Of a stretch of 64,000 nucleotides of DNA, positions 1 through 64,000 are shown in pieces; position 1 is the stretch's first letter, and each line of letters opens with the position of its first letter. Below the pieces are notes generated by a model. The model was not told where the DNA came from. It saw only the letters and a program-made list of their open reading frames with translations, and made no database searches. Made by a program: the position numbers and the translations under genes. The stretch covers positions 3,928,067-3,992,066 of the forward strand of contig NZ_CP047156.1 of assembly GCF_009834025.1 (NCBI RefSeq), in the 5' to 3' direction. The stretch is from Epidermidibacterium keratini (lineage in GTDB: Bacteria > Actinomycetota > Actinomycetes > Mycobacteriales > Antricoccaceae).

Positions 1-942
1 GTTCGGCACCGAGTCGGCGCGGCAGCCGTCGGTGAGCACCAGGTTGCGGTTGGCCTCGTAGGTCTCGATGCCTTCGGCGACCTTGCGGATCAGGATGTCG
101 CCGATCCACACGGTGTGCGCGTCCTTGCCCTGCAGCGCGCCTTTGTAGTCGACGTTGCTCTTGGTCTTCGGTGCGTCGTGGTCGACGAACAACCGGTGCT
201 CGATGTGCTGGCCGGCATCGGCGAAGTAGACGCCGAGCAGCTCGGCCTCGCCGCCGGGTCCGGCGTACGACACCGAGGTGTTGGCGCGCACGAGGTCGCC
301 GCCGAAGGTGACGGTGATGTGCCGGAACGTCGCGTCGCGCCCGACGGTGGCGTGCTGCGCCGAGTGGTGCAGCGCGTCGTCGGCCCAGTCATCGAGGGTG
401 ACGACGGTGAGGTGCGCACCGTCTTCGACGACAATCTCGATGGCGTCAGCGAGCACGGCCGAGCCCTTGAAGTCGAGTACGACGGTGCCGCGGCTGAACT
501 TCTGCGCGACGATCTGCAGGCGCGCGGCGGCGGCCTGCTCGCCCACTCCGTTGCCGGTCGCGGTGATGACAACCGGCTCGTCGAGTACGACGTCGCTCGG
601 AAGCACGACGCGGTCGATGTAGCTCACGGCGTCCCAGGCGCGGGCAGTGATGCGGTCGGTCGGCTGGTAGCCGGCGATCGTGGCGGTCTTGTCGGTGATC
701 TCGACGCGTTCGGTCTGGACGCCTTCGGGCGCGCCGACTTCGACGTCAATGCTCGCGCCGAACGGCGCTTCCTTGTGAAGGTCGCGAAGGCGGCGCATCG
801 GGGTGAAGCGCCAGATCTCCTCGCGGCCACTGGGGACCGGGTGGTCCTCGACCTGGAACGAGCCCTCGGGATGCAGGTGCGAGAGCACCTTGTCCGTCGT
901 CTCGATCGCCCCCGCCACAGCAGGGCTATCAGTTGCAGTCAC
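1..942 (-). CDS. sufD: Fe-S cluster assembly protein SufD (3' end beyond window)
   Basis: SufD is the SufB partner in the SufBC2D scaffold that builds Fe-S clusters in the cytosol. The minus strand reads open from a GTG at 942 to the window edge (314 codons). It contains the SufD/SufB beta-helix core, with segments such as AGPGGEAELLGVYF and HRLFVDHDAPKTKSN, and ends at DGCRADSVPN, the conserved region of the C-terminal domain. The GTG is preceded by AGAGAAG, and an in-frame TGA lies just upstream, so no longer start exists. It follows sufB on the same strand after a 344-bp spacer, wider than usual in suf operons, which holds a repeat element. The C-terminus (roughly 80 residues) lies outside. 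Confidence 0.93.
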   Translation of the reverse strand, partial: MTATDSPAVAGAIETTDKVLSHLHPEGSFQVEDHPVPSGREEIWRFTPMRRLRDLHKEAPFGASIDVEVGAPEGVQTERVEITDKTATIAGYQPTDRITARAWDAVSYIDRVVLPSDVVLDEPVVITATGNGVGEQAAAARLQIVAQKFSRGTVVLDFKGSAVLADAIEIVVEDGAHLTVVTLDDWADDALHHSAQHATVGRDATFRHITVTFGGDLVRANTSVSYAGPGGEAELLGVYFADAGQHIEHRLFVDHDAPKTKSNVDYKGALQGKDAHTVWIGDILIRKVAEGIETYEANRNLVLTDGCRADSVPN

Positions 943-1110
943 TTCTCTACTTTCTTTTTCTCTATCTCAAGATCCGACTGATCGGTCCGCTCACAGCAAC
1001 CGTCCCGACCCGCTGTGCTCACTCCCCGCCAGGGCCAACCAGGACGGTGAGTGGCCACTTCCCGCAGCGAACTACGCGACCGCGTGGGCCGAGGGCGCTG
1101 CTCAAGGAGA

Positions 1111-1246
1111 TGGGGTGGGGCCGTCCCGAGGGATGGATGGGCCTGGCCGCCGAGCGAGCCCTTCGACAACCGGTGCTCGTTCCTCGCACCTGCTCAGGAC
1201 AAGGAACGAGCGAGGCTGGTTATGCCCGAGGGACGGCCCCACCCCA
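1111..1246. repeat. Nested inverted repeat in the sufB-sufD spacer
   Basis: The 943-1286 spacer holds no convincing gene. It carries a large dyad. The outer arms TGGGGTGGGGCCGTCCC (1111-1127 and its exact complement 1230-1246) match over 17 bp. Inside is a hairpin with arms GCTCGTTCCT (1175-1184) and AGGAACGAGC (1202-1211). The piece 1155-1195 is a near-identical reverse copy of 6031-6071, so this is a dispersed palindromic element rather than a local terminator. It lies inside an otherwise co-directional suf operon and could attenuate sufD relative to sufB. Confidence 0.8.
1155..1195 (-). repeat. Dispersed 41-bp repeat, copy 1
   Basis: The minus strand reads GAGCAGGTGCGAGGAACG and continues to TGTCGAAGGGCTCG. 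It matches 6031-6071 with two mismatches over 41 bp. No transposase lies nearby. Confidence 0.8.
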
Positions 1247-1286
1247 TCGACGGAACCCGCCGGGCTCCGCCAACGCAATCGGCGTA

Positions 1287-2717
1287 CTAGCCGACCGCGC
1301 CTTCCATTTGCAGCTCGATCAGGCGGTTCAGCTCCAGCGCGTACTCCATCGGCAGCTCCTTGGCGATTGGCTCGACGAAGCCGCGGACGATCATCGCCAT
1401 TGCCTCGTCCTCCTCCATGCCACGGCTCATCAGGTAGAAGAGCTGGTCTTCGCTGACCTTCGTGACGGTGGCCTCGTGCCCCATCGACACGTCGTCATTG
1501 CGGATGTCGACGTAGGGGTAGGTGTCCGAGCGGCTGATCTGGTCGACCAGCAGCGCGTCGCACTTCACGACCGAAGACGAGCCGTGGGCGCGCGGCGCGA
1601 CGCGGACCAGGCCGCGGTACGACGCACGTCCGCCGCCGCGGGCGACCGACTTGGAGATGATCGAGCTCGAGGTGTGCGGTGCCTGGTGCACCATCTTCGA
1701 GCCGGCGTCCTGGTGCTGGCCTTCGCCGGCGAACGCGACCGAGAGAACCTCGCCGCGGGCGTGCTCGCCGAGCATGAACACGGCCGGGTACTTCATGGTC
1801 ACCTTGGAGCCGATGTTGCCGTCGATCCACTCCATGGTGGCGCCTTCGTAGGCGTTGGCGCGCTTGGTGACCAGGTTGTAGACGTTGTTCGACCAGTTCT
1901 GGATGGTCGTGTAGCGCACCCGGGCGTTCTTCTTGACGACGATCTCCACGACCGCGGAGTGCAACGAGTCCGAGGAGTAGATCGGCGCGGTGCAGCCCTC
2001 GACGTAGTGCACGTAGGAGCCCTCGTCGGCGATGATGAGGGTGCGCTCGAACTGGCCCATGTTTTCGGTGTTGATCCGGAAGTAGGCCTGCAGCGGGATG
2101 TCGACGTGCACGCCCGGCGGGACGTAGATGAACGAGCCACCGGACCAGACCGCGGTGTTGAGCGCGGAGAACTTGTTGTCACCAGCTGGGATGACGGTGC
2201 CGAAGTACTCCTCAAACAGCTCGGGGTACTCGCGCAGGCCGGTGTCGGTGTCGACGAAGATGACGCCCTGAGCTTCGAGCTCTTCCTGGATCTGGTGGTA
2301 GACGACCTCGGACTCGTACTGGGCGGCGACGCCAGCGACCAGGCGCTGCTTCTCCGCCTCGGGGATGCCGAGCTTGTCGTAGGTGTTCTTGATGTCCTCG
2401 GGCAGGTCGTCCCAGGTGGCAGCCTGCTTCTCGGTCGAGCGCACGAAGTACTTGATGTTGTCGAAGTCGATGCCCGAGAGGTCAGCGCCCCACTGCGGCA
2501 TCGGCTTGCGCTCGAAGAGGTCGAGACCCTTCAGGCGGGTCTTGAGCATCCACTCGGGCTCGTTCTTGAGCGCGGAGATCTCACGGACGACCTGCTCGGA
2601 CAAACCGCGCTTGGCGATCGCGCCGGCGTTGTCGGTGTCGCGCCAGCCGTAGTTGTACCGGCTCAGTGCCTCGATGTGCTCGTCCTGAGTGATCGGTGCA
2701 CCGTCGGTCGTGGTCAT
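1287..2717 (-). CDS. sufB: Fe-S cluster assembly scaffold SufB
   Basis: This is the core scaffold subunit of SufBC2D, on which sulfide and iron are joined into nascent clusters. At 476 residues it is full length for the family. The diagnostic C-terminal region VVKCDALL (Cys386) and MGHEAT (Glu415) matches the Cys/Glu pair that ligates the nascent cluster in E. coli SufB. A further conserved Cys is in VEGCTAP (Cys242). It starts with ATG 31 bp after the sufR stop, so sufR and sufB are probably co-transcribed and controlled by SufR. The order sufR-sufB-sufD is the usual actinobacterial one. Confidence 0.97.
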
Positions 2718-2748
2718 ATCTATTAGCCCCTCTAGCTCGCTCGTTGAT

Positions 2749-3453
2749 TCAGCCCGTGACGCGCAGGGTCGCGCCGCGGGAGGGTACGTGGGTGGTGCAG
2801 ACGCCGTCGCCTCGGGCGATCGTGGCCAGCCGCTGGACGTGGCTGCCGACGAGCCGCCCGATGACTTCGGTCTCGGCTTGGCATAGTTCAGGGAACTCGG
2901 CGGCCACGTGGGCTACCGGGCAGTGCCGCTGGCACAGCTGGCCGCCGGAGGCTAACGCCTGCGCGGAGGCAGCGTACCCCTCCTGTGACAGCGCGTCGGC
3001 CAACGCCTCGGCACGTGCCAGCGGGTCGGATCCGGCACCGTCCATGGCGCTGCGGCACCGGTCTTCCAGTGCGCTGACCTGTGCATCGGCGAACGACCGC
3101 ACCGCGTCGCGGCCACCGACCTCGACCAGATGCCGCAGCGCGGCGACCGCGAGGTCGTCATAGCTGTGCGGGAACTGCTCGCGGGCTGCCTCGGTCAGCG
3201 AGTAGCTGCGGGCGGGCCTGCCCCGCTTGGCGCCTTCGGCGCGGCGGTCGCATTCTCGCTCGGCTACCAGCCCCGCGGACCGCATTGCCTCCAGGTGCCG
3301 GCGTACGCCGGGCGTGCTGAGCTCCAGCTCAGCCGCCAGTTCGGCGACGGTCAGCGACCCGTGACGCAGCAGGAGCTCGCGGATGCGCGCGCGAGTGCCG
3401 TCCGAGGCCACATTGGGCTCGGACACGACAGCGGTCGCGCGCACGATTTTCAC
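2749..3453 (-). CDS. sufR: SufR-type Fe-S sensing transcriptional repressor
   Basis: This is a winged-helix repressor that senses cluster status and controls the suf operon. The N-terminal HTH spans about residues 20-65 ([20 protein letters not shown]). The C-terminal half has the cluster-binding cysteines Cys174, Cys178 (GQLCQRHC) and Cys191 (ELCQAET). It starts with GTG at 3453. There is no Shine-Dalgarno, but a -10 hexamer TAACAT ends 7 nt before the GTG, which indicates a leaderless mRNA. It is the first gene of sufR-sufB-sufD. The overlapping dyad upstream suggests autorepression. Confidence 0.92.
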
Positions 3454-3466
3454 AACATTGATGTTA
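3454..3466 (-). promoter_or_regulatory. Candidate sufR promoter with SufR operator
   Basis: Immediately before the sufR GTG lies the perfect dyad AACATTGATGTT (3454-3465). It overlaps a minus-strand -10 box TAACAT (3461-3466). The 7-nt gap to the start codon fits a leaderless transcript. A repressor bound to the dyad would cover the -10 and the transcription start. That SufR is the ligand is inferred from position and from known autoregulation in the family. Confidence 0.55.
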
Positions 3467-3539
3467 CCTAATTCCCCGCGCGCCGTCTCCCCCGGTCATC
3501 GTTAGGAATCGCACACCCGAGCCGGGTGCCCCAGTGGCC

Positions 3540-3965
3540 CTACTGGCTCAGGTAGTTGTTGAGCTGGTCGCGCTCGAACTCCAGCTGCCCGATGGCCGAC
3601 TTGACGACATCGCCGATGCTCACGATGCCGGCGAGCTGGCCGCCGGCGACAACCGGGACGTGCCGGATACGGCGCTCGGTCATCTCGCTACGCAGCGTGT
3701 CGAGCGAGGTGTCCGGATCGCAGGTGTGGACGTCGGTGGTCATGATCTCGCGCACCGAGATCTCGCCGAGGGTGTCGCGGTCGACGATGGTGCGCACGAC
3801 GTCGCGCTCGGAGACGATCCCGTCCATCGACTGGCCGTCCGCGCTCACGATCAAGGCGCCGATGTTGTAGTCGGCGAGGACCTTCAAGAGGTCCTTGATG
3901 GTGGCCTCGGGACGGATCGTGACGATGTCCGTTCCCTTGGTGTTCAGGATGTCGCTGATCTTCAC
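3540..3965 (-). CDS. CBS domain pair protein
   Basis: This small cytosolic protein (141 aa) consists of two tandem CBS domains (about residues 8-60 and 72-128), for example GIVSERDVVRTI and GIVSIGDVVK. CBS pairs bind adenine nucleotides and usually regulate partner enzymes or transporters. The partner cannot be told from the sequence. The GTG at 3965 was chosen because AAGGAG stands 6 nt before it; the upstream GTG at 3980 would lie over that ribosome site. It is alone between sufR and a membrane protein gene. Confidence 0.88.
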   Translation of the reverse strand: MKISDILNTKGTDIVTIRPEATIKDLLKVLADYNIGALIVSADGQSMDGIVSERDVVRTIVDRDTLGEISVREIMTTDVHTCDPDTSLDTLRSEMTERRIRHVPVVAGGQLAGIVSIGDVVKSAIGQLEFERDQLNNYLSQ

Positions 3966-3997
3966 GGCCTGCTCCTTCACGCTCGGGGGTGATTAGC

Positions 3998-4038
3998 GTC
4001 GCAGGTTAGCGCGCGGTTGTACACGCCTCACCTGCGAC
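3998..4038. terminator. Possible hairpin downstream of the membrane protein gene
   Basis: Perfect 9-bp arms GTCGCAGGT (3998-4006) and ACCTGCGAC (4030-4038) with a 23-nt loop lie just after the stop of the 4047-4940 gene. There is no T-run, so the terminator role is weakly supported. Confidence 0.35.
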
Positions 4039-4046
4039 TACGCGTC

Positions 4047-4940
4047 TCACCTGGGAGTTGGCCGCGGCGCGTCCTTGCCGGTGCGCAGCCACTTCGGCGG
4101 GTCGATGCGCATGGCGGCGTGCACCTGAAGAAGCCCGTCGCGCCACGCTTGGTCGACCCGCCGCAGCGCGACTGAGCGCCACAGCGACGGCACCCACCAC
4201 AGCAGGTTCAGCGCGAGGTAGATGCCTGCCGCCATGCGGGTATCGGTGGTGGGCGAGTCGGCCAGAAACAGTGCCACCGTTCCCCCGCCGATAATCAGCA
4301 GTCCCCAGAAAAGCTTGTAGCCGAACTGACCCGAGCGCGGATGCTTAATCACCTCGGTAGCGCCGCTGTCAGTGGAGTGCGAACCAAACAGCACGAAGAT
4401 GAAGCTGAGGACGTCGACAGCGTTGCGAAGCACGTGCCGACGCCGGTCCTCGCGATACAGCGCCAGATCGCCGTTCAGGACGGGCGGCACGTCGCGGCGC
4501 CGCGCCGGGTCACGCTCGGCGATCTGGCGCAGCTGCGCATAGTGCGCCACGACCCGGCGCCGCAGCCCGACGAACCGGATGGCGTTGATGACCGAGGCGA
4601 TCGCGAGGTAGCCGACGAGTACGCCGGTCATCGTGAGCGCACCCGTGGCGCGAGCCCTTTCCTCCTCATCCGGCAAAGCACTCAGCCCGCCCGCCGAGAT
4701 GGCATCGGACAGGATCAGTGCGGCGAGCGCGGTGACGATGGGTACGACGACGAACGCGAAGACGATCATCGAGCCGGCCGCCCACGGTCCCATGCGGTAG
4801 GGGCGCACGAGCCGATCGGCCATCGGCGTACGCCGCACCGGCACCGGGCCGGGGCCTACCGCTGGCTGGGCCAGCCGCGGCGCACTGGATGCTTGCTGTC
4901 GCGGCGGTGGTCCGGGTCTCGCGTGCGGTGGCTGCGTCAC
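4047..4940 (-). CDS. Multi-pass membrane protein of unknown function
   Basis: The 297-residue protein is not assigned to a family. The first 45 residues are proline/arginine-rich and cytosolic in character. About five hydrophobic segments follow (near 55-78, 100-122, 172-184, 208-228 and 234-254), and the C-terminal tail is basic. GTG at 4940 is preceded by TATAAA six nt upstream, with no Shine-Dalgarno, so the mRNA is probably leaderless. It is divergent from ctaA with only 78 bp between the starts. The location beside heme A synthesis genes hints at a respiratory-membrane role, but nothing in the sequence proves it. Confidence 0.75.
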   Translation of the reverse strand: MTQPPHARPGPPPRQQASSAPRLAQPAVGPGPVPVRRTPMADRLVRPYRMGPWAAGSMIVFAFVVVPIVTALAALILSDAISAGGLSALPDEEERARATGALTMTGVLVGYLAIASVINAIRFVGLRRRVVAHYAQLRQIAERDPARRRDVPPVLNGDLALYREDRRRHVLRNAVDVLSFIFVLFGSHSTDSGATEVIKHPRSGQFGYKLFWGLLIIGGGTVALFLADSPTTDTRMAAGIYLALNLLWWVPSLWRSVALRRVDQAWRDGLLQVHAAMRIDPPKWLRTGKDAPRPTPR

Positions 4941-5018
4941 CCGCTGTTTATATCGCTCGCGTGCGTCATCCGCGACACATGGCTCAATTCACAGCCGCGC
5001 GCCGCTTACCCTGGAAAC

Positions 5019-6002
5019 GTGAGACTTCCCGCCGCCACGCCCACGAACGTCCGCCGTCTGACTCTGGCGGTGCTGATTACCAACGTGGCGATCGTGGTGT
5101 CCGGCGGTGCGGTGCGCCTGACTGGTAGCGGGCTCGGGTGCGCGCAGTGGCCGACGTGTAACGAGGGCAACCTCTTCCCCACCTCCGAGATGCCGGTCCA
5201 TACCTACATCGAGTTCACCAACCGCACGTTCTTCTTCATCCTCGCGATCGTGGCTCTCGTGACCTGGCTGGTGCTGCGCAAGCTGTCACCCGCTCGGCCG
5301 GACCTGACGCGGCTCGCGCTGTTTATCGGGCTGAGCATTCCCGCGCAGGGAGTGATCGGCGGGATCACCGTGCTCACCGGGCTCAACCCCTACACCGTGA
5401 TGGTGCACTTCCTGATCTCGATGGTGCTGGTCTTCTGGGCCGCGAAGCTCTACAGCCGCGCCCGCGACCTGGAACGCCAGCCGCAGCCTTATGCCAACCG
5501 GGGCTGGCAGACGCTGGCCTACGCGATGCTGGTGGCGGCGGCACTGACGTTGATCCTCGGCACGATCGTCACCGGCTCCGGACCACACGGCGGCGATCCC
5601 GAGGCCGGGCGCACCGGCTTCGACCCTGAGCTGATGAGCCAGCTGCATGCCGACGCGGTGTTCTTGCTCGTCGGGCTGTCGTTGGCGGCGTACGCCGTCA
5701 CCCTGGCGATCGGCAACCCGCCGCCGCTGCGCCGCGCCGTACTCACCTTGCTCGGCATCCTTGCTGTGCAAGGGGTTATCGGCTACACGCAGTACTTCAC
5801 CAACCTGCCGATCGTGCTCGTCGGGCTGCACATGCTCGGCGCTGCGCTGGTGATGATGGGCGTCACCTACGTGACGGAGGAACTGCGGTACGTCGGCGCG
5901 AACCGCCCGAAGCGCGACCTCCCCAAGCCGACTGACGACAACGGGGATGGTTTCGACGGACACTCACTCGCTAGCGCTCGCTCGTTGCTCAACCGCCGGT
6001 AA
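5019..6002 (+). CDS. ctaA: Heme A synthase (COX15/CtaA family)
   Basis: CtaA oxidises the C8 methyl of heme O to make heme A for aa3-type cytochrome oxidase. The 327-residue product has eight predicted membrane spans. Conserved histidines occur in MVHFLISM, QLHADAVF and GLHMLGAA. The N-terminal SGGAVRLTGSGLGCAQWPTC segment matches the family, including its loop cysteines. GTG at 5019 is chosen because TACCCT ends 6 nt upstream (leaderless) and because the longer open frame would run through the divergent gene. The last ~16 codons and the TAA lie inside a dispersed palindromic repeat, so the tail FDGHSLASARSLLNRR is probably repeat-derived. ctaB, encoding the preceding step, lies nearby. Confidence 0.93.
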   Translation: MRLPAATPTNVRRLTLAVLITNVAIVVSGGAVRLTGSGLGCAQWPTCNEGNLFPTSEMPVHTYIEFTNRTFFFILAIVALVTWLVLRKLSPARPDLTRLALFIGLSIPAQGVIGGITVLTGLNPYTVMVHFLISMVLVFWAAKLYSRARDLERQPQPYANRGWQTLAYAMLVAAALTLILGTIVTGSGPHGGDPEAGRTGFDPELMSQLHADAVFLLVGLSLAAYAVTLAIGNPPPLRRAVLTLLGILAVQGVIGYTQYFTNLPIVLVGLHMLGAALVMMGVTYVTEELRYVGANRPKRDLPKPTDDNGDGFDGHSLASARSLLNRR

Positions 6003-6078
6003 GCCGGCGGTTGGCGCCCATTCGGTGATCGAGCAGGTGCGAGGCACGAGCACCGGCTGTCGAAGGGCTCGATCACCG
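5951..6078. repeat. Dispersed palindromic repeat, copy 2, at the ctaA 3' end
   Basis: The element begins inside ctaA and runs into the spacer. It contains a hairpin AACCGCCGG/CCGGCGGTT around the ctaA TAA (about 5990-6012). A second dyad has perfect 12-bp arms CGGTGATCGAGC (6023-6034) and GCTCGATCACCG (6067-6078). The loop of this second dyad contains most of the 41-bp core (6031-6071), which also occurs inverted at 1155-1195. It may also terminate the convergent ctaA and 6090-6449 transcripts. Confidence 0.75.
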
Positions 6079-6089
6079 GTAGGGGCGGG

Positions 6090-6449
6090 TTACTCGCCGG
6101 AGGCGCGGCCGGAGCCCATGCGGCCCCACTCGAATCCGGTGGTCTTGACCGACGCGACCGCCTCGCGTGACCAGTCGCCCTCGGGCTCGACCTCCCAGCC
6201 GTTGGTCTCGGCGACCTGCTGGGCCGCGTCGTACGACGGCAGCACCGCATCGCCCCACCGGCCGTCCTTGGCGACGATGACCACGCGGGTGCGATCGAAG
6301 GTGACGTACTCGATGTGCACGCTGAGCACGCCACCGTGCTCGTCGGCCAGCTTCGCCAGGTTCTGAGCGGCGGACTTCACGGCGTCCGAGTGCGCGTGGT
6401 CCTGCTCGGGGTTAGCGGCGTCGTCCTGGGTCGAGGGCTGCGAAGACAT
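6090..6449 (-). CDS. Conserved hypothetical protein beside ctaA/ctaB
   Basis: This acidic 119-residue cytosolic protein has a disordered N-terminus rich in Asp/Gln/Glu, followed by an alpha/beta-looking core (about 30-100) with VLSVHIEYVTFDRTRVVIVA. No catalytic motif is evident. ATG at 6449 is preferred over the in-frame TTG at 6455 because TAGGCT lies exactly 6 nt before the ATG, which fits a leaderless start. It sits between ctaA and ctaB, convergent with ctaA. Function is unknown. Confidence 0.75.
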   Translation of the reverse strand: MSSQPSTQDDAANPEQDHAHSDAVKSAAQNLAKLADEHGGVLSVHIEYVTFDRTRVVIVAKDGRWGDAVLPSYDAAQQVAETNGWEVEPEGDWSREAVASVKTTGFEWGRMGSGRASGE

Positions 6450-6475
6450 GCCCAAAGCCTAGCGCCCAGCGCGCG

Positions 6476-7414
6476 TTAGAACAGCAGCGCGTCGACCGCG
6501 ATGAGCACGAACACCAGGCTCAGGTAGGTGTTGGACATGTGGAAGACCCGCATCGGCTTGATCTCCGCGCCGCGCACCGTGCGCACGTGCAGGCGCACGG
6601 TCTCGAAGAGGAACCAGGCACCGAGGATGCTGACGATGACGCCGTACACCGCGCTGGTGGCGACCGGCCACAGCGCGATCGAGCAGGCCACCATCGCGAC
6701 GGCGTGCGCCAGCATCTGAGCAGTCACGGTGCTCGGCTTGGCGACGACCGGAAGCATGGGTACGCCGGCCGCGGCGTAGTCGTCCTTGTACTTGATCGCC
6801 AGCGCCCAGAAGTGCGGCGGCGTCCAGAAGAAGATGATCGCGAACATGATGAACGGCGCGAGTGACAGCGAGCCGGTCACTGCGGCCCACCCGATCAGCA
6901 CCGGCATGCAGCCGGCAGCGCCGCCCCACACGATGTTCTGCGAGGTACGCCGCTTCAGCACCATCGTGTAGAGCACGACGTACAGCAAGATCGCAAGCAG
7001 GTTCAGCCCCGTCGCCAGCGGCGTGGTGAAGAACCAGAAGATCGCCGTCGACAGCACGCCGAGGACCAGCCCGAACACCAGCGCCGCACGCGGTGCGACG
7101 GTGTGACGCACCAGAGGACGGCGCGCCGTGCGGTGCATCACCGAGTCGATGTCGCGGTCGACGTAGCAGTTGAGCGAGTTGGCAGAGCCCGCCGACAGCA
7201 TCCCGCCAACCAGCGTCAGGACGATCAGCAGCGGCGAGCCGAGGCCGCCAGCGGCCAGCATCATCGCCGGCACGGTCGTGATGAGCAGCTGCTCGATGAT
7301 GCGCGGCTTGGTCAGCGCAACGTAGGCGCGCACCACGTCCAGCGGTGAGCTGGATTTGACCGGTACCGCAGGCGATCCGGCGGAGGTCGAGACGGGTACG
7401 GCGTCCGCGCTCAT
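6476..7414 (-). CDS. ctaB: Protoheme IX farnesyltransferase (heme O synthase)
   Basis: CtaB transfers a farnesyl group to protoheme IX to make heme O in the cytoplasmic membrane, the substrate of CtaA. The 312-aa UbiA-family protein has the first Asp-rich motif NCYVDRDIDSVMHRTARRPL (about 102-121) and the second, YKDDYAAAGVPMLP (about 208-221). It has about nine membrane spans, preceded by ALTKPRIIEQLL. The N-terminal 25 residues are low complexity. It is divergent from tkt with a 282-bp spacer, an arrangement common in actinobacteria. Confidence 0.96.
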   Translation of the reverse strand: MSADAVPVSTSAGSPAVPVKSSSPLDVVRAYVALTKPRIIEQLLITTVPAMMLAAGGLGSPLLIVLTLVGGMLSAGSANSLNCYVDRDIDSVMHRTARRPLVRHTVAPRAALVFGLVLGVLSTAIFWFFTTPLATGLNLLAILLYVVLYTMVLKRRTSQNIVWGGAAGCMPVLIGWAAVTGSLSLAPFIMFAIIFFWTPPHFWALAIKYKDDYAAAGVPMLPVVAKPSTVTAQMLAHAVAMVACSIALWPVATSAVYGVIVSILGAWFLFETVRLHVRTVRGAEIKPMRVFHMSNTYLSLVFVLIAVDALLF

Positions 7415-7602
7415 CGCGTGCCGCCTCGAAGCTCGCGCCAGCTAAGGCAGCGATCGGCAGTCGCGGGCACGGAGATCCTCAAGGTCGGTGACGGGAACCG
7501 GCGCCACCGCCAGAGCAGGACGCCGAGTTCAGTCTAAACCTGACTCACACGCGGTGCGGGACCGGCGGACATGGGCCTGCTCACGCTCCGCTGCCGGCGC
7601 TA

Positions 7603-7687
7603 TAGGCTGGAGTGGGAACGCGCTGGGATCAGCACTTTCAACTCCTGGCCAGCGCGCCATGACTTACACGTACGCCGCCTAAAGGAG
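7603..7687 (+). promoter_or_regulatory. Candidate promoter and leader of the pentose phosphate operon
   Basis: In the ctaB-tkt spacer a possible -10 TAGGCT (7603-7608) would give a leader of about 80 nt ending in the strong ribosome site AAGGAG (7682-7687), nine nt before the tkt GTG. No clear -35 was found, so the promoter is tentative. The ribosome site is what sets the tkt start. Confidence 0.35.
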
Positions 7688-7696
7688 TTCTCCATC

Positions 7697-9892
7697 GTGT
7701 CCGACCGCACCGTCGCGACGACCGTGCTGCCCGAGGGCTGGACTGCCCTCGACCAGCTCGCCATCGACACCACCCGCACCCTCGCCATGGACGCCGTCCA
7801 GAAAGTGGGCAACGGCCACCCCGGCACCGCCATGAGCCTTGCCCCGGCGGCGTACTACCTGTTCCAGCACGTAATGCGCCACGACCCGGCGGACCCGAAC
7901 TGGGTCGCCCGCGACCGGTTCGTGCTCTCTGCCGGGCACTCCAGCCTCACCCTCTACATCCAGCTGTTCTTCAGCGGCTACGGCCTGGAGCTCGATGACC
8001 TTGAGGCGCTGCGCACCTGGGGCTCGCTGACCCCGGGTCACCCCGAGGTCGAGCACACCACCGGCGTCGAGATCACCACCGGCCCGCTGGGCTCGGGGCT
8101 CGCCGCCTCGGTCGGCATGGCGATGGCGGCCCGCCGCGAACGCGGGCTGCTCGATCCCGAGCCCGCCCCCGGCGAGAGCATCTTCGACCATCACGTCTAC
8201 GTCATCGCCTCCGACGGTGACGTCCAAGAAGGTGTCTCCAACGAGGCCAGCTCGCTCGCTGCCACCCAGCAGCTGGGCAACCTCGTCGTCATCTACGACC
8301 ACAACAGCATCTCGATCGAAGACGACACCAAGATCGCCTTCACCGAGGACGTCGGCGGCCGCTACGAGGCACTTGGCTGGCACGTGCAGGAGGTGTCGTG
8401 GGTCAACGACGACGGCTCCTACCAGGAAAACCTGCGCAATCTCGCGAAGGCGATCGACGAGGCCAAGGCGGTCACCAGCAAGCCGTCGTTCATCAGCCTG
8501 CGCACCATCATCGCCTGGCCGGCACCGAACAAGCAGAACACCGGCAAGGCGCACGGTTCGGCCCTCGGTGAGGAGGAGGTGCGCGACACCAAGAAACTGC
8601 TGGGACTCGACGCGCGCAAGACCTTCGACGTACCGGACGAGCTGCTGAAGCACGTGCGCAAGGTCAAGGAGCGCGGCAAGAAGGCGCACGCGGAGTGGCT
8701 GCCGAAGTTCAAGGAATGGCAGAAGGCCCACCCGAATCGCGCCGAGCTGCTCAAGCGGCTTGAGGTGCGCGAGCTGCCCGACGGGTGGACCAAGGCGCTT
8801 CCGGACTTCGAGCCCGACGAGAAGGGCATCGCCACCCGCGCCGCCTCCGGCAAGGTGCTCGCGTCGCTGGTCGACGTGCTGCCTGAGCTGTGGGGCGGGT
8901 CAGCCGACCTCGCCGAGTCCAACAACACCACGATGTCCGGCGTACCGTCGTTCATCCCCGAGGAGAACCAGACCAAGGAGTTCCCCGGAGACCCCTATGG
9001 CCGCACGCTGCACTTCGGCGTCCGCGAGCATGCCATGGGGATGATCCTCAACGGCATCGCGCTGCACGGCGGAACCCGGCCGTACGGCGGCACCTTCCTG
9101 GTCTTCTCGGACTACATGCGCGGCGCTGTGCGCCTGGCAGCGCTGATGCGCCTGCCGGTGATCTACGTGTGGACGCACGACTCCATCGGTCTCGGTGAGG
9201 ACGGCCCGACGCACCAGCCGGTCGAGCACCTGTCGGCGCTGCGGGCCATCCCCGGGCTCGACGTCGTACGCCCCGGCGATGCCAACGAGACGGTCGTCGC
9301 CTGGCGCACCGTTCTCGAGCACACCGACCGACCCGCCGGACTCGTCCTGTCGCGTCAGGCCATGCCCACTCTCGATCGCACCGAGCTGGCCTCGGCCGAC
9401 GGGGTCGCGCGCGGCGGATACATCTTGCGGGAGGCCGACGGCGACCCGCAGGTGATCATCATGGCCTCCGGCTCAGAGCTCAGCCTCGCGGTCGCGGCCG
9501 CGGAGCAGCTGGAATCCAGCGGTACGCCGACCCGCGTGGTGTCGATGCCGTGCATCGAGTGGTTCGAGGAGCAGGACCGCGCCTACCGCGACAGCGTCCT
9601 GCCGCCCACCGTGCGGGCCCGCGTCAGCGTCGAGGCCGGCATCGCCCAGCCGTGGTACCGCTACCTCGGTGACGCCGGGCGCGCCGTCTCGCAGGAGCAC
9701 TTCGGTGCCAGCGCAGCTGCCGCCACGCTGTTCGAGAAGTTCGGCTTCACCACCGACCGAGTCGTGCAGGCGGCGCAGGAGTCGCTCGCCGACGTCGGCA
9801 CCGACCAGATCAACCCCGGCAAGCGCGTCGTCAACGAAGACGACCAGCTCGCCAACGCCTACCAGACCCAAGAGGGAGAAAAGGCACGATGA
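7697..9892 (+). CDS. tkt: Transketolase
   Basis: This thiamine-diphosphate enzyme transfers two-carbon units in the non-oxidative pentose phosphate pathway. The product is 731 aa, normal length. It has the N-terminal [13 protein letters not shown] motif, the ThDP/Mg site GDGDVQEG followed by [10 protein letters not shown], and the pyrimidine domain with [13 protein letters not shown] and [20 protein letters not shown] at 7697 was picked for the AAGGAG nine nt upstream, although the frame stays open further up. It is the first gene of tkt-tal-pgi-zwf-opcA-pgl. Its TGA overlaps the tal ATG (ATGA), so the two are translationally coupled. Confidence 0.97.
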
Positions 9893-10989
9893 CCAACAAG
9901 GCACTGGCAGAGCTCTCCGAGTCCGGCGTCGCCGTCTGGCTCGACGACCTCTCGCGTGGCCGGATCCAGTCCGGCGAGCTGAAGAAACTCATCGACGAGA
10001 AGTCTGTCGTCGGCGTGACCACCAACCCGTCGATCTTCCAGGCGGCCATCGCCGACGCCGAGGTCTACGACGAGCAGCTGCACGACAGCGCGACGCTGCA
10101 GATGAGCGTCGATGAGACCGTCCGTTTCATCACCACGCGTGATGTGCGTTCGGCGTGCGACGTACTGCGCGAGGTCCACGACCGCACCGGCGGCCAGGAC
10201 GGGCGCGTCTCGATCGAGGTCGACCCCCGCTCGGCGCGTGATGAATCCAAGACCGTCGCCGAGGCCGCGCTGCTGTGGTGGATGGTCGACCGGCCCAACC
10301 TGTTCATCAAGATCCCAGCGACCCTCGAGGGCCTGCCGGCGATCGACTCCACGCTCGCCGCCGGCATCAGCGTCAACGTCACGCTGATCTTCTCCATCGA
10401 GCGCTACCGCGCCGTGATGGATGCCTACCTCAGTGGCATCGAGAAGCGGCTGGAGGCCGGCAAGTCGCTCGATGGCATCGAGTCGGTCGCCTCGTTCTTC
10501 GTCTCGCGAGTCGACACCGAGATCGACAAGCGGCTCGATGAGATCGGCACCCCCGAGGCCAAGGCGCTCAAGGGCAAGGCCGGTGTTGCCAACGCGCAGC
10601 TGGCCTACCAGGCCTACGAGGAGGTCTTCAGCTCCGACCGCTGGAAGGCGCTGGAGGCCAAGGGTGCGCGCAAGCAGCGCCCGCTGTGGGCATCGACCGG
10701 CGTCAAGAACCCGGAGTACCCCGACACCCTCTACATCTCCGAACTGATCGCGCCCAACACGGTCAACACCATGCCGGAGAAGACGATGGAGGCGTACGCC
10801 GACCACGGCAAGCCGGGCACCCCGGTGACCGAGACGTACGCCGACGCCCAGAAGGTCATCGATGACCTGAAGGCGGTCGGGATCGACTTCGATGACGTCT
10901 TCAAGGCGCTCGAGGACGACGGTGTCGACAAGTTCGACAAGTCGTGGGCCGAGCTCTACGAGACCGTCAAGGCTGCACTCGGAAAGTAG
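9889..10989 (+). CDS. tal: Transaldolase
   Basis: This enzyme transfers dihydroxyacetone units between sugar phosphates. The 366-residue product carries VTTNPSIFQ near the N-terminus and the Schiff-base lysine in [11 protein letters not shown] (about residue 140). The length is typical of the actinobacterial transaldolase that pairs with OpcA/G6PDH clusters. ATG overlaps the tkt stop and is preceded by GGGAGAA. pgi starts 6 bp after its stop. Confidence 0.97.
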
Positions 10990-10995
10990 GACCGC

Positions 10996-12606
10996 ATGTT
11001 CCTTCGCTACCACGCCCCCGCCTCTCTCACCGACACCCTTGGCTCGCTCGTGAACGACAAGGTCGCCTCGCGGATCGCTGCCGGTGACCCGACCGTGTGG
11101 GGGCCGGCCGCGCAGGAAGAATCGGCCAAGCGCCTCGGCTGGGTAGGGCTCCCGGAGTCCTCCCGGCCGCTGCTTGCCGAGATCGAGGCGCTGCACGCCC
11201 AGCTGCGCGAGGAGGGCCTCACCCGGGTCGTCCTCGCCGGCATGGGCGGCAGCTCGCTCGCGCCGGAGGTCATCTGCAAGACCGCCGGCGTCGACCTTGT
11301 CACGTTGGATACCACCGACCCGCAGCAAGTCGCCGACGCACTCGCGCCGGAGATTGAGCGCACGGTCGTGGTTGTCTCCTCCAAGTCCGGCGGCACGGTC
11401 GAAACCGACTCCCATCGCCGGACGGCCGAGAAGGCCTTTAGCGACGCCGGAATCGATGCCGCCTCGCGGATCATCGTGGTCACCGATCCGGGCTCGCCGT
11501 TCGAGAAGCTCTCCACAGAAGCCGGATACCGCAAGGTGTTTTTGGCCGACCCGTCGGTCGGCGGTCGCTACTCCGCGTTGACCGCGTTCGGCTTGGTCCC
11601 CTCCGGACTGGCCGGCGCCGATATCGCTGCGCTGCTTGACGATGCGGCGTACGCGCAGAAGCAGTGCGCCAAGGACGCGGTGGACAACCCGGCTCTGCTG
11701 CTGGGCGCCGTACTCGGCGATGCCGAGAAGTCGGGCGCCGAGAAGATCGTCTTCGCCCCGAACGGGACCGCCAATGACGGTTTCGCCGACTGGGTCGAGC
11801 AGCTGCTCGCCGAGTCGACGGGCAAGGACGGCCGCGGCGTACTTCCCGTCGCGCTCACCGGCACCGACGACGTGGGTTACGCCGACGCCGGTCCGGACGC
11901 GGTGCCGGTCGCGCTCGGCGAAGTCGATGCGCCGCAGTCCAGCAGCGGCTTCGCGATCGCCTCCGACGGCCCGCTCGGCGCGCAGTTCTATCTCTGGGAG
12001 TTCGCCACCGCAGTCGCGGGCGCGGTCATCGGGATCAACCCGTTTGACCAGCCCAACGTCGAGGAGGCCAAGGTTCAGGCCCGCAAGCTGCTCGGCGGCT
12101 CGGGTCCGGCCGACGACGCCACGCCGCTGTTGACCGAAGGGGCCGTGCAGGTGTACGCCGACGGTGACTGGGCATCGGGCCAGGACACTCTCGCCGGCGT
12201 ACTCGCGGCCCTGCTGCAGACCGATCCGCCCAACGGCTACGTCGCGATCATGGCCTATCTCGACCGCCACAACGACCGGCTGGCCGCCGATCTACGGCCA
12301 CTCATCGCGCGGGCATCGGGCAAGCAGACCACCTTTGGCTGGGGGCCGCGGTTCTTGCACTCAACCGGGCAGTATCACAAGGGCGGGCACCCCAACGGCG
12401 CGTTCTTGCAGATCACCGCGGACGCGCCGCAGGATCTGCCGATCCCCGACCAGCCGTTTACCTTCCACACGCTGCAGCTGGCGCAGGCCTCCGGTGACGC
12501 GGCCGTGCTGAAGGCGAAAGGACGGCCGGTACTTCGGCTCCATCTCAGTGACCGCGGCGCCGGCCTTGACCAGGTCGCGACCGCGCTCGAGGAGATGTCG
12601 TCCTGA
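10996..12606 (+). CDS. pgi: Glucose-6-phosphate isomerase
   Basis: This enzyme interconverts glucose-6-P and fructose-6-P. The 536-residue protein has two SIS-type sugar-isomerase halves. It shows MGGSSLAPEV, SSKSGGTVETDS (the phosphate-binding Ser/Thr cluster) and the C-terminal HSTGQYHKGG with the catalytic-region His/Lys. It resembles the divergent isomerase that follows, or is fused to, transaldolase in many bacteria, and its place directly after tal agrees. Here tal and pgi are separate genes. Confidence 0.92.
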   Translation: MFLRYHAPASLTDTLGSLVNDKVASRIAAGDPTVWGPAAQEESAKRLGWVGLPESSRPLLAEIEALHAQLREEGLTRVVLAGMGGSSLAPEVICKTAGVDLVTLDTTDPQQVADALAPEIERTVVVVSSKSGGTVETDSHRRTAEKAFSDAGIDAASRIIVVTDPGSPFEKLSTEAGYRKVFLADPSVGGRYSALTAFGLVPSGLAGADIAALLDDAAYAQKQCAKDAVDNPALLLGAVLGDAEKSGAEKIVFAPNGTANDGFADWVEQLLAESTGKDGRGVLPVALTGTDDVGYADAGPDAVPVALGEVDAPQSSSGFAIASDGPLGAQFYLWEFATAVAGAVIGINPFDQPNVEEAKVQARKLLGGSGPADDATPLLTEGAVQVYADGDWASGQDTLAGVLAALLQTDPPNGYVAIMAYLDRHNDRLAADLRPLIARASGKQTTFGWGPRFLHSTGQYHKGGHPNGAFLQITADAPQDLPIPDQPFTFHTLQLAQASGDAAVLKAKGRPVLRLHLSDRGAGLDQVATALEEMSS

Positions 12607-12636
12607 CTCGCACTGCCATCCAGAGGGGATGAGGAG

Positions 12637-14262
12637 TTGCCCAAGACCGATCAGCACCGTCCCGACGCCGGAACGGACGTGGACGCCCCCGAGAGCATGA
12701 CGCTCGGCAGCGGCGAGGAGTACCGGGCGGCCACCTCGGTCGCTTCGACCAACCCGCTGCGCGACCCGCTCGACCGCCGGCTTCCCCGGGTACCCGAGCC
12801 GTGCGCGCTCGTCGTCTTCGGGATCACCGGTGACCTCGCCCGCAAGAAGCTCATCCCGGCGATCTACGACCTGGCCCACCGCGGGCTGCTGCCGGCAAAC
12901 TTCGTGCTCATCGGGTTTGCCCGACGCGACTGGGGTGACGGCGACTTCGCGCAGCTCGTGCATGACGCGGCCAAGACCCATGCGCGCACGCCCTGGGACG
13001 ACGGAGTGTGGGCGCGGCTCGCCGACAACATCAAGTTTGTGCCAGGCGACTTCTCCGACGACGACGCGTTCGACCAGCTCGCCGAGACACTGGACGGGCT
13101 GTCGAGCTCGCACGGGATCCAGGGCAACGCCGCGTTCTACCTGTCGATCCCGCCGTCGTACTTCGAGACGGTGCTCGACCAGCTCGAGCGCACCGGGATG
13201 GCCAACAACGAAGTCGCCGGTGGGTGGCGCCGAGTGGTCGTCGAGAAGCCGTTCGGCCACGACCTACCCAGCGGCAAGCGGCTCAACACGATGGTCGACA
13301 AGGTCTTCGGCTGGCGTGACGTCTACCGGATCGACCACTACCTCGGCAAGGAGACGGTTCAAAACCTCTTTGCCTTCCGGTTCGCCAACACCATGTTCGA
13401 GCCGATCTGGAACTCGCACTACGTCGACTCGGTCCAGATCACCATGGCCGAGGACGTCGGAATCGGCGGGCGCGCGGGCTTCTACGACGAGACCGGTGCC
13501 GCACGCGACGTACTGCAAAACCACCTGCTGCAGCTGCTCGCGCTGACCGCCATGGAAGAGCCGGTGCGTTTCATCCCGTCGGCCATCCGCACCGAGAAGC
13601 TGAAGGTGCTGCGCGCGATCAGCCTGCCGACCGAGCTGGAAGGCAACGCGGTGCGCGGGCAGTACCAGCAAGGCTGGCTTGCCGGTGAGCGGGTGCCAGG
13701 CTACCTGCACGAAGAGGGCATTCCGAAGGGCTCGACCACCGAGACGTACGCCGCCGTGAAGCTGCACGTCGAGACGCGACGCTGGGCCGGCGTGCCGTTC
13801 TACCTCCGGACCGGCAAGCGGCTGCCGCGCCGGGTCACCGAGATCGCGCTGAACTTCAAGCGCGCCCCGCACCTGCCCTTCTCCCCCGACGACACCGAGG
13901 AGCTCGGGCACAACCAGCTGGTGATCCGGGTGCAGCCCGACGAGGGCGTGACGCTGCGGTTCGGCTCGAAGGTGCCCGGCACCGTGATGGAGGTGCGCGA
14001 TGTCGCGATGGACTTCCTCTACGGCGAGACCTTCACCGAGTCCAGCCCCGAGGCCTACGAGCGGCTGCTGCTCGACGTACTGCTCGGTGATGCCACCCTC
14101 TTCCCGCTCAACGAGGAGGTCGAGGCGTCGTGGGCGGTGATCGACCCGCTGGAGGAGTTCTGGGCCGGCCAGAAGCCCGCGCCCTACCGTGCCGGCGAGT
14201 GGGGACCGAAAGCCGCTGACGAGATGCTCGCCCGTGACGGGCGCGCCTGGCGCAGGCCGTAG
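12637..14262 (+). CDS. zwf: Glucose-6-phosphate 1-dehydrogenase
   Basis: This is the first step of the oxidative pentose phosphate pathway, making NADPH and 6-phosphogluconolactone. The dinucleotide motif FGITGDLARKK is near residue 62, and the substrate motif RIDHYLGKE holds the active-site His/Lys region. The start is uncertain. TTG at 12637 has AGAGGGG eight nt upstream and gives 541 aa. An in-frame ATG at 12697 gives 521 aa, closer to the family norm, but lacks a ribosome site. opcA begins 10 bp after the stop. Confidence 0.95.
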   Translation: MPKTDQHRPDAGTDVDAPESMTLGSGEEYRAATSVASTNPLRDPLDRRLPRVPEPCALVVFGITGDLARKKLIPAIYDLAHRGLLPANFVLIGFARRDWGDGDFAQLVHDAAKTHARTPWDDGVWARLADNIKFVPGDFSDDDAFDQLAETLDGLSSSHGIQGNAAFYLSIPPSYFETVLDQLERTGMANNEVAGGWRRVVVEKPFGHDLPSGKRLNTMVDKVFGWRDVYRIDHYLGKETVQNLFAFRFANTMFEPIWNSHYVDSVQITMAEDVGIGGRAGFYDETGAARDVLQNHLLQLLALTAMEEPVRFIPSAIRTEKLKVLRAISLPTELEGNAVRGQYQQGWLAGERVPGYLHEEGIPKGSTTETYAAVKLHVETRRWAGVPFYLRTGKRLPRRVTEIALNFKRAPHLPFSPDDTEELGHNQLVIRVQPDEGVTLRFGSKVPGTVMEVRDVAMDFLYGETFTESSPEAYERLLLDVLLGDATLFPLNEEVEASWAVIDPLEEFWAGQKPAPYRAGEWGPKAADEMLARDGRAWRRP

Positions 14263-14272
14263 GAGGTTTGAG

Positions 14273-15331
14273 ATGACCACGCTGTGGGATACCACTGGCA
14301 CGGCGGTCGTGAAGGCGCTCGCCGCTGAACGACGTACCGGCGGGGCCGTCACCTCCGGCAACGCCCTGACGCTCGTCGTCGTCGTGGACGAGAAGCACAT
14401 CGGCGAAGCCGAACGGGCCGCCGCCCGCGCCGCCGCCCGCAATCCGTGTCGCGTGCTGATCGTCGTACGCCGTGAGCTCGACGCGCCCAAACCGCGCCTC
14501 GACGCGGAGATCCTGGTCGGCGGGCGCCTCGGCCCCGGCGAGGCGATCGTGATGCGGATGTATGGCCGGCTCGCGCTGCACGCCGAGTCGGTGACCTTGC
14601 CGCTGCTGGCCCCGGACGCACCGGTGGTCACGTGGTGGCACACCGCACCTCCGGAGGTGATCGCCACCGACCCGCTCGGCGTCTACAGCGACCGGCGCAT
14701 CACCGACGTCGGCTGGCTCGACAAGGGTGCTGCGGGGCTCAAGCAGCGCGCAAAGGACTATGCACCGGGCGATACCGACCTCGGCTGGACACGCACGACG
14801 CAGTGGCGATCGGCTCTGGCGTCGTCCTTCGACACCCTGGACGGCAAGCCCACCAGTGCCCGGGTGTTTGGCTCCTCCGACGCTCCCCCGGCCCTGCTAC
14901 TGGCCGGCTGGCTGCAGGCCCGCCTGCAGATCCCGGTCGGCGTGCGCGAGACCAAGCGCAACACCGGCGAAAACGGGATCAGCGCTGTCGAGGTCAACTT
15001 CGGGACCAAGACGCGTCTGCGGGTGAGCCGCGACGGCGGCGACATGCTCGTGCGGCGTACCGGACAGCGTGATCAGCGCCTGACCATCCTCGATCGCGAC
15101 CTCGGCGACCTGCTCACCGAGGAGCTACGTCATCAGGGCGCCGACGACGTGTACGCCGCAGCGCTCGGTGCCGCCACCGACACCAACGGACTGCTGCAGC
15201 GCGACTTCGTGCGCAGCCACATCTGGGTCGACCCGACCACGCCATCGAAGGGTGCCTCGCCTAAGGAGGCGGTCAAGCGCGCGGCCGCACAGATCAAGAA
15301 GAACGCAAAGCCGATCGGAGCGGGGAGCTAG
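14273..15331 (+). CDS. opcA: Glucose-6-phosphate dehydrogenase assembly protein OpcA
   Basis: OpcA is needed for assembly and redox activation of G6PDH in cyanobacteria and actinobacteria. The 352-aa product has the characteristic APVVTWWHTAPP segment, and SDRRITDVGW in the family core. GGAGG is placed 6 nt before the ATG. It lies between its client zwf and pgl, the expected order. The last ~25 residues are lysine/alanine-rich. Confidence 0.95.
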   Translation: MTTLWDTTGTAVVKALAAERRTGGAVTSGNALTLVVVVDEKHIGEAERAAARAAARNPCRVLIVVRRELDAPKPRLDAEILVGGRLGPGEAIVMRMYGRLALHAESVTLPLLAPDAPVVTWWHTAPPEVIATDPLGVYSDRRITDVGWLDKGAAGLKQRAKDYAPGDTDLGWTRTTQWRSALASSFDTLDGKPTSARVFGSSDAPPALLLAGWLQARLQIPVGVRETKRNTGENGISAVEVNFGTKTRLRVSRDGGDMLVRRTGQRDQRLTILDRDLGDLLTEELRHQGADDVYAAALGAATDTNGLLQRDFVRSHIWVDPTTPSKGASPKEAVKRAAAQIKKNAKPIGAGS

Positions 15332-15333
15332 CC

Positions 15334-16077
15334 ATGGCCGAGATCGACGTCGACATCTTCGATACCCCAGCGAACATTGCAGAGTCCGTCGCTGACCGGT
15401 TCGTTGCACTAGTGCGCGGCCGTCAGGAGGAAGACGTCGCGCCGCATGTCGTCGTGACCGGCGGATCGACCGGGATCGCTGTCCTCAAAGCGATCCGCGC
15501 CCACTCAGAGGCGCACGAGATCGACTGGGCCAACGTGCATGTCTGGTGGGGAGATGAGCGGTTCGTCCCGGCCGACGACCCGGAGCGCAACGACCTGCAG
15601 GCGTTCGAGGCGCTGTTTGACCACGTGCCGGTCGACCCGTCGAAGGTCCACCGCGTCGCCGCCAGCGACGGCGAGTTCGGCGACGATGTCGACGCGGCCG
15701 CGGCGGCGTACGCCCGTGAGATCGACGGCGCCTTTGACGGTGATCCGGTCTTCGACATCCTGATGCTCGGTGTCGGCGAGGAGGGGCACACCGCCTCGAT
15801 CTTCCCCGACTCCCCCGCAGCCACCGATACTTCCGTGGTGTGCGCCGTACGCGACTGCCCGAAGCCGCCGCCGACCCGGGTGTCGATGACGTTCCCGACC
15901 CTCGACCGCGGTGCCCACGTGTGGATGATGACCGCCGGTGAGTCCAAGGCCGACGCCGTACTCGCGGTGCTCAACGGCGCGAAGCCGGTCGACATCCCGG
16001 CAGCCGGCCCTCGAGGCCTGGTCGCCACCACGTGGTGGATCGACGAAGCCGCGGCCTCGAAGATCCCCTTGTCCTAA
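15334..16077 (+). CDS. pgl: 6-phosphogluconolactonase
   Basis: This enzyme hydrolyses 6-phosphogluconolactone to 6-phosphogluconate. The 247-residue protein shows VVTGGSTGIAVLKAI, WWGDERFVPADDPERN and LMLGVGEEGHTASIFP, the hallmark motifs of the NagB/Pgl fold. ATG lies 2 bp after the opcA stop, and GGGGAG precedes it inside opcA. It is the last gene of the operon and is followed by a long hairpin. Confidence 0.97.
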   Translation: MAEIDVDIFDTPANIAESVADRFVALVRGRQEEDVAPHVVVTGGSTGIAVLKAIRAHSEAHEIDWANVHVWWGDERFVPADDPERNDLQAFEALFDHVPVDPSKVHRVAASDGEFGDDVDAAAAAYAREIDGAFDGDPVFDILMLGVGEEGHTASIFPDSPAATDTSVVCAVRDCPKPPPTRVSMTFPTLDRGAHVWMMTAGESKADAVLAVLNGAKPVDIPAAGPRGLVATTWWIDEAAASKIPLS

Positions 16078-16088
16078 GGCTTCTCCCC

Positions 16089-16147
16089 ACGCGCGGTGGG
16101 TTCTGCACCGCTCTTGGGCCGATAGCGGTGGTGAACCCACCGCGCGT
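16089..16147. terminator. Long hairpin between convergent pgl and the uvrA-like gene (family P2)
   Basis: Perfect 15-bp arms ACGCGCGGTGGGTTC (16089-16103) and their complement (16133-16147) enclose an inner stem CACCGCT/AGCGGTG. It sits between convergent stops, so a bidirectional terminator is likely. The outer arms recur at 51356-51418 between another convergent pair. Confidence 0.75.
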
Positions 16148-16154
16148 CGGCGAG

Positions 16155-18410
16155 TTACGCGTCGTCACCGGCGAGGTAACGCGCGAGGGCCTCGCCGGTT
16201 GGCGTCTCCCGGCCGACGTACTGCCGCACCGGCCCCTCGTACAGCACGCGGCCACCGTGCCGTCCGGCGCCCGGACCGAGGTCGATCAGCCAGTCGGCGC
16301 GCACGATGACGTCGAGATTGTGCTCGATGACGACGACCGTGTGTCCTTGATCGACGAGCCGGTCGAGTACGCCGAGCAGCACCTCGACATCGTTGGGGTG
16401 CAGGCCGGTGGTCGGCTCGTCGAGCACATACAGCCGAGGCTCGTCGGCCGCGGCGAGTTCGCGTCCGATCTTGACGCGCTGCGCTTCACCTCCGGACAGC
16501 GTGTGCATGGACTGCCCGAGCCGCAGGTAGCCAAGGCCCACTGAGGACAGCTGCTCCAGCCGGCCGGTGATGGTCTTGTCCGCGAAGCGCTCGACCGCAT
16601 CGGCAACGGTCAGGTCGTTGACGTCGGCGATGGACAGCCCGTCGACGGTATAGCCGAGCACTTCCTCAGTGAAGCGGCGTCCGTGGCAGGTGGGGCACTC
16701 GATCTCCTGCCCGTCCATGAACGCGAGGTCGAGGTAGATGACGCCGAGCCCGCGGCATGCCGGGCAGCCGCCCTCGGAGTTCGCGCTAAACAATGACGCC
16801 GGCACGTCGTTGCCGGCGGCGAAGATCGCTCGGATGCGGTTCGCGATCCCCGCGTAGGTGATCGGTGTCGACCGCCGGTTGGCGCTGACCGGTCGTTGGT
16901 CGAGTACGACGGCGTCGTGCTGCGCGACGAGCTCGGCAGCCAGGCTCGATTTTCCCGAACCAGCGACGCCGGTCAGCGCGGTGAGTACGCCGGCCGGCAC
17001 CGACACGGTGAGCTCGCGCAGGTTGTTGCGGGACGCGCCGGTGATGGTGAGTTCTCCGGTCGGCGTGCGCGGCGTTGCCGGGACCGAGCGCGCGGCGACG
17101 AGGGCTCGGCCGGTCGGAGTGTCGGCGCCGCGCAGCGCGGCGTACTCGCCCTCGAAGACAACGCGTCCGCCTCCGGCTCCGGCGCCCGGGCCGATCTCAA
17201 CGATGTGGTCGGCGCGGGCCATCACTGCCGGGTCATGTTCGACGATCAGCACGTTGTTGCCGCGGTCGCGCAGCCGTTCGAGGATCGTCACGATCGGCTC
17301 GACGTCGCTCGGGTGCAGCCCCACGGTCGGCTCGTCGACGACGTAGGTCATCGCGACCAGGCTGGAGCCGAGGTGATTGACGAGCTTGACGCGTTGCCCT
17401 TCACCGCCGGACAAGCTCGTCGTCGCACGGGCTAAGCTCAGGTATCCGAGCCCAACCGCGACCATTGCATCGAGCCGGGCGAGGAGCGCGGCGATCGCCG
17501 GTGCAGCCCGCTCACCGTCGAAGCTCGCGACGACCTCACGAAGCTCGGCGATCTCCAGTCGCGCGAGATCACCGATCTGGTGACCGCCCACGGTAGCTGT
17601 CCGCGCGGCTTCGCTGAGGCGGTCACCACCGCACTCAGCACAGGTCTGCGACCGGGTGAACTTCGCGATCGCGTCCTGCTTGCGCTGCGAGATCGTGTCG
17701 GAGGTGTGCAGATAGATCCGCTCGAACCGCTCGATGACCCCTTCGTAGTCCTTTGTCGGCGGGACGTTCAGCGCAGCGGCCGCTGGCCCGCCAAACAGCA
17801 GCGCCTCTCGCTGCGTGTCGGTCCACTCGCGCAGCGGGGCATCGGCATCGAAGCTTCCGATGTCGGCGTACTGCCGATGCCAGTAGCCGCCGTTGCCAAA
17901 ACCGGGCAGCAGGATCGCGTCCTCTTTCAGAGACTTGTCGAGATCCAGCACGCGCTCGACCGCCGTGGCCACGACCTCACCGAGTCCCTGGCACCGCGGG
18001 CACATCCCGGCGGGGTCGTTGAACGAGAAGTAGTTGGACTCCCCGACGTACGGCGTGCTGAGTCGCGAGTAGATCAGCCGCAGGTGCGTCCACGCGTCGG
18101 TGATCGTGCCGACCGTGGAGCGGGCGTTGCCGGCGAGGCGCCGCTGGTCGATGACGATGACCGGGGTCAGCCCGTCAAGACGACCGGCAGCCGGACGGGT
18201 CCACTTCGGAAGCCGGTTGCGGGCAAACGGCGGGAACGTCTCGCTGAGTTGGTAGCCGGCCTCGGCGGCGATCGTGTCGAACACCAACGACGACTTCCCC
18301 GAGCCGGACACCCCGACGACGACGATGAGTCGACCGTGCGGCAAGTCGAGATCGACGTGGTCGAGATTGTTGACGTGTACGTCGCGCAGCACCATCTGTG
18401 AGTTGTTCAT
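16155..18410 (-). CDS. Short UvrA-family ABC ATPase (UvrA paralogue)
   Basis: The 751-residue protein has two ABC ATPase modules with Walker [11 protein letters not shown] and GVAGSGKSSL. Signature motifs are LSGGEGQRVKL and [11 protein letters not shown], and both halves carry Walker B DEPT. Zinc-finger cysteines are present (CPRCQGLG, CAECGG, CPACRGLG, CPTCHGRR). It is about 200 residues shorter than the true UvrA encoded at 35696-38701, mainly because the UvrB-binding and insertion regions between Walker A and the first finger are reduced. Such paralogues are linked to drug or DNA-adduct tolerance rather than core excision repair. It is divergent from a WYL regulator with a 62-bp spacer, so that protein probably controls it. 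Confidence 0.88.
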   Translation of the reverse strand: MNNSQMVLRDVHVNNLDHVDLDLPHGRLIVVVGVSGSGKSSLVFDTIAAEAGYQLSETFPPFARNRLPKWTRPAAGRLDGLTPVIVIDQRRLAGNARSTVGTITDAWTHLRLIYSRLSTPYVGESNYFSFNDPAGMCPRCQGLGEVVATAVERVLDLDKSLKEDAILLPGFGNGGYWHRQYADIGSFDADAPLREWTDTQREALLFGGPAAAALNVPPTKDYEGVIERFERIYLHTSDTISQRKQDAIAKFTRSQTCAECGGDRLSEAARTATVGGHQIGDLARLEIAELREVVASFDGERAAPAIAALLARLDAMVAVGLGYLSLARATTSLSGGEGQRVKLVNHLGSSLVAMTYVVDEPTVGLHPSDVEPIVTILERLRDRGNNVLIVEHDPAVMARADHIVEIGPGAGAGGGRVVFEGEYAALRGADTPTGRALVAARSVPATPRTPTGELTITGASRNNLRELTVSVPAGVLTALTGVAGSGKSSLAAELVAQHDAVVLDQRPVSANRRSTPITYAGIANRIRAIFAAGNDVPASLFSANSEGGCPACRGLGVIYLDLAFMDGQEIECPTCHGRRFTEEVLGYTVDGLSIADVNDLTVADAVERFADKTITGRLEQLSSVGLGYLRLGQSMHTLSGGEAQRVKIGRELAAADEPRLYVLDEPTTGLHPNDVEVLLGVLDRLVDQGHTVVVIEHNLDVIVRADWLIDLGPGAGRHGGRVLYEGPVRQYVGRETPTGEALARYLAGDDA

Positions 18411-18472
18411 GCCGACGACGCTAGGAGTAGATCCGGTCAGATCCTGTCCGGGACCGATGCCATGATCACATC

Positions 18473-19453
18473 ATGGCCGACGTCACCGAACGCACCCTGG
18501 CGTTGCTTGCGACGTTGCAAAGCAGGCGCTCCTTCACCGGCCCAGAGCTGACCGCCCGGCTTGGCGTGAGCGAGCGGACGCTGCGGCGCGATGTCGAACG
18601 GCTGCGGCGCTATGGCTACCCGGTGCACACCCAGCCCGGCCCCGGAGGTCACTATCGACTCGCCGGCGACCGCGCCGTACCTCCGCTCGTGCTCAGCGAC
18701 GACGAGGCGGTCGCCGCTCTTGCTGCTCTTGCTGCGTTTGCTGCGCACCCCGGCATCGACGGTGAGCCGGTCGAAGACGAACTAGGCGACGCGGCGACCC
18801 GCGCCTATGGCAAGCTCGACCAGCTGTTGCCGGCCAGGTTGCGGCCGCGGCTGGCGACATTTCGTAACACCATCGAGGCCTCAGCACCACGCGTGCCGAA
18901 GGTGTCCGCGCGCAGCATCGAGACGATCTCTGCGGCGATCGCCGACGATGAGATCGTGACTTTCGATTACCGCGACGCGCACGGCGACCGATCGCGGCGG
19001 CGGGTCGAGCCACACCGCCAGGTGCACCACCTGCTGCGCTGGTACCTGCTCGCGTGGGACTGCGAACGCGCGGGCTGGCGGGTGTTTCGCCTGGACCGCA
19101 TCACCCGGTTGCGGCGTACGGCGCGGCGGTTCACACCCCGACCGCTCCCGGCCGAGTCCGCGCTCGCCTATCTGCAGGCCGGGCTTGGCAAAGACCGCGA
19201 GGTCGTACGCGTCATCGTCGATGCCCCGGCCGAGCGGATCATCGATGCCTTCCGCTACGAGGACATCGACGTGCGGGAGCGCGAGGACGGGCGGTGCGAG
19301 CTCGTCGTGCGCGTCGAGGGTTGGCAGTGGTTCGCCTTGCACCTCGCGATGCTCGATGCCGACTTCACCATCGAACGGGACGCCGGACTCGGCGCTGAAC
19401 TGCGTCGCTTCGGCGCGCGGCTCCTCACTGCGACCGAGCGGGATCGACGGTGA
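18473..19453 (+). CDS. HTH-WYL transcriptional regulator
   Basis: The 326-aa PafB/C-like regulator has an N-terminal HTH (about 5-55, LTARLGVSERTLRRDVERL). A WYL ligand-sensing domain follows around residues 150-220, where the signature reads RWYLLAWD, and then a WCX-type C-terminal domain. WYL proteins of this type bind nucleic acids or small ligands and often control DNA-damage genes. It is divergent from the UvrA paralogue, so autoregulation and control of that gene are likely. Confidence 0.92.
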   Translation: MADVTERTLALLATLQSRRSFTGPELTARLGVSERTLRRDVERLRRYGYPVHTQPGPGGHYRLAGDRAVPPLVLSDDEAVAALAALAAFAAHPGIDGEPVEDELGDAATRAYGKLDQLLPARLRPRLATFRNTIEASAPRVPKVSARSIETISAAIADDEIVTFDYRDAHGDRSRRRVEPHRQVHHLLRWYLLAWDCERAGWRVFRLDRITRLRRTARRFTPRPLPAESALAYLQAGLGKDREVVRVIVDAPAERIIDAFRYEDIDVREREDGRCELVVRVEGWQWFALHLAMLDADFTIERDAGLGAELRRFGARLLTATERDRR

Positions 19454-19645
19454 CGTTGATACCCGAAACCACAACCCACCCCGATGAGAATCAGTTGCGC
19501 AGGAGATCCACCGGCGTTACCGTTCGGTTCATGGTGCGTGCCTCGGCCACTTCGGCCGAACGCTTCGCCATCGGCTAGCGGCTCCTGACCGTCCGGGGGC
19601 TCCACGCCCATTTCTTGTCACCGTCAGGGCGACCACGAGGTTGTC

Positions 19646-20848
19646 ATGATGAGTGAGCGCCGTCTGTCGGCTTTCCCGACCACTGCGTTGTGGTTGATCT
19701 TCTTTGTGAATGGTGGCGTTCTGGCCAGCTGGGCCCCGCGCGTTCCCGAAGTCAAAGACTCGCTCGCGCTATCGGATTCCGCGCTAGGCGCTGCGTTGTT
19801 CGGTGTCGCGGCAGGGTCTGTGCCCGCGCTGTTGGGCACCGGCTGGCTGCTGCGGTATGTGTCGACGCGGACCTTATGTGTCGGCGCCGGGACCGTCTTT
19901 GCTGCCGCGTTGCCCGCCATCGCCATGACGACCAGCGGTGGGACTCTCGCGGCGGTCCTGACCCTGCTGGGGGCTGCCAGCGGTTGCCTTGATGTCGCGA
20001 TGAACACCGCCGCTATCGAGTTCGAGCGGACCGCATCGCGGCGGCCGGTAATCTCGCGACTGCACGGCGGTTACAGCTTGGGTGTGTTGGCCGGCGCGAC
20101 AGGCGGTGCCGTTGCGACCAGGCTTTCGATGAGCGTGACCGATCACTTCATCGTGGTGTCGGTCATTCTTGTCGCGCTGGTGGCGATCGCAACGCCCCAG
20201 TTACCTCACACCACCCTCGCCGGGCGCCCCGCCCCTGAAAGAAACGCGCCAAGCTCACCCTGGCAGGCGACATTGGGGTTGCCCGTGGCGATTGCCGCGC
20301 TCGCAGTGGGTTGCCTCCTCGTCGAGGGCATGATCACCGATTGGTCGGCGTTGCTGATCTCACGCGATTTCGACGCCGGCTATGGACTCGGGTCAGCCGT
20401 GGTGGTCGCATTCAGCATCGCGATGTTCTGTTCGCGCTCGGCCGGCGACTGGCTGGTGTCGCGCATCGGCCGCACGGCCGTCCTTTACCTCAGCGCCGGA
20501 CTGACCGCGGCGGCATGTCTCGTCGGGCTCACTGCGCCATCAGTGACCGGCGCTGTCATCGCGATCGTCGTCATTGGATGCGGGTTGGGTCCGGTGTTCC
20601 CGCTAGCGATCTCCATGGCCGCCGATCGCCATCCCGAAGCGGTTGCCTCGGCCGCTGCGGCCGTCAGCGCCGTAGGCTACGTCGCCTATCTCGCCGGCCC
20701 CCCGGCCATCGGCCTGATCGCTGAACACGTCGGTCTCAAGGCCGCAGTCGTCGGCATCGGCACCCTCTGCGCACTCGTCATGGCTGTGTGCACCCGGCAG
20801 TTGCAGCTCGGTGCTCAGCCACAAGCTTTTGGATGTGGGCGCCACTAA
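19646..20848 (+). CDS. MFS transporter, YbjJ-like
   Basis: The 400-residue protein has about twelve membrane segments arranged as two six-span halves joined by a hydrophilic loop near residue 195. The first loop (VNGGVLASWAPRVPEVK) and SGCLDVAMNTAAIEFE resemble the YbjJ/fucose-permease-like branch of the major facilitator superfamily. The substrate is unknown. ATG at 19646 has GAGG five nt upstream. The 192-bp spacer before it holds no supported gene. It is monocistronic and convergent with rbpA. Confidence 0.85.
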   Translation: MMSERRLSAFPTTALWLIFFVNGGVLASWAPRVPEVKDSLALSDSALGAALFGVAAGSVPALLGTGWLLRYVSTRTLCVGAGTVFAAALPAIAMTTSGGTLAAVLTLLGAASGCLDVAMNTAAIEFERTASRRPVISRLHGGYSLGVLAGATGGAVATRLSMSVTDHFIVVSVILVALVAIATPQLPHTTLAGRPAPERNAPSSPWQATLGLPVAIAALAVGCLLVEGMITDWSALLISRDFDAGYGLGSAVVVAFSIAMFCSRSAGDWLVSRIGRTAVLYLSAGLTAAACLVGLTAPSVTGAVIAIVVIGCGLGPVFPLAISMAADRHPEAVASAAAAVSAVGYVAYLAGPPAIGLIAEHVGLKAAVVGIGTLCALVMAVCTRQLQLGAQPQAFGCGRH

Positions 20849-20881
20849 CTGACATCGACGTCAGCGCCAGACGACCGATGA

Positions 20882-21226
20882 TCAGACCTCGCCGCGACGG
20901 GCGCGGAGCTTCTGCAGAGCCTCATCCAGCAGTGCCTCGCCGTCGGCGTCGGTACGCCGTTCCCGGACATAGGCGATGTGCGTCTTGTAGACCTCGGTCG
21001 TGCGCGCCGTCGGCGGCTTTGCCGAGTCGCGCCCGGCGGGCAGACCGCACTTGGGGCAGTCCCACTCCTCCGGAACGTCGGCATCTGCCGCGAACGCCGG
21101 GCTGGCCTCGTGACCGTTTGCGCAATGAAATGCGATGCGGACGCGCGGCGCGGCCTGGCCGCGCTCGTTCTCGCCCATCGGGCCAGATCCGACCCGAGTC
21201 CCCCGAATGATGTTTCCGCCTGCCAC
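20882..21226 (-). CDS. rbpA: RNA polymerase-binding protein RbpA
   Basis: RbpA binds the principal sigma factor and RNA polymerase and stabilises the open complex; it is confined to actinobacteria. The 114-aa protein has the N-terminal tail (GGNIIRGTRVG), a core domain with zinc-ligand candidates HCANGH and CPKCG, the basic linker, and the C-terminal sigma-interaction helix VYKTHIAYVRERR to LRARRGEV. The start is GTG at 21226 with AAAGGA about 11 nt upstream. A TetR-like palindrome lies in its upstream region. secG is upstream on the same strand but a hairpin separates them. Confidence 0.93.
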   Translation of the reverse strand: MAGGNIIRGTRVGSGPMGENERGQAAPRVRIAFHCANGHEASPAFAADADVPEEWDCPKCGLPAGRDSAKPPTARTTEVYKTHIAYVRERRTDADGEALLDEALQKLRARRGEV

Positions 21227-21246
21227 AGTCGTGTGCGTCCTTTCCT

Positions 21247-21260
21247 AGACCGATCGGTCT
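21247..21260. promoter_or_regulatory. Perfect 14-bp palindrome upstream of rbpA
   Basis: AGACCGATCGGTCT is a perfect dyad 21 bp before the rbpA start. It resembles TetR-family operators in form. No TetR gene lies in the window. Confidence 0.5.
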
Positions 21261-21284
21261 CGACTAAAGATCGATACAACGCCG

Positions 21285-21310
21285 CGCGCCCGGCGTTATG
21301 GCCGGGCGCG
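21285..21310 (-). terminator. Hairpin terminator after secG
   Basis: Perfect 10-bp arms CGCGCCCGGC and GCCGGGCGCG with a 6-nt loop lie 13 bp past the secG stop. There is only a short T-containing tail. Confidence 0.6.
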
Positions 21311-21322
21311 GAGGACTCGAGC

Positions 21323-21553
21323 TTAGATCTTGTGGATCAACCCGAGTACGACGATACAAATGAGCCAGATGACCCCGACGAAAATCGTGGCGATGTTCAG
21401 GTTCTTCTCAACCACCGACGAACCGGACAGCTGCGAGGACATCGAGCCCCCGAACATCGACGACAGTCCACCGCCTCGGCCCTTGTGGAGCAAGATCGCC
21501 GCGATCAGCAACACGCTGGTCACAATGAGGAGGGCCTCAAAAAGCAGCTGCAC
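21323..21553 (-). CDS. secG: Protein translocase subunit SecG
   Basis: This small membrane subunit of the SecYEG channel has two hydrophobic spans. The first (LLFEALLIVTSVLLIAAILL) is followed by the hallmark HKGRGGGLSSMFGG loop, and the second is near the C-terminus. GTG at 21553 gives 76 aa, the family norm, and has GGAG eight nt upstream. The ATG at 21589 would add 12 residues without a ribosome site. In many actinobacteria secG follows tpiA; here the amide gene pair separates them. Confidence 0.93.
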   Translation of the reverse strand: MQLLFEALLIVTSVLLIAAILLHKGRGGGLSSMFGGSMSSQLSGSSVVEKNLNIATIFVGVIWLICIVVLGLIHKI

Positions 21554-21679
21554 TGTCGGTTCGCTCCAGACGCGTTCGGGATCGTTCATCGGTGGAAAAC
21601 AGCAACCAGGATAACCTGCCGATCTCGATCTGCCGAACTCCGCCGGGCAAATCCGCGAAAGTAGCCTCCCTCGTCTCGG

Positions 21680-22933
21680 CTATCCGGCTGCGTGCGGTGC
21701 AGGTGTGCCCTGCTTCACCTGGTGCGGGCCGTCGGCGGACGGCCGCACGTCGAAGTCGAACATCGCGGTCGGCAGGTAGACCGTGGCGCAGGCGTTCGGG
21801 ATGTCGACGACGCCGGACAACCGGCCTTCGATCGGCGCGGCTCCGAGCAGCAGGTAGGCCTGCTCCGGGCTGTAGCCGAACTTGGTGAGGTAGTCGATCG
21901 CATGCAGGCAGGCGCGCTGGTAGGACAGGTGCGAGTCGAGGTAGCGCTGCTCGCCATCGAGGGTCACCGACGTACCCGAGAAGGCCAGCCATTCGCTGAA
22001 CCGCGGGTCGACGCGACCGGGCATGAAGATCGCGTTCTCGCTCACGCCGTACGTCGACATTCCGCCGGAGATCAGCTCGACACGCAGGTCGATGAACCCG
22101 CCCATCTCGATCGCACCGCAGAAGGTGATCTCACCGTCGCCCTGCGAGAAGTGCAGGTCTCCCAGCGAGAGGTTCGCGCCGTCGACGAAGACCGGATAGA
22201 AGATGCGCGTGCCCTTGGACAGGTTCTTGATGTCCTGGTTGCCGCCATTCTCGCGCGGCGGTGCGGTGCGTGCGGCCTCGCCGGCGACGCGCTCGAAGTC
22301 GCTGGGCGATACCCCACCGAGTACGGCGTCCTTCGGCTGCGGCGGCAACGCCAGCGGCGGCACGCGATCAGGGTCGGTGGCGATGAGCGCGCCTTCGCGC
22401 TTGTTCCACGTCGCGAGCAGGTCGGCCGATGGCGCCGTACCCATCAGCCCCGGGTGAATGAGGCCTTCGAACGCGACCTCCGGGATATGCCGGCTCGTCG
22501 CGATCTGGCCGGTGAAGTCCCACACCGCCTTGTAGGCGTCCGGGAACTGGTCGGTGAGGAAGCCGCCGCCGTTCTTCTTGGCGAAGATGCCGGTGTAGCC
22601 CCAGCCCTGCCCGGCCAGTGGACCGGAGTCCTCCTGCGGGATCGGGCCGACATCGAGGATGTCGACGATGAGCAGGTCGCCGGGCTTGGCGCCCTCGATC
22701 GCGAACGGTCCGCTGAGCTTGTGCACCGTATCCAGCGGCGCGTTCAGGATGTCCTCGGCCGAGTCGTCGTTGTGGATCGCTCCGTCAAACCACTCGCGGC
22801 ATTCGACGCGGAAGGAGTCGCCGGGCTTGACCGTCGCGACCGGCGGGATATCCGGGTGCCACCGGTTGTGGCCAAGCAGCTTCTGGTCCTCGAAGTTCTT
22901 GCTCGAGTCGAGCGGGAAGATGACGTCGGGCAT
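21680..22933 (-). CDS. fmdA: Formamidase (FmdA/AmdA family)
   Basis: This enzyme hydrolyses formamide (possibly acetamide) to ammonia and the acid. The 417-aa length is typical. Family regions are WFDGAIHNDDSAED, EGLIHPGLMGTAPS, GDLHFSQGDGEITFCGAIEMGG and YSPEQAYLLLGAAPIEGR. It lies 56 bp downstream of an AmiS/UreI-type channel gene on the same strand, so the two form an amide uptake and hydrolysis unit for nitrogen supply. No regulator gene is adjacent. Confidence 0.92.
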   Translation of the reverse strand: MPDVIFPLDSSKNFEDQKLLGHNRWHPDIPPVATVKPGDSFRVECREWFDGAIHNDDSAEDILNAPLDTVHKLSGPFAIEGAKPGDLLIVDILDVGPIPQEDSGPLAGQGWGYTGIFAKKNGGGFLTDQFPDAYKAVWDFTGQIATSRHIPEVAFEGLIHPGLMGTAPSADLLATWNKREGALIATDPDRVPPLALPPQPKDAVLGGVSPSDFERVAGEAARTAPPRENGGNQDIKNLSKGTRIFYPVFVDGANLSLGDLHFSQGDGEITFCGAIEMGGFIDLRVELISGGMSTYGVSENAIFMPGRVDPRFSEWLAFSGTSVTLDGEQRYLDSHLSYQRACLHAIDYLTKFGYSPEQAYLLLGAAPIEGRLSGVVDIPNACATVYLPTAMFDFDVRPSADGPHQVKQGTPAPHAAG

Positions 22934-22989
22934 AGGGGTGCTCCAATCTCATGCGGGTTACTGCGTGGCTGGAATTGCGCGTACGGCGG

Positions 22990-23640
22990 TCAGGCAGCAG
23001 GTGCGGGCTTGGAAGCTCCTTCCTCGACGGGCGGAGTCGGCGTACTGCCCAGCAACGTCGGGCGGACGCGCGCGAGTACGACGCACGCGGCGATCAGCAG
23101 CACAGCGATGACACCGGCCACGATGGCGAAGCCGCTCGTGGTGGGCCACGCGTCTTCGAAGATGAGGATCGCCGGGATGGTCGCGGTGAGGTGTGAGCCG
23201 ACCAGCAGCAGCCAGCCGGTGAAGGGTGTGAGTGAGACGCGGCCGAGCGCGAGGATCGCGAAGAACATCGACCACATCACCGCCCACACGAACCAGATGA
23301 CCGAGAACGCCGGGTCCGTGCGGAGACTGACGATGCCAAACCAGATCGCCATGACGGCGACGAACAGCGAGAACCACCCCAGTCCGGTGCCGGAGTTGCC
23401 CATCAGGTTGTTGATGCCGACATAGAGATAGGTGAAGCCAAAGAGGTAGATCGGGCCGATGGCATATCCGGCCTCCAGGCCCCCGCCGCCCAGCAGGATC
23501 GCCAGCGTCGGGAAGATGACCTGCATCGCGCCGACAAAGAGGTTGAAGGGCGCGCTATCGCGGGCAGAAACCGCCCCGAGCAGGCTGGCGCCGTTGACGA
23601 ACAGCACGGCACCGACAAACAGCAAACCGACGTTCGTCAT
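22990..23640 (-). CDS. AmiS/UreI family amide or urea channel
   Basis: The 216-aa integral membrane protein has about six or seven spans. Family features include GLLFVGAVLFVNG at the N-terminus, YLFGFTYLYVGIN, and WFVWAVMWSMFFA with aromatic pore residues. Members form proton-gated urea or short-chain amide channels. The neighbouring formamidase points to formamide or acetamide as the permeant. The C-terminal ~20 residues are proline-rich. Confidence 0.9.
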   Translation of the reverse strand: MTNVGLLFVGAVLFVNGASLLGAVSARDSAPFNLFVGAMQVIFPTLAILLGGGGLEAGYAIGPIYLFGFTYLYVGINNLMGNSGTGLGWFSLFVAVMAIWFGIVSLRTDPAFSVIWFVWAVMWSMFFAILALGRVSLTPFTGWLLLVGSHLTATIPAILIFEDAWPTTSGFAIVAGVIAVLLIAACVVLARVRPTLLGSTPTPPVEEGASKPAPAA

Positions 23641-23731
23641 CGCCCACCCCCGGTTTAATCCTGCAACCTCTGCGACGGAGTGTGCGCAGTCACACCGGGG
23701 ATGTCAACGAGCCATCCCATCCAATGAGAAA

Positions 23732-23765
23732 GAGCGTCGGCCACGCTGTCGCGCGGCCGACGCTC
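23732..23765 (-). terminator. Terminator after tpiA
   Basis: 11-bp arms GAGCGTCGGCC (23732-23742) and GGCCGACGCTC (23755-23765) lie just past the tpiA stop. On the minus strand a CTTTCTC tail follows, as in a rho-independent terminator. Confidence 0.7.
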
Positions 23766-23779
23766 CTTCGTGAGCTTGC

Positions 23780-24574
23780 CTAGCGGTCACCCTCCAGGGT
23801 GAGCTTGCAGATGGCGGCGAACTGCTCGCCGTCCAGGCTGGCGCCGCCGACCAGCGAGCCGTCGACGTCCGGCTGCGACGCGAGGGCGGCGGTGTTGTCC
23901 GGCTTGACCGAGCCGCCATAGAGGATGCGTACGCCGTCGGCGAGATCGCCGGAGTAGAGGTCGGCCAGCTGGTCGCGGATCGCCGAGCACACCTCCTGCG
24001 CGTCCTCGGGTGTCGCGGTCTTGCCAGTGCCGATTGCCCACACCGGCTCGTAGGCGATCACGATGTCCTTCGCCTGCTCCGCGGGAACGCCCTCGAGGGC
24101 GGCCGCGACCTGAGCGACGACGTGCGAGACGTGCTCGCCCGCCTCCCGGACCTCCAGACCTTCACCGACGCACACGATTGGGATGATGCCGTGCGCGAAG
24201 GCGATCTTGGCCTTGGCGTTGACCAGCGCGTCATCCTCGTGGTGATACTCGCGCCGCTCGGAGTGCCCGACCGTCACGAACGCGCAGCCGAGCTTGGCCA
24301 GCATCGACGCGCTGACCTCGCCGGTGTAGGCCCCGGACTCATGGGCCGAGACGTCCTGCGCGCCGTACTCGATCTCGAGCTTGTCGCCGTCGACGAGGGT
24401 CTGCACGCCGCGCAACGACACGAACGGTGGGAGTACGACGACCTCGACCTGGTCGAGCGTCTTTTCATCCAGGCTGAAGACGACCTTCTGCACCAGCGCA
24501 ATGGCCTCGAGGTGCGTCAGGTTCATCTTCCAGTTGCCGGCGACGAGCGGCTTGCGGGTGCTCTGCTGAGCCAT
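23780..24574 (-). CDS. tpiA: Triosephosphate isomerase
   Basis: This glycolytic enzyme interconverts DHAP and glyceraldehyde-3-P. The 264-aa TIM barrel has AGNWKMN at the N-terminus (catalytic Lys), GHSERR (catalytic His), [15 protein letters not shown] (catalytic Glu and flexible loop) and YGGSVKPDN. The ATG overlaps the pgk stop (TGATG) and is preceded by GGAGGC, so it is coupled to pgk. It is the last gene of gap-pgk-tpiA. Confidence 0.98.
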
Positions 24575-25770
24575 CACGCCTCCAGGGCTTTGAGTCCGGG
24601 CAGTTCCTTGCCCTCGAGGTACTCCAGCGACGCGCCACCGCCGGTCGAGATGTGCGAGAAGTTGTCCTCGCCCACATCGAGCGCCCGCACGGCCGCCGCG
24701 GAGTCTCCCCCGCCGACAACCGAGTACGCCGAACCATCGGCAATTGCCGAAGCAACGCCGCGGGTGCCCTCAGCGAACGCCGGCATCTCAAACACGCCCA
24801 TCGGGCCGTTCCAGAAGACCGTCTTCGCGCCAGCCAGCTCCTTGGCAAACAGAGCGACCGACTCGGGCCCGATATCCAAGCCCATCTGGTCCTCGGGGAT
24901 CTCATCGACACTCACCGTCGTTGCCGGTGCGTCGGCCTTGAACTCCGGGGCGACGACAACGTCGACCGGCAGCACGATCTTGTCGCCGCTGCTCTTCAGA
25001 AGCTGAGCACAGGTGTCGACCTGGTCCTTCTCCAGCAGCGACGTGCCGACCGACTTTCCTTGCGCGGCAAGGAAAGTAAAGCACATTCCGCCGCCCACGA
25101 GGAGCTTGTCAACCTTCGGCAACAGCGACTCGATCACCGCAAGCTTGTCCGAGACCTTGCTGCCGCCGAGCACGACGACGTACGGACGCTCCGGATCCTC
25201 GGTGAGCCGGCGCAGGACCTCGACCTCGTCGTGCACCAGCTTCCCGGCGTACGCCGGAAGTACGCCGGCGACGTCGTAGACCGAGGCCTGAGCGCGGTGC
25301 ACGACACCGAAGCCGTCGCTGACGAACGCGGCGTCCTCACCGACCAGCGCCACCAGCTCCTGCGCGAGGGCCTGGCGCTCGGACTCGTCCTTGCTGGTCT
25401 CGCGCGGGTCGAACCGCACGTTTTCCAGCAGTACGACGTCACCGTCGGACATGCCGTCGACGATCTTCTTTGCCTCGTCACCGGTGAGCTCGGGGCTGAG
25501 CGTGACATCGGTGCCCAGCAGCTCGCCCAGCTTGGCGGCGACCGGCTTCAGACTGAACGCCGGGTCGGGTGCGCCCTTCGGCCGGCCCAGGTGCGCCATC
25601 ACGACGACCTTCGCACCGGCGTCGCGCAGTGCGCTCAGCGTCGGCACAGTCGCCTCGATGCGGCCGGGATCGGTGATCTTCTCGCCATCGAGCGGCACGT
25701 TGAGATCGGCGCGGACCAGCACATGACGCCCGGCCGGATTGGTGTCCAGCAGGTCCTGCAGGCTCTTCAT
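24574..25770 (-). CDS. pgk: Phosphoglycerate kinase
   Basis: This enzyme makes ATP from 1,3-bisphosphoglycerate. At 398 aa it has the full two-domain fold: RADLNVPL near the N-terminus, MAHLGRPKG, the [11 protein letters not shown] substrate site, [20 protein letters not shown], and the C-terminal nucleotide loop [10 protein letters not shown] to [13 protein letters not shown]. It starts 3 bp after the gap stop and overlaps tpiA. Confidence 0.98.
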
Positions 25771-25773
25771 CGC

Positions 25774-26817
<1,044 letters not shown>

Positions 26818-26923
26818 TCAACCTGATGAGCTCGCGGGCGCGGTCAGTTGTGTGGACGGCCCCAACTCTATCGTCGGGCTCGCTAAAACCGCAGGGCCCG
26901 CCGCGTGCCGCTGCGCACAGGGT

Positions 26924-27096
26924 CTACTGGGAGAGCATCTCGTCGGTGACGACGGATTGCCAGAGGCCGACCACACTCGGACGGCCAAGTGGCTACTGGG
27001 AGAGCATCTCGTCGGTGACGACGGATTGCCAGGGCCCGACCACACTCGGACGGCCAGGTGGCTACTGGGAGAGCATCTCGTCGGTGACGACGGATT
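26924..27096. repeat. 69-bp tandem repeat copying the whiA 3' end
   Basis: Two full 69-bp units (26924-26992 and 26993-27061) differ at only three positions. A third partial unit of 35 bp (27062-27096) is the actual end of whiA. Because 69 is divisible by three, each unit preserves the whiA frame. On the minus strand each unit repeats the codons for [10 protein letters not shown] and a TAG. It lies in the whiA-gap spacer, which holds no other supported gene. Confidence 0.92.
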
Positions 27097-28042
27097 CAGT
27101 GTCCGGGATGCCTTCGTCCTGGGCGCGCTTGTCGGCGAGGGCGAGCAGCCGGCGGATCCGGCCCGCGACCGCGTCCTTGGTCATCGGCGGGTCGGCGAGC
27201 TGGCCGAGCTCCTCCAGGGATGCCTGCCGGTGCTCAAGACGCAGCTTGCCGGCAAACAGCAGGTGGTCGGGTACGTCGTCGCCGAGGATCGCGAGGGCGC
27301 GCTCGACGCGGGCGCTGGCCGCGACGGCGGCTCGCGCCGAACGGCGCAGGTTGGCGTCGTCGAAGTTGGCGAGCCGGTTAGCGCTTGAGCGGATCTCGCG
27401 GCGCATCCGACGTTCTTCCCAGACCAGTACGGACTGGTGTGCGCCCATGCGGGTGAGCATGGCGGCGATCGCGTCGCCGTCGCGGATCACCACGCGGTCG
27501 GCGCCGCGGACTTCGCGGGCCTTTGCCGCGATGCCGAGGCGGCGCGCCGCACCGACGAGGGCGAGCGCTGCCTCGTTGCCGGGGCACGTGACCTCGAGCG
27601 AGGCCGAGCGCCCGGGCTCGGTGAGCGAGCCATGCGCCAGGAAGGCGCCGCGCCAGGCAGCTTCGCATTCGCCGATGCCGCCGGCCACGACTGCGGGAGG
27701 CAGCCCGCGGGCCGGTCGGCCACGCTGGTCGACGAGGCCGGTCTGGCGAGCGAGAGAGTCACCGTCATTGGGGACGCGCACGAGAAAACGGCTGCCCTTG
27801 CGGAGGTTTCCGCCGCTCATCATCTGTACGTCGGGCGTGATACCGAAGAGGTCCACGATGTCGCGGTGCAGCCGCCGAGCAGCGGCCCCGGTATCGAGCT
27901 CGGCTTCGATGACAATGCGACCGCCGACGAGATGGAGCCCGCCGGCCAGCCGCAGGACCGTGGCGACCTCGGCCTTGCGCTCTCCGGTCTTCTTGACCTC
28001 GACCTGGCACAGTTCGGCCTTGACATCGCCCGTCATCGCCAT
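27062..28042 (-). CDS. whiA: Sporulation/cell-division regulator WhiA
   Basis: WhiA is a DNA-binding protein with a LAGLIDADG homing-endonuclease-like N-terminal domain and a C-terminal HTH. It controls septation genes together with WhiB in Streptomyces and is conserved in Gram-positives. The 326-aa product matches the family throughout: [50 protein letters not shown] and the HTH segment [20 protein letters not shown]. The start at 28042 gives the usual [11 protein letters not shown]. The stop lies in the first unit of a 69-bp tandem repeat. It is normally next to yvcK, but here three other genes intervene. Confidence 0.95.
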
Positions 28043-28200
28043 CTCTTGCTGCGACCTCTCGTTTGGTTCTGGCCGACCACCGCAGGCACGTTGGCTGACC
28101 GTCATCAGTTCGACAAGCAAACTTACCGTGTCTGAGGCGGTGACGGGGCTTCGTTGAGAGATCGCTTTGGGTCTGGCAGAGCGAGACTCGCCACGCTGAC

Positions 28201-28854
28201 TTACGCTGCCGCGCGCCGACCTCGACGATCCGACAGACGCGCAAGACCGCGCTGCCCGGCGAGCCCGAGAGCCGTGCCAAGGACGCCGGCGGCAAGACCC
28301 CACAGCAGGTGACCCTGCACGTAGAACCACATTGAGCTGACGACGGTCTCGAGTGGTGCGGTCTGCAGGTTTCGGGCGAGTGGGGCGATGAGGTTGACCG
28401 ACGCGATAAGCGGCGCGGCGAGCACGAGCAGCCATGGGGCGCGGCGTACCGCCGTACTCGGGACGAGCCGATCCAGCACGACGCCGGCGATGAGGTACGG
28501 CAGAATCTGCAGGCCCCACATCGGATTGGCGGTCAGGATGATCGCACTCGATGCAGCAGCGACTCCTGTGCCAACGTTTGCCCGGTCAATCGCCAACCGT
28601 GCGGTGATCATCGGCGCGAGCCAGAAGAGCGTCCGGTGACCCGGCAGGCCCCACGGAGTGCGGATGAGCTGTCCGGCCACGATCAGCGCGATCGCGGTGA
28701 GCACGATGACAACTGCGCCGAGCGGGTAAATGGTCGGCGTGCGGCGGGCGCGTACTGACGGCGCACGGTCGGCGATCGTGGCCGGGACGCGTTCATCGAG
28801 CATCGAGACTCCCGGGAACTGCTGAGGTCGGGTCGCCGCATCACTGAATCGCAT
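28201..28854 (-). CDS. Integral membrane protein, resembling an ECF S-component
   Basis: The roughly 217-residue protein has five or six hydrophobic segments (about 50-70, 80-100, 105-125, 140-158 and 175-200). The motif [20 protein letters not shown] and the overall layout recall substrate-specificity subunits of energy-coupling-factor transporters, but no diagnostic motif confirms it. Start choice: ATG 28854 has AGAGGG eight nt upstream; ATG 28803 (200 aa) has GGGAG five nt upstream. It is divergent from the TiaS-like gene with about 100 bp between. No ECF ATPase genes are nearby. Confidence 0.6.
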
Positions 28855-28958
28855 TGGCGCAACCCTCTGCGCAACGATGCGGCATTCGCGCCACAATAAC
28901 AGCGTTGCAGCAGCAACTGCTAATGTCCGGTTGACGCGTAGATCAGGGCAGGGAGCGC

Positions 28959-29738
28959 ATGGAGCCGCATATCGAGACCACGCAAGTGGGTTTCCGCTCA
29001 CGCGCCGTCGACACCCTGATCGGGATTGACGACACCGACAACGACACCAGCCCCGGGACCGGATACCTCGCCCAGCGACTGCTGGAGTCGCTCGAGGACT
29101 CCGGACTTGCCGCACCCGTCGGCGCCACTCGCCACCAGCTGCTCAAGGACCCGCGAGTTCCTTATACGTCGCATAACTCGGCCGCCTGTCTTGCGGTCGC
29201 ATCCGAGAGAGCTGACTTGACGCCCGTCATCGCGCATTGCGCCGACTTCCTCACGCAGTGGAGCGCCGAAGGGTCCGACCCGGGACTGTGCGTCGCAGAT
29301 CATGACCTCACTGCCCCCGTACAAGCCGCGCTCGCGTCGTTTGGCCACCGCACAAAAGTCGACCTGCAGACGCAGACTGCCGCACGATCCGTCGCCGCGC
29401 GCAACGACGTCTTCCTCGCCGGGTACGGCGGAACCGAGGACGGCGTGATCGGGGCCCTCGCCGCGGTCGGCCTGCATCGCGGCGGGTCCGACGGGTTCTT
29501 TCTCTGGCTCCCTGGGCTCCGCGACCTCCGTCCTGGCCGACTCCCCTTCGACGAGCTCTGCGCGACACTGCCGATCGACGACGCTCGCACCCTCGATGGG
29601 CGGCGCCCCGCCGCGACGGAGTCGATTCGCGTGCACCCGTGGGTCCGTCCCGCACTCATCGACGGCGCCGCTGTGCTGCTGCTCGACGACAGCGACGGAT
29701 GGAGCACTGCCCCACGTGAGGCGGTGCGGGCGCTATGA
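28959..29738 (+). CDS. TiaS-like (TCKD/FLD-only) protein
   Basis: The 259-residue protein begins with the signature IGIDDTDNDTSPGTGYLAQR. It shares further segments with archaeal tRNA-Ile2 agmatinylcytidine synthetase TiaS: a PRVPYTSHNSAAC-type strand, DPGLCVAD, and GVIGALAAVGL. In TiaS these belong to the kinase-like TCKD and ferredoxin-like domains. The C-terminal OB-fold and zinc ribbon that hold tRNA in TiaS are absent, so another substrate is likely. Its TGA overlaps the ATG of the next gene (ATGA), coupling it to a glycine-rich lipoprotein. Family recognition is fairly strong; function is unknown. Confidence 0.65.
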   Translation: MEPHIETTQVGFRSRAVDTLIGIDDTDNDTSPGTGYLAQRLLESLEDSGLAAPVGATRHQLLKDPRVPYTSHNSAACLAVASERADLTPVIAHCADFLTQWSAEGSDPGLCVADHDLTAPVQAALASFGHRTKVDLQTQTAARSVAARNDVFLAGYGGTEDGVIGALAAVGLHRGGSDGFFLWLPGLRDLRPGRLPFDELCATLPIDDARTLDGRRPAATESIRVHPWVRPALIDGAAVLLLDDSDGWSTAPREAVRAL

Positions 29739-30511
29739 CCGTGATGCCGCGGCGCGGCGTACCGGCGGTTGTTCTCGCCGTCGCACTGCTAGGTGGGTGC
29801 GCCGCCACCAGCGCGACGTCGAGCAGTGGTCCGGCTACCAGCTCCAGCGCTTCTGCCGGGCCTGATGGCGACCAGCTCACGTTTTCCGAACCGGGGACCT
29901 ACACCGTCACGATCACCGTGGGCGAGGCTCCGGTCAAGCTCACCTACACGATCGCCGGGGCGGGTGGCGGCGGTGGACGCGGACCGGGACCCGGCGGCGG
30001 CGGGTCCGGTGCCGGCGCCAGCGGTACCGGCGGCGGTGGGGGTGGTGGCGGCGGCGCGGGCATCACCGAGACCGGCGGACCCACCGAGCTAGAGAGCAGC
30101 TCGGAGATCATCGAGATCACGGTGACCGTGGGAGATGGCGGCCCGGGGGCGACGGGCGGTGGCGGGTCAGCAGGCAACCACCCCGGCGGTGACGGATCGC
30201 CCACCACGCTGACCGGGGGCGGACTCGACCTCACCGCCGCCGGCGGGCAGGGCGGCGGTAGCGGAACTGGCGGAGCTGCTGGCGGAAGCGGCGGCAGCGG
30301 GGGCGCCGGTAATCCGGCGGGAGCCGACGGCGGCAACGGCGCAGAGGGAGCCGGCGGCACTGCCGGTCAGGGCGGAGGCGCCGACTACGGGTCGGGCGGC
30401 AACGGCGGGAGCGGTGGCGCCGAGCCCGGCAGCGCGATGGATGGCTCCGCCGGTGAGCCCGGTTATGTCGAGCTTGTCATCGCTGGAGCGAGCGACGTGA
30501 CGTCGTCCTGA
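29735..30511 (+). CDS. Glycine-rich predicted lipoprotein
   Basis: The 258-aa protein has an N-terminal signal with lipobox LLGGC (Cys about residue 22). A Ser/Thr/Ala-rich linker follows, then a short beta segment PGTYTVTITVGEAPVKLTYT. From about residue 75 to the C-terminus it is extremely glycine-rich (GGxGG, GAGG runs), resembling polyglycine-II or PGRS-type surface domains. It closes with GEPGYVELVIAGA. It should be anchored to the outer face of the membrane. Translation is coupled to the upstream TiaS-like gene. The codons are mostly GGC/GGT, so the repeat is prone to slippage. Confidence 0.75.
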   Translation: MTVMPRRGVPAVVLAVALLGGCAATSATSSSGPATSSSASAGPDGDQLTFSEPGTYTVTITVGEAPVKLTYTIAGAGGGGGRGPGPGGGGSGAGASGTGGGGGGGGGAGITETGGPTELESSSEIIEITVTVGDGGPGATGGGGSAGNHPGGDGSPTTLTGGGLDLTAAGGQGGGSGTGGAAGGSGGSGGAGNPAGADGGNGAEGAGGTAGQGGGADYGSGGNGGSGGAEPGSAMDGSAGEPGYVELVIAGASDVTSS

Positions 30512-30522
30512 CGTGCCAGGCC

Positions 30523-31503
30523 TTAGGTCGGATCGTGCGTCGGGGTCGGGCCGAAGACTGCTCGAAGAAGAGCGGCGTACCGCTCGACATCGTGCGCGTT
30601 CGGGTTGTCCGAGGAGAGGTCTGCCGAGATGAGCTCGGCGCCGATGCGCCCGCATTCGGCGGTCAGGTCGTCGTCCTCCTCGGCGGCGCGCACGTCGGCG
30701 ATGACCCCGTCGAGGCGCAGCCGCGGTGCGTGCCGGGTAAACGCCCGCAGGAGGTCCGCAGCGGTGAATCCCGTCGTCTCCCCCGGCTGAGGCGCCAGGT
30801 TGAGCGTCAGGTAGCGCCGCGCGTCACTTCGCTCGACAGCATCTCGCAGGTCCGGAACAAGAAGGTGTGGGAGTACCGAGGTAAACCAGCTGCCCGGGCC
30901 GAAGATGATCGCGTCCGCGGCCTCGATCGCCTTGCACGCCTCCGGGCACGCCGGCGGGCTCGCCGGCTGCAGCTCGATCTCCTCGACTCGGCCCTTCGTC
31001 GTCGCCACCGCGACCTGGCCGCGCACTCGGCGGGTGTCGGTTGGATGGGCGTCGTCGAGCCCGGAGACGATCGCGACAAGATCGAGCGGAATCAACGACA
31101 TGGGGACAACGCGCCCGACCGCGCCGGCGATCTGCCCGACCGCGTCCAATGCCGCGACCGTATCGCCGTCGAGCACCTCGGTCAGGCCGGTGATCATCAG
31201 GTTGCCGAGGTTGTGTCCGGCGAGTGTTCCGTCACCGCCGAAGCGGTGCTGCAAAAACCGAGCCGCCAGTCGATGCTCCGGACGCTCGCCAGCGAGTGCG
31301 GCAAGGGCCATCCGCAGGTCGCCGGGCGGCAGCACGGGCATCTCGCGACGGATCCGCCCACTTGAGCCGCCGTCGTCGCCCACGGTCACCACCGCGGTGA
31401 TCTCGCTGGCGACCTGGCGCAGTGCGCCGAGAGTCACCGCGAGTCCGTGTCCGCCACCGAGCGCTACTGCGTGCCCGACCAACGCGTCGTCCTCAGAGCT
31501 CAC
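30523..31503 (-). CDS. yvcK: YvcK/CofD-like protein (gluconeogenesis factor family)
   Basis: The 326-aa protein is of the CofD-like family. It binds UDP-sugars in Bacillus and is needed for growth and peptidoglycan synthesis on gluconeogenic sources. Motifs: ALGGGHGLAVTLGAL, VTVGDDGGSSGRIR, PPGDLRMALAAL, GHNLGNLMITGL and FGPGSWFTSVLPHLL. GTG at 31503 has AAGGAG five nt upstream, inside the end of rapZ, so it is coupled to rapZ. The order uvrC-rapZ-yvcK is the standard actinobacterial one. Confidence 0.95.
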   Translation of the reverse strand: MSSEDDALVGHAVALGGGHGLAVTLGALRQVASEITAVVTVGDDGGSSGRIRREMPVLPPGDLRMALAALAGERPEHRLAARFLQHRFGGDGTLAGHNLGNLMITGLTEVLDGDTVAALDAVGQIAGAVGRVVPMSLIPLDLVAIVSGLDDAHPTDTRRVRGQVAVATTKGRVEEIELQPASPPACPEACKAIEAADAIIFGPGSWFTSVLPHLLVPDLRDAVERSDARRYLTLNLAPQPGETTGFTAADLLRAFTRHAPRLRLDGVIADVRAAEEDDDLTAECGRIGAELISADLSSDNPNAHDVERYAALLRAVFGPTPTHDPT

Positions 31504-31505
31504 CG

Positions 31506-32390
31506 CTACTCCTTACCGAGGTCGCGGTGGACCGCGCGTACGTCGAACTCTGGCGAGTTGAGCCGCTGCGCGAATGCCTCGGTCATCGCCACCGACCGGT
31601 GCTTGCCTCCGGTGCAACCGATCGCGATCGTCATGTACCGCTTGCCCTCGCGACGATAGCCCGGCGCCATCGTGCGGACCAGGGCCTCAAGCTGGTCCAG
31701 TGCGTCGAGCGCGCCATCCTGAGCAAGCACAAACGAGGCGACGTCGACGTCCTTGCCCGACTGTGCCCGCAGCTCGGGCACCCAGTGGGGGTTGGGCAAG
31801 AACCGGACATCAAAGACGAGATCGGCGTCCAGCGGCAGCCCGTACTTGAAGCCGAACGACAGCACCGTCACCAGCAGGGCGTCGCTGAGCTGGCGATCAA
31901 ACGCGGTCTCGAGCTTGCGGCGCAGGTCGTGCACCGAGAGCCCTGTGGTGTCAATCGCGATGTGCGCCGAGCCTCGTACGGGTTCGAGCACCTCGCGCTC
32001 AGCGTCGATGCCGTCGATAATCCGACCCTCGCCCTGCAGTGGGTGGGCTCGCCGCACGTTTTCGTAGCGGCGTACCAGGACTTCCTCCGCCGCCTCCAAG
32101 AACACCACGGTGGGGCGGATCCCGGCGTCTTCGATGAAGGTGAGTACGTCGGAGATAGACGAGAAGAAGCCTCGGCTACGCACGTCAGTGACGATCGCGA
32201 TGCGGTCGATCCCGCTGCCGGCCTTCGTCGCGAGCTCGAGCACCTCAGGAATCAGCTTCGGGGGCAGGTTGTCTACGACGTAGAACCCGAGGTCCTCCAG
32301 GACCCGGGCCGCCGTACTCCGTCCCGCGCCTGAGTATCCGGTAATCAGCACGACCTCGAGGGGTTCGCGCGCGGTCTGGTCCGAACTCAT
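31506..32390 (-). CDS. rapZ: RapZ-like P-loop nucleotide-binding protein
   Basis: The 294-residue protein has Walker [10 protein letters not shown] at about 18-26, the DNLPP switch, and the conserved C-terminal domain with [11 protein letters not shown], which binds GlcN6P or RNA in E. coli RapZ. In Gram-positives (YvcJ) it acts as an ATP/GTP hydrolase of unclear physiological role. The ATG overlaps the uvrC stop (ATGA). Confidence 0.96.
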
Positions 32391-34438
32391 CTCGGCTCCT
32401 CGTGAGGGGTCGGTGCGTGGGATGCGGGTTGCGGCTCGGTGGAGTCCGCTGCTGATTGGATCACCTCACCGGTGAGCGGGTCGACGGCGACCGGGTCGTC
32501 ACGGCTCGGCGCAAGCGCATCGTGGATGGCCTGCGCGGTCGCGGCGCCGATCCCGTCGACCTCTCGCAGGTCATCGACGCTGGCGTTGCGCAGCGACCGC
32601 ACCGAGCCAAACTTGCGCAGCAGCGCCTGCTTGCGCGCCTCACCCAGACCCTTGATCCCGTCAAGCTGGCTGGCGAGCATCGCCTTGCCGCGCTTCTGGC
32701 GGTGGAAGGTGATGGCAAACCGGTGGGCTTCATCGCGCACCCGCTGCAGCAGATACATCGCCTCGGAGTTGCGCGGCAAGATGTAGGGCTCGTCGTCGCC
32801 GGGCAGCCAGACCTCTTCGAGTCGCTTCGCGAGCCCGATCACCGCGACGTCGTTGATCCCGAGCTCGGTCAGCGCCGCGCCCGCCGCCTGCGCCTGCGGC
32901 GCGCCGCCGTCCACAACGAGCAGGTTGGGCGGGTAGGCGAACTTCTTCGGCCGGCCGCTCTCGTCGTCGACGCTCGGGGGCCGCTCACGCTCCTCGAGGT
33001 AGCGGCGGAACCGGCGAGCCACCACCTCGGCGATCGACCGCGTGTCGTCAGTGCCCTCACCGGCACGCACCTGGTCGACGCCGACCGACTCGCCGTCCTC
33101 ACGCACCGCATCACGGATCGTGAACCGGCGATACTCGCTCTTGCGCGGCAGGCCATCTTCGAAGACGACCAGGCTGGCGACGACGTTAGTGCCCTGCACG
33201 TGCGAGACGTCGATGCACTCGATGCGCAGCGGCGCCTCGTCGAGGCCCAGTGCCTCCTGCAGCTGTGCGAGTGCCTGTGACCGAGCGGTGAGATCTCCGG
33301 CCCGCTTGAGCCGGTGCTGGGTGAACGCCTCCTCGGCGTTGCGACCGACCGTCTGCATGAGGTCACGTTTCGGACCACGTTGCGGCACCCGGATCTCAAC
33401 CGGCCCACCGCGGAGCTCGCCGAGCCGGCGTTGCATCGCATCGAGGTCTGGCGGCAGGTGCGGCACCAGGATCGTGCGGGGTACGCCGGACGTGGACTCC
33501 TGGTCGGCGTCGTACACCTGCAGCAGATATTGCTCGACAAGCTCGGCGTCGGTGACGTCCTCGACCTTGTCGATCACCCAGCCGCGCCGGCCTCGGACGC
33601 GTCCGCCGCGCACGTGGAAGACCTGGACGGCAGCCTCGAGCTCGTCTTGCGCGAAGGCGACGACGTCGCAGTCGGTGCCGTCCGGAAGCACGATCGCGTT
33701 TTTCTCGGTCGCCTTGGCCAGCGCACCGAGGTCGTCGCGCAGCCGGGCGGCCCGCTCGAACTCCATCGCCGACGAAGCTTGCAGCATCGCCTTGCGCAGC
33801 CGCTTCTCGATGGCATCGGACTTGCCTGCCATGAAGTCGCAGAAGTCGAGCACGATCGCGCGGTGCTCCTCGGCGCTGACCCGTCCGATGCACGGGGCCG
33901 AGCACTTGTCGAGGTAGCCGAGCAGGCAAGGCCGGCCCATCTGGCCGTGCCGCTTAAACACACCGGCCGAGCAGGTGCGCGCCGGGAACACCCGGGTCAG
34001 CAAATCGAGCGTCTCGCGGATCGCCCACGCGTGGGCGAAGGGTCCGAAGTAGCGCACTCCCTTTTTCTTGGGTCCGCGCATCACCTGCAGCCGGGGGTAC
34101 TCCTCGTTGAGGGTGACGGCCAGGCTCGGGTAGCTCTTGTCGTCGCGGTAGCGCACGTTGAAGCGCGGGTCGAACTCCTTGATCCAGGAGTACTCCAGCT
34201 GCAGTGCCTCGACCTCGGTGTCGACCACGGTCCAGTCGACGCGCGCACCGGTCAGCACCATCGTGCGGGTGCGTGTGTGCAGCGCGGCGATGTCCTGGAA
34301 GTACGACGACAGTCGGCTGCGCAGGCTCTTGGCCTTGCCGACGTAGATGACGCGACCGTTTTTGTCGTAGAAGCGGTAGACGCCCGGCTTGTCCGGGATT
34401 GTCCCGGGCGCGGGGCGATAGGTAGACGGGTCAGCCAT
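32387..34438 (-). CDS. uvrC: Excinuclease ABC subunit C
   Basis: UvrC makes both incisions in nucleotide excision repair. The 683-aa product begins with the GIY-YIG nuclease (about 14-95, [20 protein letters not shown]). It continues with a cysteine-containing segment (CSAPCIGR), the UVR motif that binds UvrB ([13 protein letters not shown], about 215-228), the RNase H-like endonuclease domain ([24 protein letters not shown]-like region with the catalytic Asp) and C-terminal helix-hairpin-helix motifs ([25 protein letters not shown]). ATG at 34438 is chosen by alignment; the longer open frame upstream is basic and non-homologous. It is the first gene of uvrC-rapZ-yvcK. Confidence 0.96.
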
Positions 34439-34602
34439 GAAGGAACGGGTCGATCTCGAGATGCCGGCTAGCCACGTATCCAGAGTAGTGGCGACCCCCG
34501 ACACGCGCTGCCTCCCGTCTGGCACGCACCGCTGCTCGTCGGCCCGAGTGTCGTCGGCGGGTGCGGTAAACGAGCTTGACCAGGATCGATACCGTCGGTG
34601 TC

Positions 34603-35577
34603 GTGAAGACTCAGCTCCCCACCTTCCCCGACTCCACCGGCGTGACGGCGTACGCCGCCACGATTGAGGACGCCCCCGAGATGCTTGAGCTCGCGCGCCG
34701 CGTCGAGACCGAGACCACCGGCGAGACGTCGTACACGCTCGAGGAGATCTCCGCACCGCTCACCAGCGAGTCGGGTCGGCGCGACACCTCAGTCGTGGTG
34801 CTGCGGCGCGACGGCGTACTCGTGGGGTTCGTCGACATCACTCACGACAACACTGAGCGCTACTACATCGGCGTGACGATCGATCATGCGCTGCCGCGTT
34901 CGGTGTACGACGCGGTTGCTGCCGAGAGCATCGCGTGGTGTGAGCGCAGCGCGCTGGCTGACAGCGATGGTCCGGTGCGGCTCAAGGAGTACGCGGCAGA
35001 GACCGATGAACCGCTGCGCACTGCTCTGGCTGCGGCCGGGTTCGCCGAGGCGCGGGGCTTCTACGAGATGCATATCGACCTGGACGGTGCGCAGCTGCCG
35101 AGCCGCTCCCCCGGCGTCGTCGTACGCCGAGTCGACACGAGCGACCTCGGTGGCGACGACGTGCGGCTCGCCCACCACCTGGTGACCGAGACGTTTCGCG
35201 ACCACTACGACTTCATCGAGCGGCCGTTCGAGAAGTGGGTCGAGAGGCACCGCGACAATGCCGGCTCGGACTTCAACTCGTGGTGGATAGCCGAGGTCGA
35301 CGGTGAACCCGTCGGCGTACGTATCGACAACTCTCGATATCTCGACTCGCATAATGCGGCGTATGTCGCCAACCTGGGCACGCTGCGTTCGGCGCGCGGG
35401 CGAGGTGTGGCGAGCACACTGCTGGCGCACGCATTCGAGCACGCCACCTCGCAGGGCCGGGATGCGGTGAAGCTGCATGTCGATGCCGAAAGCCCCACGG
35501 GTGCGACGCGGCTGTATGAGTCGGTCGGCATGCGCCGCAACCACGTCGACCACGAGTGGCAGAAGGTGCTGCGCTGA
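34603..35577 (+). CDS. Double-GNAT N-acetyltransferase (mycothiol synthase-like)
   Basis: The 324-aa protein is built of two GNAT folds, a degenerate N-terminal one and a C-terminal one with the acetyl-CoA loop [17 protein letters not shown] (about residue 265). The layout resembles MshD, but specific mycothiol-synthase residues cannot be judged here. GTG at 34603 is preferred over the in-frame TTG at 34576 because TACCGT lies 7 nt upstream (leaderless). It is monocistronic and convergent with uvrA across a long hairpin. Mycothione reductase at 51445-52836 shows the organism uses mycothiol. Confidence 0.8.
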
Positions 35578-35625
35578 GCCTGCGCGGGTGGCCGTACTCG
35601 CTGCGATCGGCGCCGGAGCACCTAG

Positions 35626-35666
35626 CGCGTAGCGTTTCAGTCACCCGGTGACCGAAACGCTACGCG
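35626..35666. terminator. Long hairpin between convergent GNAT and uvrA genes (family P1)
   Basis: 20-bp arms with one mismatch (left CGCGTAGCGTTTCAGTCACC) have a tight loop. The same palindrome occurs at 61587-61625 between another convergent pair. It is probably a bidirectional terminator. Confidence 0.8.
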
Positions 35667-35695
35667 TTGAGCACTCGACGACCGCAGTACGCCGA

Positions 35696-38600
35696 TCAGC
35701 GGCTGGCTGCGGTCTTTCGGGCCGGCGCCTTCTTCTTAGCTGCAGTCTTCTTCGCCGGCGCCTTGCGGGCTGCCGCTCCCCCGGCCGCCTTCGCCGCCCT
35801 CAGCTGCGCGCGCGTCTGCGTGCGCGGAGCGGTGACCGCGACAGCGCCGGGCTTCGCTGCCGACGCCAGTAGGTCGCGCAAGAAGGCACCGGTGTGGCTG
35901 CGCTCGTTGGCGGCGATCTGTTCCGGCGTACCCGTCCCGACGACCGTGCCGCCACCGCCGCCGCCTTCGGGGCCCATGTCGATGATCCAGTCGGCCGTCT
36001 TGATCACGTCGAGGTTGTGCTCGATGACGATGACGGTGTTGCCCTTGTCAACCAGCCCATCGATGACGCCGAGCAGCTTGCGGATGTCCTCGAAGTGCAG
36101 GCCGGTCGTGGGCTCGTCGAGCACATAGACCGTGCGACCGGTCGAGCGCTTTTGCAGCTCACTGGCCAGTTTCACGCGCTGCGCCTCACCGCCGGACAGC
36201 GTCGGCGCGGGCTGCCCCAACCGCACGTAACCCAGACCGACGTCGACCAGCGTGTTGAGGTGCCTGGCGATCGCGGGGATGGATGCGAAGAACTCGGCAG
36301 CCTCCTCGATCGGCATGTCGAGCACCTCAGAGATCGTCTTGCCCTTGTAGTGCACCTCGAGCGTCTCGCGGTTGTAGCGCGCGCCCTTGCAGACCTCGCA
36401 CGGCACGTAGACGTCCGGCAGGAAGTTCATCTCGATCTTGATCGTGCCGTCGCCCTGGCAGTTCTCGCAGCGGCCGCCCTTGACGTTGAAGCTGAACCGG
36501 CCCTGCTGGTAGCCACGCACCTTCGCCTCGGAGGTCGCGGCAAACAGCTTGCGCACGTGATCGAACACGCCGGTGTACGTCGCCGGGTTGGAACGCGGAG
36601 TGCGCCCAATCGGTGACTGGTCAACACCGACCACCTTGTCGATCTCATCGAGCCCGGTGACCTTGCGGTGGCGACCGGGCACGAGCCGCGCCTTGTTGGC
36701 GTAGTTGGCCATCGCGGCATAGAGGATGTCGTTGACGAGCGTCGACTTGCCCGAGCCGGAAACTCCAGTCACCGCAGTAAACGTTCCCAGCGGAAAGCTG
36801 ACGTCGACGTTCTTGAGGTTGTTTTCGCGGGCGCCGTGCACGGTGATCTGGCGCGACTTCTCCGGCGTACGCCGATGCTGCGGTACGGCGAGCTCCTTGC
36901 GCCCCGACAGGTAGGCGCCGGTCTCGCTGTCCTTGCTGGCCAGCAGCTGCGGCACCGGACCGGACACGACGACCTGGCCGCCGTGCTCACCGGCGCCCGG
37001 ACCGATGTCGACCACCCAGTCCGATGCGCGGATGGTGTCTTCGTCGTGCTCGACCACGATGAGGGTGTTGCCGAGGTTGCGCAGCCGCAGCAGGGTCTCG
37101 ATGAGCCGATGATTGTCGCGCTGATGCAGCCCGATCGACGGCTCGTCGAGCACGTAGAGCACGCCGACGAGTCCGGAGCCGATCTGGGTAGCCAACCGGA
37201 TGCGCTGCGCCTCGCCGCCGGCGAGCGTGGCGGCCGCACGCGCGAGTGAGAGATAGTCGAGTCCCACGTCGACCAGGAAGCCGAGCCGCGCGTTGACCTC
37301 CTTGAGCACCCGCGCCGCGATCATCGCCTGGCGCTCATCGAGCTCGAGCTCGGCCAAGAACGCACTGCACTCGCCGATCGACATCTCGGTGACCTCGGCG
37401 ATGGACCTGCCCCCGAGACGTACGGCGAGGATCTCCGGCTTCAGGCGAGTGCCGTTGCAGACCGGGCACGGTACGTCGCGCATGAAGCCCTCGTAGCGAT
37501 CACGCGACCAGTCGCTGTCGGTCTCAGCGTGCCGCCGCGCGAGAAACGGCATCACGCCCTCGAAGTTGGCGTAGTAGGACCGCTGGCGCCCGTAGCGGCT
37601 GCGGAACTTCACGTGCACCTTGTCGTCACTGCCCTGCAAGATCGTGGTGCGGATCTTCTTCGGCAGCGCCGACCACGGCACCTTCATGCTGAACCCGAGC
37701 TGCTCGGAGAGTGAGCGCAGTAGCTGGGCGAAGTACTCGGAGTTTTGTCCGGCCATCGCCCATGGCGCGATCGCGCCCTCATCCAACGACTTCTCGGGGT
37801 CGGGGATGATCAGCTCCGGATCGGCTTCTTTGCGAAAGCCCAGACCGGTGCACTCGGGGCAGGCGCCGTACGGTGCGTTGAACGAAAACGACCGCGGCTC
37901 AAGCTCCTCGACGCTGAGCGGGTGCCCGTTCGGGCAGGCAAGCTTCTCGCTGAACCGGCGCTCGCGCTGGGGGTCGGACTCATCGAGGTCGACCTGCTCG
38001 ATGACGACCAGACCGGCGGCGACGCCCAGGGCGGTCTCCACCGAGTCGGTCATCCGGCGCTTCGAGCTCGGCTTCACCGACAGCCGGTCGACGACCACCT
38101 CGATGTCGTGCTTCTCCTGCTTCTTCAGCGTCGGCGGCTCCGACAGCTGATAGACCGTGCCGTCGATCCGCGCACGCGAGTAGCCCTGCGCCTGCAGCGA
38201 GGAGAACAGGTCGGTGTACTCCCCCTTGCGACCGCGGACGACGGGAGCCAGCACCTGGAATCGGGTGCCCTCGGGCAGCTCCATGATCTGGTCGACGATC
38301 TGCTGCGGGCTCTGCCGGGCGATGACCGCGTCACACACCGGGCAGTGCGGCACACCGGCGCGCGCATAAAGCAGACGCAGGTAGTCGTAGACCTCGGTGA
38401 TGGTGCCGACGGTCGACCGCGGGTTGCGGTTGGTCGACTTCTGGTCGATCGACACCGCCGGCGACAGGCCTTCGATGAAGTCGACGTCCGGCTTGTCCAT
38501 CTGGCCCAGGAACTGGCGGGCGTAGGCCGACAATGACTCGACATAGCGGCGCTGACCCTCGGCGAAGATCGTGTCGAAGGCGAGGCTGGATTTGCCCGAG

Positions 38601-38701
38601 CCGGACAGCCCCGTGAAGCAGATCATCGCGTCGCGGGGAAGCTCGAGGCTGACGTCCTTGAGGTTGTGCTCGCGGGCGCCACGAATGACAAGTCGGTCCA
38701 T
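35696..38701 (-). CDS. uvrA: Excinuclease ABC subunit A
   Basis: UvrA is the damage-recognition ATPase of nucleotide excision repair. The 1001-aa product has Walker [15 protein letters not shown] and [13 protein letters not shown], signatures [11 protein letters not shown] and [11 protein letters not shown], zinc fingers ([15 protein letters not shown] to [16 protein letters not shown] to CEVCKGARY) and the insertion domain. ATG at 38701 has TACGCT 7 nt upstream, a likely leaderless start. The last ~49 residues form an Ala/Lys/Arg-rich, histone-H1-like tail ([18 protein letters not shown]) not needed for the family fold. It is divergent from a metallo-hydrolase gene, an order also seen in mycobacteria. 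Confidence 0.97.
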
Positions 38702-38805
38702 GAGCGCCAGCGTAATGACACCCACCGACACGATGTCGCCTCCGGCGTACACCCTATGGTGGAACACACACCTCGACCGCCCAACTACCGACCCTAGGAG
38801 CAGCG

Positions 38806-39474
38806 ATGAGCAGCGACTACACCGGACATGTCGATGCCGGACAGACCTCGGGGGTACGACGGGCGGGGGCCTTGGAGATCACCAAGGCCTCGGTCGGGCC
38901 GATGGACAACAACGCCTATTTGCTGCGCAGCGTCGCAACTGGCGACGCGATCCTGATCGACGCGGCAAACGAGCCGGAGCGGCTGGTCGAGCTGGTCCGC
39001 GAACGGCTCGGTGAAGGGGTGCTGGAGAAGGTCATCACCACGCACCGGCACGAGGACCACTGGCTCGGGCTTGAGATGCTCACCGGCGTGACTGGCGCAC
39101 TCACCTTCGCGCATCCAACTGACGCGCCCGAGCTGCCGATCCCGAGCGATCCGTTGAATGACGGCGACAAGGTCAAGGTCGGCGACGTGGAGCTTGAGGT
39201 GATCCATCTGCGTGGCCACACGCCCGGCAGCATCGCGCTCTACTGGCGCGACCCGGACGGTGAAGGCCACCTCTTTACCGGCGACTCGCTCTTTCCAGGC
39301 GGGGTCGGCAAAACGTGGTCCGAGGACGACTTCCGGCAGCTGCTATCCGACGTCACCGAGCGGATCTTCGACCGGCTCCCCGACGACACCCATGTCTACC
39401 CCGGGCATGGTGACGACACGACGCTCGGCGCGGAGCGCCCGAACCTTGCCGAGTGGGGCTCGCGCGGCTGGTAG
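38806..39474 (+). CDS. Metallo-beta-lactamase fold hydrolase
   Basis: The 222-aa glyoxalase-II-like hydrolase has the metal motif THRHEDHW (about 83-90), further ligands in [10 protein letters not shown] and TGDSLFPGG, and the late ligand histidine in YPGHGDDT. The substrate is unknown; thioester or thiol-adduct hydrolysis is plausible for this subfamily. ATG has GGAG six nt upstream. It is divergent from uvrA, a neighbourhood conserved among actinobacteria. A hairpin terminator follows. Confidence 0.9.
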
Positions 39475-39496
39475 CCAGTCTTCGAATCCGACACAG

Positions 39497-39538
39497 AAGG
39501 AGCGGTGCTCGCCGAGATGGGCGGGCACCGCTCCTTTT
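39497..39538 (+). terminator. Rho-independent terminator after the hydrolase gene
   Basis: The 12-bp arms AAGGAGCGGTGC and GCACCGCTCCTT have a 16-nt loop and are followed by TT then G. On the opposite strand the arm also supplies A/T pairs, so it may serve the convergent SipW-LamG gene too. Confidence 0.8.
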
Positions 39539-39546
39539 GTTCCGTC

Positions 39547-40863
39547 TTAGCCGCGTCCGGCCTGGTAGTGCGCCTGGATCTGATCGCCGCTTAGCGTCTT
39601 GTGATAGATCGCCATGTCGTCGACGACACCGGCAAACGCGAGCTGACGCGGATCGTTCGGCCAGCCGTCCAGCTTGTCCCACCCGACCCGCCAGTAGCCG
39701 CTGTAGGTCTGGGCGCGACCTGCCGGTCCGGTCAGGGACGTGCCGTCGACCGTGAACCGCATCTCGCTGTCACTGCGGCTGGCCACCACGTAGTGCCACT
39801 TGCCGTCGTTGTACGCCGAGGCCGTCTGCAGCCAGTGCGGCGAGTAGGAGCCGTAGCCGAACTGCAGTCGCCCGTCCGCCAGCATGTACACCTCTCGGTC
39901 GTAAAAAAACGCATCTCCGGCTTGACCGTTGCTGCCGAAGCCGACGATTCGCCCACCGGGCGCGCCGGGGTTGGCCTTGAACCAGAACTCCATGGTGAAG
40001 ACCTGCGGCCCGGGATCGGGGTACATGGCGTTGAGGGTCATGTAGGTGCGATCCTTCGACAGGTCCAGTGCGGCGGTGCTGTCCGGTCGAAGATCAGACG
40101 CCTTCGTCGTGAGCCCGTAGTTCGTCGTCGTGGCCGGCGGGTTGGGTGCGGAGTTGACGGTGGGGTCTGCGGTCTCGGCTTCGTAGTAGGCGATCGGCCC
40201 GTCGCCGATCACGAGGTCGCGGTACGCCGGCGCGGCGGCGGTGAAGGATGCCGCACTGTCAGTGGTCGCGCTCAGTGCCGCGTGTGCATCGCGTGCCGAC
40301 GCCGGGGTGACGAGGCTCAGCGTCACTCCGAGGAGACTCGTCGAGGTAGCTAGCAACCGACCCCGGCGGCTACCGAGCTGGTGTCCCTGGGCGAGATAAA
40401 GCAGTCCGGCCAAGCCGGTGGCGACACCGCCAAGGGCGATGACGTTGCCGTCCTTGGCCCAGGTGATCGGCAGGCCGATCCACGGCACGCGCAGCACCCC
40501 CACACCCTGGACGGCGTCCGGGGCCACCGGCGAGCTGTCCTCGTTCGGGTTTGCATCACCCTTGAGGATGAGCGCCCCGGCATCGTCGGTGCGCACCATG
40601 CGGTGCAGTCGAAGCCGATCTGCTCGGTCGGGGTCGGTAACCAGTGCGACCTGGCCCGGGACGACCTTGTCCCCGGCGATCGGCCGGCTGACCACAAGGT
40701 CGCCGGTGGAGATCGCCGGTTCCATCGATCCCGTGACGACGGTCGTGACCGTCCAGCCCAGCGCCAGTGGGATTGTGGCCCACAGGGCGAGGCCAAGCAC
40801 GGTAAACAGAATCGCGCGAGCGATTGTCGTGGTGATCAGGCCGGGCCAGGTCGCTTTGGTCAC
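39547..40863 (-). CDS. SipW-type signal peptidase fused to LamG/concanavalin-like domain
   Basis: The 438-aa protein has an N-terminal S26B signal peptidase: a membrane span at about 13-39, the catalytic serine in TGSMEPAISTGDLVV (Ser46), and His87 in LRLHRMV in place of the lysine of classical SPase I. KGDANPNEDSSPV gives the third conserved box. Two more hydrophobic stretches follow (about 138-158 and 171-188), then PASARDAHAALSATTDS (188-203), then a LamG-like jellyroll (about 212-438, e.g. FTMEFWFKANPG, DGKWHYVVASRSDSEMRFTV, VVDDMAIYHKTLS). GTG at 40863 overlaps the stop of the TasA-like gene (GTGA), so they are coupled. The SATTD motif is shared with that neighbour, suggesting the peptidase processes both. 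Confidence 0.85.
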   Translation of the reverse strand: MTKATWPGLITTTIARAILFTVLGLALWATIPLALGWTVTTVVTGSMEPAISTGDLVVSRPIAGDKVVPGQVALVTDPDRADRLRLHRMVRTDDAGALILKGDANPNEDSSPVAPDAVQGVGVLRVPWIGLPITWAKDGNVIALGGVATGLAGLLYLAQGHQLGSRRGRLLATSTSLLGVTLSLVTPASARDAHAALSATTDSAASFTAAAPAYRDLVIGDGPIAYYEAETADPTVNSAPNPPATTTNYGLTTKASDLRPDSTAALDLSKDRTYMTLNAMYPDPGPQVFTMEFWFKANPGAPGGRIVGFGSNGQAGDAFFYDREVYMLADGRLQFGYGSYSPHWLQTASAYNDGKWHYVVASRSDSEMRFTVDGTSLTGPAGRAQTYSGYWRVGWDKLDGWPNDPRQLAFAGVVDDMAIYHKTLSGDQIQAHYQAGRG

Positions 40864-41432
40864 TTGTTCTGCGCTTCCCAGACGAAGTCGAGCGATGCGG
40901 TGCCACCCTGCGCGGTGTTCGGCGTCTCGGCGGCAAGCGTGTAGGTGATCGTGTAGGCGTTCGACTCGCCCGGCGTACCCGCGGTCCCCCAGGTGCCGAT
41001 GCCAGTCGCGAAGCTGCTGGCGCTGCCGGTCAGGCCCTGGGCGGTGCCGCTGTAGATCGTCTCGCCCTGCGCACCGCAGCTTGCCGACTTGGTGATGGTC
41101 AGGTTGAGGTGGGCATCGAGGCCGCCGGTCTGAGACGCGTTCGCGGTGTAGAGCTTCACGTCCGAGGGCAGCGTGCCGTCCGAGGTCACCGTGATGCACT
41201 TGCTGCCGGTGTCGCCGGGCTTCATGTTCGTCACCGCGAACATCGCCGAGCCGTTGTCGTCATCGCGCAGCGAGACGGTGCCGGTCGACCAGTTGTTGCT
41301 GGGGTTGTCGGTGGTCGCGCTGAAGGCCGAGTGCGAGGCCTGCGAGACGAGTACGCCGCTGATCACCAGGGCGACGGGGATGGTGCTCCACTTGGCGATA
41401 CGAGTGGCGCGGGACGAGGGGGTGGCGGCCAT
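40860..41432 (-). CDS. SipW-dependent TasA/camelysin-like secreted protein
   Basis: The 190-aa protein has a basic N-terminus, a hydrophobic span (IPVALVISGVLVSQA, about 18-32), then SHSAFSATTDN as the presumed processing region. A beta-rich extracellular domain of the TasA/CalY type follows, with two cysteines (SKCITV and SASCGAQ) that could form a disulfide. TasA-like proteins form biofilm fibres in Bacillus after SipW cleavage. ATG has GGAAGGA eight nt upstream, and a good promoter lies about 60 bp upstream. Its stop overlaps the signal peptidase fusion gene, its probable processing enzyme. Confidence 0.82.
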   Translation of the reverse strand: MAATPSSRATRIAKWSTIPVALVISGVLVSQASHSAFSATTDNPSNNWSTGTVSLRDDDNGSAMFAVTNMKPGDTGSKCITVTSDGTLPSDVKLYTANASQTGGLDAHLNLTITKSASCGAQGETIYSGTAQGLTGSASSFATGIGTWGTAGTPGESNAYTITYTLAAETPNTAQGGTASLDFVWEAQNK

Positions 41433-41487
41433 TGAGGGGTCCTTCCGTAGGTGATGTCGAGGAGGTGGTAGTGGTTCGACATGAACT

Positions 41488-41534
41488 ACTTTAGAACCTG
41501 ATTACTCCGATCTCAAGTTACTTCTACTAGAAGT
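41488..41534 (-). promoter_or_regulatory. Promoter and palindromic operator of the SipW module
   Basis: On the minus strand a -35 TTGAGA (41511-41516) and -10 TAAAGT (41488-41493) are separated by exactly 17 bp. A perfect dyad ACTTCTACTAGAAGT (41520-41534) abuts the -35. The region 41480-41570 is markedly AT-rich for this genome. The neighbouring MarR protein is the obvious candidate ligand (inference). Confidence 0.6.
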
Positions 41535-41618
41535 GGTCACGTTCACAATCTACTAAACCTGGAGATACTTTGGATCGAGCCGTCCGCCTGGATCACCGCC
41601 GGCGTACGCGCATACGAC

Positions 41619-41649
41619 GACGCCCCGGCCGTTTACCGGCCGGGGCGTC
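41619..41649 (-). terminator. Hairpin after the marR gene
   Basis: Perfect 13-bp arms GACGCCCCGGCCG and CGGCCGGGGCGTC with a 5-nt loop lie 28 bp past the marR stop. There is no T-run. It separates marR from the SipW-module promoter. Confidence 0.65.
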
Positions 41650-41676
41650 ACCACGGGTCGAGACGGGTCGCGGGGC

Positions 41677-42177
41677 TCAGACGGCCGGGCGAACCTCCAG
41701 CAGCTGAAGGGCCAGCCGGTCGACGAAGCCACCGAATACGCCGGTGACCGTGGCGCGGTCATCGCCAAGTGCAGCCTCGATGGCGCCGGCGTACCGCTGA
41801 CGCACTTGCGCCATCGCCTGCTCACCGCGCGCCGTCAAGGTCAGCAGCACGCTGCGCCGGTCGCTGGGATTGGGCTCGCGCGTAATAAGTCCGGCTGCGA
41901 CCAGCCGGTCAATAAGCGCGGTGGCCGAGCCCGTCGCGATCGACAGGCTGCTCGCAAGCGCCTTCGGCGTGGTGAAGCCCTCGTTCTCGATGTAGGCCAC
42001 CGCGCTGAGCTCGGGTAGCCCGATCTCCAGCTCCTTGGCCAACGCAGAGCGCAGCTGCTCATTTGCCAGGCTGAGCCGGCTGAGCCGATCGACGAGCTCG
42101 GAGAGCTCGCTTGAAATCCCGGTCCGCGATCCCGCCGTCGCGGGCCCCCTCGCGTCCGTAGTAGCAGTCTTATCCAT
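41677..42177 (-). CDS. MarR family transcriptional regulator
   Basis: The 166-aa winged-helix regulator has a dimerisation helix (about 25-50), an HTH at about 60-95 (PKALASSLSIATGSATALIDRL) and the wing ITREPNPSDRRSVLLTLT. ATG at 42177 is chosen because TATTAT lies exactly 7 nt upstream with no ribosome site (leaderless). It precedes the TasA-like/SipW-LamG pair on the same strand, and ACTTCT dyads occur near both promoters, so it may control that module and itself. Ligand unknown. Confidence 0.9.
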   Translation of the reverse strand: MDKTATTDARGPATAGSRTGISSELSELVDRLSRLSLANEQLRSALAKELEIGLPELSAVAYIENEGFTTPKALASSLSIATGSATALIDRLVAAGLITREPNPSDRRSVLLTLTARGEQAMAQVRQRYAGAIEAALGDDRATVTGVFGGFVDRLALQLLEVRPAV

Positions 42178-42246
42178 GACTGTCATAATACCCGACCCTT
42201 ATTTCCCTTCCTTAGTATCCTGTATCTGACTTATCTCATGTTTCGA

Positions 42247-42260
42247 ACTTCTTGAAAAGT
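42247..42260. promoter_or_regulatory. ACTTCT-type dyad upstream of marR
   Basis: ACTTCTTGAAAAGT is an imperfect dyad sharing the ACTTCT half-site with the 15-bp palindrome at 41520-41534. It lies about 60 bp upstream of the marR -10, in the marR-otsA spacer. Confidence 0.35.
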
Positions 42261-42410
42261 AGTCCGTGACACAAATCGCACGGCGAGCCGCGCCACGCAC
42301 TCCGGCAATCGCTCGCGCTGGAGAATCCGCAGCGGCCGGCCGCACGCCGCACACTCACGACCCCGGATGAGCGAGCATTGATCCGGACCCGGGCGGGTAG
42401 GGTCAGAGCC

Positions 42411-43844
42411 GTGAGCAGCAAGAGCGATTTCGTGGTGGTCGCCAACCGCTTGCCCGTTGACCGGGTCGTCGACGCCGATGGCTCCGGGTCCTGGCGGCGC
42501 AGCCCCGGTGGCCTGGTGACCGCCGTCGAGCCGCTCATGCGTAAGCGCGACGGTGCCTGGATCGGGTGGGCCGGCGACGCGACCCCCGAAGGCGACGGCC
42601 CGCTACCGCCGTTCGAGAACGATGGCCTCTCGCTGTATCCCATCGCGCTCACAGAGAACGAGATCGCCTGGTATTACGAGGGATTCTCCAACACCTCGCT
42701 CTGGCCGCTCTACCACGACGCGATAGTTCCGGCCGAGTACCACCGCGAATGGTGGACGAAGTACGTCGCGGTAAACCAGCGGTTCGCCGACGCGGCCGCC
42801 GAGATCGCCGATACCGATGCCTTCGTCTGGGTGCACGACTACCAGCTGCAGCTCGTGCCGAAGATGCTGCGCGAGCTGCGGCCAGATGTGCGCATCGGCT
42901 ACTTCCTGCACATCCCGTTTCCCCCGACCGAGCTCTTTACCCAGATCCCGTGGCGCCGGCAGATCGTCGAGGGCCTGCTCGGCGCCGACCTGGTCGGCTT
43001 CCAGACCCCCGGCGCGGCCGCCAACTTTCTGCGCCTGACCCGAGATCTGCTCCAGCTCAAGCCGGCACGACAGAGCGTCGAGGTCGATGGCCGGACGGTG
43101 CGGGTGCGCGCCTTCCCGATCTCGATCGACGCAGAGGCCTTCACCGACCTCGTCAACTCCCCCGATGTGATCGCCCGCGCGGAGCAGATCCGCCACGACC
43201 TCGGCAACCCGCGGCGGATGATGCTCGGGATCGATCGGCTGGACTACACCAAGGGCATCGACAAGCGCCTCGAGGCGTTTGAGGAGCTCCTCGACGATGG
43301 CAAGATCAGCTCCGAGGACGTCGTGATGGTTCAGGTGGCCACGCCAAGTCGAGAGCGCGTCGAGCAGTACCGCATGTTGCGCGAGCAGATCGAGCGCACC
43401 GTGGGTCGGATCAACGGCACTTACGGCAGCGTCGGCAACCCGGCGGTGAACTACATCCATCGCTCGCTGCCGCGTGAGGAGCTTGTTGCGCTCTATCTCG
43501 CGGCCGACATCATGGTGGTCACGCCATACCGCGACGGCATGAACCTCGTCGCCAAGGAGTACGTCGCCTGCCGACAGGACGGAACGGGCGCACTCGTGCT
43601 GTCGGAGTTCGCGGGCGCATCGTTGGAGCTCAAGCAGGCGTTCTTGGTCAACCCCTATGACATCGAGGGCCTGAAGGCCAAGTACCTGGAGGTGCTCAAC
43701 GCCGATGAGGCCGACCTCAAAAAGCGCATGCGCGCCATGCGTCGCTACCTACAGCGCCACGACGTGATGCACTGGGCGCAGACCTTCGTCGATGACATGG
43801 ACGCCGCCCGCGAACGCGACGGGCGCGGCTCCGCGCGTCCATGA
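42411..43844 (+). CDS. otsA: Trehalose-6-phosphate synthase
   Basis: This GT20 glycosyltransferase joins a nucleotide-activated glucose to glucose-6-P. The 477-aa product has [11 protein letters not shown] at the N-terminus, [23 protein letters not shown], the phosphate-binding RLDYTKGI, and [18 protein letters not shown] at 42411 has TAGGGT 7 nt upstream (leaderless), and the upstream in-frame ATG adds only non-conserved residues. otsB overlaps its stop by ATGA, so the two form a coupled trehalose operon giving osmotic and desiccation protection. Confidence 0.96.
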
Positions 43845-44617
43845 CACGCCCACTTCCGGGCCCGCTCTCGGCCGAGGTCGACCGAGTCGCACGGGCCGAA
43901 CGTCTGCTGGTGGCCAGCGACTTCGACGGCACGATGTCTGCGATCGTCGACGACCCGGCGGCGGCGCGCACCCTGCCGGAAACGGATGCCGCGATTCGCG
44001 CGCTCGCCGAGTTGCCACAGACCGTGGTCGCCGTCGTATCCGGTCGCTCCTTGGCGATGCTGCACCAGCTCACCGGGCTGCCACCAGCGGTGCATCTCGT
44101 GGGCAGCCACGGGATGGAGTTTGACGAGTCGTTCGCCGCGGGACTCGACGAAGCGGATCGGGATCGGCTCGAGCTGCTCGACCGACAGGCCACCGCGCTC
44201 GCCGCGCGTTTCGCGGGACTGCAGGTGGAACGCAAACCAGCCAGCATCGCGATGCACTACCGGCACGTTGCCCCCGAGCAACGTGCCGCCGCGGTCGAGG
44301 CGATCGCCACCGGACCGCAGCTCGTCGACGGAGCACACGTCACGACGGGCAAGGAGGTCGTCGAGGTCGCCGCCGTGCAGACCAGCAAGGGGTATGCGCT
44401 CGATCGGCTACGAGCACGCGAGCACGTCGACGTCGTTATGTTCGTCGGAGACGACGTCACCGACGAACACGCCTTCGCCGTACTGCGTGAGGGCGACCTC
44501 GGGGTCAAGGTCGGGTCGGGACCCACTGCCGCGACCCAGCGAGTAGCTGGCGTCGCCGACGTCGCCGTGCTGTTCGAGACACTCGTCCAGCTGCGGCGCG
44601 ACTACCTCTCAAGCTGA
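43841..44617 (+). CDS. otsB: Trehalose-6-phosphate phosphatase
   Basis: This HAD-superfamily phosphatase releases trehalose from trehalose-6-P. The 258-aa product has motif I DFDGT (about 27-31), motif II VVSGR, GSHGME, the cap domain (about 95-165), [10 protein letters not shown] with the motif III lysine, and motif IV GDDVTDE. It is coupled to otsA. Confidence 0.95.
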
Positions 44618-44635
44618 GTCGCCTGCGCGTCACAC

Positions 44636-45565
44636 CTATGGGCGACGCTTAGCAGCCACTGCGAGCGCCGCAGCGACAGCTGCCACCGACTGCCGGGACG
44701 CACTGCTCTTGCGCGCCACCAGCTGCAGCCGGCGCCGCAACGCAGGGCGGCGCAGCGGCAGACGGACGACGTCGTGCCCGTAGTCGGCGACCGCAAGCTC
44801 GGGCAGTACGGCGATGCCGTGGCCCAGCTCCACAGCGCGAGTCAGCAGGAACATGTCGTCGGTCTCCCACACCACCCGCGGCTCGAAGCCCTGGGCACGG
44901 CACGCCGTGCGCACCGCGCGGCCACACGCGGCGTCGTCCGGCGGCATGATCCACGCCTGATCGGCAAGCCGGGCCAAGGACGTCGGACCGTCGTCGTCGG
45001 CATCGGAGCGCGCCAGGACGGCAACCAGCGGATCGTCGCAGAGCGGCGTACTGACCAGCTCGTCGGGGATCGCCAGCGGCACGTGGTCGTATTCGTCGAT
45101 GATCGCGAGGTCAACACGCCCAGTCTCGAGCAGACCCAGGCTTTCCGATGGCTCGCAGCTTTGCACGGAGACCTCGACGAGCGTCCGGGAGTCCGCGAGC
45201 TCACGCAGCGCAGGCGAGACCAGCCCGGCGCACGCACTCGCCACAGCAGCGACCCGCACCTTGCCAGAGACCCCGCCCCCGGCGAGGTCTAGCTTCGCGC
45301 GCGCCTCTTCGAGGATCGCCGAGATCATCCGGGCCCGCTCCGCGAGCATCTCGCCGGCCCCGGTCAGCCGCACCCCGCGCGACATTCGCTCGACCAGCGG
45401 TACGCCGGCCTCACGCTCCAGCGCCGATATCTGCTGCGAGACGGCAGACGCACTGATGCCAGCCTCGCGCGCGGCCGCGGCAATGGATCCGCTCAGCCCG
45501 ACCTTGCGCAGCAGCTGAAGGCGCTCGACGTTCAGCTCGGCCACATCCGTCGTCGGCTCACTCAC
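44636..45565 (-). CDS. LysR family regulator of the lysine-degradation genes
   Basis: The 309-aa LysR-type regulator has an N-terminal HTH (about 12-60, GSIAAAAREAGISASAVSQQISALE) and a periplasmic-binding-protein-like effector domain. GTG at 45565 is selected because the HTH then begins at the usual position. It is divergent from the lysine 6-dehydrogenase gene, and the 123-bp spacer carries an inverted pair of ACGATAACG sites. Control by lysine or a catabolite is inferred. Confidence 0.9.
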   Translation of the reverse strand: MSEPTTDVAELNVERLQLLRKVGLSGSIAAAAREAGISASAVSQQISALEREAGVPLVERMSRGVRLTGAGEMLAERARMISAILEEARAKLDLAGGGVSGKVRVAAVASACAGLVSPALRELADSRTLVEVSVQSCEPSESLGLLETGRVDLAIIDEYDHVPLAIPDELVSTPLCDDPLVAVLARSDADDDGPTSLARLADQAWIMPPDDAACGRAVRTACRAQGFEPRVVWETDDMFLLTRAVELGHGIAVLPELAVADYGHDVVRLPLRRPALRRRLQLVARKSSASRQSVAAVAAALAVAAKRRP

Positions 45566-45601
45566 TGCATCCCGCTTTCCCCGAAACCACCTCGCTCCTT
45601 C

Positions 45602-45657
45602 ACGATAACGCAGCCGTGGACCCATCGCTTTTTCTTATGTCTGCGGTCCGTTATCGT
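45602..45657. promoter_or_regulatory. Divergent operator/promoter of the lysine catabolic genes
   Basis: ACGATAACG (45602-45610) and its exact complement CGTTATCGT (45649-45657) face each other 38 bp apart. Each contains TATCGT, a possible -10 for the gene it faces. LysR-family binding here is an inference. Confidence 0.5.
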
Positions 45658-45688
45658 TAGCCGCGACAATACTTCGGGAGGAGCTGGG

Positions 45689-46789
45689 TTGATCTCTACG
45701 GTGCACATCATCGGCCTTGGCAAGGTGGGCGAGCTAGTCGCACGCCTGGCCAGCGACGCGGGCTTCGAGGTACGCGGCTTCGACGGCCAGGACCGCACCG
45801 CGCTGGGGCTCCCCTTCCCCACCGGCATCGTCGATGCCGAGGACCCAGCGAGCATCGGCGCGGCGCTGACCGGCGCCGACGCGGTCATCTCCTGCCTGCC
45901 GTTTCATCTGAACCTGGCGATCGCCGAGGTCGCGCACGAGAGGCAGGTCCACTACTTCGACCTGACCGAGGACGTGCCGACCACCGCCCGCGTGCGCCAG
46001 ATGGCCAAGAGCGGGACCGACGTCGTACTCGCCCCACAGTGCGGGCTGGCGCCCGGGTTGATCGGCATCATCGGCGCGTCGCTGACCGCCCAGTTCGCTC
46101 GGGTCCGCAGCATCGAGCTCAAGGTGGGCGCGCTGCCGCAGAACCCCGTCGGGCTGCTCGGCTACGCCTTCAACTGGTCCTCCGAAGGCGTCGTCAACGA
46201 GTACCTCAACGACTGCGAGGTCGTGCGGTCCGGCGTACGCCAGCTCGTTCCCGCGATGACCGAGCTCGAGCGGGTCGTCATCGGCGGCAACGAGTTCGAG
46301 GCCGCGCTGACCTCCGGCGGTCTCGGCACGATGTGCGAGACCTACGAGGGCGACGTCCAGCGGCTGGACTACAAGACGTTGCGCTACCCAGGGCATTTCG
46401 AGCAGATGCGGTTCTTCTTCGACGAGCTCGGGCTGCGCGAGCGTCGCGAGCTCGCGGGACAGATTCTTGTGGACGCCAAGCCGCCGGTCGACTCCGACGT
46501 GGTCTACCTGCACGCGGCGGTCGGCGGCGTACTGCGCGACGACGCACCGGACGCACCCGGGCAACCCTTCCGCAAGGAGTACGTGCGCGCCTACTACCCG
46601 CAGGAGATCGATGGCCGCACCTGGCGCGCGATCAGCTGGACCACCGCCGCGTCCGCGGTCGCCGTCGTAGAGATGGTCCGCGCCGGCACCCTGCCCCGAA
46701 GCGGGTTCATCCCTCAGGAGTCCATCTGCTTCGAGCAGTTCCTCGCGACCACCAACGGTGCCCGGTTTGCCGGGCTCAAGACCCCTTAG
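45689..46789 (+). CDS. L-lysine 6-dehydrogenase (saccharopine dehydrogenase-like)
   Basis: This enzyme oxidatively deaminates the epsilon-amino group of lysine to give aminoadipate semialdehyde/piperideine-6-carboxylate. The 366-aa product has a Rossmann start HIIGLGKVGELVA. It matches lysine 6-dehydrogenase along its length, for example APQCGLAPGL, ALTSGGLGTM, LDYKTLRYPGHFEQMRF and YLHAAVGG. TTG at 45689 has AGGAG five to six nt upstream. It is followed 12 bp later by an ALDH7-type dehydrogenase that would use its product. A saccharopine-pathway enzyme is the alternative reading. Confidence 0.82.
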   Translation: MISTVHIIGLGKVGELVARLASDAGFEVRGFDGQDRTALGLPFPTGIVDAEDPASIGAALTGADAVISCLPFHLNLAIAEVAHERQVHYFDLTEDVPTTARVRQMAKSGTDVVLAPQCGLAPGLIGIIGASLTAQFARVRSIELKVGALPQNPVGLLGYAFNWSSEGVVNEYLNDCEVVRSGVRQLVPAMTELERVVIGGNEFEAALTSGGLGTMCETYEGDVQRLDYKTLRYPGHFEQMRFFFDELGLRERRELAGQILVDAKPPVDSDVVYLHAAVGGVLRDDAPDAPGQPFRKEYVRAYYPQEIDGRTWRAISWTTAASAVAVVEMVRAGTLPRSGFIPQESICFEQFLATTNGARFAGLKTP

Positions 46790-46801
46790 TTCGGAGAAGC
46801 G

Positions 46802-48319
46802 ATGACCACCGTCACCACCAACCTGACCGCACGTGCCGCAGAGCTGCTCGCCGCGATGGGCGCCGAGGTGCCCGAAGGCGGCGACCTGACGGCCATCTCG
46901 CCGATCACCGGCGAACCGCTGGCGCGTCTTGCCGCCGACGACGCGGCGAGCGTCGAGGCGAAGATCACCGCCGCGCACGAGGCGTTTGCCACGTGGCGTA
47001 CGACGCCGGCACCGGTGCGCGGCGCGATGGTCTACGAGCTCGGGCAGCTGCTGCGCCAGCACAAGGCGGCGCTGGGTGAACTCGTGTCGATCGAAGCCGG
47101 CAAGATCCGTTCCGAAGGCCTGGGCGAGGTGCAGGAGATGATCGACATCTGCGACTTGGCCGTGGGTCAGTCGCGCCAGCTCTTCGGACTCACGATCGCC
47201 TCAGAACGGCCCGGGCACCGGATGATGGAGCAGTGGCACCCGCTGGGCGTTGTCGGCGTCATCTCGGCGTTCAACTTTCCCGTCGCGGTCTGGTCGTGGA
47301 ACGCGGCCCTGGCGCTGATCTGCGGTGACCCCGTCGTATGGAAACCGTCCGAGAACGCCAATCTCACGGCGATCGCGACCCACGCGCTCGCTCGTCAGGC
47401 CGCCGAGGCGGCCGGTGCGCCGGTCGAGGTCGTGCAGCTGATCCTGGGCGGTCGTGAGGTCGGCGAGCAGCTCGTCCGCGACGAGCGAGTCGCCCTGGTC
47501 AGCGCGACCGGTTCGAGCCGCATGGGCCACGAGGTCGCCCCGGTTGTCGCGGCCCGCTTCGGCCGGTGTCTGCTCGAGCTCGGCGGCAACAACGCCGCCA
47601 TCGTCGCGCCGAGCGCGGACCTGGAGCTCGCCGTTCGCGGCATCGTCTTCTCAGCCGCAGGCACCGCTGGCCAGCGGTGTACGACGCTGCGCCGGGTCAT
47701 CGTGCACGAGGACATCGCCGACGAGCTCATCGAGCGGCTGCGCGCGGCGTACTCGACGCTGCCCATCGGATCCCCACTGGAGGAGTCGACGCTGGTCGGC
47801 CCGCTCATCGACCAGCGGGCCTATGAGGGGTACGCCGCGGCGTTGAAGTCTGCGGTCTCGGCCGGCGGCACGATCCACGCCGGCGGCAGTCGCGTGGCTG
47901 CCGACGAGCACCCGGACGCCTACTACGTCGAGCCCGCGGTCGTCGAGCTGCCCGAGCAGGTCGAGCTGATGCACACCGAGACGTTCGCGCCGCTGTTGTA
48001 CGTCGTGCGCTACCGCGACTTCGACGACGCGATTGCGATGAACAACGCCGTACCCCAGGGTCTGTCGTCGTCCTGCTTCACCCTCGACGTGCGCGAGGCG
48101 GAGCTCTTCACCAGTGCTGCGGGTTCGGACTGCGGCATCGCCAATGTCAACATCGGCCCGTCCGGTGCCGAGATCGGCGGCGCGTTTGGCGGCGAGAAGG
48201 AGACCGGCGGCGGACGCGAGTCGGGCTCGGATGCGTGGCGGGCCTATATGCGCCGCTCGACGAGCACGGTCAACTACAGCACCGAGCTCCCCCTGGCCCA
48301 AGGCGTCACCTTCGGCTAA
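46802..48319 (+). CDS. ALDH7-type dehydrogenase (aminoadipate semialdehyde / piperideine-6-carboxylate)
   Basis: This NAD(P)-dependent aldehyde dehydrogenase has 505 residues. Motifs: ISAFNFPVAVWSWN, VVWKPSEN, the catalytic glutamate in LLELGGNNA, the catalytic cysteine in GTAGQRCTTLRR, and the subfamily-typical GGAFGGEKETGGGRESGSDAWR. These fit ALDH7/AmaB enzymes that turn aminoadipate semialdehyde into 2-aminoadipate. It is co-directional with the lysine dehydrogenase gene, giving a two-step lysine-to-aminoadipate route. Confidence 0.92.
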   Translation: MTTVTTNLTARAAELLAAMGAEVPEGGDLTAISPITGEPLARLAADDAASVEAKITAAHEAFATWRTTPAPVRGAMVYELGQLLRQHKAALGELVSIEAGKIRSEGLGEVQEMIDICDLAVGQSRQLFGLTIASERPGHRMMEQWHPLGVVGVISAFNFPVAVWSWNAALALICGDPVVWKPSENANLTAIATHALARQAAEAAGAPVEVVQLILGGREVGEQLVRDERVALVSATGSSRMGHEVAPVVAARFGRCLLELGGNNAAIVAPSADLELAVRGIVFSAAGTAGQRCTTLRRVIVHEDIADELIERLRAAYSTLPIGSPLEESTLVGPLIDQRAYEGYAAALKSAVSAGGTIHAGGSRVAADEHPDAYYVEPAVVELPEQVELMHTETFAPLLYVVRYRDFDDAIAMNNAVPQGLSSSCFTLDVREAELFTSAAGSDCGIANVNIGPSGAEIGGAFGGEKETGGGRESGSDAWRAYMRRSTSTVNYSTELPLAQGVTFG

Positions 48320-48358
48320 AACGTCACTGTCGGCTCATCGCGCGGATAGTCTGGAGCC

Positions 48359-48748
48359 GTGACGGAACGGAAGCCGCATGGGATGCCGTACCAGAGTTGG
48401 ATCGACAAGCAGATCGCCGATGCCGAGGCGGCGGGCAAGTTCGATGACCTGCCCGGCAAGGGCAAGCCGCTTGACCTGTCCGATACCGATGAGCTGTGGT
48501 GGGTTAAGAAGCTGATGAAACGCGAGGGAGTGCACTACCTCCCGCCAACCCTCGCGTTGCGCAAAGAGGCCGAGCTCACCCTGGAGGCAATCGGCCAGAT
48601 GGACGACGAAGCCGACGTACGCCGCGCGCTCACTGAGCTCAACGCGAAGATCCGCGAGGCTATCCGCACCCCGCAGAGTGGACCGCCGCTGCGGCTGTCG
48701 CCCTACGACGTCGACCGGGTCGTCGGCGACTGGCGTGCCGCACGTTGA
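48359..48748 (+). CDS. DUF1992 (DnaJ homologue subfamily C member 28-like) protein
   Basis: The 129-aa cytosolic protein is of the DUF1992 family: MPYQSWIDKQIADAEAAGKFDDLPGKGKPL-type N-terminus (about 9-38), then a helical region. No J-domain is present. GTG at 48359 has TAGTCT 6 nt upstream, suggesting a leaderless mRNA. Function is not established. Confidence 0.88.
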   Translation: MTERKPHGMPYQSWIDKQIADAEAAGKFDDLPGKGKPLDLSDTDELWWVKKLMKREGVHYLPPTLALRKEAELTLEAIGQMDDEADVRRALTELNAKIREAIRTPQSGPPLRLSPYDVDRVVGDWRAAR

Positions 48749-48927
48749 CCGGTCGGATGTGGTGGCAGCGTTCGAGGCCACGCTCCGCTCGGCGATGCAG
48801 GCGACGACGAAGGTGTTACGAGAGGTCGGGCTGAGGAGGTAGCGGGATGAGCAAACGCTTCGAGTACGTCGCCGCAGACCACACCCTCGCAGGTTCTCCG
48901 CGACCTCATCGACTCACTCTGATCTGA
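48735..48927 (+). pseudogene. Two short ORFs, probably gene remnants
   Basis: A 35-codon frame (48735-48842) encodes a helical piece ending TTKVLREVGLRR. It overlaps the DUF1992 end. A second frame (48847-48927), with GGAGG before its ATG, encodes MSKRFEYVAADHTLAG and then 10 more residues. After a one-base shift, the end of the second frame would read QVLRDLIDSL and stop. No family is recognised. They look like decayed pieces of longer genes. Confidence 0.3.
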
Positions 48928-48933
48928 GCGGGT

Positions 48934-49704
48934 TTATCCGAGGCTTGGCGCCTGCGCCCACACCATCAGCCCGGTGATCGCCAGCAGCGCGAGCGAGAAA
49001 GCGACAAACCCGACCGCCCACGTCATCGCGCCGATCCGGGTCTGCCGTCCCAGGATCGCCGCGTCCGACGTACGAGCCTTGCGTCGACGGTGCAGGTCCA
49101 CGAGCCCGAATGCGGCACGGACGCCGCCGATGCTCATCAGCGACCCGACCAGCATCAACAACCAACCGAGCAGGCGCTGGTCGTTCCAGTACCAGAGCGC
49201 GCCATACACCCCGAGCTGCGCAACCAGCACGAGTACGCCGAACGCGTTACGCACGAAGACGAGCGCGACCAGCAGCAGGCCGATGAGTGCAGCCATCCCC
49301 CAACCGGCGTGCCGGTAGATGACGGACGCGAGCAGCACGAACCCGGCGACCGGCGGCGCGGTGTAGCCCGCGACGTAGAGAAAGAAAATGCCGACTCCGT
49401 GCGGTTTGCCGCGCGAGAGCGTGAGGCCACTCGTGTCGTGGTTGAGGTTGATCGACTCGATCGTGCGGCCGACAAACCAGCCGACCACCACGTGTCCGAG
49501 CTCGTGCACGGTGGTGATCGCGTAGCGGACGTAGCGCCAACTGCCGTCGAGGCCCACCAGCAGTACGGCGAGCGCGACCGCGGCGGCCAGGTCAAGGCGG
49601 GAGATCTCGCCGGTGGCAAAGAAGCGGTCGGAGACGAATCCGGCGGCGAGCGCCTGGCCGGTGGCTGCAGCGTCGATCAAGCCACCAAGGCTACCGGCCG
49701 GCAA
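48934..49704 (-). CDS. M50B-like membrane metalloprotease
   Basis: The 256-aa multi-pass membrane protein has the zinc-protease motif HELGH (in [14 protein letters not shown], about residue 66). Five to six hydrophobic spans follow, including [23 protein letters not shown]. This matches the M50B-like group of uncharacterised actinobacterial proteins. Whether it is an active site-2-type protease is uncertain. The TTG start at 49704 is tentative (TTG 49680 also fits), as neither has a good ribosome site. It is divergent from cysK. Confidence 0.75.
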
Positions 49705-49808
49705 TCCACCTGGTGGGCACGCCTCCCCCGGGCCTGCTTCGTGGCGTAGGCTCGCGGATGAAAGTTGAATCTTCTACCGAGAAATCTCCTATTGGAGCGA
49801 GGTTGCGC

Positions 49809-50738
49809 ATGAACGTCTTCGAGAACGTCTCCGATCTGGTCGGCCGCACCCCGTTGGTCAAGATCAACCGGATCATCGACCCGCAGCAGGCCACGGTGCT
49901 CGCCAAGCTGGAGTTCTACAACCCGGCGAACTCGGTCAAGGACCGCATCGGCAAGTCCATCATCGACGCCGCTGAAGCCTCCGGCGAGCTGAAGCCGGGC
50001 GGCTCGATCGTGGAGGGTACGTCGGGCAACACCGGCATCGCCCTGGCCATGGTCGGCGCCGCACGCGGCTACCACGTCATCCTCACGATGCCGGAGTCGA
50101 TGTCGAAGGAGCGGCGTGCACTGCTGCGCGCCTACGGCGCCGAGCTGGTGCTGACCGATCCGAAGCTCGGCATGAAAGGCGCAGTGGAGAAGGCGAAGGA
50201 GATCGCCAAGGAGCGCGGCGCGGTCGAGGCCCGCCAGTTCGCGAACGAGGCCAACCCGAAGATCCACTACGAGACCACCGGCCCGGAGATCTGGAAGGAC
50301 ACCGACGGCACGGTCGACATCGTCGTACTCGGCATCGGCACCGGCGGCACCATCACCGGCGCCGGTCGCTACCTCAAGGAGCAGAACCCCGACATCTCGC
50401 TGATCGCGGTGGAGCCGGCCGAGTCACCGATCCTCAACGGCGGCGAGCCCGGTCCGCACCGCATCCAAGGCATTGGCGCGAACTTCGTGCCGGAGATCCT
50501 GGACCGCGAGATCTATGACGAGGTCATCGACGTCGACGCCGACACCGCCATCGAGTGGGCCCGCGAGGCGGCCAAGAAGGAGGGCCTGATGGTGGGCATC
50601 TCCTCCGGCGCCGCGCTGAAGGCGACCGCCGAGATCGCCGCGCGCCCCGAGAACGCCGGCAAGACGATCGTGGTGATCATCCCGTCGTTCGGCGAGCGCT
50701 ACCTGTCGACCGACCTGTACAAGGATCTGCTGGACTAG
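49809..50738 (+). CDS. cysK: Cysteine synthase A
   Basis: This PLP enzyme makes cysteine from O-acetylserine and sulfide. The 309-aa product has the PLP lysine in [11 protein letters not shown], the phosphate/substrate loop [13 protein letters not shown], and [18 protein letters not shown] at 49809 has GAGG seven nt upstream. The frame is open further up, and an in-frame ATG at 49758 follows a TAGGCT box by 5 nt, so a longer leaderless form cannot be excluded. cysE follows, separated by a hairpin. Confidence 0.97.
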
Positions 50739-50758
50739 CGGTGGCACTGCTGACCCGC

Positions 50759-50800
50759 GGCGAGCACACCTATGCCCCTGAGCGGGTAGGTGTGCTCGCC
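50759..50800 (+). promoter_or_regulatory. 13-bp hairpin enclosing the cysE start codon
   Basis: Perfect arms GGCGAGCACACCT (50759-50771) and AGGTGTGCTCGCC (50788-50800) are followed by CGTTTTC. The preferred cysE GTG (50792) lies in the 3' arm. It could be a partial terminator after cysK or a structure hiding the cysE start. Confidence 0.7.
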
Positions 50801-51340
50801 CGTTTTCGGGAGGACATCGCGGTCGCGAAGTCGAAGGACCCAGCCTCGGCGGGCACCCTCACGATGGCGCTGACCTATCCGGGCCTGCAGGCGATCTGGG
50901 CGCATCGGCTGATCCATCGCCTCTGGCACGGCAGTACGCCGAGGCTGCTGGTGCGGCTCGCGGCGTACCTCGTGCGCATGGTGACCGGGATCGAGATTCA
51001 CCCCGGCGCCCGCATTGGGCGACGGTTCTTCATCGACCACGGCATGGGCGTGGTGATCGGCGAGACCGCCGAGATCGGTGACGACGTGATGCTCTATCAC
51101 GCGGTGACGTTGGGCGGACGCAGCATGGACCGCGTCAAGCGACATCCCACACTCGGTGACCAGGTCACGGTCGGTGCGGGCGCGCGCATCCTCGGCCCCG
51201 TCATCATCGGCGCGCGGGCCCAGGTGGGAGCCAACGCCGTGGTGGTCCACGACGTACCGCCGGGGACGGTCGCGGTCGGCATCCCGGCGCGCGCAGTCTC
51301 GCCGCAAGAGGTCGAACCTGCGCTCATGTACTACATCTAG
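50792..51340 (+). CDS. cysE: Serine O-acetyltransferase
   Basis: This enzyme makes O-acetylserine, the substrate of CysK. The left-handed hexapeptide-repeat fold is visible from about residue 65: [31 protein letters not shown], with the catalytic His-Asp region, then LYHAVTLGG and [23 protein letters not shown] at 50792 gives 182 aa beginning LARFREDIA, where the family normally starts. GTG at 50741 (199 aa) is an alternative that would read through the hairpin. The gene is co-directional with cysK. Confidence 0.93.
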
Positions 51341-51355
51341 GCGCCAGACCCCTTA

Positions 51356-51418
51356 CCACGCGCGGTGGGTTTTACCCCGCTATCGGGCGATTATCGGGGT
51401 GAAACCCACCGCGCGTGG
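51356..51418. terminator. Long hairpin between convergent cysE and mtr (family P2)
   Basis: Perfect 17-bp arms CCACGCGCGGTGGGTTT (51356-51372) and their complement (51402-51418) have an inner CCCCG/CGGGG stem. The arms share their sequence with the hairpin at 16089-16147. A bidirectional terminator is likely. Confidence 0.78.
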
Positions 51419-51444
51419 GCGGCGCGGGTAGTGCCGGCGCGCAG

Positions 51445-52836
51445 TCAGGCCGGCGGCTCTAATCCCAGGAGCGCGTTTTCGACGACTTCGGCCAGCGCCG
51501 GGTGGATCCAGTACTGCCCGCGAGCGACCTCGTGCGCGGTCTGCCCGAACGATGCCGCCTGGATGAGCGGCTGGATCACCGTCGAGGCCTGGTAACCCAG
51601 GATGTGCGCGCCGAGGATGTGGCCCGTGGCGCGGTCGGCAAGCACCTTGCAGAAGCCGAGCTGGTCTTCCATCGCCCAGCCGTAGGCGACATCGCCGTAC
51701 TTCTGGATCTTGACCAGGTAGTCGGCGCCCTCGGCAACCAGCTGCTGCTCGGTCTTGCCCACCGAGGCGATCTGCGGGTAGCCGAAGACCGCATGCGGCA
51801 CGAACCGGTGGTCGGAGGCGATGAGATCGTCGGGATGGGTGAGGTTGTGCGCGATCGTGCGCGCCTCGAGGTTGGCGACGTGCTTGAGCTGCCAGTCGCT
51901 GCTGATATCGCCGAGGGCCCACACTCCCGGGACGTTCGTGCGCTGGTACTCATCGACGATGATCCGCCCGTCGGGATGCATCGCGATGCCGCCGGCCCGC
52001 GCGTCGATGAGGTCGGTGTTGGGCTCGCGGCCTATCGCGATCAGCACCGTCTCGGCCTGGTAGGTGCGCGAGCCTTCCGGGGACTCGGTCGCGAGGGTCC
52101 ACACGCCATTGGAGTACTCGGCACCGACGACCGTGGTGTTCAGGCGCAGCCCGTTGTTCTTCACGGCGTACTCGGTGAAGACCTCCGAGACCGTCTCGTC
52201 TTCGTCGCGCAGCGCGATGTCGCTGCGCTGCAGCCATTCCAGTTCGACGCCGAAGGTAGCGAAGACATGCGCGAACTCGGCGGCGATGAAGCCGGCGCCG
52301 ATGATGATCATCCGCTTGGGCAGCTCGTCCATGCGCATCACGGTGTCGTTGGTGTGTACGCCGCGCGACGGGTCGGCATGCTCCAGGCCCGGGATACTGG
52401 GCATGATGGGCCGCCCACCGGCGGCCACCACGACCTGGTCGGCGGTGATGACCTCGCCGGTGCCGGTGTCGATCGTGCGCTCGCCGACAAACTTCGCCTC
52501 GCCCTTGTAGACCGTGACGTTGGGCAGGCTCTGCCGGTAGCGCTCTCCGGCGGGTGGGATCTGGTCAATGCGACCGAAGACACGGTCGCGGATGGCCGGC
52601 CAGTCGACCTCCGCCTCGGCGTGGGTGATGCCGAGGCGCTGCGCGTGGGTCGCGGCGCCCACCACATCGGCGGGATAGACGAACATCTTGGTGGGGATGC
52701 AGCCGACGTTCAGGCAGGTGCCGCCAAACACGCCCTTCTCGATGATCGCGATGTCGAGATCGTCGTGATCCGGTCCGATGATGGAGTTTCCGGAGCCGGT
52801 GCCAATAATGACCAAGTCGAAGTGCCGTGTCTGCAT
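51445..52836 (-). CDS. mtr: Mycothione reductase
   Basis: This NADPH-dependent flavoprotein reduces oxidised mycothiol. The 463-aa pyridine nucleotide-disulfide oxidoreductase has the FAD start LVIIGTGSGNS, the redox-active GGTCLNVGCIPTKMF (two cysteines about 42 and 47), the NAD(P) motif IIIGAGFIAAEFAHVF, ALGDI, and the C-terminal HPALAEVVENAL with the catalytic His/Glu. It lies 4 bp after the ion-channel-like gene on the same strand, so the two are likely co-transcribed. Confidence 0.95.
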   Translation of the reverse strand: MQTRHFDLVIIGTGSGNSIIGPDHDDLDIAIIEKGVFGGTCLNVGCIPTKMFVYPADVVGAATHAQRLGITHAEAEVDWPAIRDRVFGRIDQIPPAGERYRQSLPNVTVYKGEAKFVGERTIDTGTGEVITADQVVVAAGGRPIMPSIPGLEHADPSRGVHTNDTVMRMDELPKRMIIIGAGFIAAEFAHVFATFGVELEWLQRSDIALRDEDETVSEVFTEYAVKNNGLRLNTTVVGAEYSNGVWTLATESPEGSRTYQAETVLIAIGREPNTDLIDARAGGIAMHPDGRIIVDEYQRTNVPGVWALGDISSDWQLKHVANLEARTIAHNLTHPDDLIASDHRFVPHAVFGYPQIASVGKTEQQLVAEGADYLVKIQKYGDVAYGWAMEDQLGFCKVLADRATGHILGAHILGYQASTVIQPLIQAASFGQTAHEVARGQYWIHPALAEVVENALLGLEPPA

Positions 52837-52840
52837 ACCG

Positions 52841-53557
52841 TTAATCTTGCTCCGCCTCGTCGCGCGGTGGGTCGGCGGGCACCCGACGCGCGATTCGCTG
52901 CATGGACAGCCCGACGAGGTACGACGTCAGCCCGGCGAGGAAGGCGAGCCCGGCAAGCTGTTCGAACATCATCACCCCTCGCGCGAGCGGCCGTGCCGGC
53001 ACGATGTCAGACAGCCCCGTGCTCGAGAGGTTCGTGACCGAGAGGAACAGCAGCTCAGTCCACGTGCGCGGCTCGCCGGGGTTGATCGGCCCGGTGAAGG
53101 ACCCAGGCTGCAGCACCTGTACGAAGAGGTAGACATAGGAGAACGCCCACGCCAGCAGCGTAAATGTCGCACCGATCGCAAAGAGGTCGTCTCGGGTGAC
53201 GACGAGATCGCGCACCATGTAGGAGATCAGCGAGTACGCCGTGACGAAGTAGAAGAGTGCGTGGACCGCGGCCGACGTGGCCTCGACCCACGTGTCATCA
53301 CGAAGCGCGCTCAACACCGCAAAGATCACCACGACGGCGGCGATCGCGGCGATCAGCGAGGTCGGCACCGGAGAGTGACGTACGACGTGCACCGCCAGGC
53401 AGAGCACGATGATGCCGAAGACCTCAAACAGCACCCGCCCGGCGCCCGCGTCTTCGATCAGCGGGTAGATGATCAGCCCGAGCAGCTGCGCTCCGAGCAG
53501 GAATGCTGACGGATGCCGCGCGAAGTGATTGCGGCGGTGTCGGCGTGCAGTGTCCAT
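52841..53557 (-). CDS. Ion-channel-like membrane protein with atypical filter
   Basis: The 238-aa protein has about six spans. The last pair flanks a re-entrant-type loop (TELLFLSVTNLSSTGLSDIVP, in parts about 170-190), which matches the pore helix and filter position of two-helix potassium channels. The usual T-x-G-Y-G-D is replaced by STGLSD, so potassium selectivity is doubtful. The N-terminus is basic, and no regulatory RCK domain is present. It precedes mtr in a probable operon. Confidence 0.72.
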   Translation of the reverse strand: MDTARRHRRNHFARHPSAFLLGAQLLGLIIYPLIEDAGAGRVLFEVFGIIVLCLAVHVVRHSPVPTSLIAAIAAVVVIFAVLSALRDDTWVEATSAAVHALFYFVTAYSLISYMVRDLVVTRDDLFAIGATFTLLAWAFSYVYLFVQVLQPGSFTGPINPGEPRTWTELLFLSVTNLSSTGLSDIVPARPLARGVMMFEQLAGLAFLAGLTSYLVGLSMQRIARRVPADPPRDEAEQD

Positions 53558-53684
53558 GTCGGTGAACTGTACTGGCAGGGCCCGCGCGATCGCGGCGCAT
53601 CGCGCCTACCCACGCTGCGTTGAACTCGTGTGAAAATTGCCGCAAACCGGCGACACATCACAGTGAAACGGCAAGGATGATCGC

Positions 53685-54680
53685 ATGTCGGTCCCCCATC
53701 CCACGTCGCAGGCCACGCCGGCCCGTCGTCGTACTCGCAAGTCAGGCAACGTCCCGCACCTGTTCTTGGAGTTCGACCGTCGCGAGTGGGAGGAGCTCGC
53801 CGAAAACACGCCGCTTCCGTTGAGCTCGGCCGAGCTCGAGCAGATCCGCGGCATCGGCGAGTCGATCGATCTCGACGAGGTGCAGTCGGTCTACCAGCCG
53901 CTCTCGCGGCTGCTGAACCTCTACGCCGGCGGCACCCATGCGGTCTGGGAGGCGCAGCGGGAGTTCCTGCGCTCGACCGAGAAGAAGGTGCCCTTCATCA
54001 TCGCGGTCTCTGGGTCGGTCGCGGTCGGCAAGTCGACGACCGCGCGCCTGCTGCAGACCCTGCTCTCGCGCTGGCCCAACACGCCCGAGGTCGAGCTGAT
54101 CACCACCGACGGGTTCCTGTATCCCAACGCCGTACTCGAGGAGCGCGGCTTGCTGGAGCGCAAGGGCTTCCCGGAGTCCTACGACCGGCGGGCCCTGCTG
54201 CAGTTCGTGGCCGAGGTCAAGGCCGGCCGGGCCGAGGTCGCGGCACCGCTCTATTCCCACCTGGTCTATGACGTCACCGACGAGAAGAAGCTGGTGCGTA
54301 CGCCGGACATCCTGATCATCGAAGGGCTGAACGTCCTGCAGCACGGCGTCTCGACCAACGGCAAGGTCCCGGCCGTCTTCCTGTCGGACTTCTTCGACTT
54401 CTCGATCTACGTCGACGCGCAGGAGTCGATCATCAAGCAGTGGTACGTCGACCGCTTCCTGGCGCTACGCGAGACGGCGTTCAGCGACCCAAACTCGTTT
54501 TTCAAGCGCTTCGCCTCGCTGTCGTACGACGAGGCCGTCGCGACCGCATCGGGCATTTGGGACTCGATCAACGGGCCCAACCTGACCCAGAACATCCTGC
54601 CGACCCGCTCGCGCGCCCGGCTGATTCTCACCAAGGGCGCCGACCACCAGGTCGAGCGGATCCGGCTGCGCCGCATCTAG
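53685..54680 (+). CDS. coaA: Pantothenate kinase (type I)
   Basis: This enzyme catalyses the first committed step of coenzyme A synthesis. The 331-aa product has Walker [13 protein letters not shown] (about 110-121), the TTDGFLYPN substrate loop, KGFPESYD, and the C-terminal [20 protein letters not shown] region. AAGGA lies seven nt before the ATG. It is slightly longer than E. coli CoaA because of a basic N-terminal extension. A frameshifted SDR gene begins 17 bp downstream. Confidence 0.97.
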
Positions 54681-54697
54681 ACCGGAGGCCGACCGGC

Positions 54698-55620
54698 ATG
54701 TCCGAGGCTGCTGACCGCTTCACTGAGCGGACCGCGATCGTCACCGGTGCCGGCAGCGTCGGCGACGGCGACTCGGTCGGATTCGCCATCGCCCGAACAC
54801 TCGCGCGGCAAGGTGCGAACGTCGTACTCGTCGACCGCGCGACCGACCTCGCCGAGCACTCGGCGACGGGACCGCGGCAGACGGCGTGCCCGAGTCACGC
54901 CTGCTGGTGGCCGAGGCAGACGTCACCAGCGAGACGGACTGCGCCCGCGTGGCCGCTGCCGCACTCGATCGCTTCGGCGCTATCAGCGTGCTGGTCAACA
55001 ACGTGGGCGTGACCGGACCCTCCGGTGACGCTGTCGCGCTGGACCCGGCCGAGTGGGAACGCGCCCTCGCGATCAACGTGACCTCGATGATGCTGATGGC
55101 CCGCGTATCGGTGCCGCACATGCCCAGCGACGGGACCGCGGCAATCGTCAACATCTCTTCTGGCGCAGGCCTTCGCGGCGGACATCACTCCCTGCTGTAT
55201 CCGACGTCCAAGGGTGCCGTGGTCAACATGACCCGGGCAATGGCGGTGCACCACGGCCGCGCCGGCGTACGCGTCAACTGCGTCGCGCCCGGTCTGATCT
55301 ACACACCGATGGTGGCCCGTCGCGGAATGTCCGACGAGCAGCGTCAGGCTCGGGCGGAACACAACCTGCTCGGCATCGAGGGCCGCGCCGACGACGTCGC
55401 CGACGCGGTCGCGTTCCTCGCCAGTGACGAGGCGCGCTGGATCACCGGCGTCATCCTTCCGGTCGACGGTGGCGAGTACGCCGGCGATCCGTCGCTCCCG
55501 GTCCGCAGAATGCCAGGCAGACCTGACCGGCGGCCTCACGGCGTAGTCACCGTGTCGGTTAGCCCTCGACCTTCATCTCGCCCATTTCGCCCCAGCCGTC
55601 GCCCTCGACCTGCCGGCTGA
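54698..55620 (+). pseudogene. Short-chain dehydrogenase/reductase with frameshift
   Basis: The N-terminal part (from ATG 54698, GGAGG nine nt upstream) encodes TAIVTGAGSVGDGDSVGFAIA, an SDR cofactor site, and runs to DLAEHSA. The rest of the enzyme is in a different frame from about 54860: DGVPESRLLVAEADVT, NNVGVTG, the catalytic Ser region NISSGAG, YPTSKGA (Tyr/Lys) and VDGGEYAG. A single-base loss (or two-base gain) between about 54845 and 54886 would explain it. It may be a real pseudogene or a sequencing error. The C-terminal frame runs 62 bp into the convergent monooxygenase gene, so its natural end is uncertain. Confidence 0.8.
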
Positions 55621-55882
55621 CGATCTTCGGCGTCGACTCAAGCGCCTGCGGCAGCTCCTTCATCGCCTTCGCGAAGTGATCGGAGCTCACGTGCGGCTCG
55701 GCGCCGTCGTCGGTGAATGCCTCGACGAGGACGAACTCGCTCGGGTCCTCGACGCTGCGTGACCACTCGAACCACAGGTTGCCTGGCTCGGCGCGCGTCG
55801 CCTTCGTGAAGTCGTCGACCAGGTCAAGCCAGCGATCGGTCCACTCCGGTTTCGTCTTGAACTTGACCACGATGAGATACAA
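55559..55882 (-). CDS. Putative quinol monooxygenase (ABM/YgiN fold)
   Basis: The 107-aa ferredoxin-like dimeric-barrel protein has LYLIVVKFKTKPEW at the start, EPGNLWFEWSRSVEDPSEFVLVEAF in the core, and SSDHFAKAMKELP. Such proteins oxidise quinols or act in polyketide/aromatic metabolism. TTG at 55882 puts the first beta strand at the N-terminus and has AAAGG about nine nt upstream; an ATG at 55954 (131 aa) is the alternative. It is divergent from an IclR regulator and convergent with the SDR gene. Confidence 0.82.
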   Translation of the reverse strand: MYLIVVKFKTKPEWTDRWLDLVDDFTKATRAEPGNLWFEWSRSVEDPSEFVLVEAFTDDGAEPHVSSDHFAKAMKELPQALESTPKIVSRQVEGDGWGEMGEMKVEG

Positions 55883-55981
55883 CGGGCCGCCGCCTTTCGC
55901 TTCGATGAATTCGTTGCGCCTACCGACGTGATCGTCGGGGTAGATGGATTCCACGTCAAGACGAAGGCAGGATCTACGACT

Positions 55982-56779
55982 ATGACATCGCGCAGCGTGT
56001 CCTCGCGTCCGCCGGCCGACCGGTCCGCGGACGGACCGCTGCAGCGCGCGCTCGGCATCATCGAGCTCGTCGCCGAACGCGGCGGCGCCAGCGCCCGCGA
56101 GATCGCCGACGGACTCGGCTTGCCACTGCCCACCGTCTACCGGCTCGCGGGCGAGCTCGCCGACGCCGGCTACCTAGTGCATATCCGCAGCGAGCGGCGC
56201 TACGAGCTCGGCACGGAATTGCACCGGCTCGGGATGTCGCTGCACCGCCAGCTCGGGTTATCACGGCCGGTCACCCGCGAGGTGGCGCGGCTGCATGAGT
56301 CGACCGGCTGCGCGGCCTACCTCGCGGTGTTGCGCGGCTCGGAGCTTGTCATGGTCCACGTGGTGGACTCCCCCGACTGTCCGCGGCTGCAGCCCATGCG
56401 CTTCGGCTTCCACGAGGTCCCGCACGCGACGGCGTTCGGCAAGGTGCTGCTGGCAGACCTGGACGTGCCGACGCGCGATGAGTACCTGCAGCGCAACCCG
56501 CTGCGCACGCTCACCGCTCACACGACGGTCGACCGTGACGCCCTGGACCAGGAGCTGACCGATGTCGCGAACCGCGGGATCGCCTGGGAGCGCGAGGAGT
56601 TCTTGGCCGGCTGGGCCTGCGCCGCCGTACCGCTGCGTCGACCGGATGCCGGGCTGCTCGGAGCCGTCGCGGTGTCTGCGCAGCCTGACCGCCTGGTGCC
56701 ACGCCAGCCGCAGATCGAGGCACGCCTGCGCCAAGTCGCATCGCGTATCGCGGCACTGCTGCGCGGCGTAACGCGGTGA
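55982..56779 (+). CDS. IclR family transcriptional regulator
   Basis: The 265-aa regulator has an N-terminal winged HTH (about 20-75, SAREIADGLGLPLPTVYRLAGEL) and a C-terminal effector-binding GAF-like domain (about 95-250, with HATAFGKVLLADL and the GIAWEREEF motif). It probably controls the divergent monooxygenase and/or the downstream dehydrogenase pair. ATG 55982 has AGGA about 9 nt upstream. Confidence 0.92.
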   Translation: MTSRSVSSRPPADRSADGPLQRALGIIELVAERGGASAREIADGLGLPLPTVYRLAGELADAGYLVHIRSERRYELGTELHRLGMSLHRQLGLSRPVTREVARLHESTGCAAYLAVLRGSELVMVHVVDSPDCPRLQPMRFGFHEVPHATAFGKVLLADLDVPTRDEYLQRNPLRTLTAHTTVDRDALDQELTDVANRGIAWEREEFLAGWACAAVPLRRPDAGLLGAVAVSAQPDRLVPRQPQIEARLRQVASRIAALLRGVTR

Positions 56780-56881
56780 GTAGGCCGTTCTCACTGGCTG
56801 AGAATCAACCTACGTGCGTCGTCGTGAATCGGCTTAGCGTGCATACACCCATCGCAGCATCGCACACACCGGAGGCGCACT

Positions 56882-57436
56882 ATGGCGCACGAAGGGCAGT
56901 ACGACGAGGTCCCCCAGTCGCCGGAGCAGGTCGCGACCGGTGACGGCGACGCGCCGCCGGAGGAGCTCACCGACCAGCAGGCCAAATTGCTCATCCGGGT
57001 GCTGCGGGTGGCCTATCCGCATCCGAGCTTCCCCGATGCGCCGTACGACCGGGCCAGCAAGGCGGTGCAGGACGCTGAGGGCGCGGACGACGTACTCGTC
57101 GCCGGGCTGCGTGACCTGGACGAACGCGCCGGGGGCGACTTCGCCGCTCTCGACGACGAGCAAGCAACGGAGATTCTCAAGGCGGTCGACGGCTCGCCGT
57201 TCTTCACGCTGATCAAGGCCACCACCGTGGTCGCGCTGTACGACGACCACGAGGTGTGGGATCTGCTCGGCTACGAGGGCAGCTCGTTCGACAAGGGCGG
57301 ATATCTCAACCGCGGCTTCGACGACCTCGACTGGCTGCCAGACCCGCGCATCGAGGAGTACGACGGCGCGCCGCGTCCCGAGCTCGTCACCGAAACCGCC
57401 GAAACCGCGCAGTCACCGGCAAAGGAGCAGCGATGA
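56882..57436 (+). CDS. Gluconate 2-dehydrogenase subunit 3-like protein
   Basis: The 184-residue protein is of the small (gamma) subunit family: LLIRVLRVAYPHPSFPDAPYDRA, SPFFTLIKATTVVALYDDHEVWDLLGYEGSSFDKGGYL-type core (about 105-145) and RGFDDLDWLPDP. Usual members have a Tat signal; this one has none, so the complex may stay cytosolic. GGAGG stands six nt before the ATG. The stop overlaps the GMC subunit start (ATGA), as expected for partners. Confidence 0.85.
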   Translation: MAHEGQYDEVPQSPEQVATGDGDAPPEELTDQQAKLLIRVLRVAYPHPSFPDAPYDRASKAVQDAEGADDVLVAGLRDLDERAGGDFAALDDEQATEILKAVDGSPFFTLIKATTVVALYDDHEVWDLLGYEGSSFDKGGYLNRGFDDLDWLPDPRIEEYDGAPRPELVTETAETAQSPAKEQR

Positions 57437-58998
57437 CCAGCATCGAGCAGAACGAGCCCGCCGTGGTCATCATCGGCTCGGGCGCGGGCGGCGGCACCAT
57501 CGCGCACGAGCTGACCACGCAGGGCGTCGACTGTGTGCTGTTGGAGGCCGGCCCGCACCTGACCGCCGACGACTACGAGAACGACGAGTGGCGCGCCTTC
57601 AACCAGATGGCCTGGCTCGACGACCGGACCACGAGCGGTTCGTGGCGCGTGGCCAACGACTTTCCCAATCTGCCGGCCTGGATCGTCAAGGCGGTCGGTG
57701 GCTCGACGACGCACTGGTCGGGCGCGACGCCGCGGTTCATGGCTCATGAGTTTGCCGCGCGGACGACGTACGGCGACATCGACGGCGCTAATCTGCTCGA
57801 CTGGCCGGTCACCTTGGCCGAGCTTGCGCCGTGGTACGACCGTGCTGAGCAGGCGATCGGCTCGACCCACCGACACGGCCGGCCGCCGCTGCCGGCCAAC
57901 AACAACTACAAGGTGATGGCCAACGGCGCCGAGCGCGCGGGCTACAAGTACTACGCCACCGGCCCTTATGGCACCAATGCCACGCCGTACGACGACCGCC
58001 CGGCGTCGATCCAGGACGGCTTCAACTTCCAAGGCGACAAGAACGGCTCGAAATGGTCGACGCTGGTGCGCGAGATCCCGCGGGCGCTTGCGACCGGACA
58101 CCTCGATCTGCGCCCGGAGTGTCAGGCCGTCCGCATCACCCATGACGCATCCGGCACCGTCGATGGTGTGGAGTATCTCGATGCCGCAGGCAATCTGCAC
58201 AAACAGGCGGCGCGCGTGGTGTGCGTTGCCGGCAACTCCATCGAGACGCCGCGGCTGCTGCTCATGAGCGCAAGCTCGCAGCACCCGGGCGGGCTGGCCA
58301 ACTCCTCGGGGCAGGTCGGGCGCAACTACATGCGTCACACGACCGGCTCGGCGTACGCGACCTTCGAGAACCCGGTGCGGATGTATCGCGGCGAGACGAT
58401 GGCCGGGATCATCGCCGACGAAGCCAAGCACGACCCGTCTCGCGGGTTTGCCGGTGGCTACTACATGGAGACGCTGTCGCTGGGGCCGGCATTCCTCGCA
58501 AGCTTCGTCGAACCCGGCGAGTGGGGGCGCTCCTTCACCGAGAAGCTCGATGCCTACGAGCGCACCGCGGGCATGTGGATCGTCGGTGAGGACATGCCGC
58601 AGGAGAGCAACGCGATCACGCTCAACACCGACCAGAAGGACGCGCACGGACTGCCGACGCCCAACGTGCATTTCGATGACCACCCCAACGACGTCGCGAT
58701 GCGCGAGCACGGATATGCCGCCGCCGATGAGGTGTACGGCGCGGTCGGGGCACTGTCGGTGCACCACACCCCGCCGTACCCCTCGACGCACAACCTCGGG
58801 ACCGCCCGGATGAGCGAGCGCCCCGAAGACGGGGTGGTCAACGGCTATGGCCGGGCGCACGACGTACCCAACCTGTTTGTCTCCGACGGGTCGGTGATGA
58901 CCACCGGTGGCGCGGCCAACCCGACGCTGACCATCGTCGCGCTGGCGATGCGCCAAGCCGACCACATCATGAATCAGATGAAATCCGGTGAACTCTAG
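57433..58998 (+). CDS. GMC-family oxidoreductase (gluconate 2-dehydrogenase-like large subunit)
   Basis: The 521-aa flavoprotein has an N-terminal FAD motif VVIIGSGAGGGTIAHELT, KAVGGSTTHWSGATPRF, an internal GNSIETPRLLL, and the C-terminal GMC signature: THNLGTARM with the catalytic His, then GGAANPTLTIVAL with the second catalytic residue Asn. It is coupled to the subunit-3 gene and preceded by AAAGGAG. No cytochrome c subunit gene follows, so the electron acceptor is unknown. The substrate is a sugar, sugar acid or alcohol. Confidence 0.9.
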   Translation: MTSIEQNEPAVVIIGSGAGGGTIAHELTTQGVDCVLLEAGPHLTADDYENDEWRAFNQMAWLDDRTTSGSWRVANDFPNLPAWIVKAVGGSTTHWSGATPRFMAHEFAARTTYGDIDGANLLDWPVTLAELAPWYDRAEQAIGSTHRHGRPPLPANNNYKVMANGAERAGYKYYATGPYGTNATPYDDRPASIQDGFNFQGDKNGSKWSTLVREIPRALATGHLDLRPECQAVRITHDASGTVDGVEYLDAAGNLHKQAARVVCVAGNSIETPRLLLMSASSQHPGGLANSSGQVGRNYMRHTTGSAYATFENPVRMYRGETMAGIIADEAKHDPSRGFAGGYYMETLSLGPAFLASFVEPGEWGRSFTEKLDAYERTAGMWIVGEDMPQESNAITLNTDQKDAHGLPTPNVHFDDHPNDVAMREHGYAAADEVYGAVGALSVHHTPPYPSTHNLGTARMSERPEDGVVNGYGRAHDVPNLFVSDGSVMTTGGAANPTLTIVALAMRQADHIMNQMKSGEL

Positions 58999-59013
58999 GC
59001 TAAGTTCTGCAAG

Positions 59014-59910
59014 ATGCGGACCTTGGGACGACATCTCGTAGCACTCGCACTCTGCCTGCCGCTGCTGGTCGCGTGCGGCGGCGACGCCGCGACCCCGCCC
59101 GAGTCGACATCCAGCGAGACATCGACGACCTCCGACCCGTCGGCGTCGGCCTCGGGGACAGCGGGTTCGGGCGATCAGACCATCGACGTCGATGGCGCGC
59201 AGGTCGCCACCTCGTGCAGCGGCCCGGAAGACTCCGACGGCCCGACCGTCGTCCTGCTGGCCGGCATGCCCGACCCGCTCACGACGTTTGCCGACCTGCA
59301 GGCCTCGATCGCGCAGTCGGCTCGGGTGTGCAGCTACGACCGACTTGGTGAGGGCACGAGCTCGCCGCCAGCGGATCAGCAGTCGCTCGCCGACATTGCG
59401 ACCTTCTTGGACAAAGTCCTTGCGGCACAAGGGATCGACGGCGACGTGCTCCTGGTCGGTCACTCGTTGGGCGGGCTGGTCGCCGCCCAGTTTGCCCAGC
59501 AGTACCAAGACCGTACGGCGGGGCTGCTCCTTCTCGATGCGACGCCGCCGTCGATGGTCCAGGCCATCCTGACGCTTATCCCGGACACCGCGACCGACAT
59601 TGCGGCCGCCGTGCGCGGCGAGATGCTCGCGCTGTCAACCGGTGAGAATCCCGAGAAGCTTGTCTATCAAGGCGAGGCGATCGGCAGCGTCGGCGACGTC
59701 CCGCTGGTCGCGATCCGCCACGGGCAGCCGATCTTTGCGCAGGTTCCGACGTACGGCGAGGGCATCGAGCAGGCGTGGGTGAGCGGGCAGGATACCTGGC
59801 CGACGCTGAGCAGTGACGGCACCCTGCTCGTGGCCGAGTCCAGTGGCCACTACATCTACCGCGACCAGCCCGACCTGGTCCTCGAACAGGTCACCGCGCT
59901 CCTGGACTAG
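59014..59910 (+). CDS. Alpha/beta hydrolase lipoprotein
   Basis: The 298-aa exported protein has a signal sequence with lipobox LLVAC (Cys about 21) and a Ser/Thr-rich linker (about 28-53). An alpha/beta hydrolase domain follows: VVLLAGMPDP oxyanion region, nucleophile GHSLGG (about 149-154), and a late His in SSGHYIY. TAAGTT lies 7 nt before the ATG, suggesting a leaderless transcript. Substrate unknown; it is anchored outside the membrane. Confidence 0.88.
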   Translation: MRTLGRHLVALALCLPLLVACGGDAATPPESTSSETSTTSDPSASASGTAGSGDQTIDVDGAQVATSCSGPEDSDGPTVVLLAGMPDPLTTFADLQASIAQSARVCSYDRLGEGTSSPPADQQSLADIATFLDKVLAAQGIDGDVLLVGHSLGGLVAAQFAQQYQDRTAGLLLLDATPPSMVQAILTLIPDTATDIAAAVRGEMLALSTGENPEKLVYQGEAIGSVGDVPLVAIRHGQPIFAQVPTYGEGIEQAWVSGQDTWPTLSSDGTLLVAESSGHYIYRDQPDLVLEQVTALLD

Positions 59911-59927
59911 CCATCGCTTGGCGCTCC

Positions 59928-59989
59928 TGACCCACGTAGGGCGCCTCGACCCCACGTATATCTGGGGTCGAGGCACTCCACGTGGGTCA
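59928..59989. terminator. Long two-part hairpin after the hydrolase gene
   Basis: Outer 10-bp arms TGACCCACGT/ACGTGGGTCA and inner 12-bp arms GCCTCGACCCCA/TGGGGTCGAGGC are separated by small bulges. It lies between the hydrolase gene and the convergent GNAT remnant. Confidence 0.75.
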
Positions 59990-60008
59990 CTGCTCGGGCT
60001 GATGCGCT

Positions 60009-60254
60009 CAGGAACGCTCCGCGGCGCGCCACTCGTCGGCGAGCAGGGCGTACTGCATGCCATCGAGCCAGCGTCCGTCACGATGCAGCGAGTCGGCGAT
60101 GTTGTAGGCCTCCCGACGCATTCCGAGGCGTTCCATCAGCTTCCACGAGGCGGTGTTGTCGGCGAAGCAGAGCGCGACGACGCGGCGTCGCCGGTCTGAT
60201 CGTCAGCCGGTCGGTCACCATGGGCAAGTCGAGATTGGCAAGGCCACGCGTCAT
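60009..60254 (-). pseudogene. RimJ/RimL-type GNAT acetyltransferase remnant (internal deletion)
   Basis: The minus strand starts with MTRGLANLDLPMVTDRLTIR, the first strand of a GNAT enzyme. It then jumps, out of frame, to a typical C-terminal end: VALCFADNTASWKLMERLGM followed by RREAYNIADSL, and stops after DEWRAAERS. About 100 residues of the acetyl-CoA-binding middle are missing and the frame changes at the junction near 60185. The gene is dead. Confidence 0.8.
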
Positions 60255-60289
60255 GCCCTGACGCTATCGTCGGCGTCGAGGTGATTTTT

Positions 60290-61585
60290 ATGGGTGAGGC
60301 TCAGCAGCAGGTCGGCGCGATCGCGTCCGGACAGACAAGTTCCGTAGCAGCAACACAGGCCATGATCGAGCGGATCGAGGCTGGTGACGGTGAGATCAAC
60401 GCAGTGGTGGTCCGCGACTTCGACCGCGCGTTAGAGCAGGCGGCGTACGCCGATCAGCGGCTCGCGGCCGGCGAGCGCGCGCCCCTGTTGGGCTTGCCGA
60501 TGACGGTCAAGGAAAGCATCGACATCGCCGGACTGCGATCCACCTGGGGGATGCCCGAGCACGCCGATCACGTCGCGAGCCGCGATGCCGTCGTCGTCGA
60601 CCGGTTGCGCGCTGCCGGAGCGGTGATCGTCGGCAAAACCAACGTCTCCCCCGCCCTGGCTGACTTGCAGGCGGTCAACGAGGTATACGGCGCCACCCAC
60701 AACCCCTACCTGCACGGGCGCACGCCGGGCGGCTCATCGGGAGGCTCTGCCGCGGCGCTCGCCGCGGGGTTCACGAGCCTGGAGGTCGGCAGCGACATCG
60801 GCGGGTCGATCCGCCTCCCGGCGGGATTCTGCGGGGTATGGGGCCTGAAGCCGACGTACGGCGCGGTCTCCATGCAAGGTCACTACTTGCCCGGCACCGA
60901 CGGCGCCGACCTGCCACTCGGTGTCGGCGGCCCGCTCGCCCGCTCGGCCGACGACCTCGCGCTGCTGCTGTCGGTGCTGGCCGACCATCCGCTCGCCGGC
61001 CCGCGCAACCTCGACACGCCACGGGTCGCCGTGGTCGCACCGCACCCCGTCGCCCCGATCGGAGCCGATGTGGCCGCGGCCGTGGATGCCACCGTCGCCG
61101 CGCTGGAGGCGCTCGGCGCGCAGATCGACCGTGCGCCGCAGCTGCCTGACCTACAGACCGACAACCGGCGATACGTCAAGCTCCTCAACACCGCCCTTGC
61201 CCACGGCGCTTCTGCCCCCGGGCGCGAACCGTTGAGCGCCTCGGACTGGCTGGACCTGCTCGATGAGCAGGCGCGGGCGGCCCGCGCGTGGGACGACGTA
61301 CTCGCCGACCGCTACGACTACGTGCTGGCCCCGACGTTCAGCCGTACGGCATTCCCGATCGACGACACCGACATCGCCGGCCGCACCCTCGATGTCGACG
61401 GCGAGGCGGTGCCGTGTGCCACGCAGCTCGCCTGGGCCGGCATGGCGACCTACTCCGGCCTGCCGGCGGTGAGCTTCCCGGCCGGTCGCGGCAACGACGA
61501 CCTGCCGATCGGGCTGCAGCTGATCGGGCCGCGCCACGGCGATCTCGACGTCATCGACCTCGCTGCGCGGGTGGCGCGCGGTTAG
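60290..61585 (+). CDS. Amidase (amidase signature family)
   Basis: The 431-aa serine amidase has the Ser-cisSer-Lys triad visible: the lysine in LPMTVKESIDIAG (about 78), the Gly/Ser-rich stretch GGSSGGSAAALAAG with the cis-Ser, and the nucleophile region GSDIGGSIRLPAGFCG. The ATG at 60290 has GAGG eight nt upstream; an in-frame GTG lies 9 nt earlier. Physiological substrate unknown. It is monocistronic and convergent with gcvP across a P1 hairpin. Confidence 0.93.
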   Translation: MGEAQQQVGAIASGQTSSVAATQAMIERIEAGDGEINAVVVRDFDRALEQAAYADQRLAAGERAPLLGLPMTVKESIDIAGLRSTWGMPEHADHVASRDAVVVDRLRAAGAVIVGKTNVSPALADLQAVNEVYGATHNPYLHGRTPGGSSGGSAAALAAGFTSLEVGSDIGGSIRLPAGFCGVWGLKPTYGAVSMQGHYLPGTDGADLPLGVGGPLARSADDLALLLSVLADHPLAGPRNLDTPRVAVVAPHPVAPIGADVAAAVDATVAALEALGAQIDRAPQLPDLQTDNRRYVKLLNTALAHGASAPGREPLSASDWLDLLDEQARAARAWDDVLADRYDYVLAPTFSRTAFPIDDTDIAGRTLDVDGEAVPCATQLAWAGMATYSGLPAVSFPAGRGNDDLPIGLQLIGPRHGDLDVIDLAARVARG

Positions 61586-61586
61586 C

Positions 61587-61625
61587 GCGTAGCGTTTCGG
61601 TCACTCGGTGACTGAAACGCTACGC
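61587..61625. terminator. Long hairpin between convergent amidase and gcvP (family P1)
   Basis: Arms GCGTAGCGTTTCGGTCAC and GTGACTGAAACGCTACGC, with one mismatch, begin 2 bp after the amidase stop. The palindrome is nearly identical to 35626-35666. Confidence 0.8.
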
Positions 61626-61634
61626 ACTAAGCCA

Positions 61635-64000
<2,366 letters not shown>

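Follow-up and report, generated by a model that had tools for sequence, protein, structure and literature searches.

A SipW-like signal peptidase carrying a LamG domain as its probable own substrate, encoded beside a TasA-like protein in Actinomycetota

The closest described systems come from Bacillus, in which the signal peptidase SipW cuts both TasA and TapA and mature TasA starts at A28-F29 (PMC9674648, PMC10151520). Residues 28-38 of TasA form the donor strand (PMC9674648), the N-terminus of TapA resembles this strand (PMC9674648, PMC10151520), and the stop of tapA overlaps the start of sipW in the Bacillus subtilis tapA-sipW-tasA locus (PMC10151520). In the sipW-tasA-calY and CapP system of Bacillus cereus, the substrates of SipW are two camelysins and an accessory protein that helps in assembly (PMC13082335); all of these are separate genes and CapP is no LamG fusion, whereas peptidase and LamG are fused in the locus described here.

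We analyzed a stretch of 64,000 nucleotides from Epidermidibacterium keratini (the window, to which positions refer), whose source genome is a single contig of 4,018,808 bases. On the minus strand, the window encodes a TasA/camelysin-like secreted protein of 190 aa (P0002; 40860..41432) and a SipW-like signal peptidase-LamG fusion of 438 aa (P0001; 39547..40863 including the stop codon; recognized by its ORF, PF13385 and TIGR02228). Both ORFs agree with the two-gene unit proposed in a first-pass annotation, as does their overlap, in which the TasA-like stop TGA (40862-40860) and the peptidase start GTG (40863-40861) share the sequence GTGA (40860..40863, minus strand). As in B. subtilis, a SipW-type peptidase is thereby encoded beside a TasA-type protein, and stop and start codons overlap, between tapA and sipW there and between tasA-like and sipW genes here. 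The second protein is the separate, Ig-fold TapA in B. subtilis and, in contrast, a LamG domain within the peptidase chain in our locus; TapA has an N-terminus resembling the TasA donor strand, and LamG would be exported with one of a similar kind. The TasA and SipW equivalog models gave no match at their cut-offs here. We only compare the fusion with TapA and do not file it as TapA, because its cargo is LamG and not an Ig-fold domain.

The source genome holds one PF12389 match, one SipW-like match (A1 profile, see below; 11 of 67 first-look candidates were scored) and, elsewhere, one PF10502 match representing a classical S26 peptidase. Domain searches identified a neighboring metallo-beta-lactamase-fold ORF (38806-39474, plus strand) and a MarR-type regulator (41677-42186, minus strand), which shares the strand of the gene pair and lies 244 bases upstream of it. 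A scan of the locus for promoters and terminators gave consensus matches only.

Residues 17-151 of P0001 match TIGR02228 (50.1 bits; cut-off 51.85) and the SipW model NF046067, a curated Bacillus equivalog (38.8 bits; cut-off 190), and because both scores lie under the cut-offs we call this half SipW-like rather than SipW. The catalytic pair Ser46/His87 named in the first-pass annotation is borne out by an alignment of eight sequences, in which all S26B motifs are invariant: S46 in GSMEP (40726..40728), H87 in LHRM (40603..40605) and G102-D103-N105 (GD.N). All three motifs are kept in 52 of the 54 extended and 44 of the 47 short SipW-like ORFs compared. Predicted transmembrane segments occupy residues 17-35 (TM1; 40759..40815; hydropathy 2.19) and 140-158 (TM2; 40390..40446; hydropathy 1.68), all on the minus strand. 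The peptidase fold rests on sequence, because AlphaFold2, run with an alignment that held LamG rows only, gave no useful model of this half (pLDDT <50 over residues 38-278). By analogy with Bacillus, the enzyme would cut TasA-type precursors.

The C-terminal half carries a LamG domain (residues 274-430; 39574..40044, minus strand) that matches PF13385 (Laminin_G_3) with 59.5 bits against a gathering score of 27.6. The jellyroll expected from the first reading was recovered by structure prediction: AlphaFold2 produced mostly confident beta structure for residues 280-438, and this model matches the LG domains of PAPP-A (Z 14.8, 150 aligned residues, rmsd 3.3) and laminin (Z 14.5, 133 aligned residues, rmsd 3.0). 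By domain kind, it is a putative sugar-binding-type protein. Separately, we noted a LamG protein (L045:7027-8358, minus strand; 1897035-1897784 in its own genome) in which a long acidic N-terminal region and a single hydrophobic segment precede the LamG domain. It has relatives in three other genomes of the same family (L047, L048 and L049), and BLAST found no SipW domain in proteins of this type.

The partner protein P0002 matches PF12389 (camelysin) over residues 29-97 with 24.6 bits, just above the gathering score of 22.5, and was aligned with 14 homologues of 35-58% identity. We refer to it as camelysin-like and not as TasA itself, because the TasA equivalog model NF046066 scored 16.1 bits, under its cut-off of 450. 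Its SipW-type signal peptide (residues 1-35; 41328..41432) ends in SQASHSAFSATTDNPSNNWSTGTV and is followed by A36, which is invariant in 15 sequences; from the A28-F29 start of mature TasA (PMC10151520), cleavage is predicted before A36-F37. The resulting N-terminus AFSATTDNPSNNWSTGTVSL (residues 36-55; 41268..41327, minus strand) is donor-strand-like and shows the motif of 59 stand-alone substrates described below. Its start AFSATTD is what points to putative fibre formation through an N-terminal donor strand. P72 and Q175, nearly invariant among the 15 TasA-like proteins, recall P62 and Q232 of the TasA interface (PMC9674648/PMC10151520), although no alignment to TasA was obtained. A single-sequence model of low confidence (pLDDT 56.6) matched TasA (5of1_A; Z 8.9, 137 aligned residues, rmsd 3.1), but many beta folds unrelated to TasA matched equally well (Z up to 9.5), and PDB sequence searches with P0002 and with a 15-row profile returned nothing at E ≤ 1.

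Between the two halves of P0001 lies a third hydrophobic segment (residues 170-188; 40300..40356; hydropathy 1.45), which we propose as the h-region of an internal SipW-type signal. It is preceded by the Arg-rich loop AQGHQLGSRRGR (three basic, no acidic residues) and followed by SARDAHAALSATTDSAASFTAAAPA. The first-pass annotation does not mention this junction, nor TM2 before it. The junction motif HAALSATTDSAASFTAAAPA (residues 194-213; 40225..40284, minus strand), with a proposed cut at A195/A196, scored 3.4 against the substrate profile (p = 0.015), and its mature half alone gave p = 0.007 when the site was chosen by the signal half. At this point, AHAALSATTD resembles SHSAFSATTD of the SipW-type signal in the partner, and the best local alignment of P0002 residues 11-60 with the whole of P0001 falls on residues 169-206 (score 45, reached by 6 of 1000 shuffles). 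The P0001 junction is a weak example of its kind (3.4 versus a training median of 43.2), with Leu where others have Phe and without N-x-W.

To place the fusion among its relatives, an alignment of SipW-like sequences (A1; 8 rows) was used as a profile on genomes of the order, class and phylum. At E ≤ 1e-6, 173 of the 298 genomes sampled in the order gave a match; at E ≤ 1e-10, matches came from 87 of 296 genomes in the class and 73 of 246 in the phylum (overlapping samples). From 183 loci we obtained 128 distinct SipW-like ORFs, 60 of which extend at least 290 residues past the Ser, the other 68 being shorter. A LamG profile built from LamG proteins without SipW matched 38 of the 60 extended ORFs and none of the short ones. 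The first-pass view that SipW enzymes normally stand alone, with the fusion as an exception, did not survive this count in the genomes examined; the share of 38 in 128 is nevertheless no population rate, because fetching favored long ORFs and best-scoring loci. No further LamG fusion was found in 20 extra stretches outside the 128. Likewise, BLAST of the ORFs revealed no second fusion among the relatives retrieved with P0001 itself, which were LamG-repeat or membrane-anchored LamG proteins plus separate SipWs; the fusions surfaced in wider stretches and with the SipW profile.

On a tree of the SipW domain (a quick tree from few columns), the LamG label requires 9 changes versus a shuffled mean of 33.1, and at least 5 changes are forced by starred branches; the fusion was therefore gained or lost several times. 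In five LamG fusions that group on this tree (L051, L052, L079, L087 and L112), additional sequence and more hydrophobic segments separate the peptidase from the internal signal. Another locus (L189:1458-8533) encodes three SipW-like ORFs within ~7 kb, one with a long extension after a signal that appears SipW-like by eye.

The junction motif was evaluated with a profile built from ORFs that have neither SipW nor LamG; its 59 substrate rows, some of them near-identical and one of them P0002, share A-F-[ST]-A-T-T-x-N-x-x-N-x-W-x-x-G-[ST]-V. With 200 shuffles each, the motif was recovered from 31 of 36 LamG-fusion tails at p ≤ 0.05 and from 26 at the stricter p ≤ 0.01, and the best site lies 91-159 residues before LamG in 33 of 36. 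None of 39 short SipWs used as controls contained it at p ≤ 0.01 or reached a score of 5 (8 of 47 tails were too short). This score was attained by 25 of 36 LamG fusions, 21 of 1158 other ORFs of 250 aa or more, and 5 of 49 LamG ORFs without SipW. When the site was placed using the signal half and nothing else, the mature half scored above its shuffles in 26 of 38 fusions at p ≤ 0.05 and in 22 of them at p ≤ 0.01, with the choice falling off the junction in a few cases (e.g. L087, L139, L123). Basic residues average 5.1 in the 20 positions before the last hydrophobic segment versus 0.7 in the 20 after it (37 of 38 scored). A SipW-type signal combined with a TasA-like mature N-terminus, as in TapA, was found at the level of the family, with P0001 a weak member (p = 0.015 and 0.007). 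The resemblance of each junction to its own partner was equaled in 2 of 5000 free permutations and in 655 of 5000 permutations within families, so co-variation beyond kinship is not above chance.

Among extended SipWs without LamG, the motif occurs in 3 of 18 at p ≤ 0.01 and 4 of 18 at p ≤ 0.05. Signals that look SipW-like by eye only were seen in L184, L185 (two ORFs), L186, L187 and L189, where the best profile scores run from -9.3 to 3.5, partly at other sites, and in L056 and L122 (-4.8 and -10.8). Seven loci (L103, L104, L108, L110, L188, L202, L203) encode SipW-like peptidases whose long extension shows no convincing SipW motif and in some cases contains another hydrophobic segment close to its end; they appear to form a different class of extended enzyme.

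Homologues of the two genes co-occur, as the first-pass annotation had led us to expect: 35 of the 38 LamG fusions have a TasA-like ORF whose end lies 0-1500 nt upstream of their Ser codon, and these 35 span 12 family codes. Within the same limit, such an ORF precedes 7 of 22 other extended SipWs and 27 of 68 short SipWs; the missing neighbors are soft absences, because many loci reach only ~1.5 kb upstream. In L053, the TasA-like/SipW pair is flanked by another protein of weak TasA likeness, encoded on the other strand (L053:3832-4908, minus strand), which lacks an A-F motif and has a hydrophobic stretch close to its C-terminus.

At four loci, sipW is accompanied by a free-standing lamG gene for the cargo, in the order tasA-like, sipW, lamG (L102), tasA-like, lamG, sipW (L050), or with lamG before sipW (L105 and L119). 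By eye, a hydrophobic stretch and a motif resembling that of SipW substrates can be made out at the start of these LamG ORFs, clearly in L102 (ISAYLARLVNTTDTVSS), L105 and L119 but weakly in L050. Only L105 has a high profile score (17.0); L119 scored 1.5, L050 scored best at another site, and the L102 ORF was outside the 14 best scores. L137 was not counted as a split fusion, owing to an ambiguous base in a repeat where two frames overlap.

The cargo is also exchanged. Big_7 Ig repeats follow the peptidase and junction in L135 (score 18.2) and on two Arthrobacter plasmids, NZ_CP013746.1 and NZ_CP154263.1 (L205 and L206; 24.7 and 30.6), and a SipW-GH26 fusion (score 16.8) is encoded on plasmid NZ_CP061722.1 of Pseudarthrobacter sp. 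BIM B-2242 (L204:3315-5566). Each of the three plasmid fusions has a TasA-like ORF in front; those of L204 and L205 match no Pfam family at E ≤ 0.05 and are called TasA-like on the motif alone (37.7 and 41.9). The peptidase half is easily overlooked, because all three plasmid fusions are annotated by their cargo only (Ig-like twice, glycosyl hydrolase once, the annotated start of the latter falling inside the peptidase). In L122, a CBM_2 match after the peptidase lies below its cut-off (20.2 versus 24 bits), with the motif seen by eye only. A further plasmid match, H1 (L207), was rejected as a fusion: it is a beta-propeller plus LamG sequence without SipW in the stretch read.

We favor the reading that LamG is a substrate in cis, freed by its own peptidase, and not an anchor, at a probability of roughly 0.65. 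The first-pass annotation had taken LamG for a surface-binding domain of the enzyme itself, and a tethered enzyme, with the third segment uncut and LamG holding the peptidase near a surface polymer or its TasA-like substrate, would agree with the single chain, with a LamG outside after a hydrophobic segment and with the weak motif of P0001. Nevertheless, a released substrate fits better because of the SipW-type signal at the junction (31 of 36 tails, with the mature half in 26 of 38), the four loci with separate lamG genes, and the replacement of LamG by GH26 or Ig cargo, and we now regard tethering as unlikely. More plausible, if still doubtful, is that LamG is released as a plain secreted protein with no part in a fibre, the motif past the cut reflecting peptidase recognition. 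The cargo is varied, and mature-side enrichment cannot separate recognition from strand donation, so that this conservation could reflect recognition only; against this stand the TasA-like gene beside 35 of 38 LamG fusions and the precedent of TapA.

The enzyme making the cut might instead be the housekeeping signal peptidase, given the PF10502 match elsewhere in the genome and A193-H194-A195, which is also an ordinary A-x-A site. We consider this improbable, since the junction resembles dedicated SipW substrates and a SipW-like enzyme is present in the same chain. Separate production of LamG from an internal start before the third hydrophobic segment, for which P0001 offers two in-frame TTG codons (residues 151 and 170), appears very improbable, because only 4 of 38 LamG fusions have an in-frame ATG in the 30 codons leading up to their last hydrophobic segment (ATG only counted).

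With LamG as a substrate in cis, the gene pair would be a compact TasA/SipW-type export unit that unites the peptidase and a second exported protein in one polypeptide. TM1 would cross from inside to outside and TM2 back, placing the catalytic domain outside and the Arg-rich loop inside, and the third hydrophobic segment, acting as an internal SipW-type signal, would bring LamG outside. The peptidase would then make two cuts, one in trans in the TasA-like protein, just before A36-F37, and one in its own chain, just before A196-L197, either in cis or between neighboring copies. A precedent for the latter cut is Staphylococcus aureus SpsB, which cuts the outer domain off polytopic LtaS (PMC12445088); SpsB is separate from LtaS, whereas here the peptidase sits in the same chain as its proposed substrate. 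As SipW cuts both TasA and TapA in Bacillus, a cis cargo with the same kind of N-terminus would stand where a TapA-like partner is expected. Because the new N-terminus of the freed LamG would resemble the TasA donor strand and that of the TasA-like protein, LamG may join, start, cap or decorate the TasA-like fibre as TapA does, adding a binding part, a suggestion by analogy that we hold at somewhat less than even odds. A fibre or adhesion role of the gene pair would follow the same lines.

The peptidase, the cargo domain and the partner gene are of known kinds. In titles and the starts of abstracts, mostly excluding subscription papers and preprints, we found no description of SipW fused to LamG or other cargo, nor of a signal peptidase that carries its cargo after an internal signal. 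If the proposed cut is real, peptidase and substrate would together make up a secretory polyprotein that processes itself, and one target of the enzyme could be read directly from the fusion. If the freed N-terminus acts as a donor strand, these loci would provide compact Actinomycetota fibre systems whose exchangeable cargo would lend itself to tests of the TasA/TapA mechanism. More tentatively still, SipW-type peptidases across Actinomycetota may serve as exchangeable secretion heads that are translated together with LamG, Ig or GH26 cargo, insert it by way of an internal signal and cut themselves off, leaving a donor strand with which the cargo plugs into the adjacent TasA-like fibre; such two-gene systems would decorate fibres with adhesins or enzymes.
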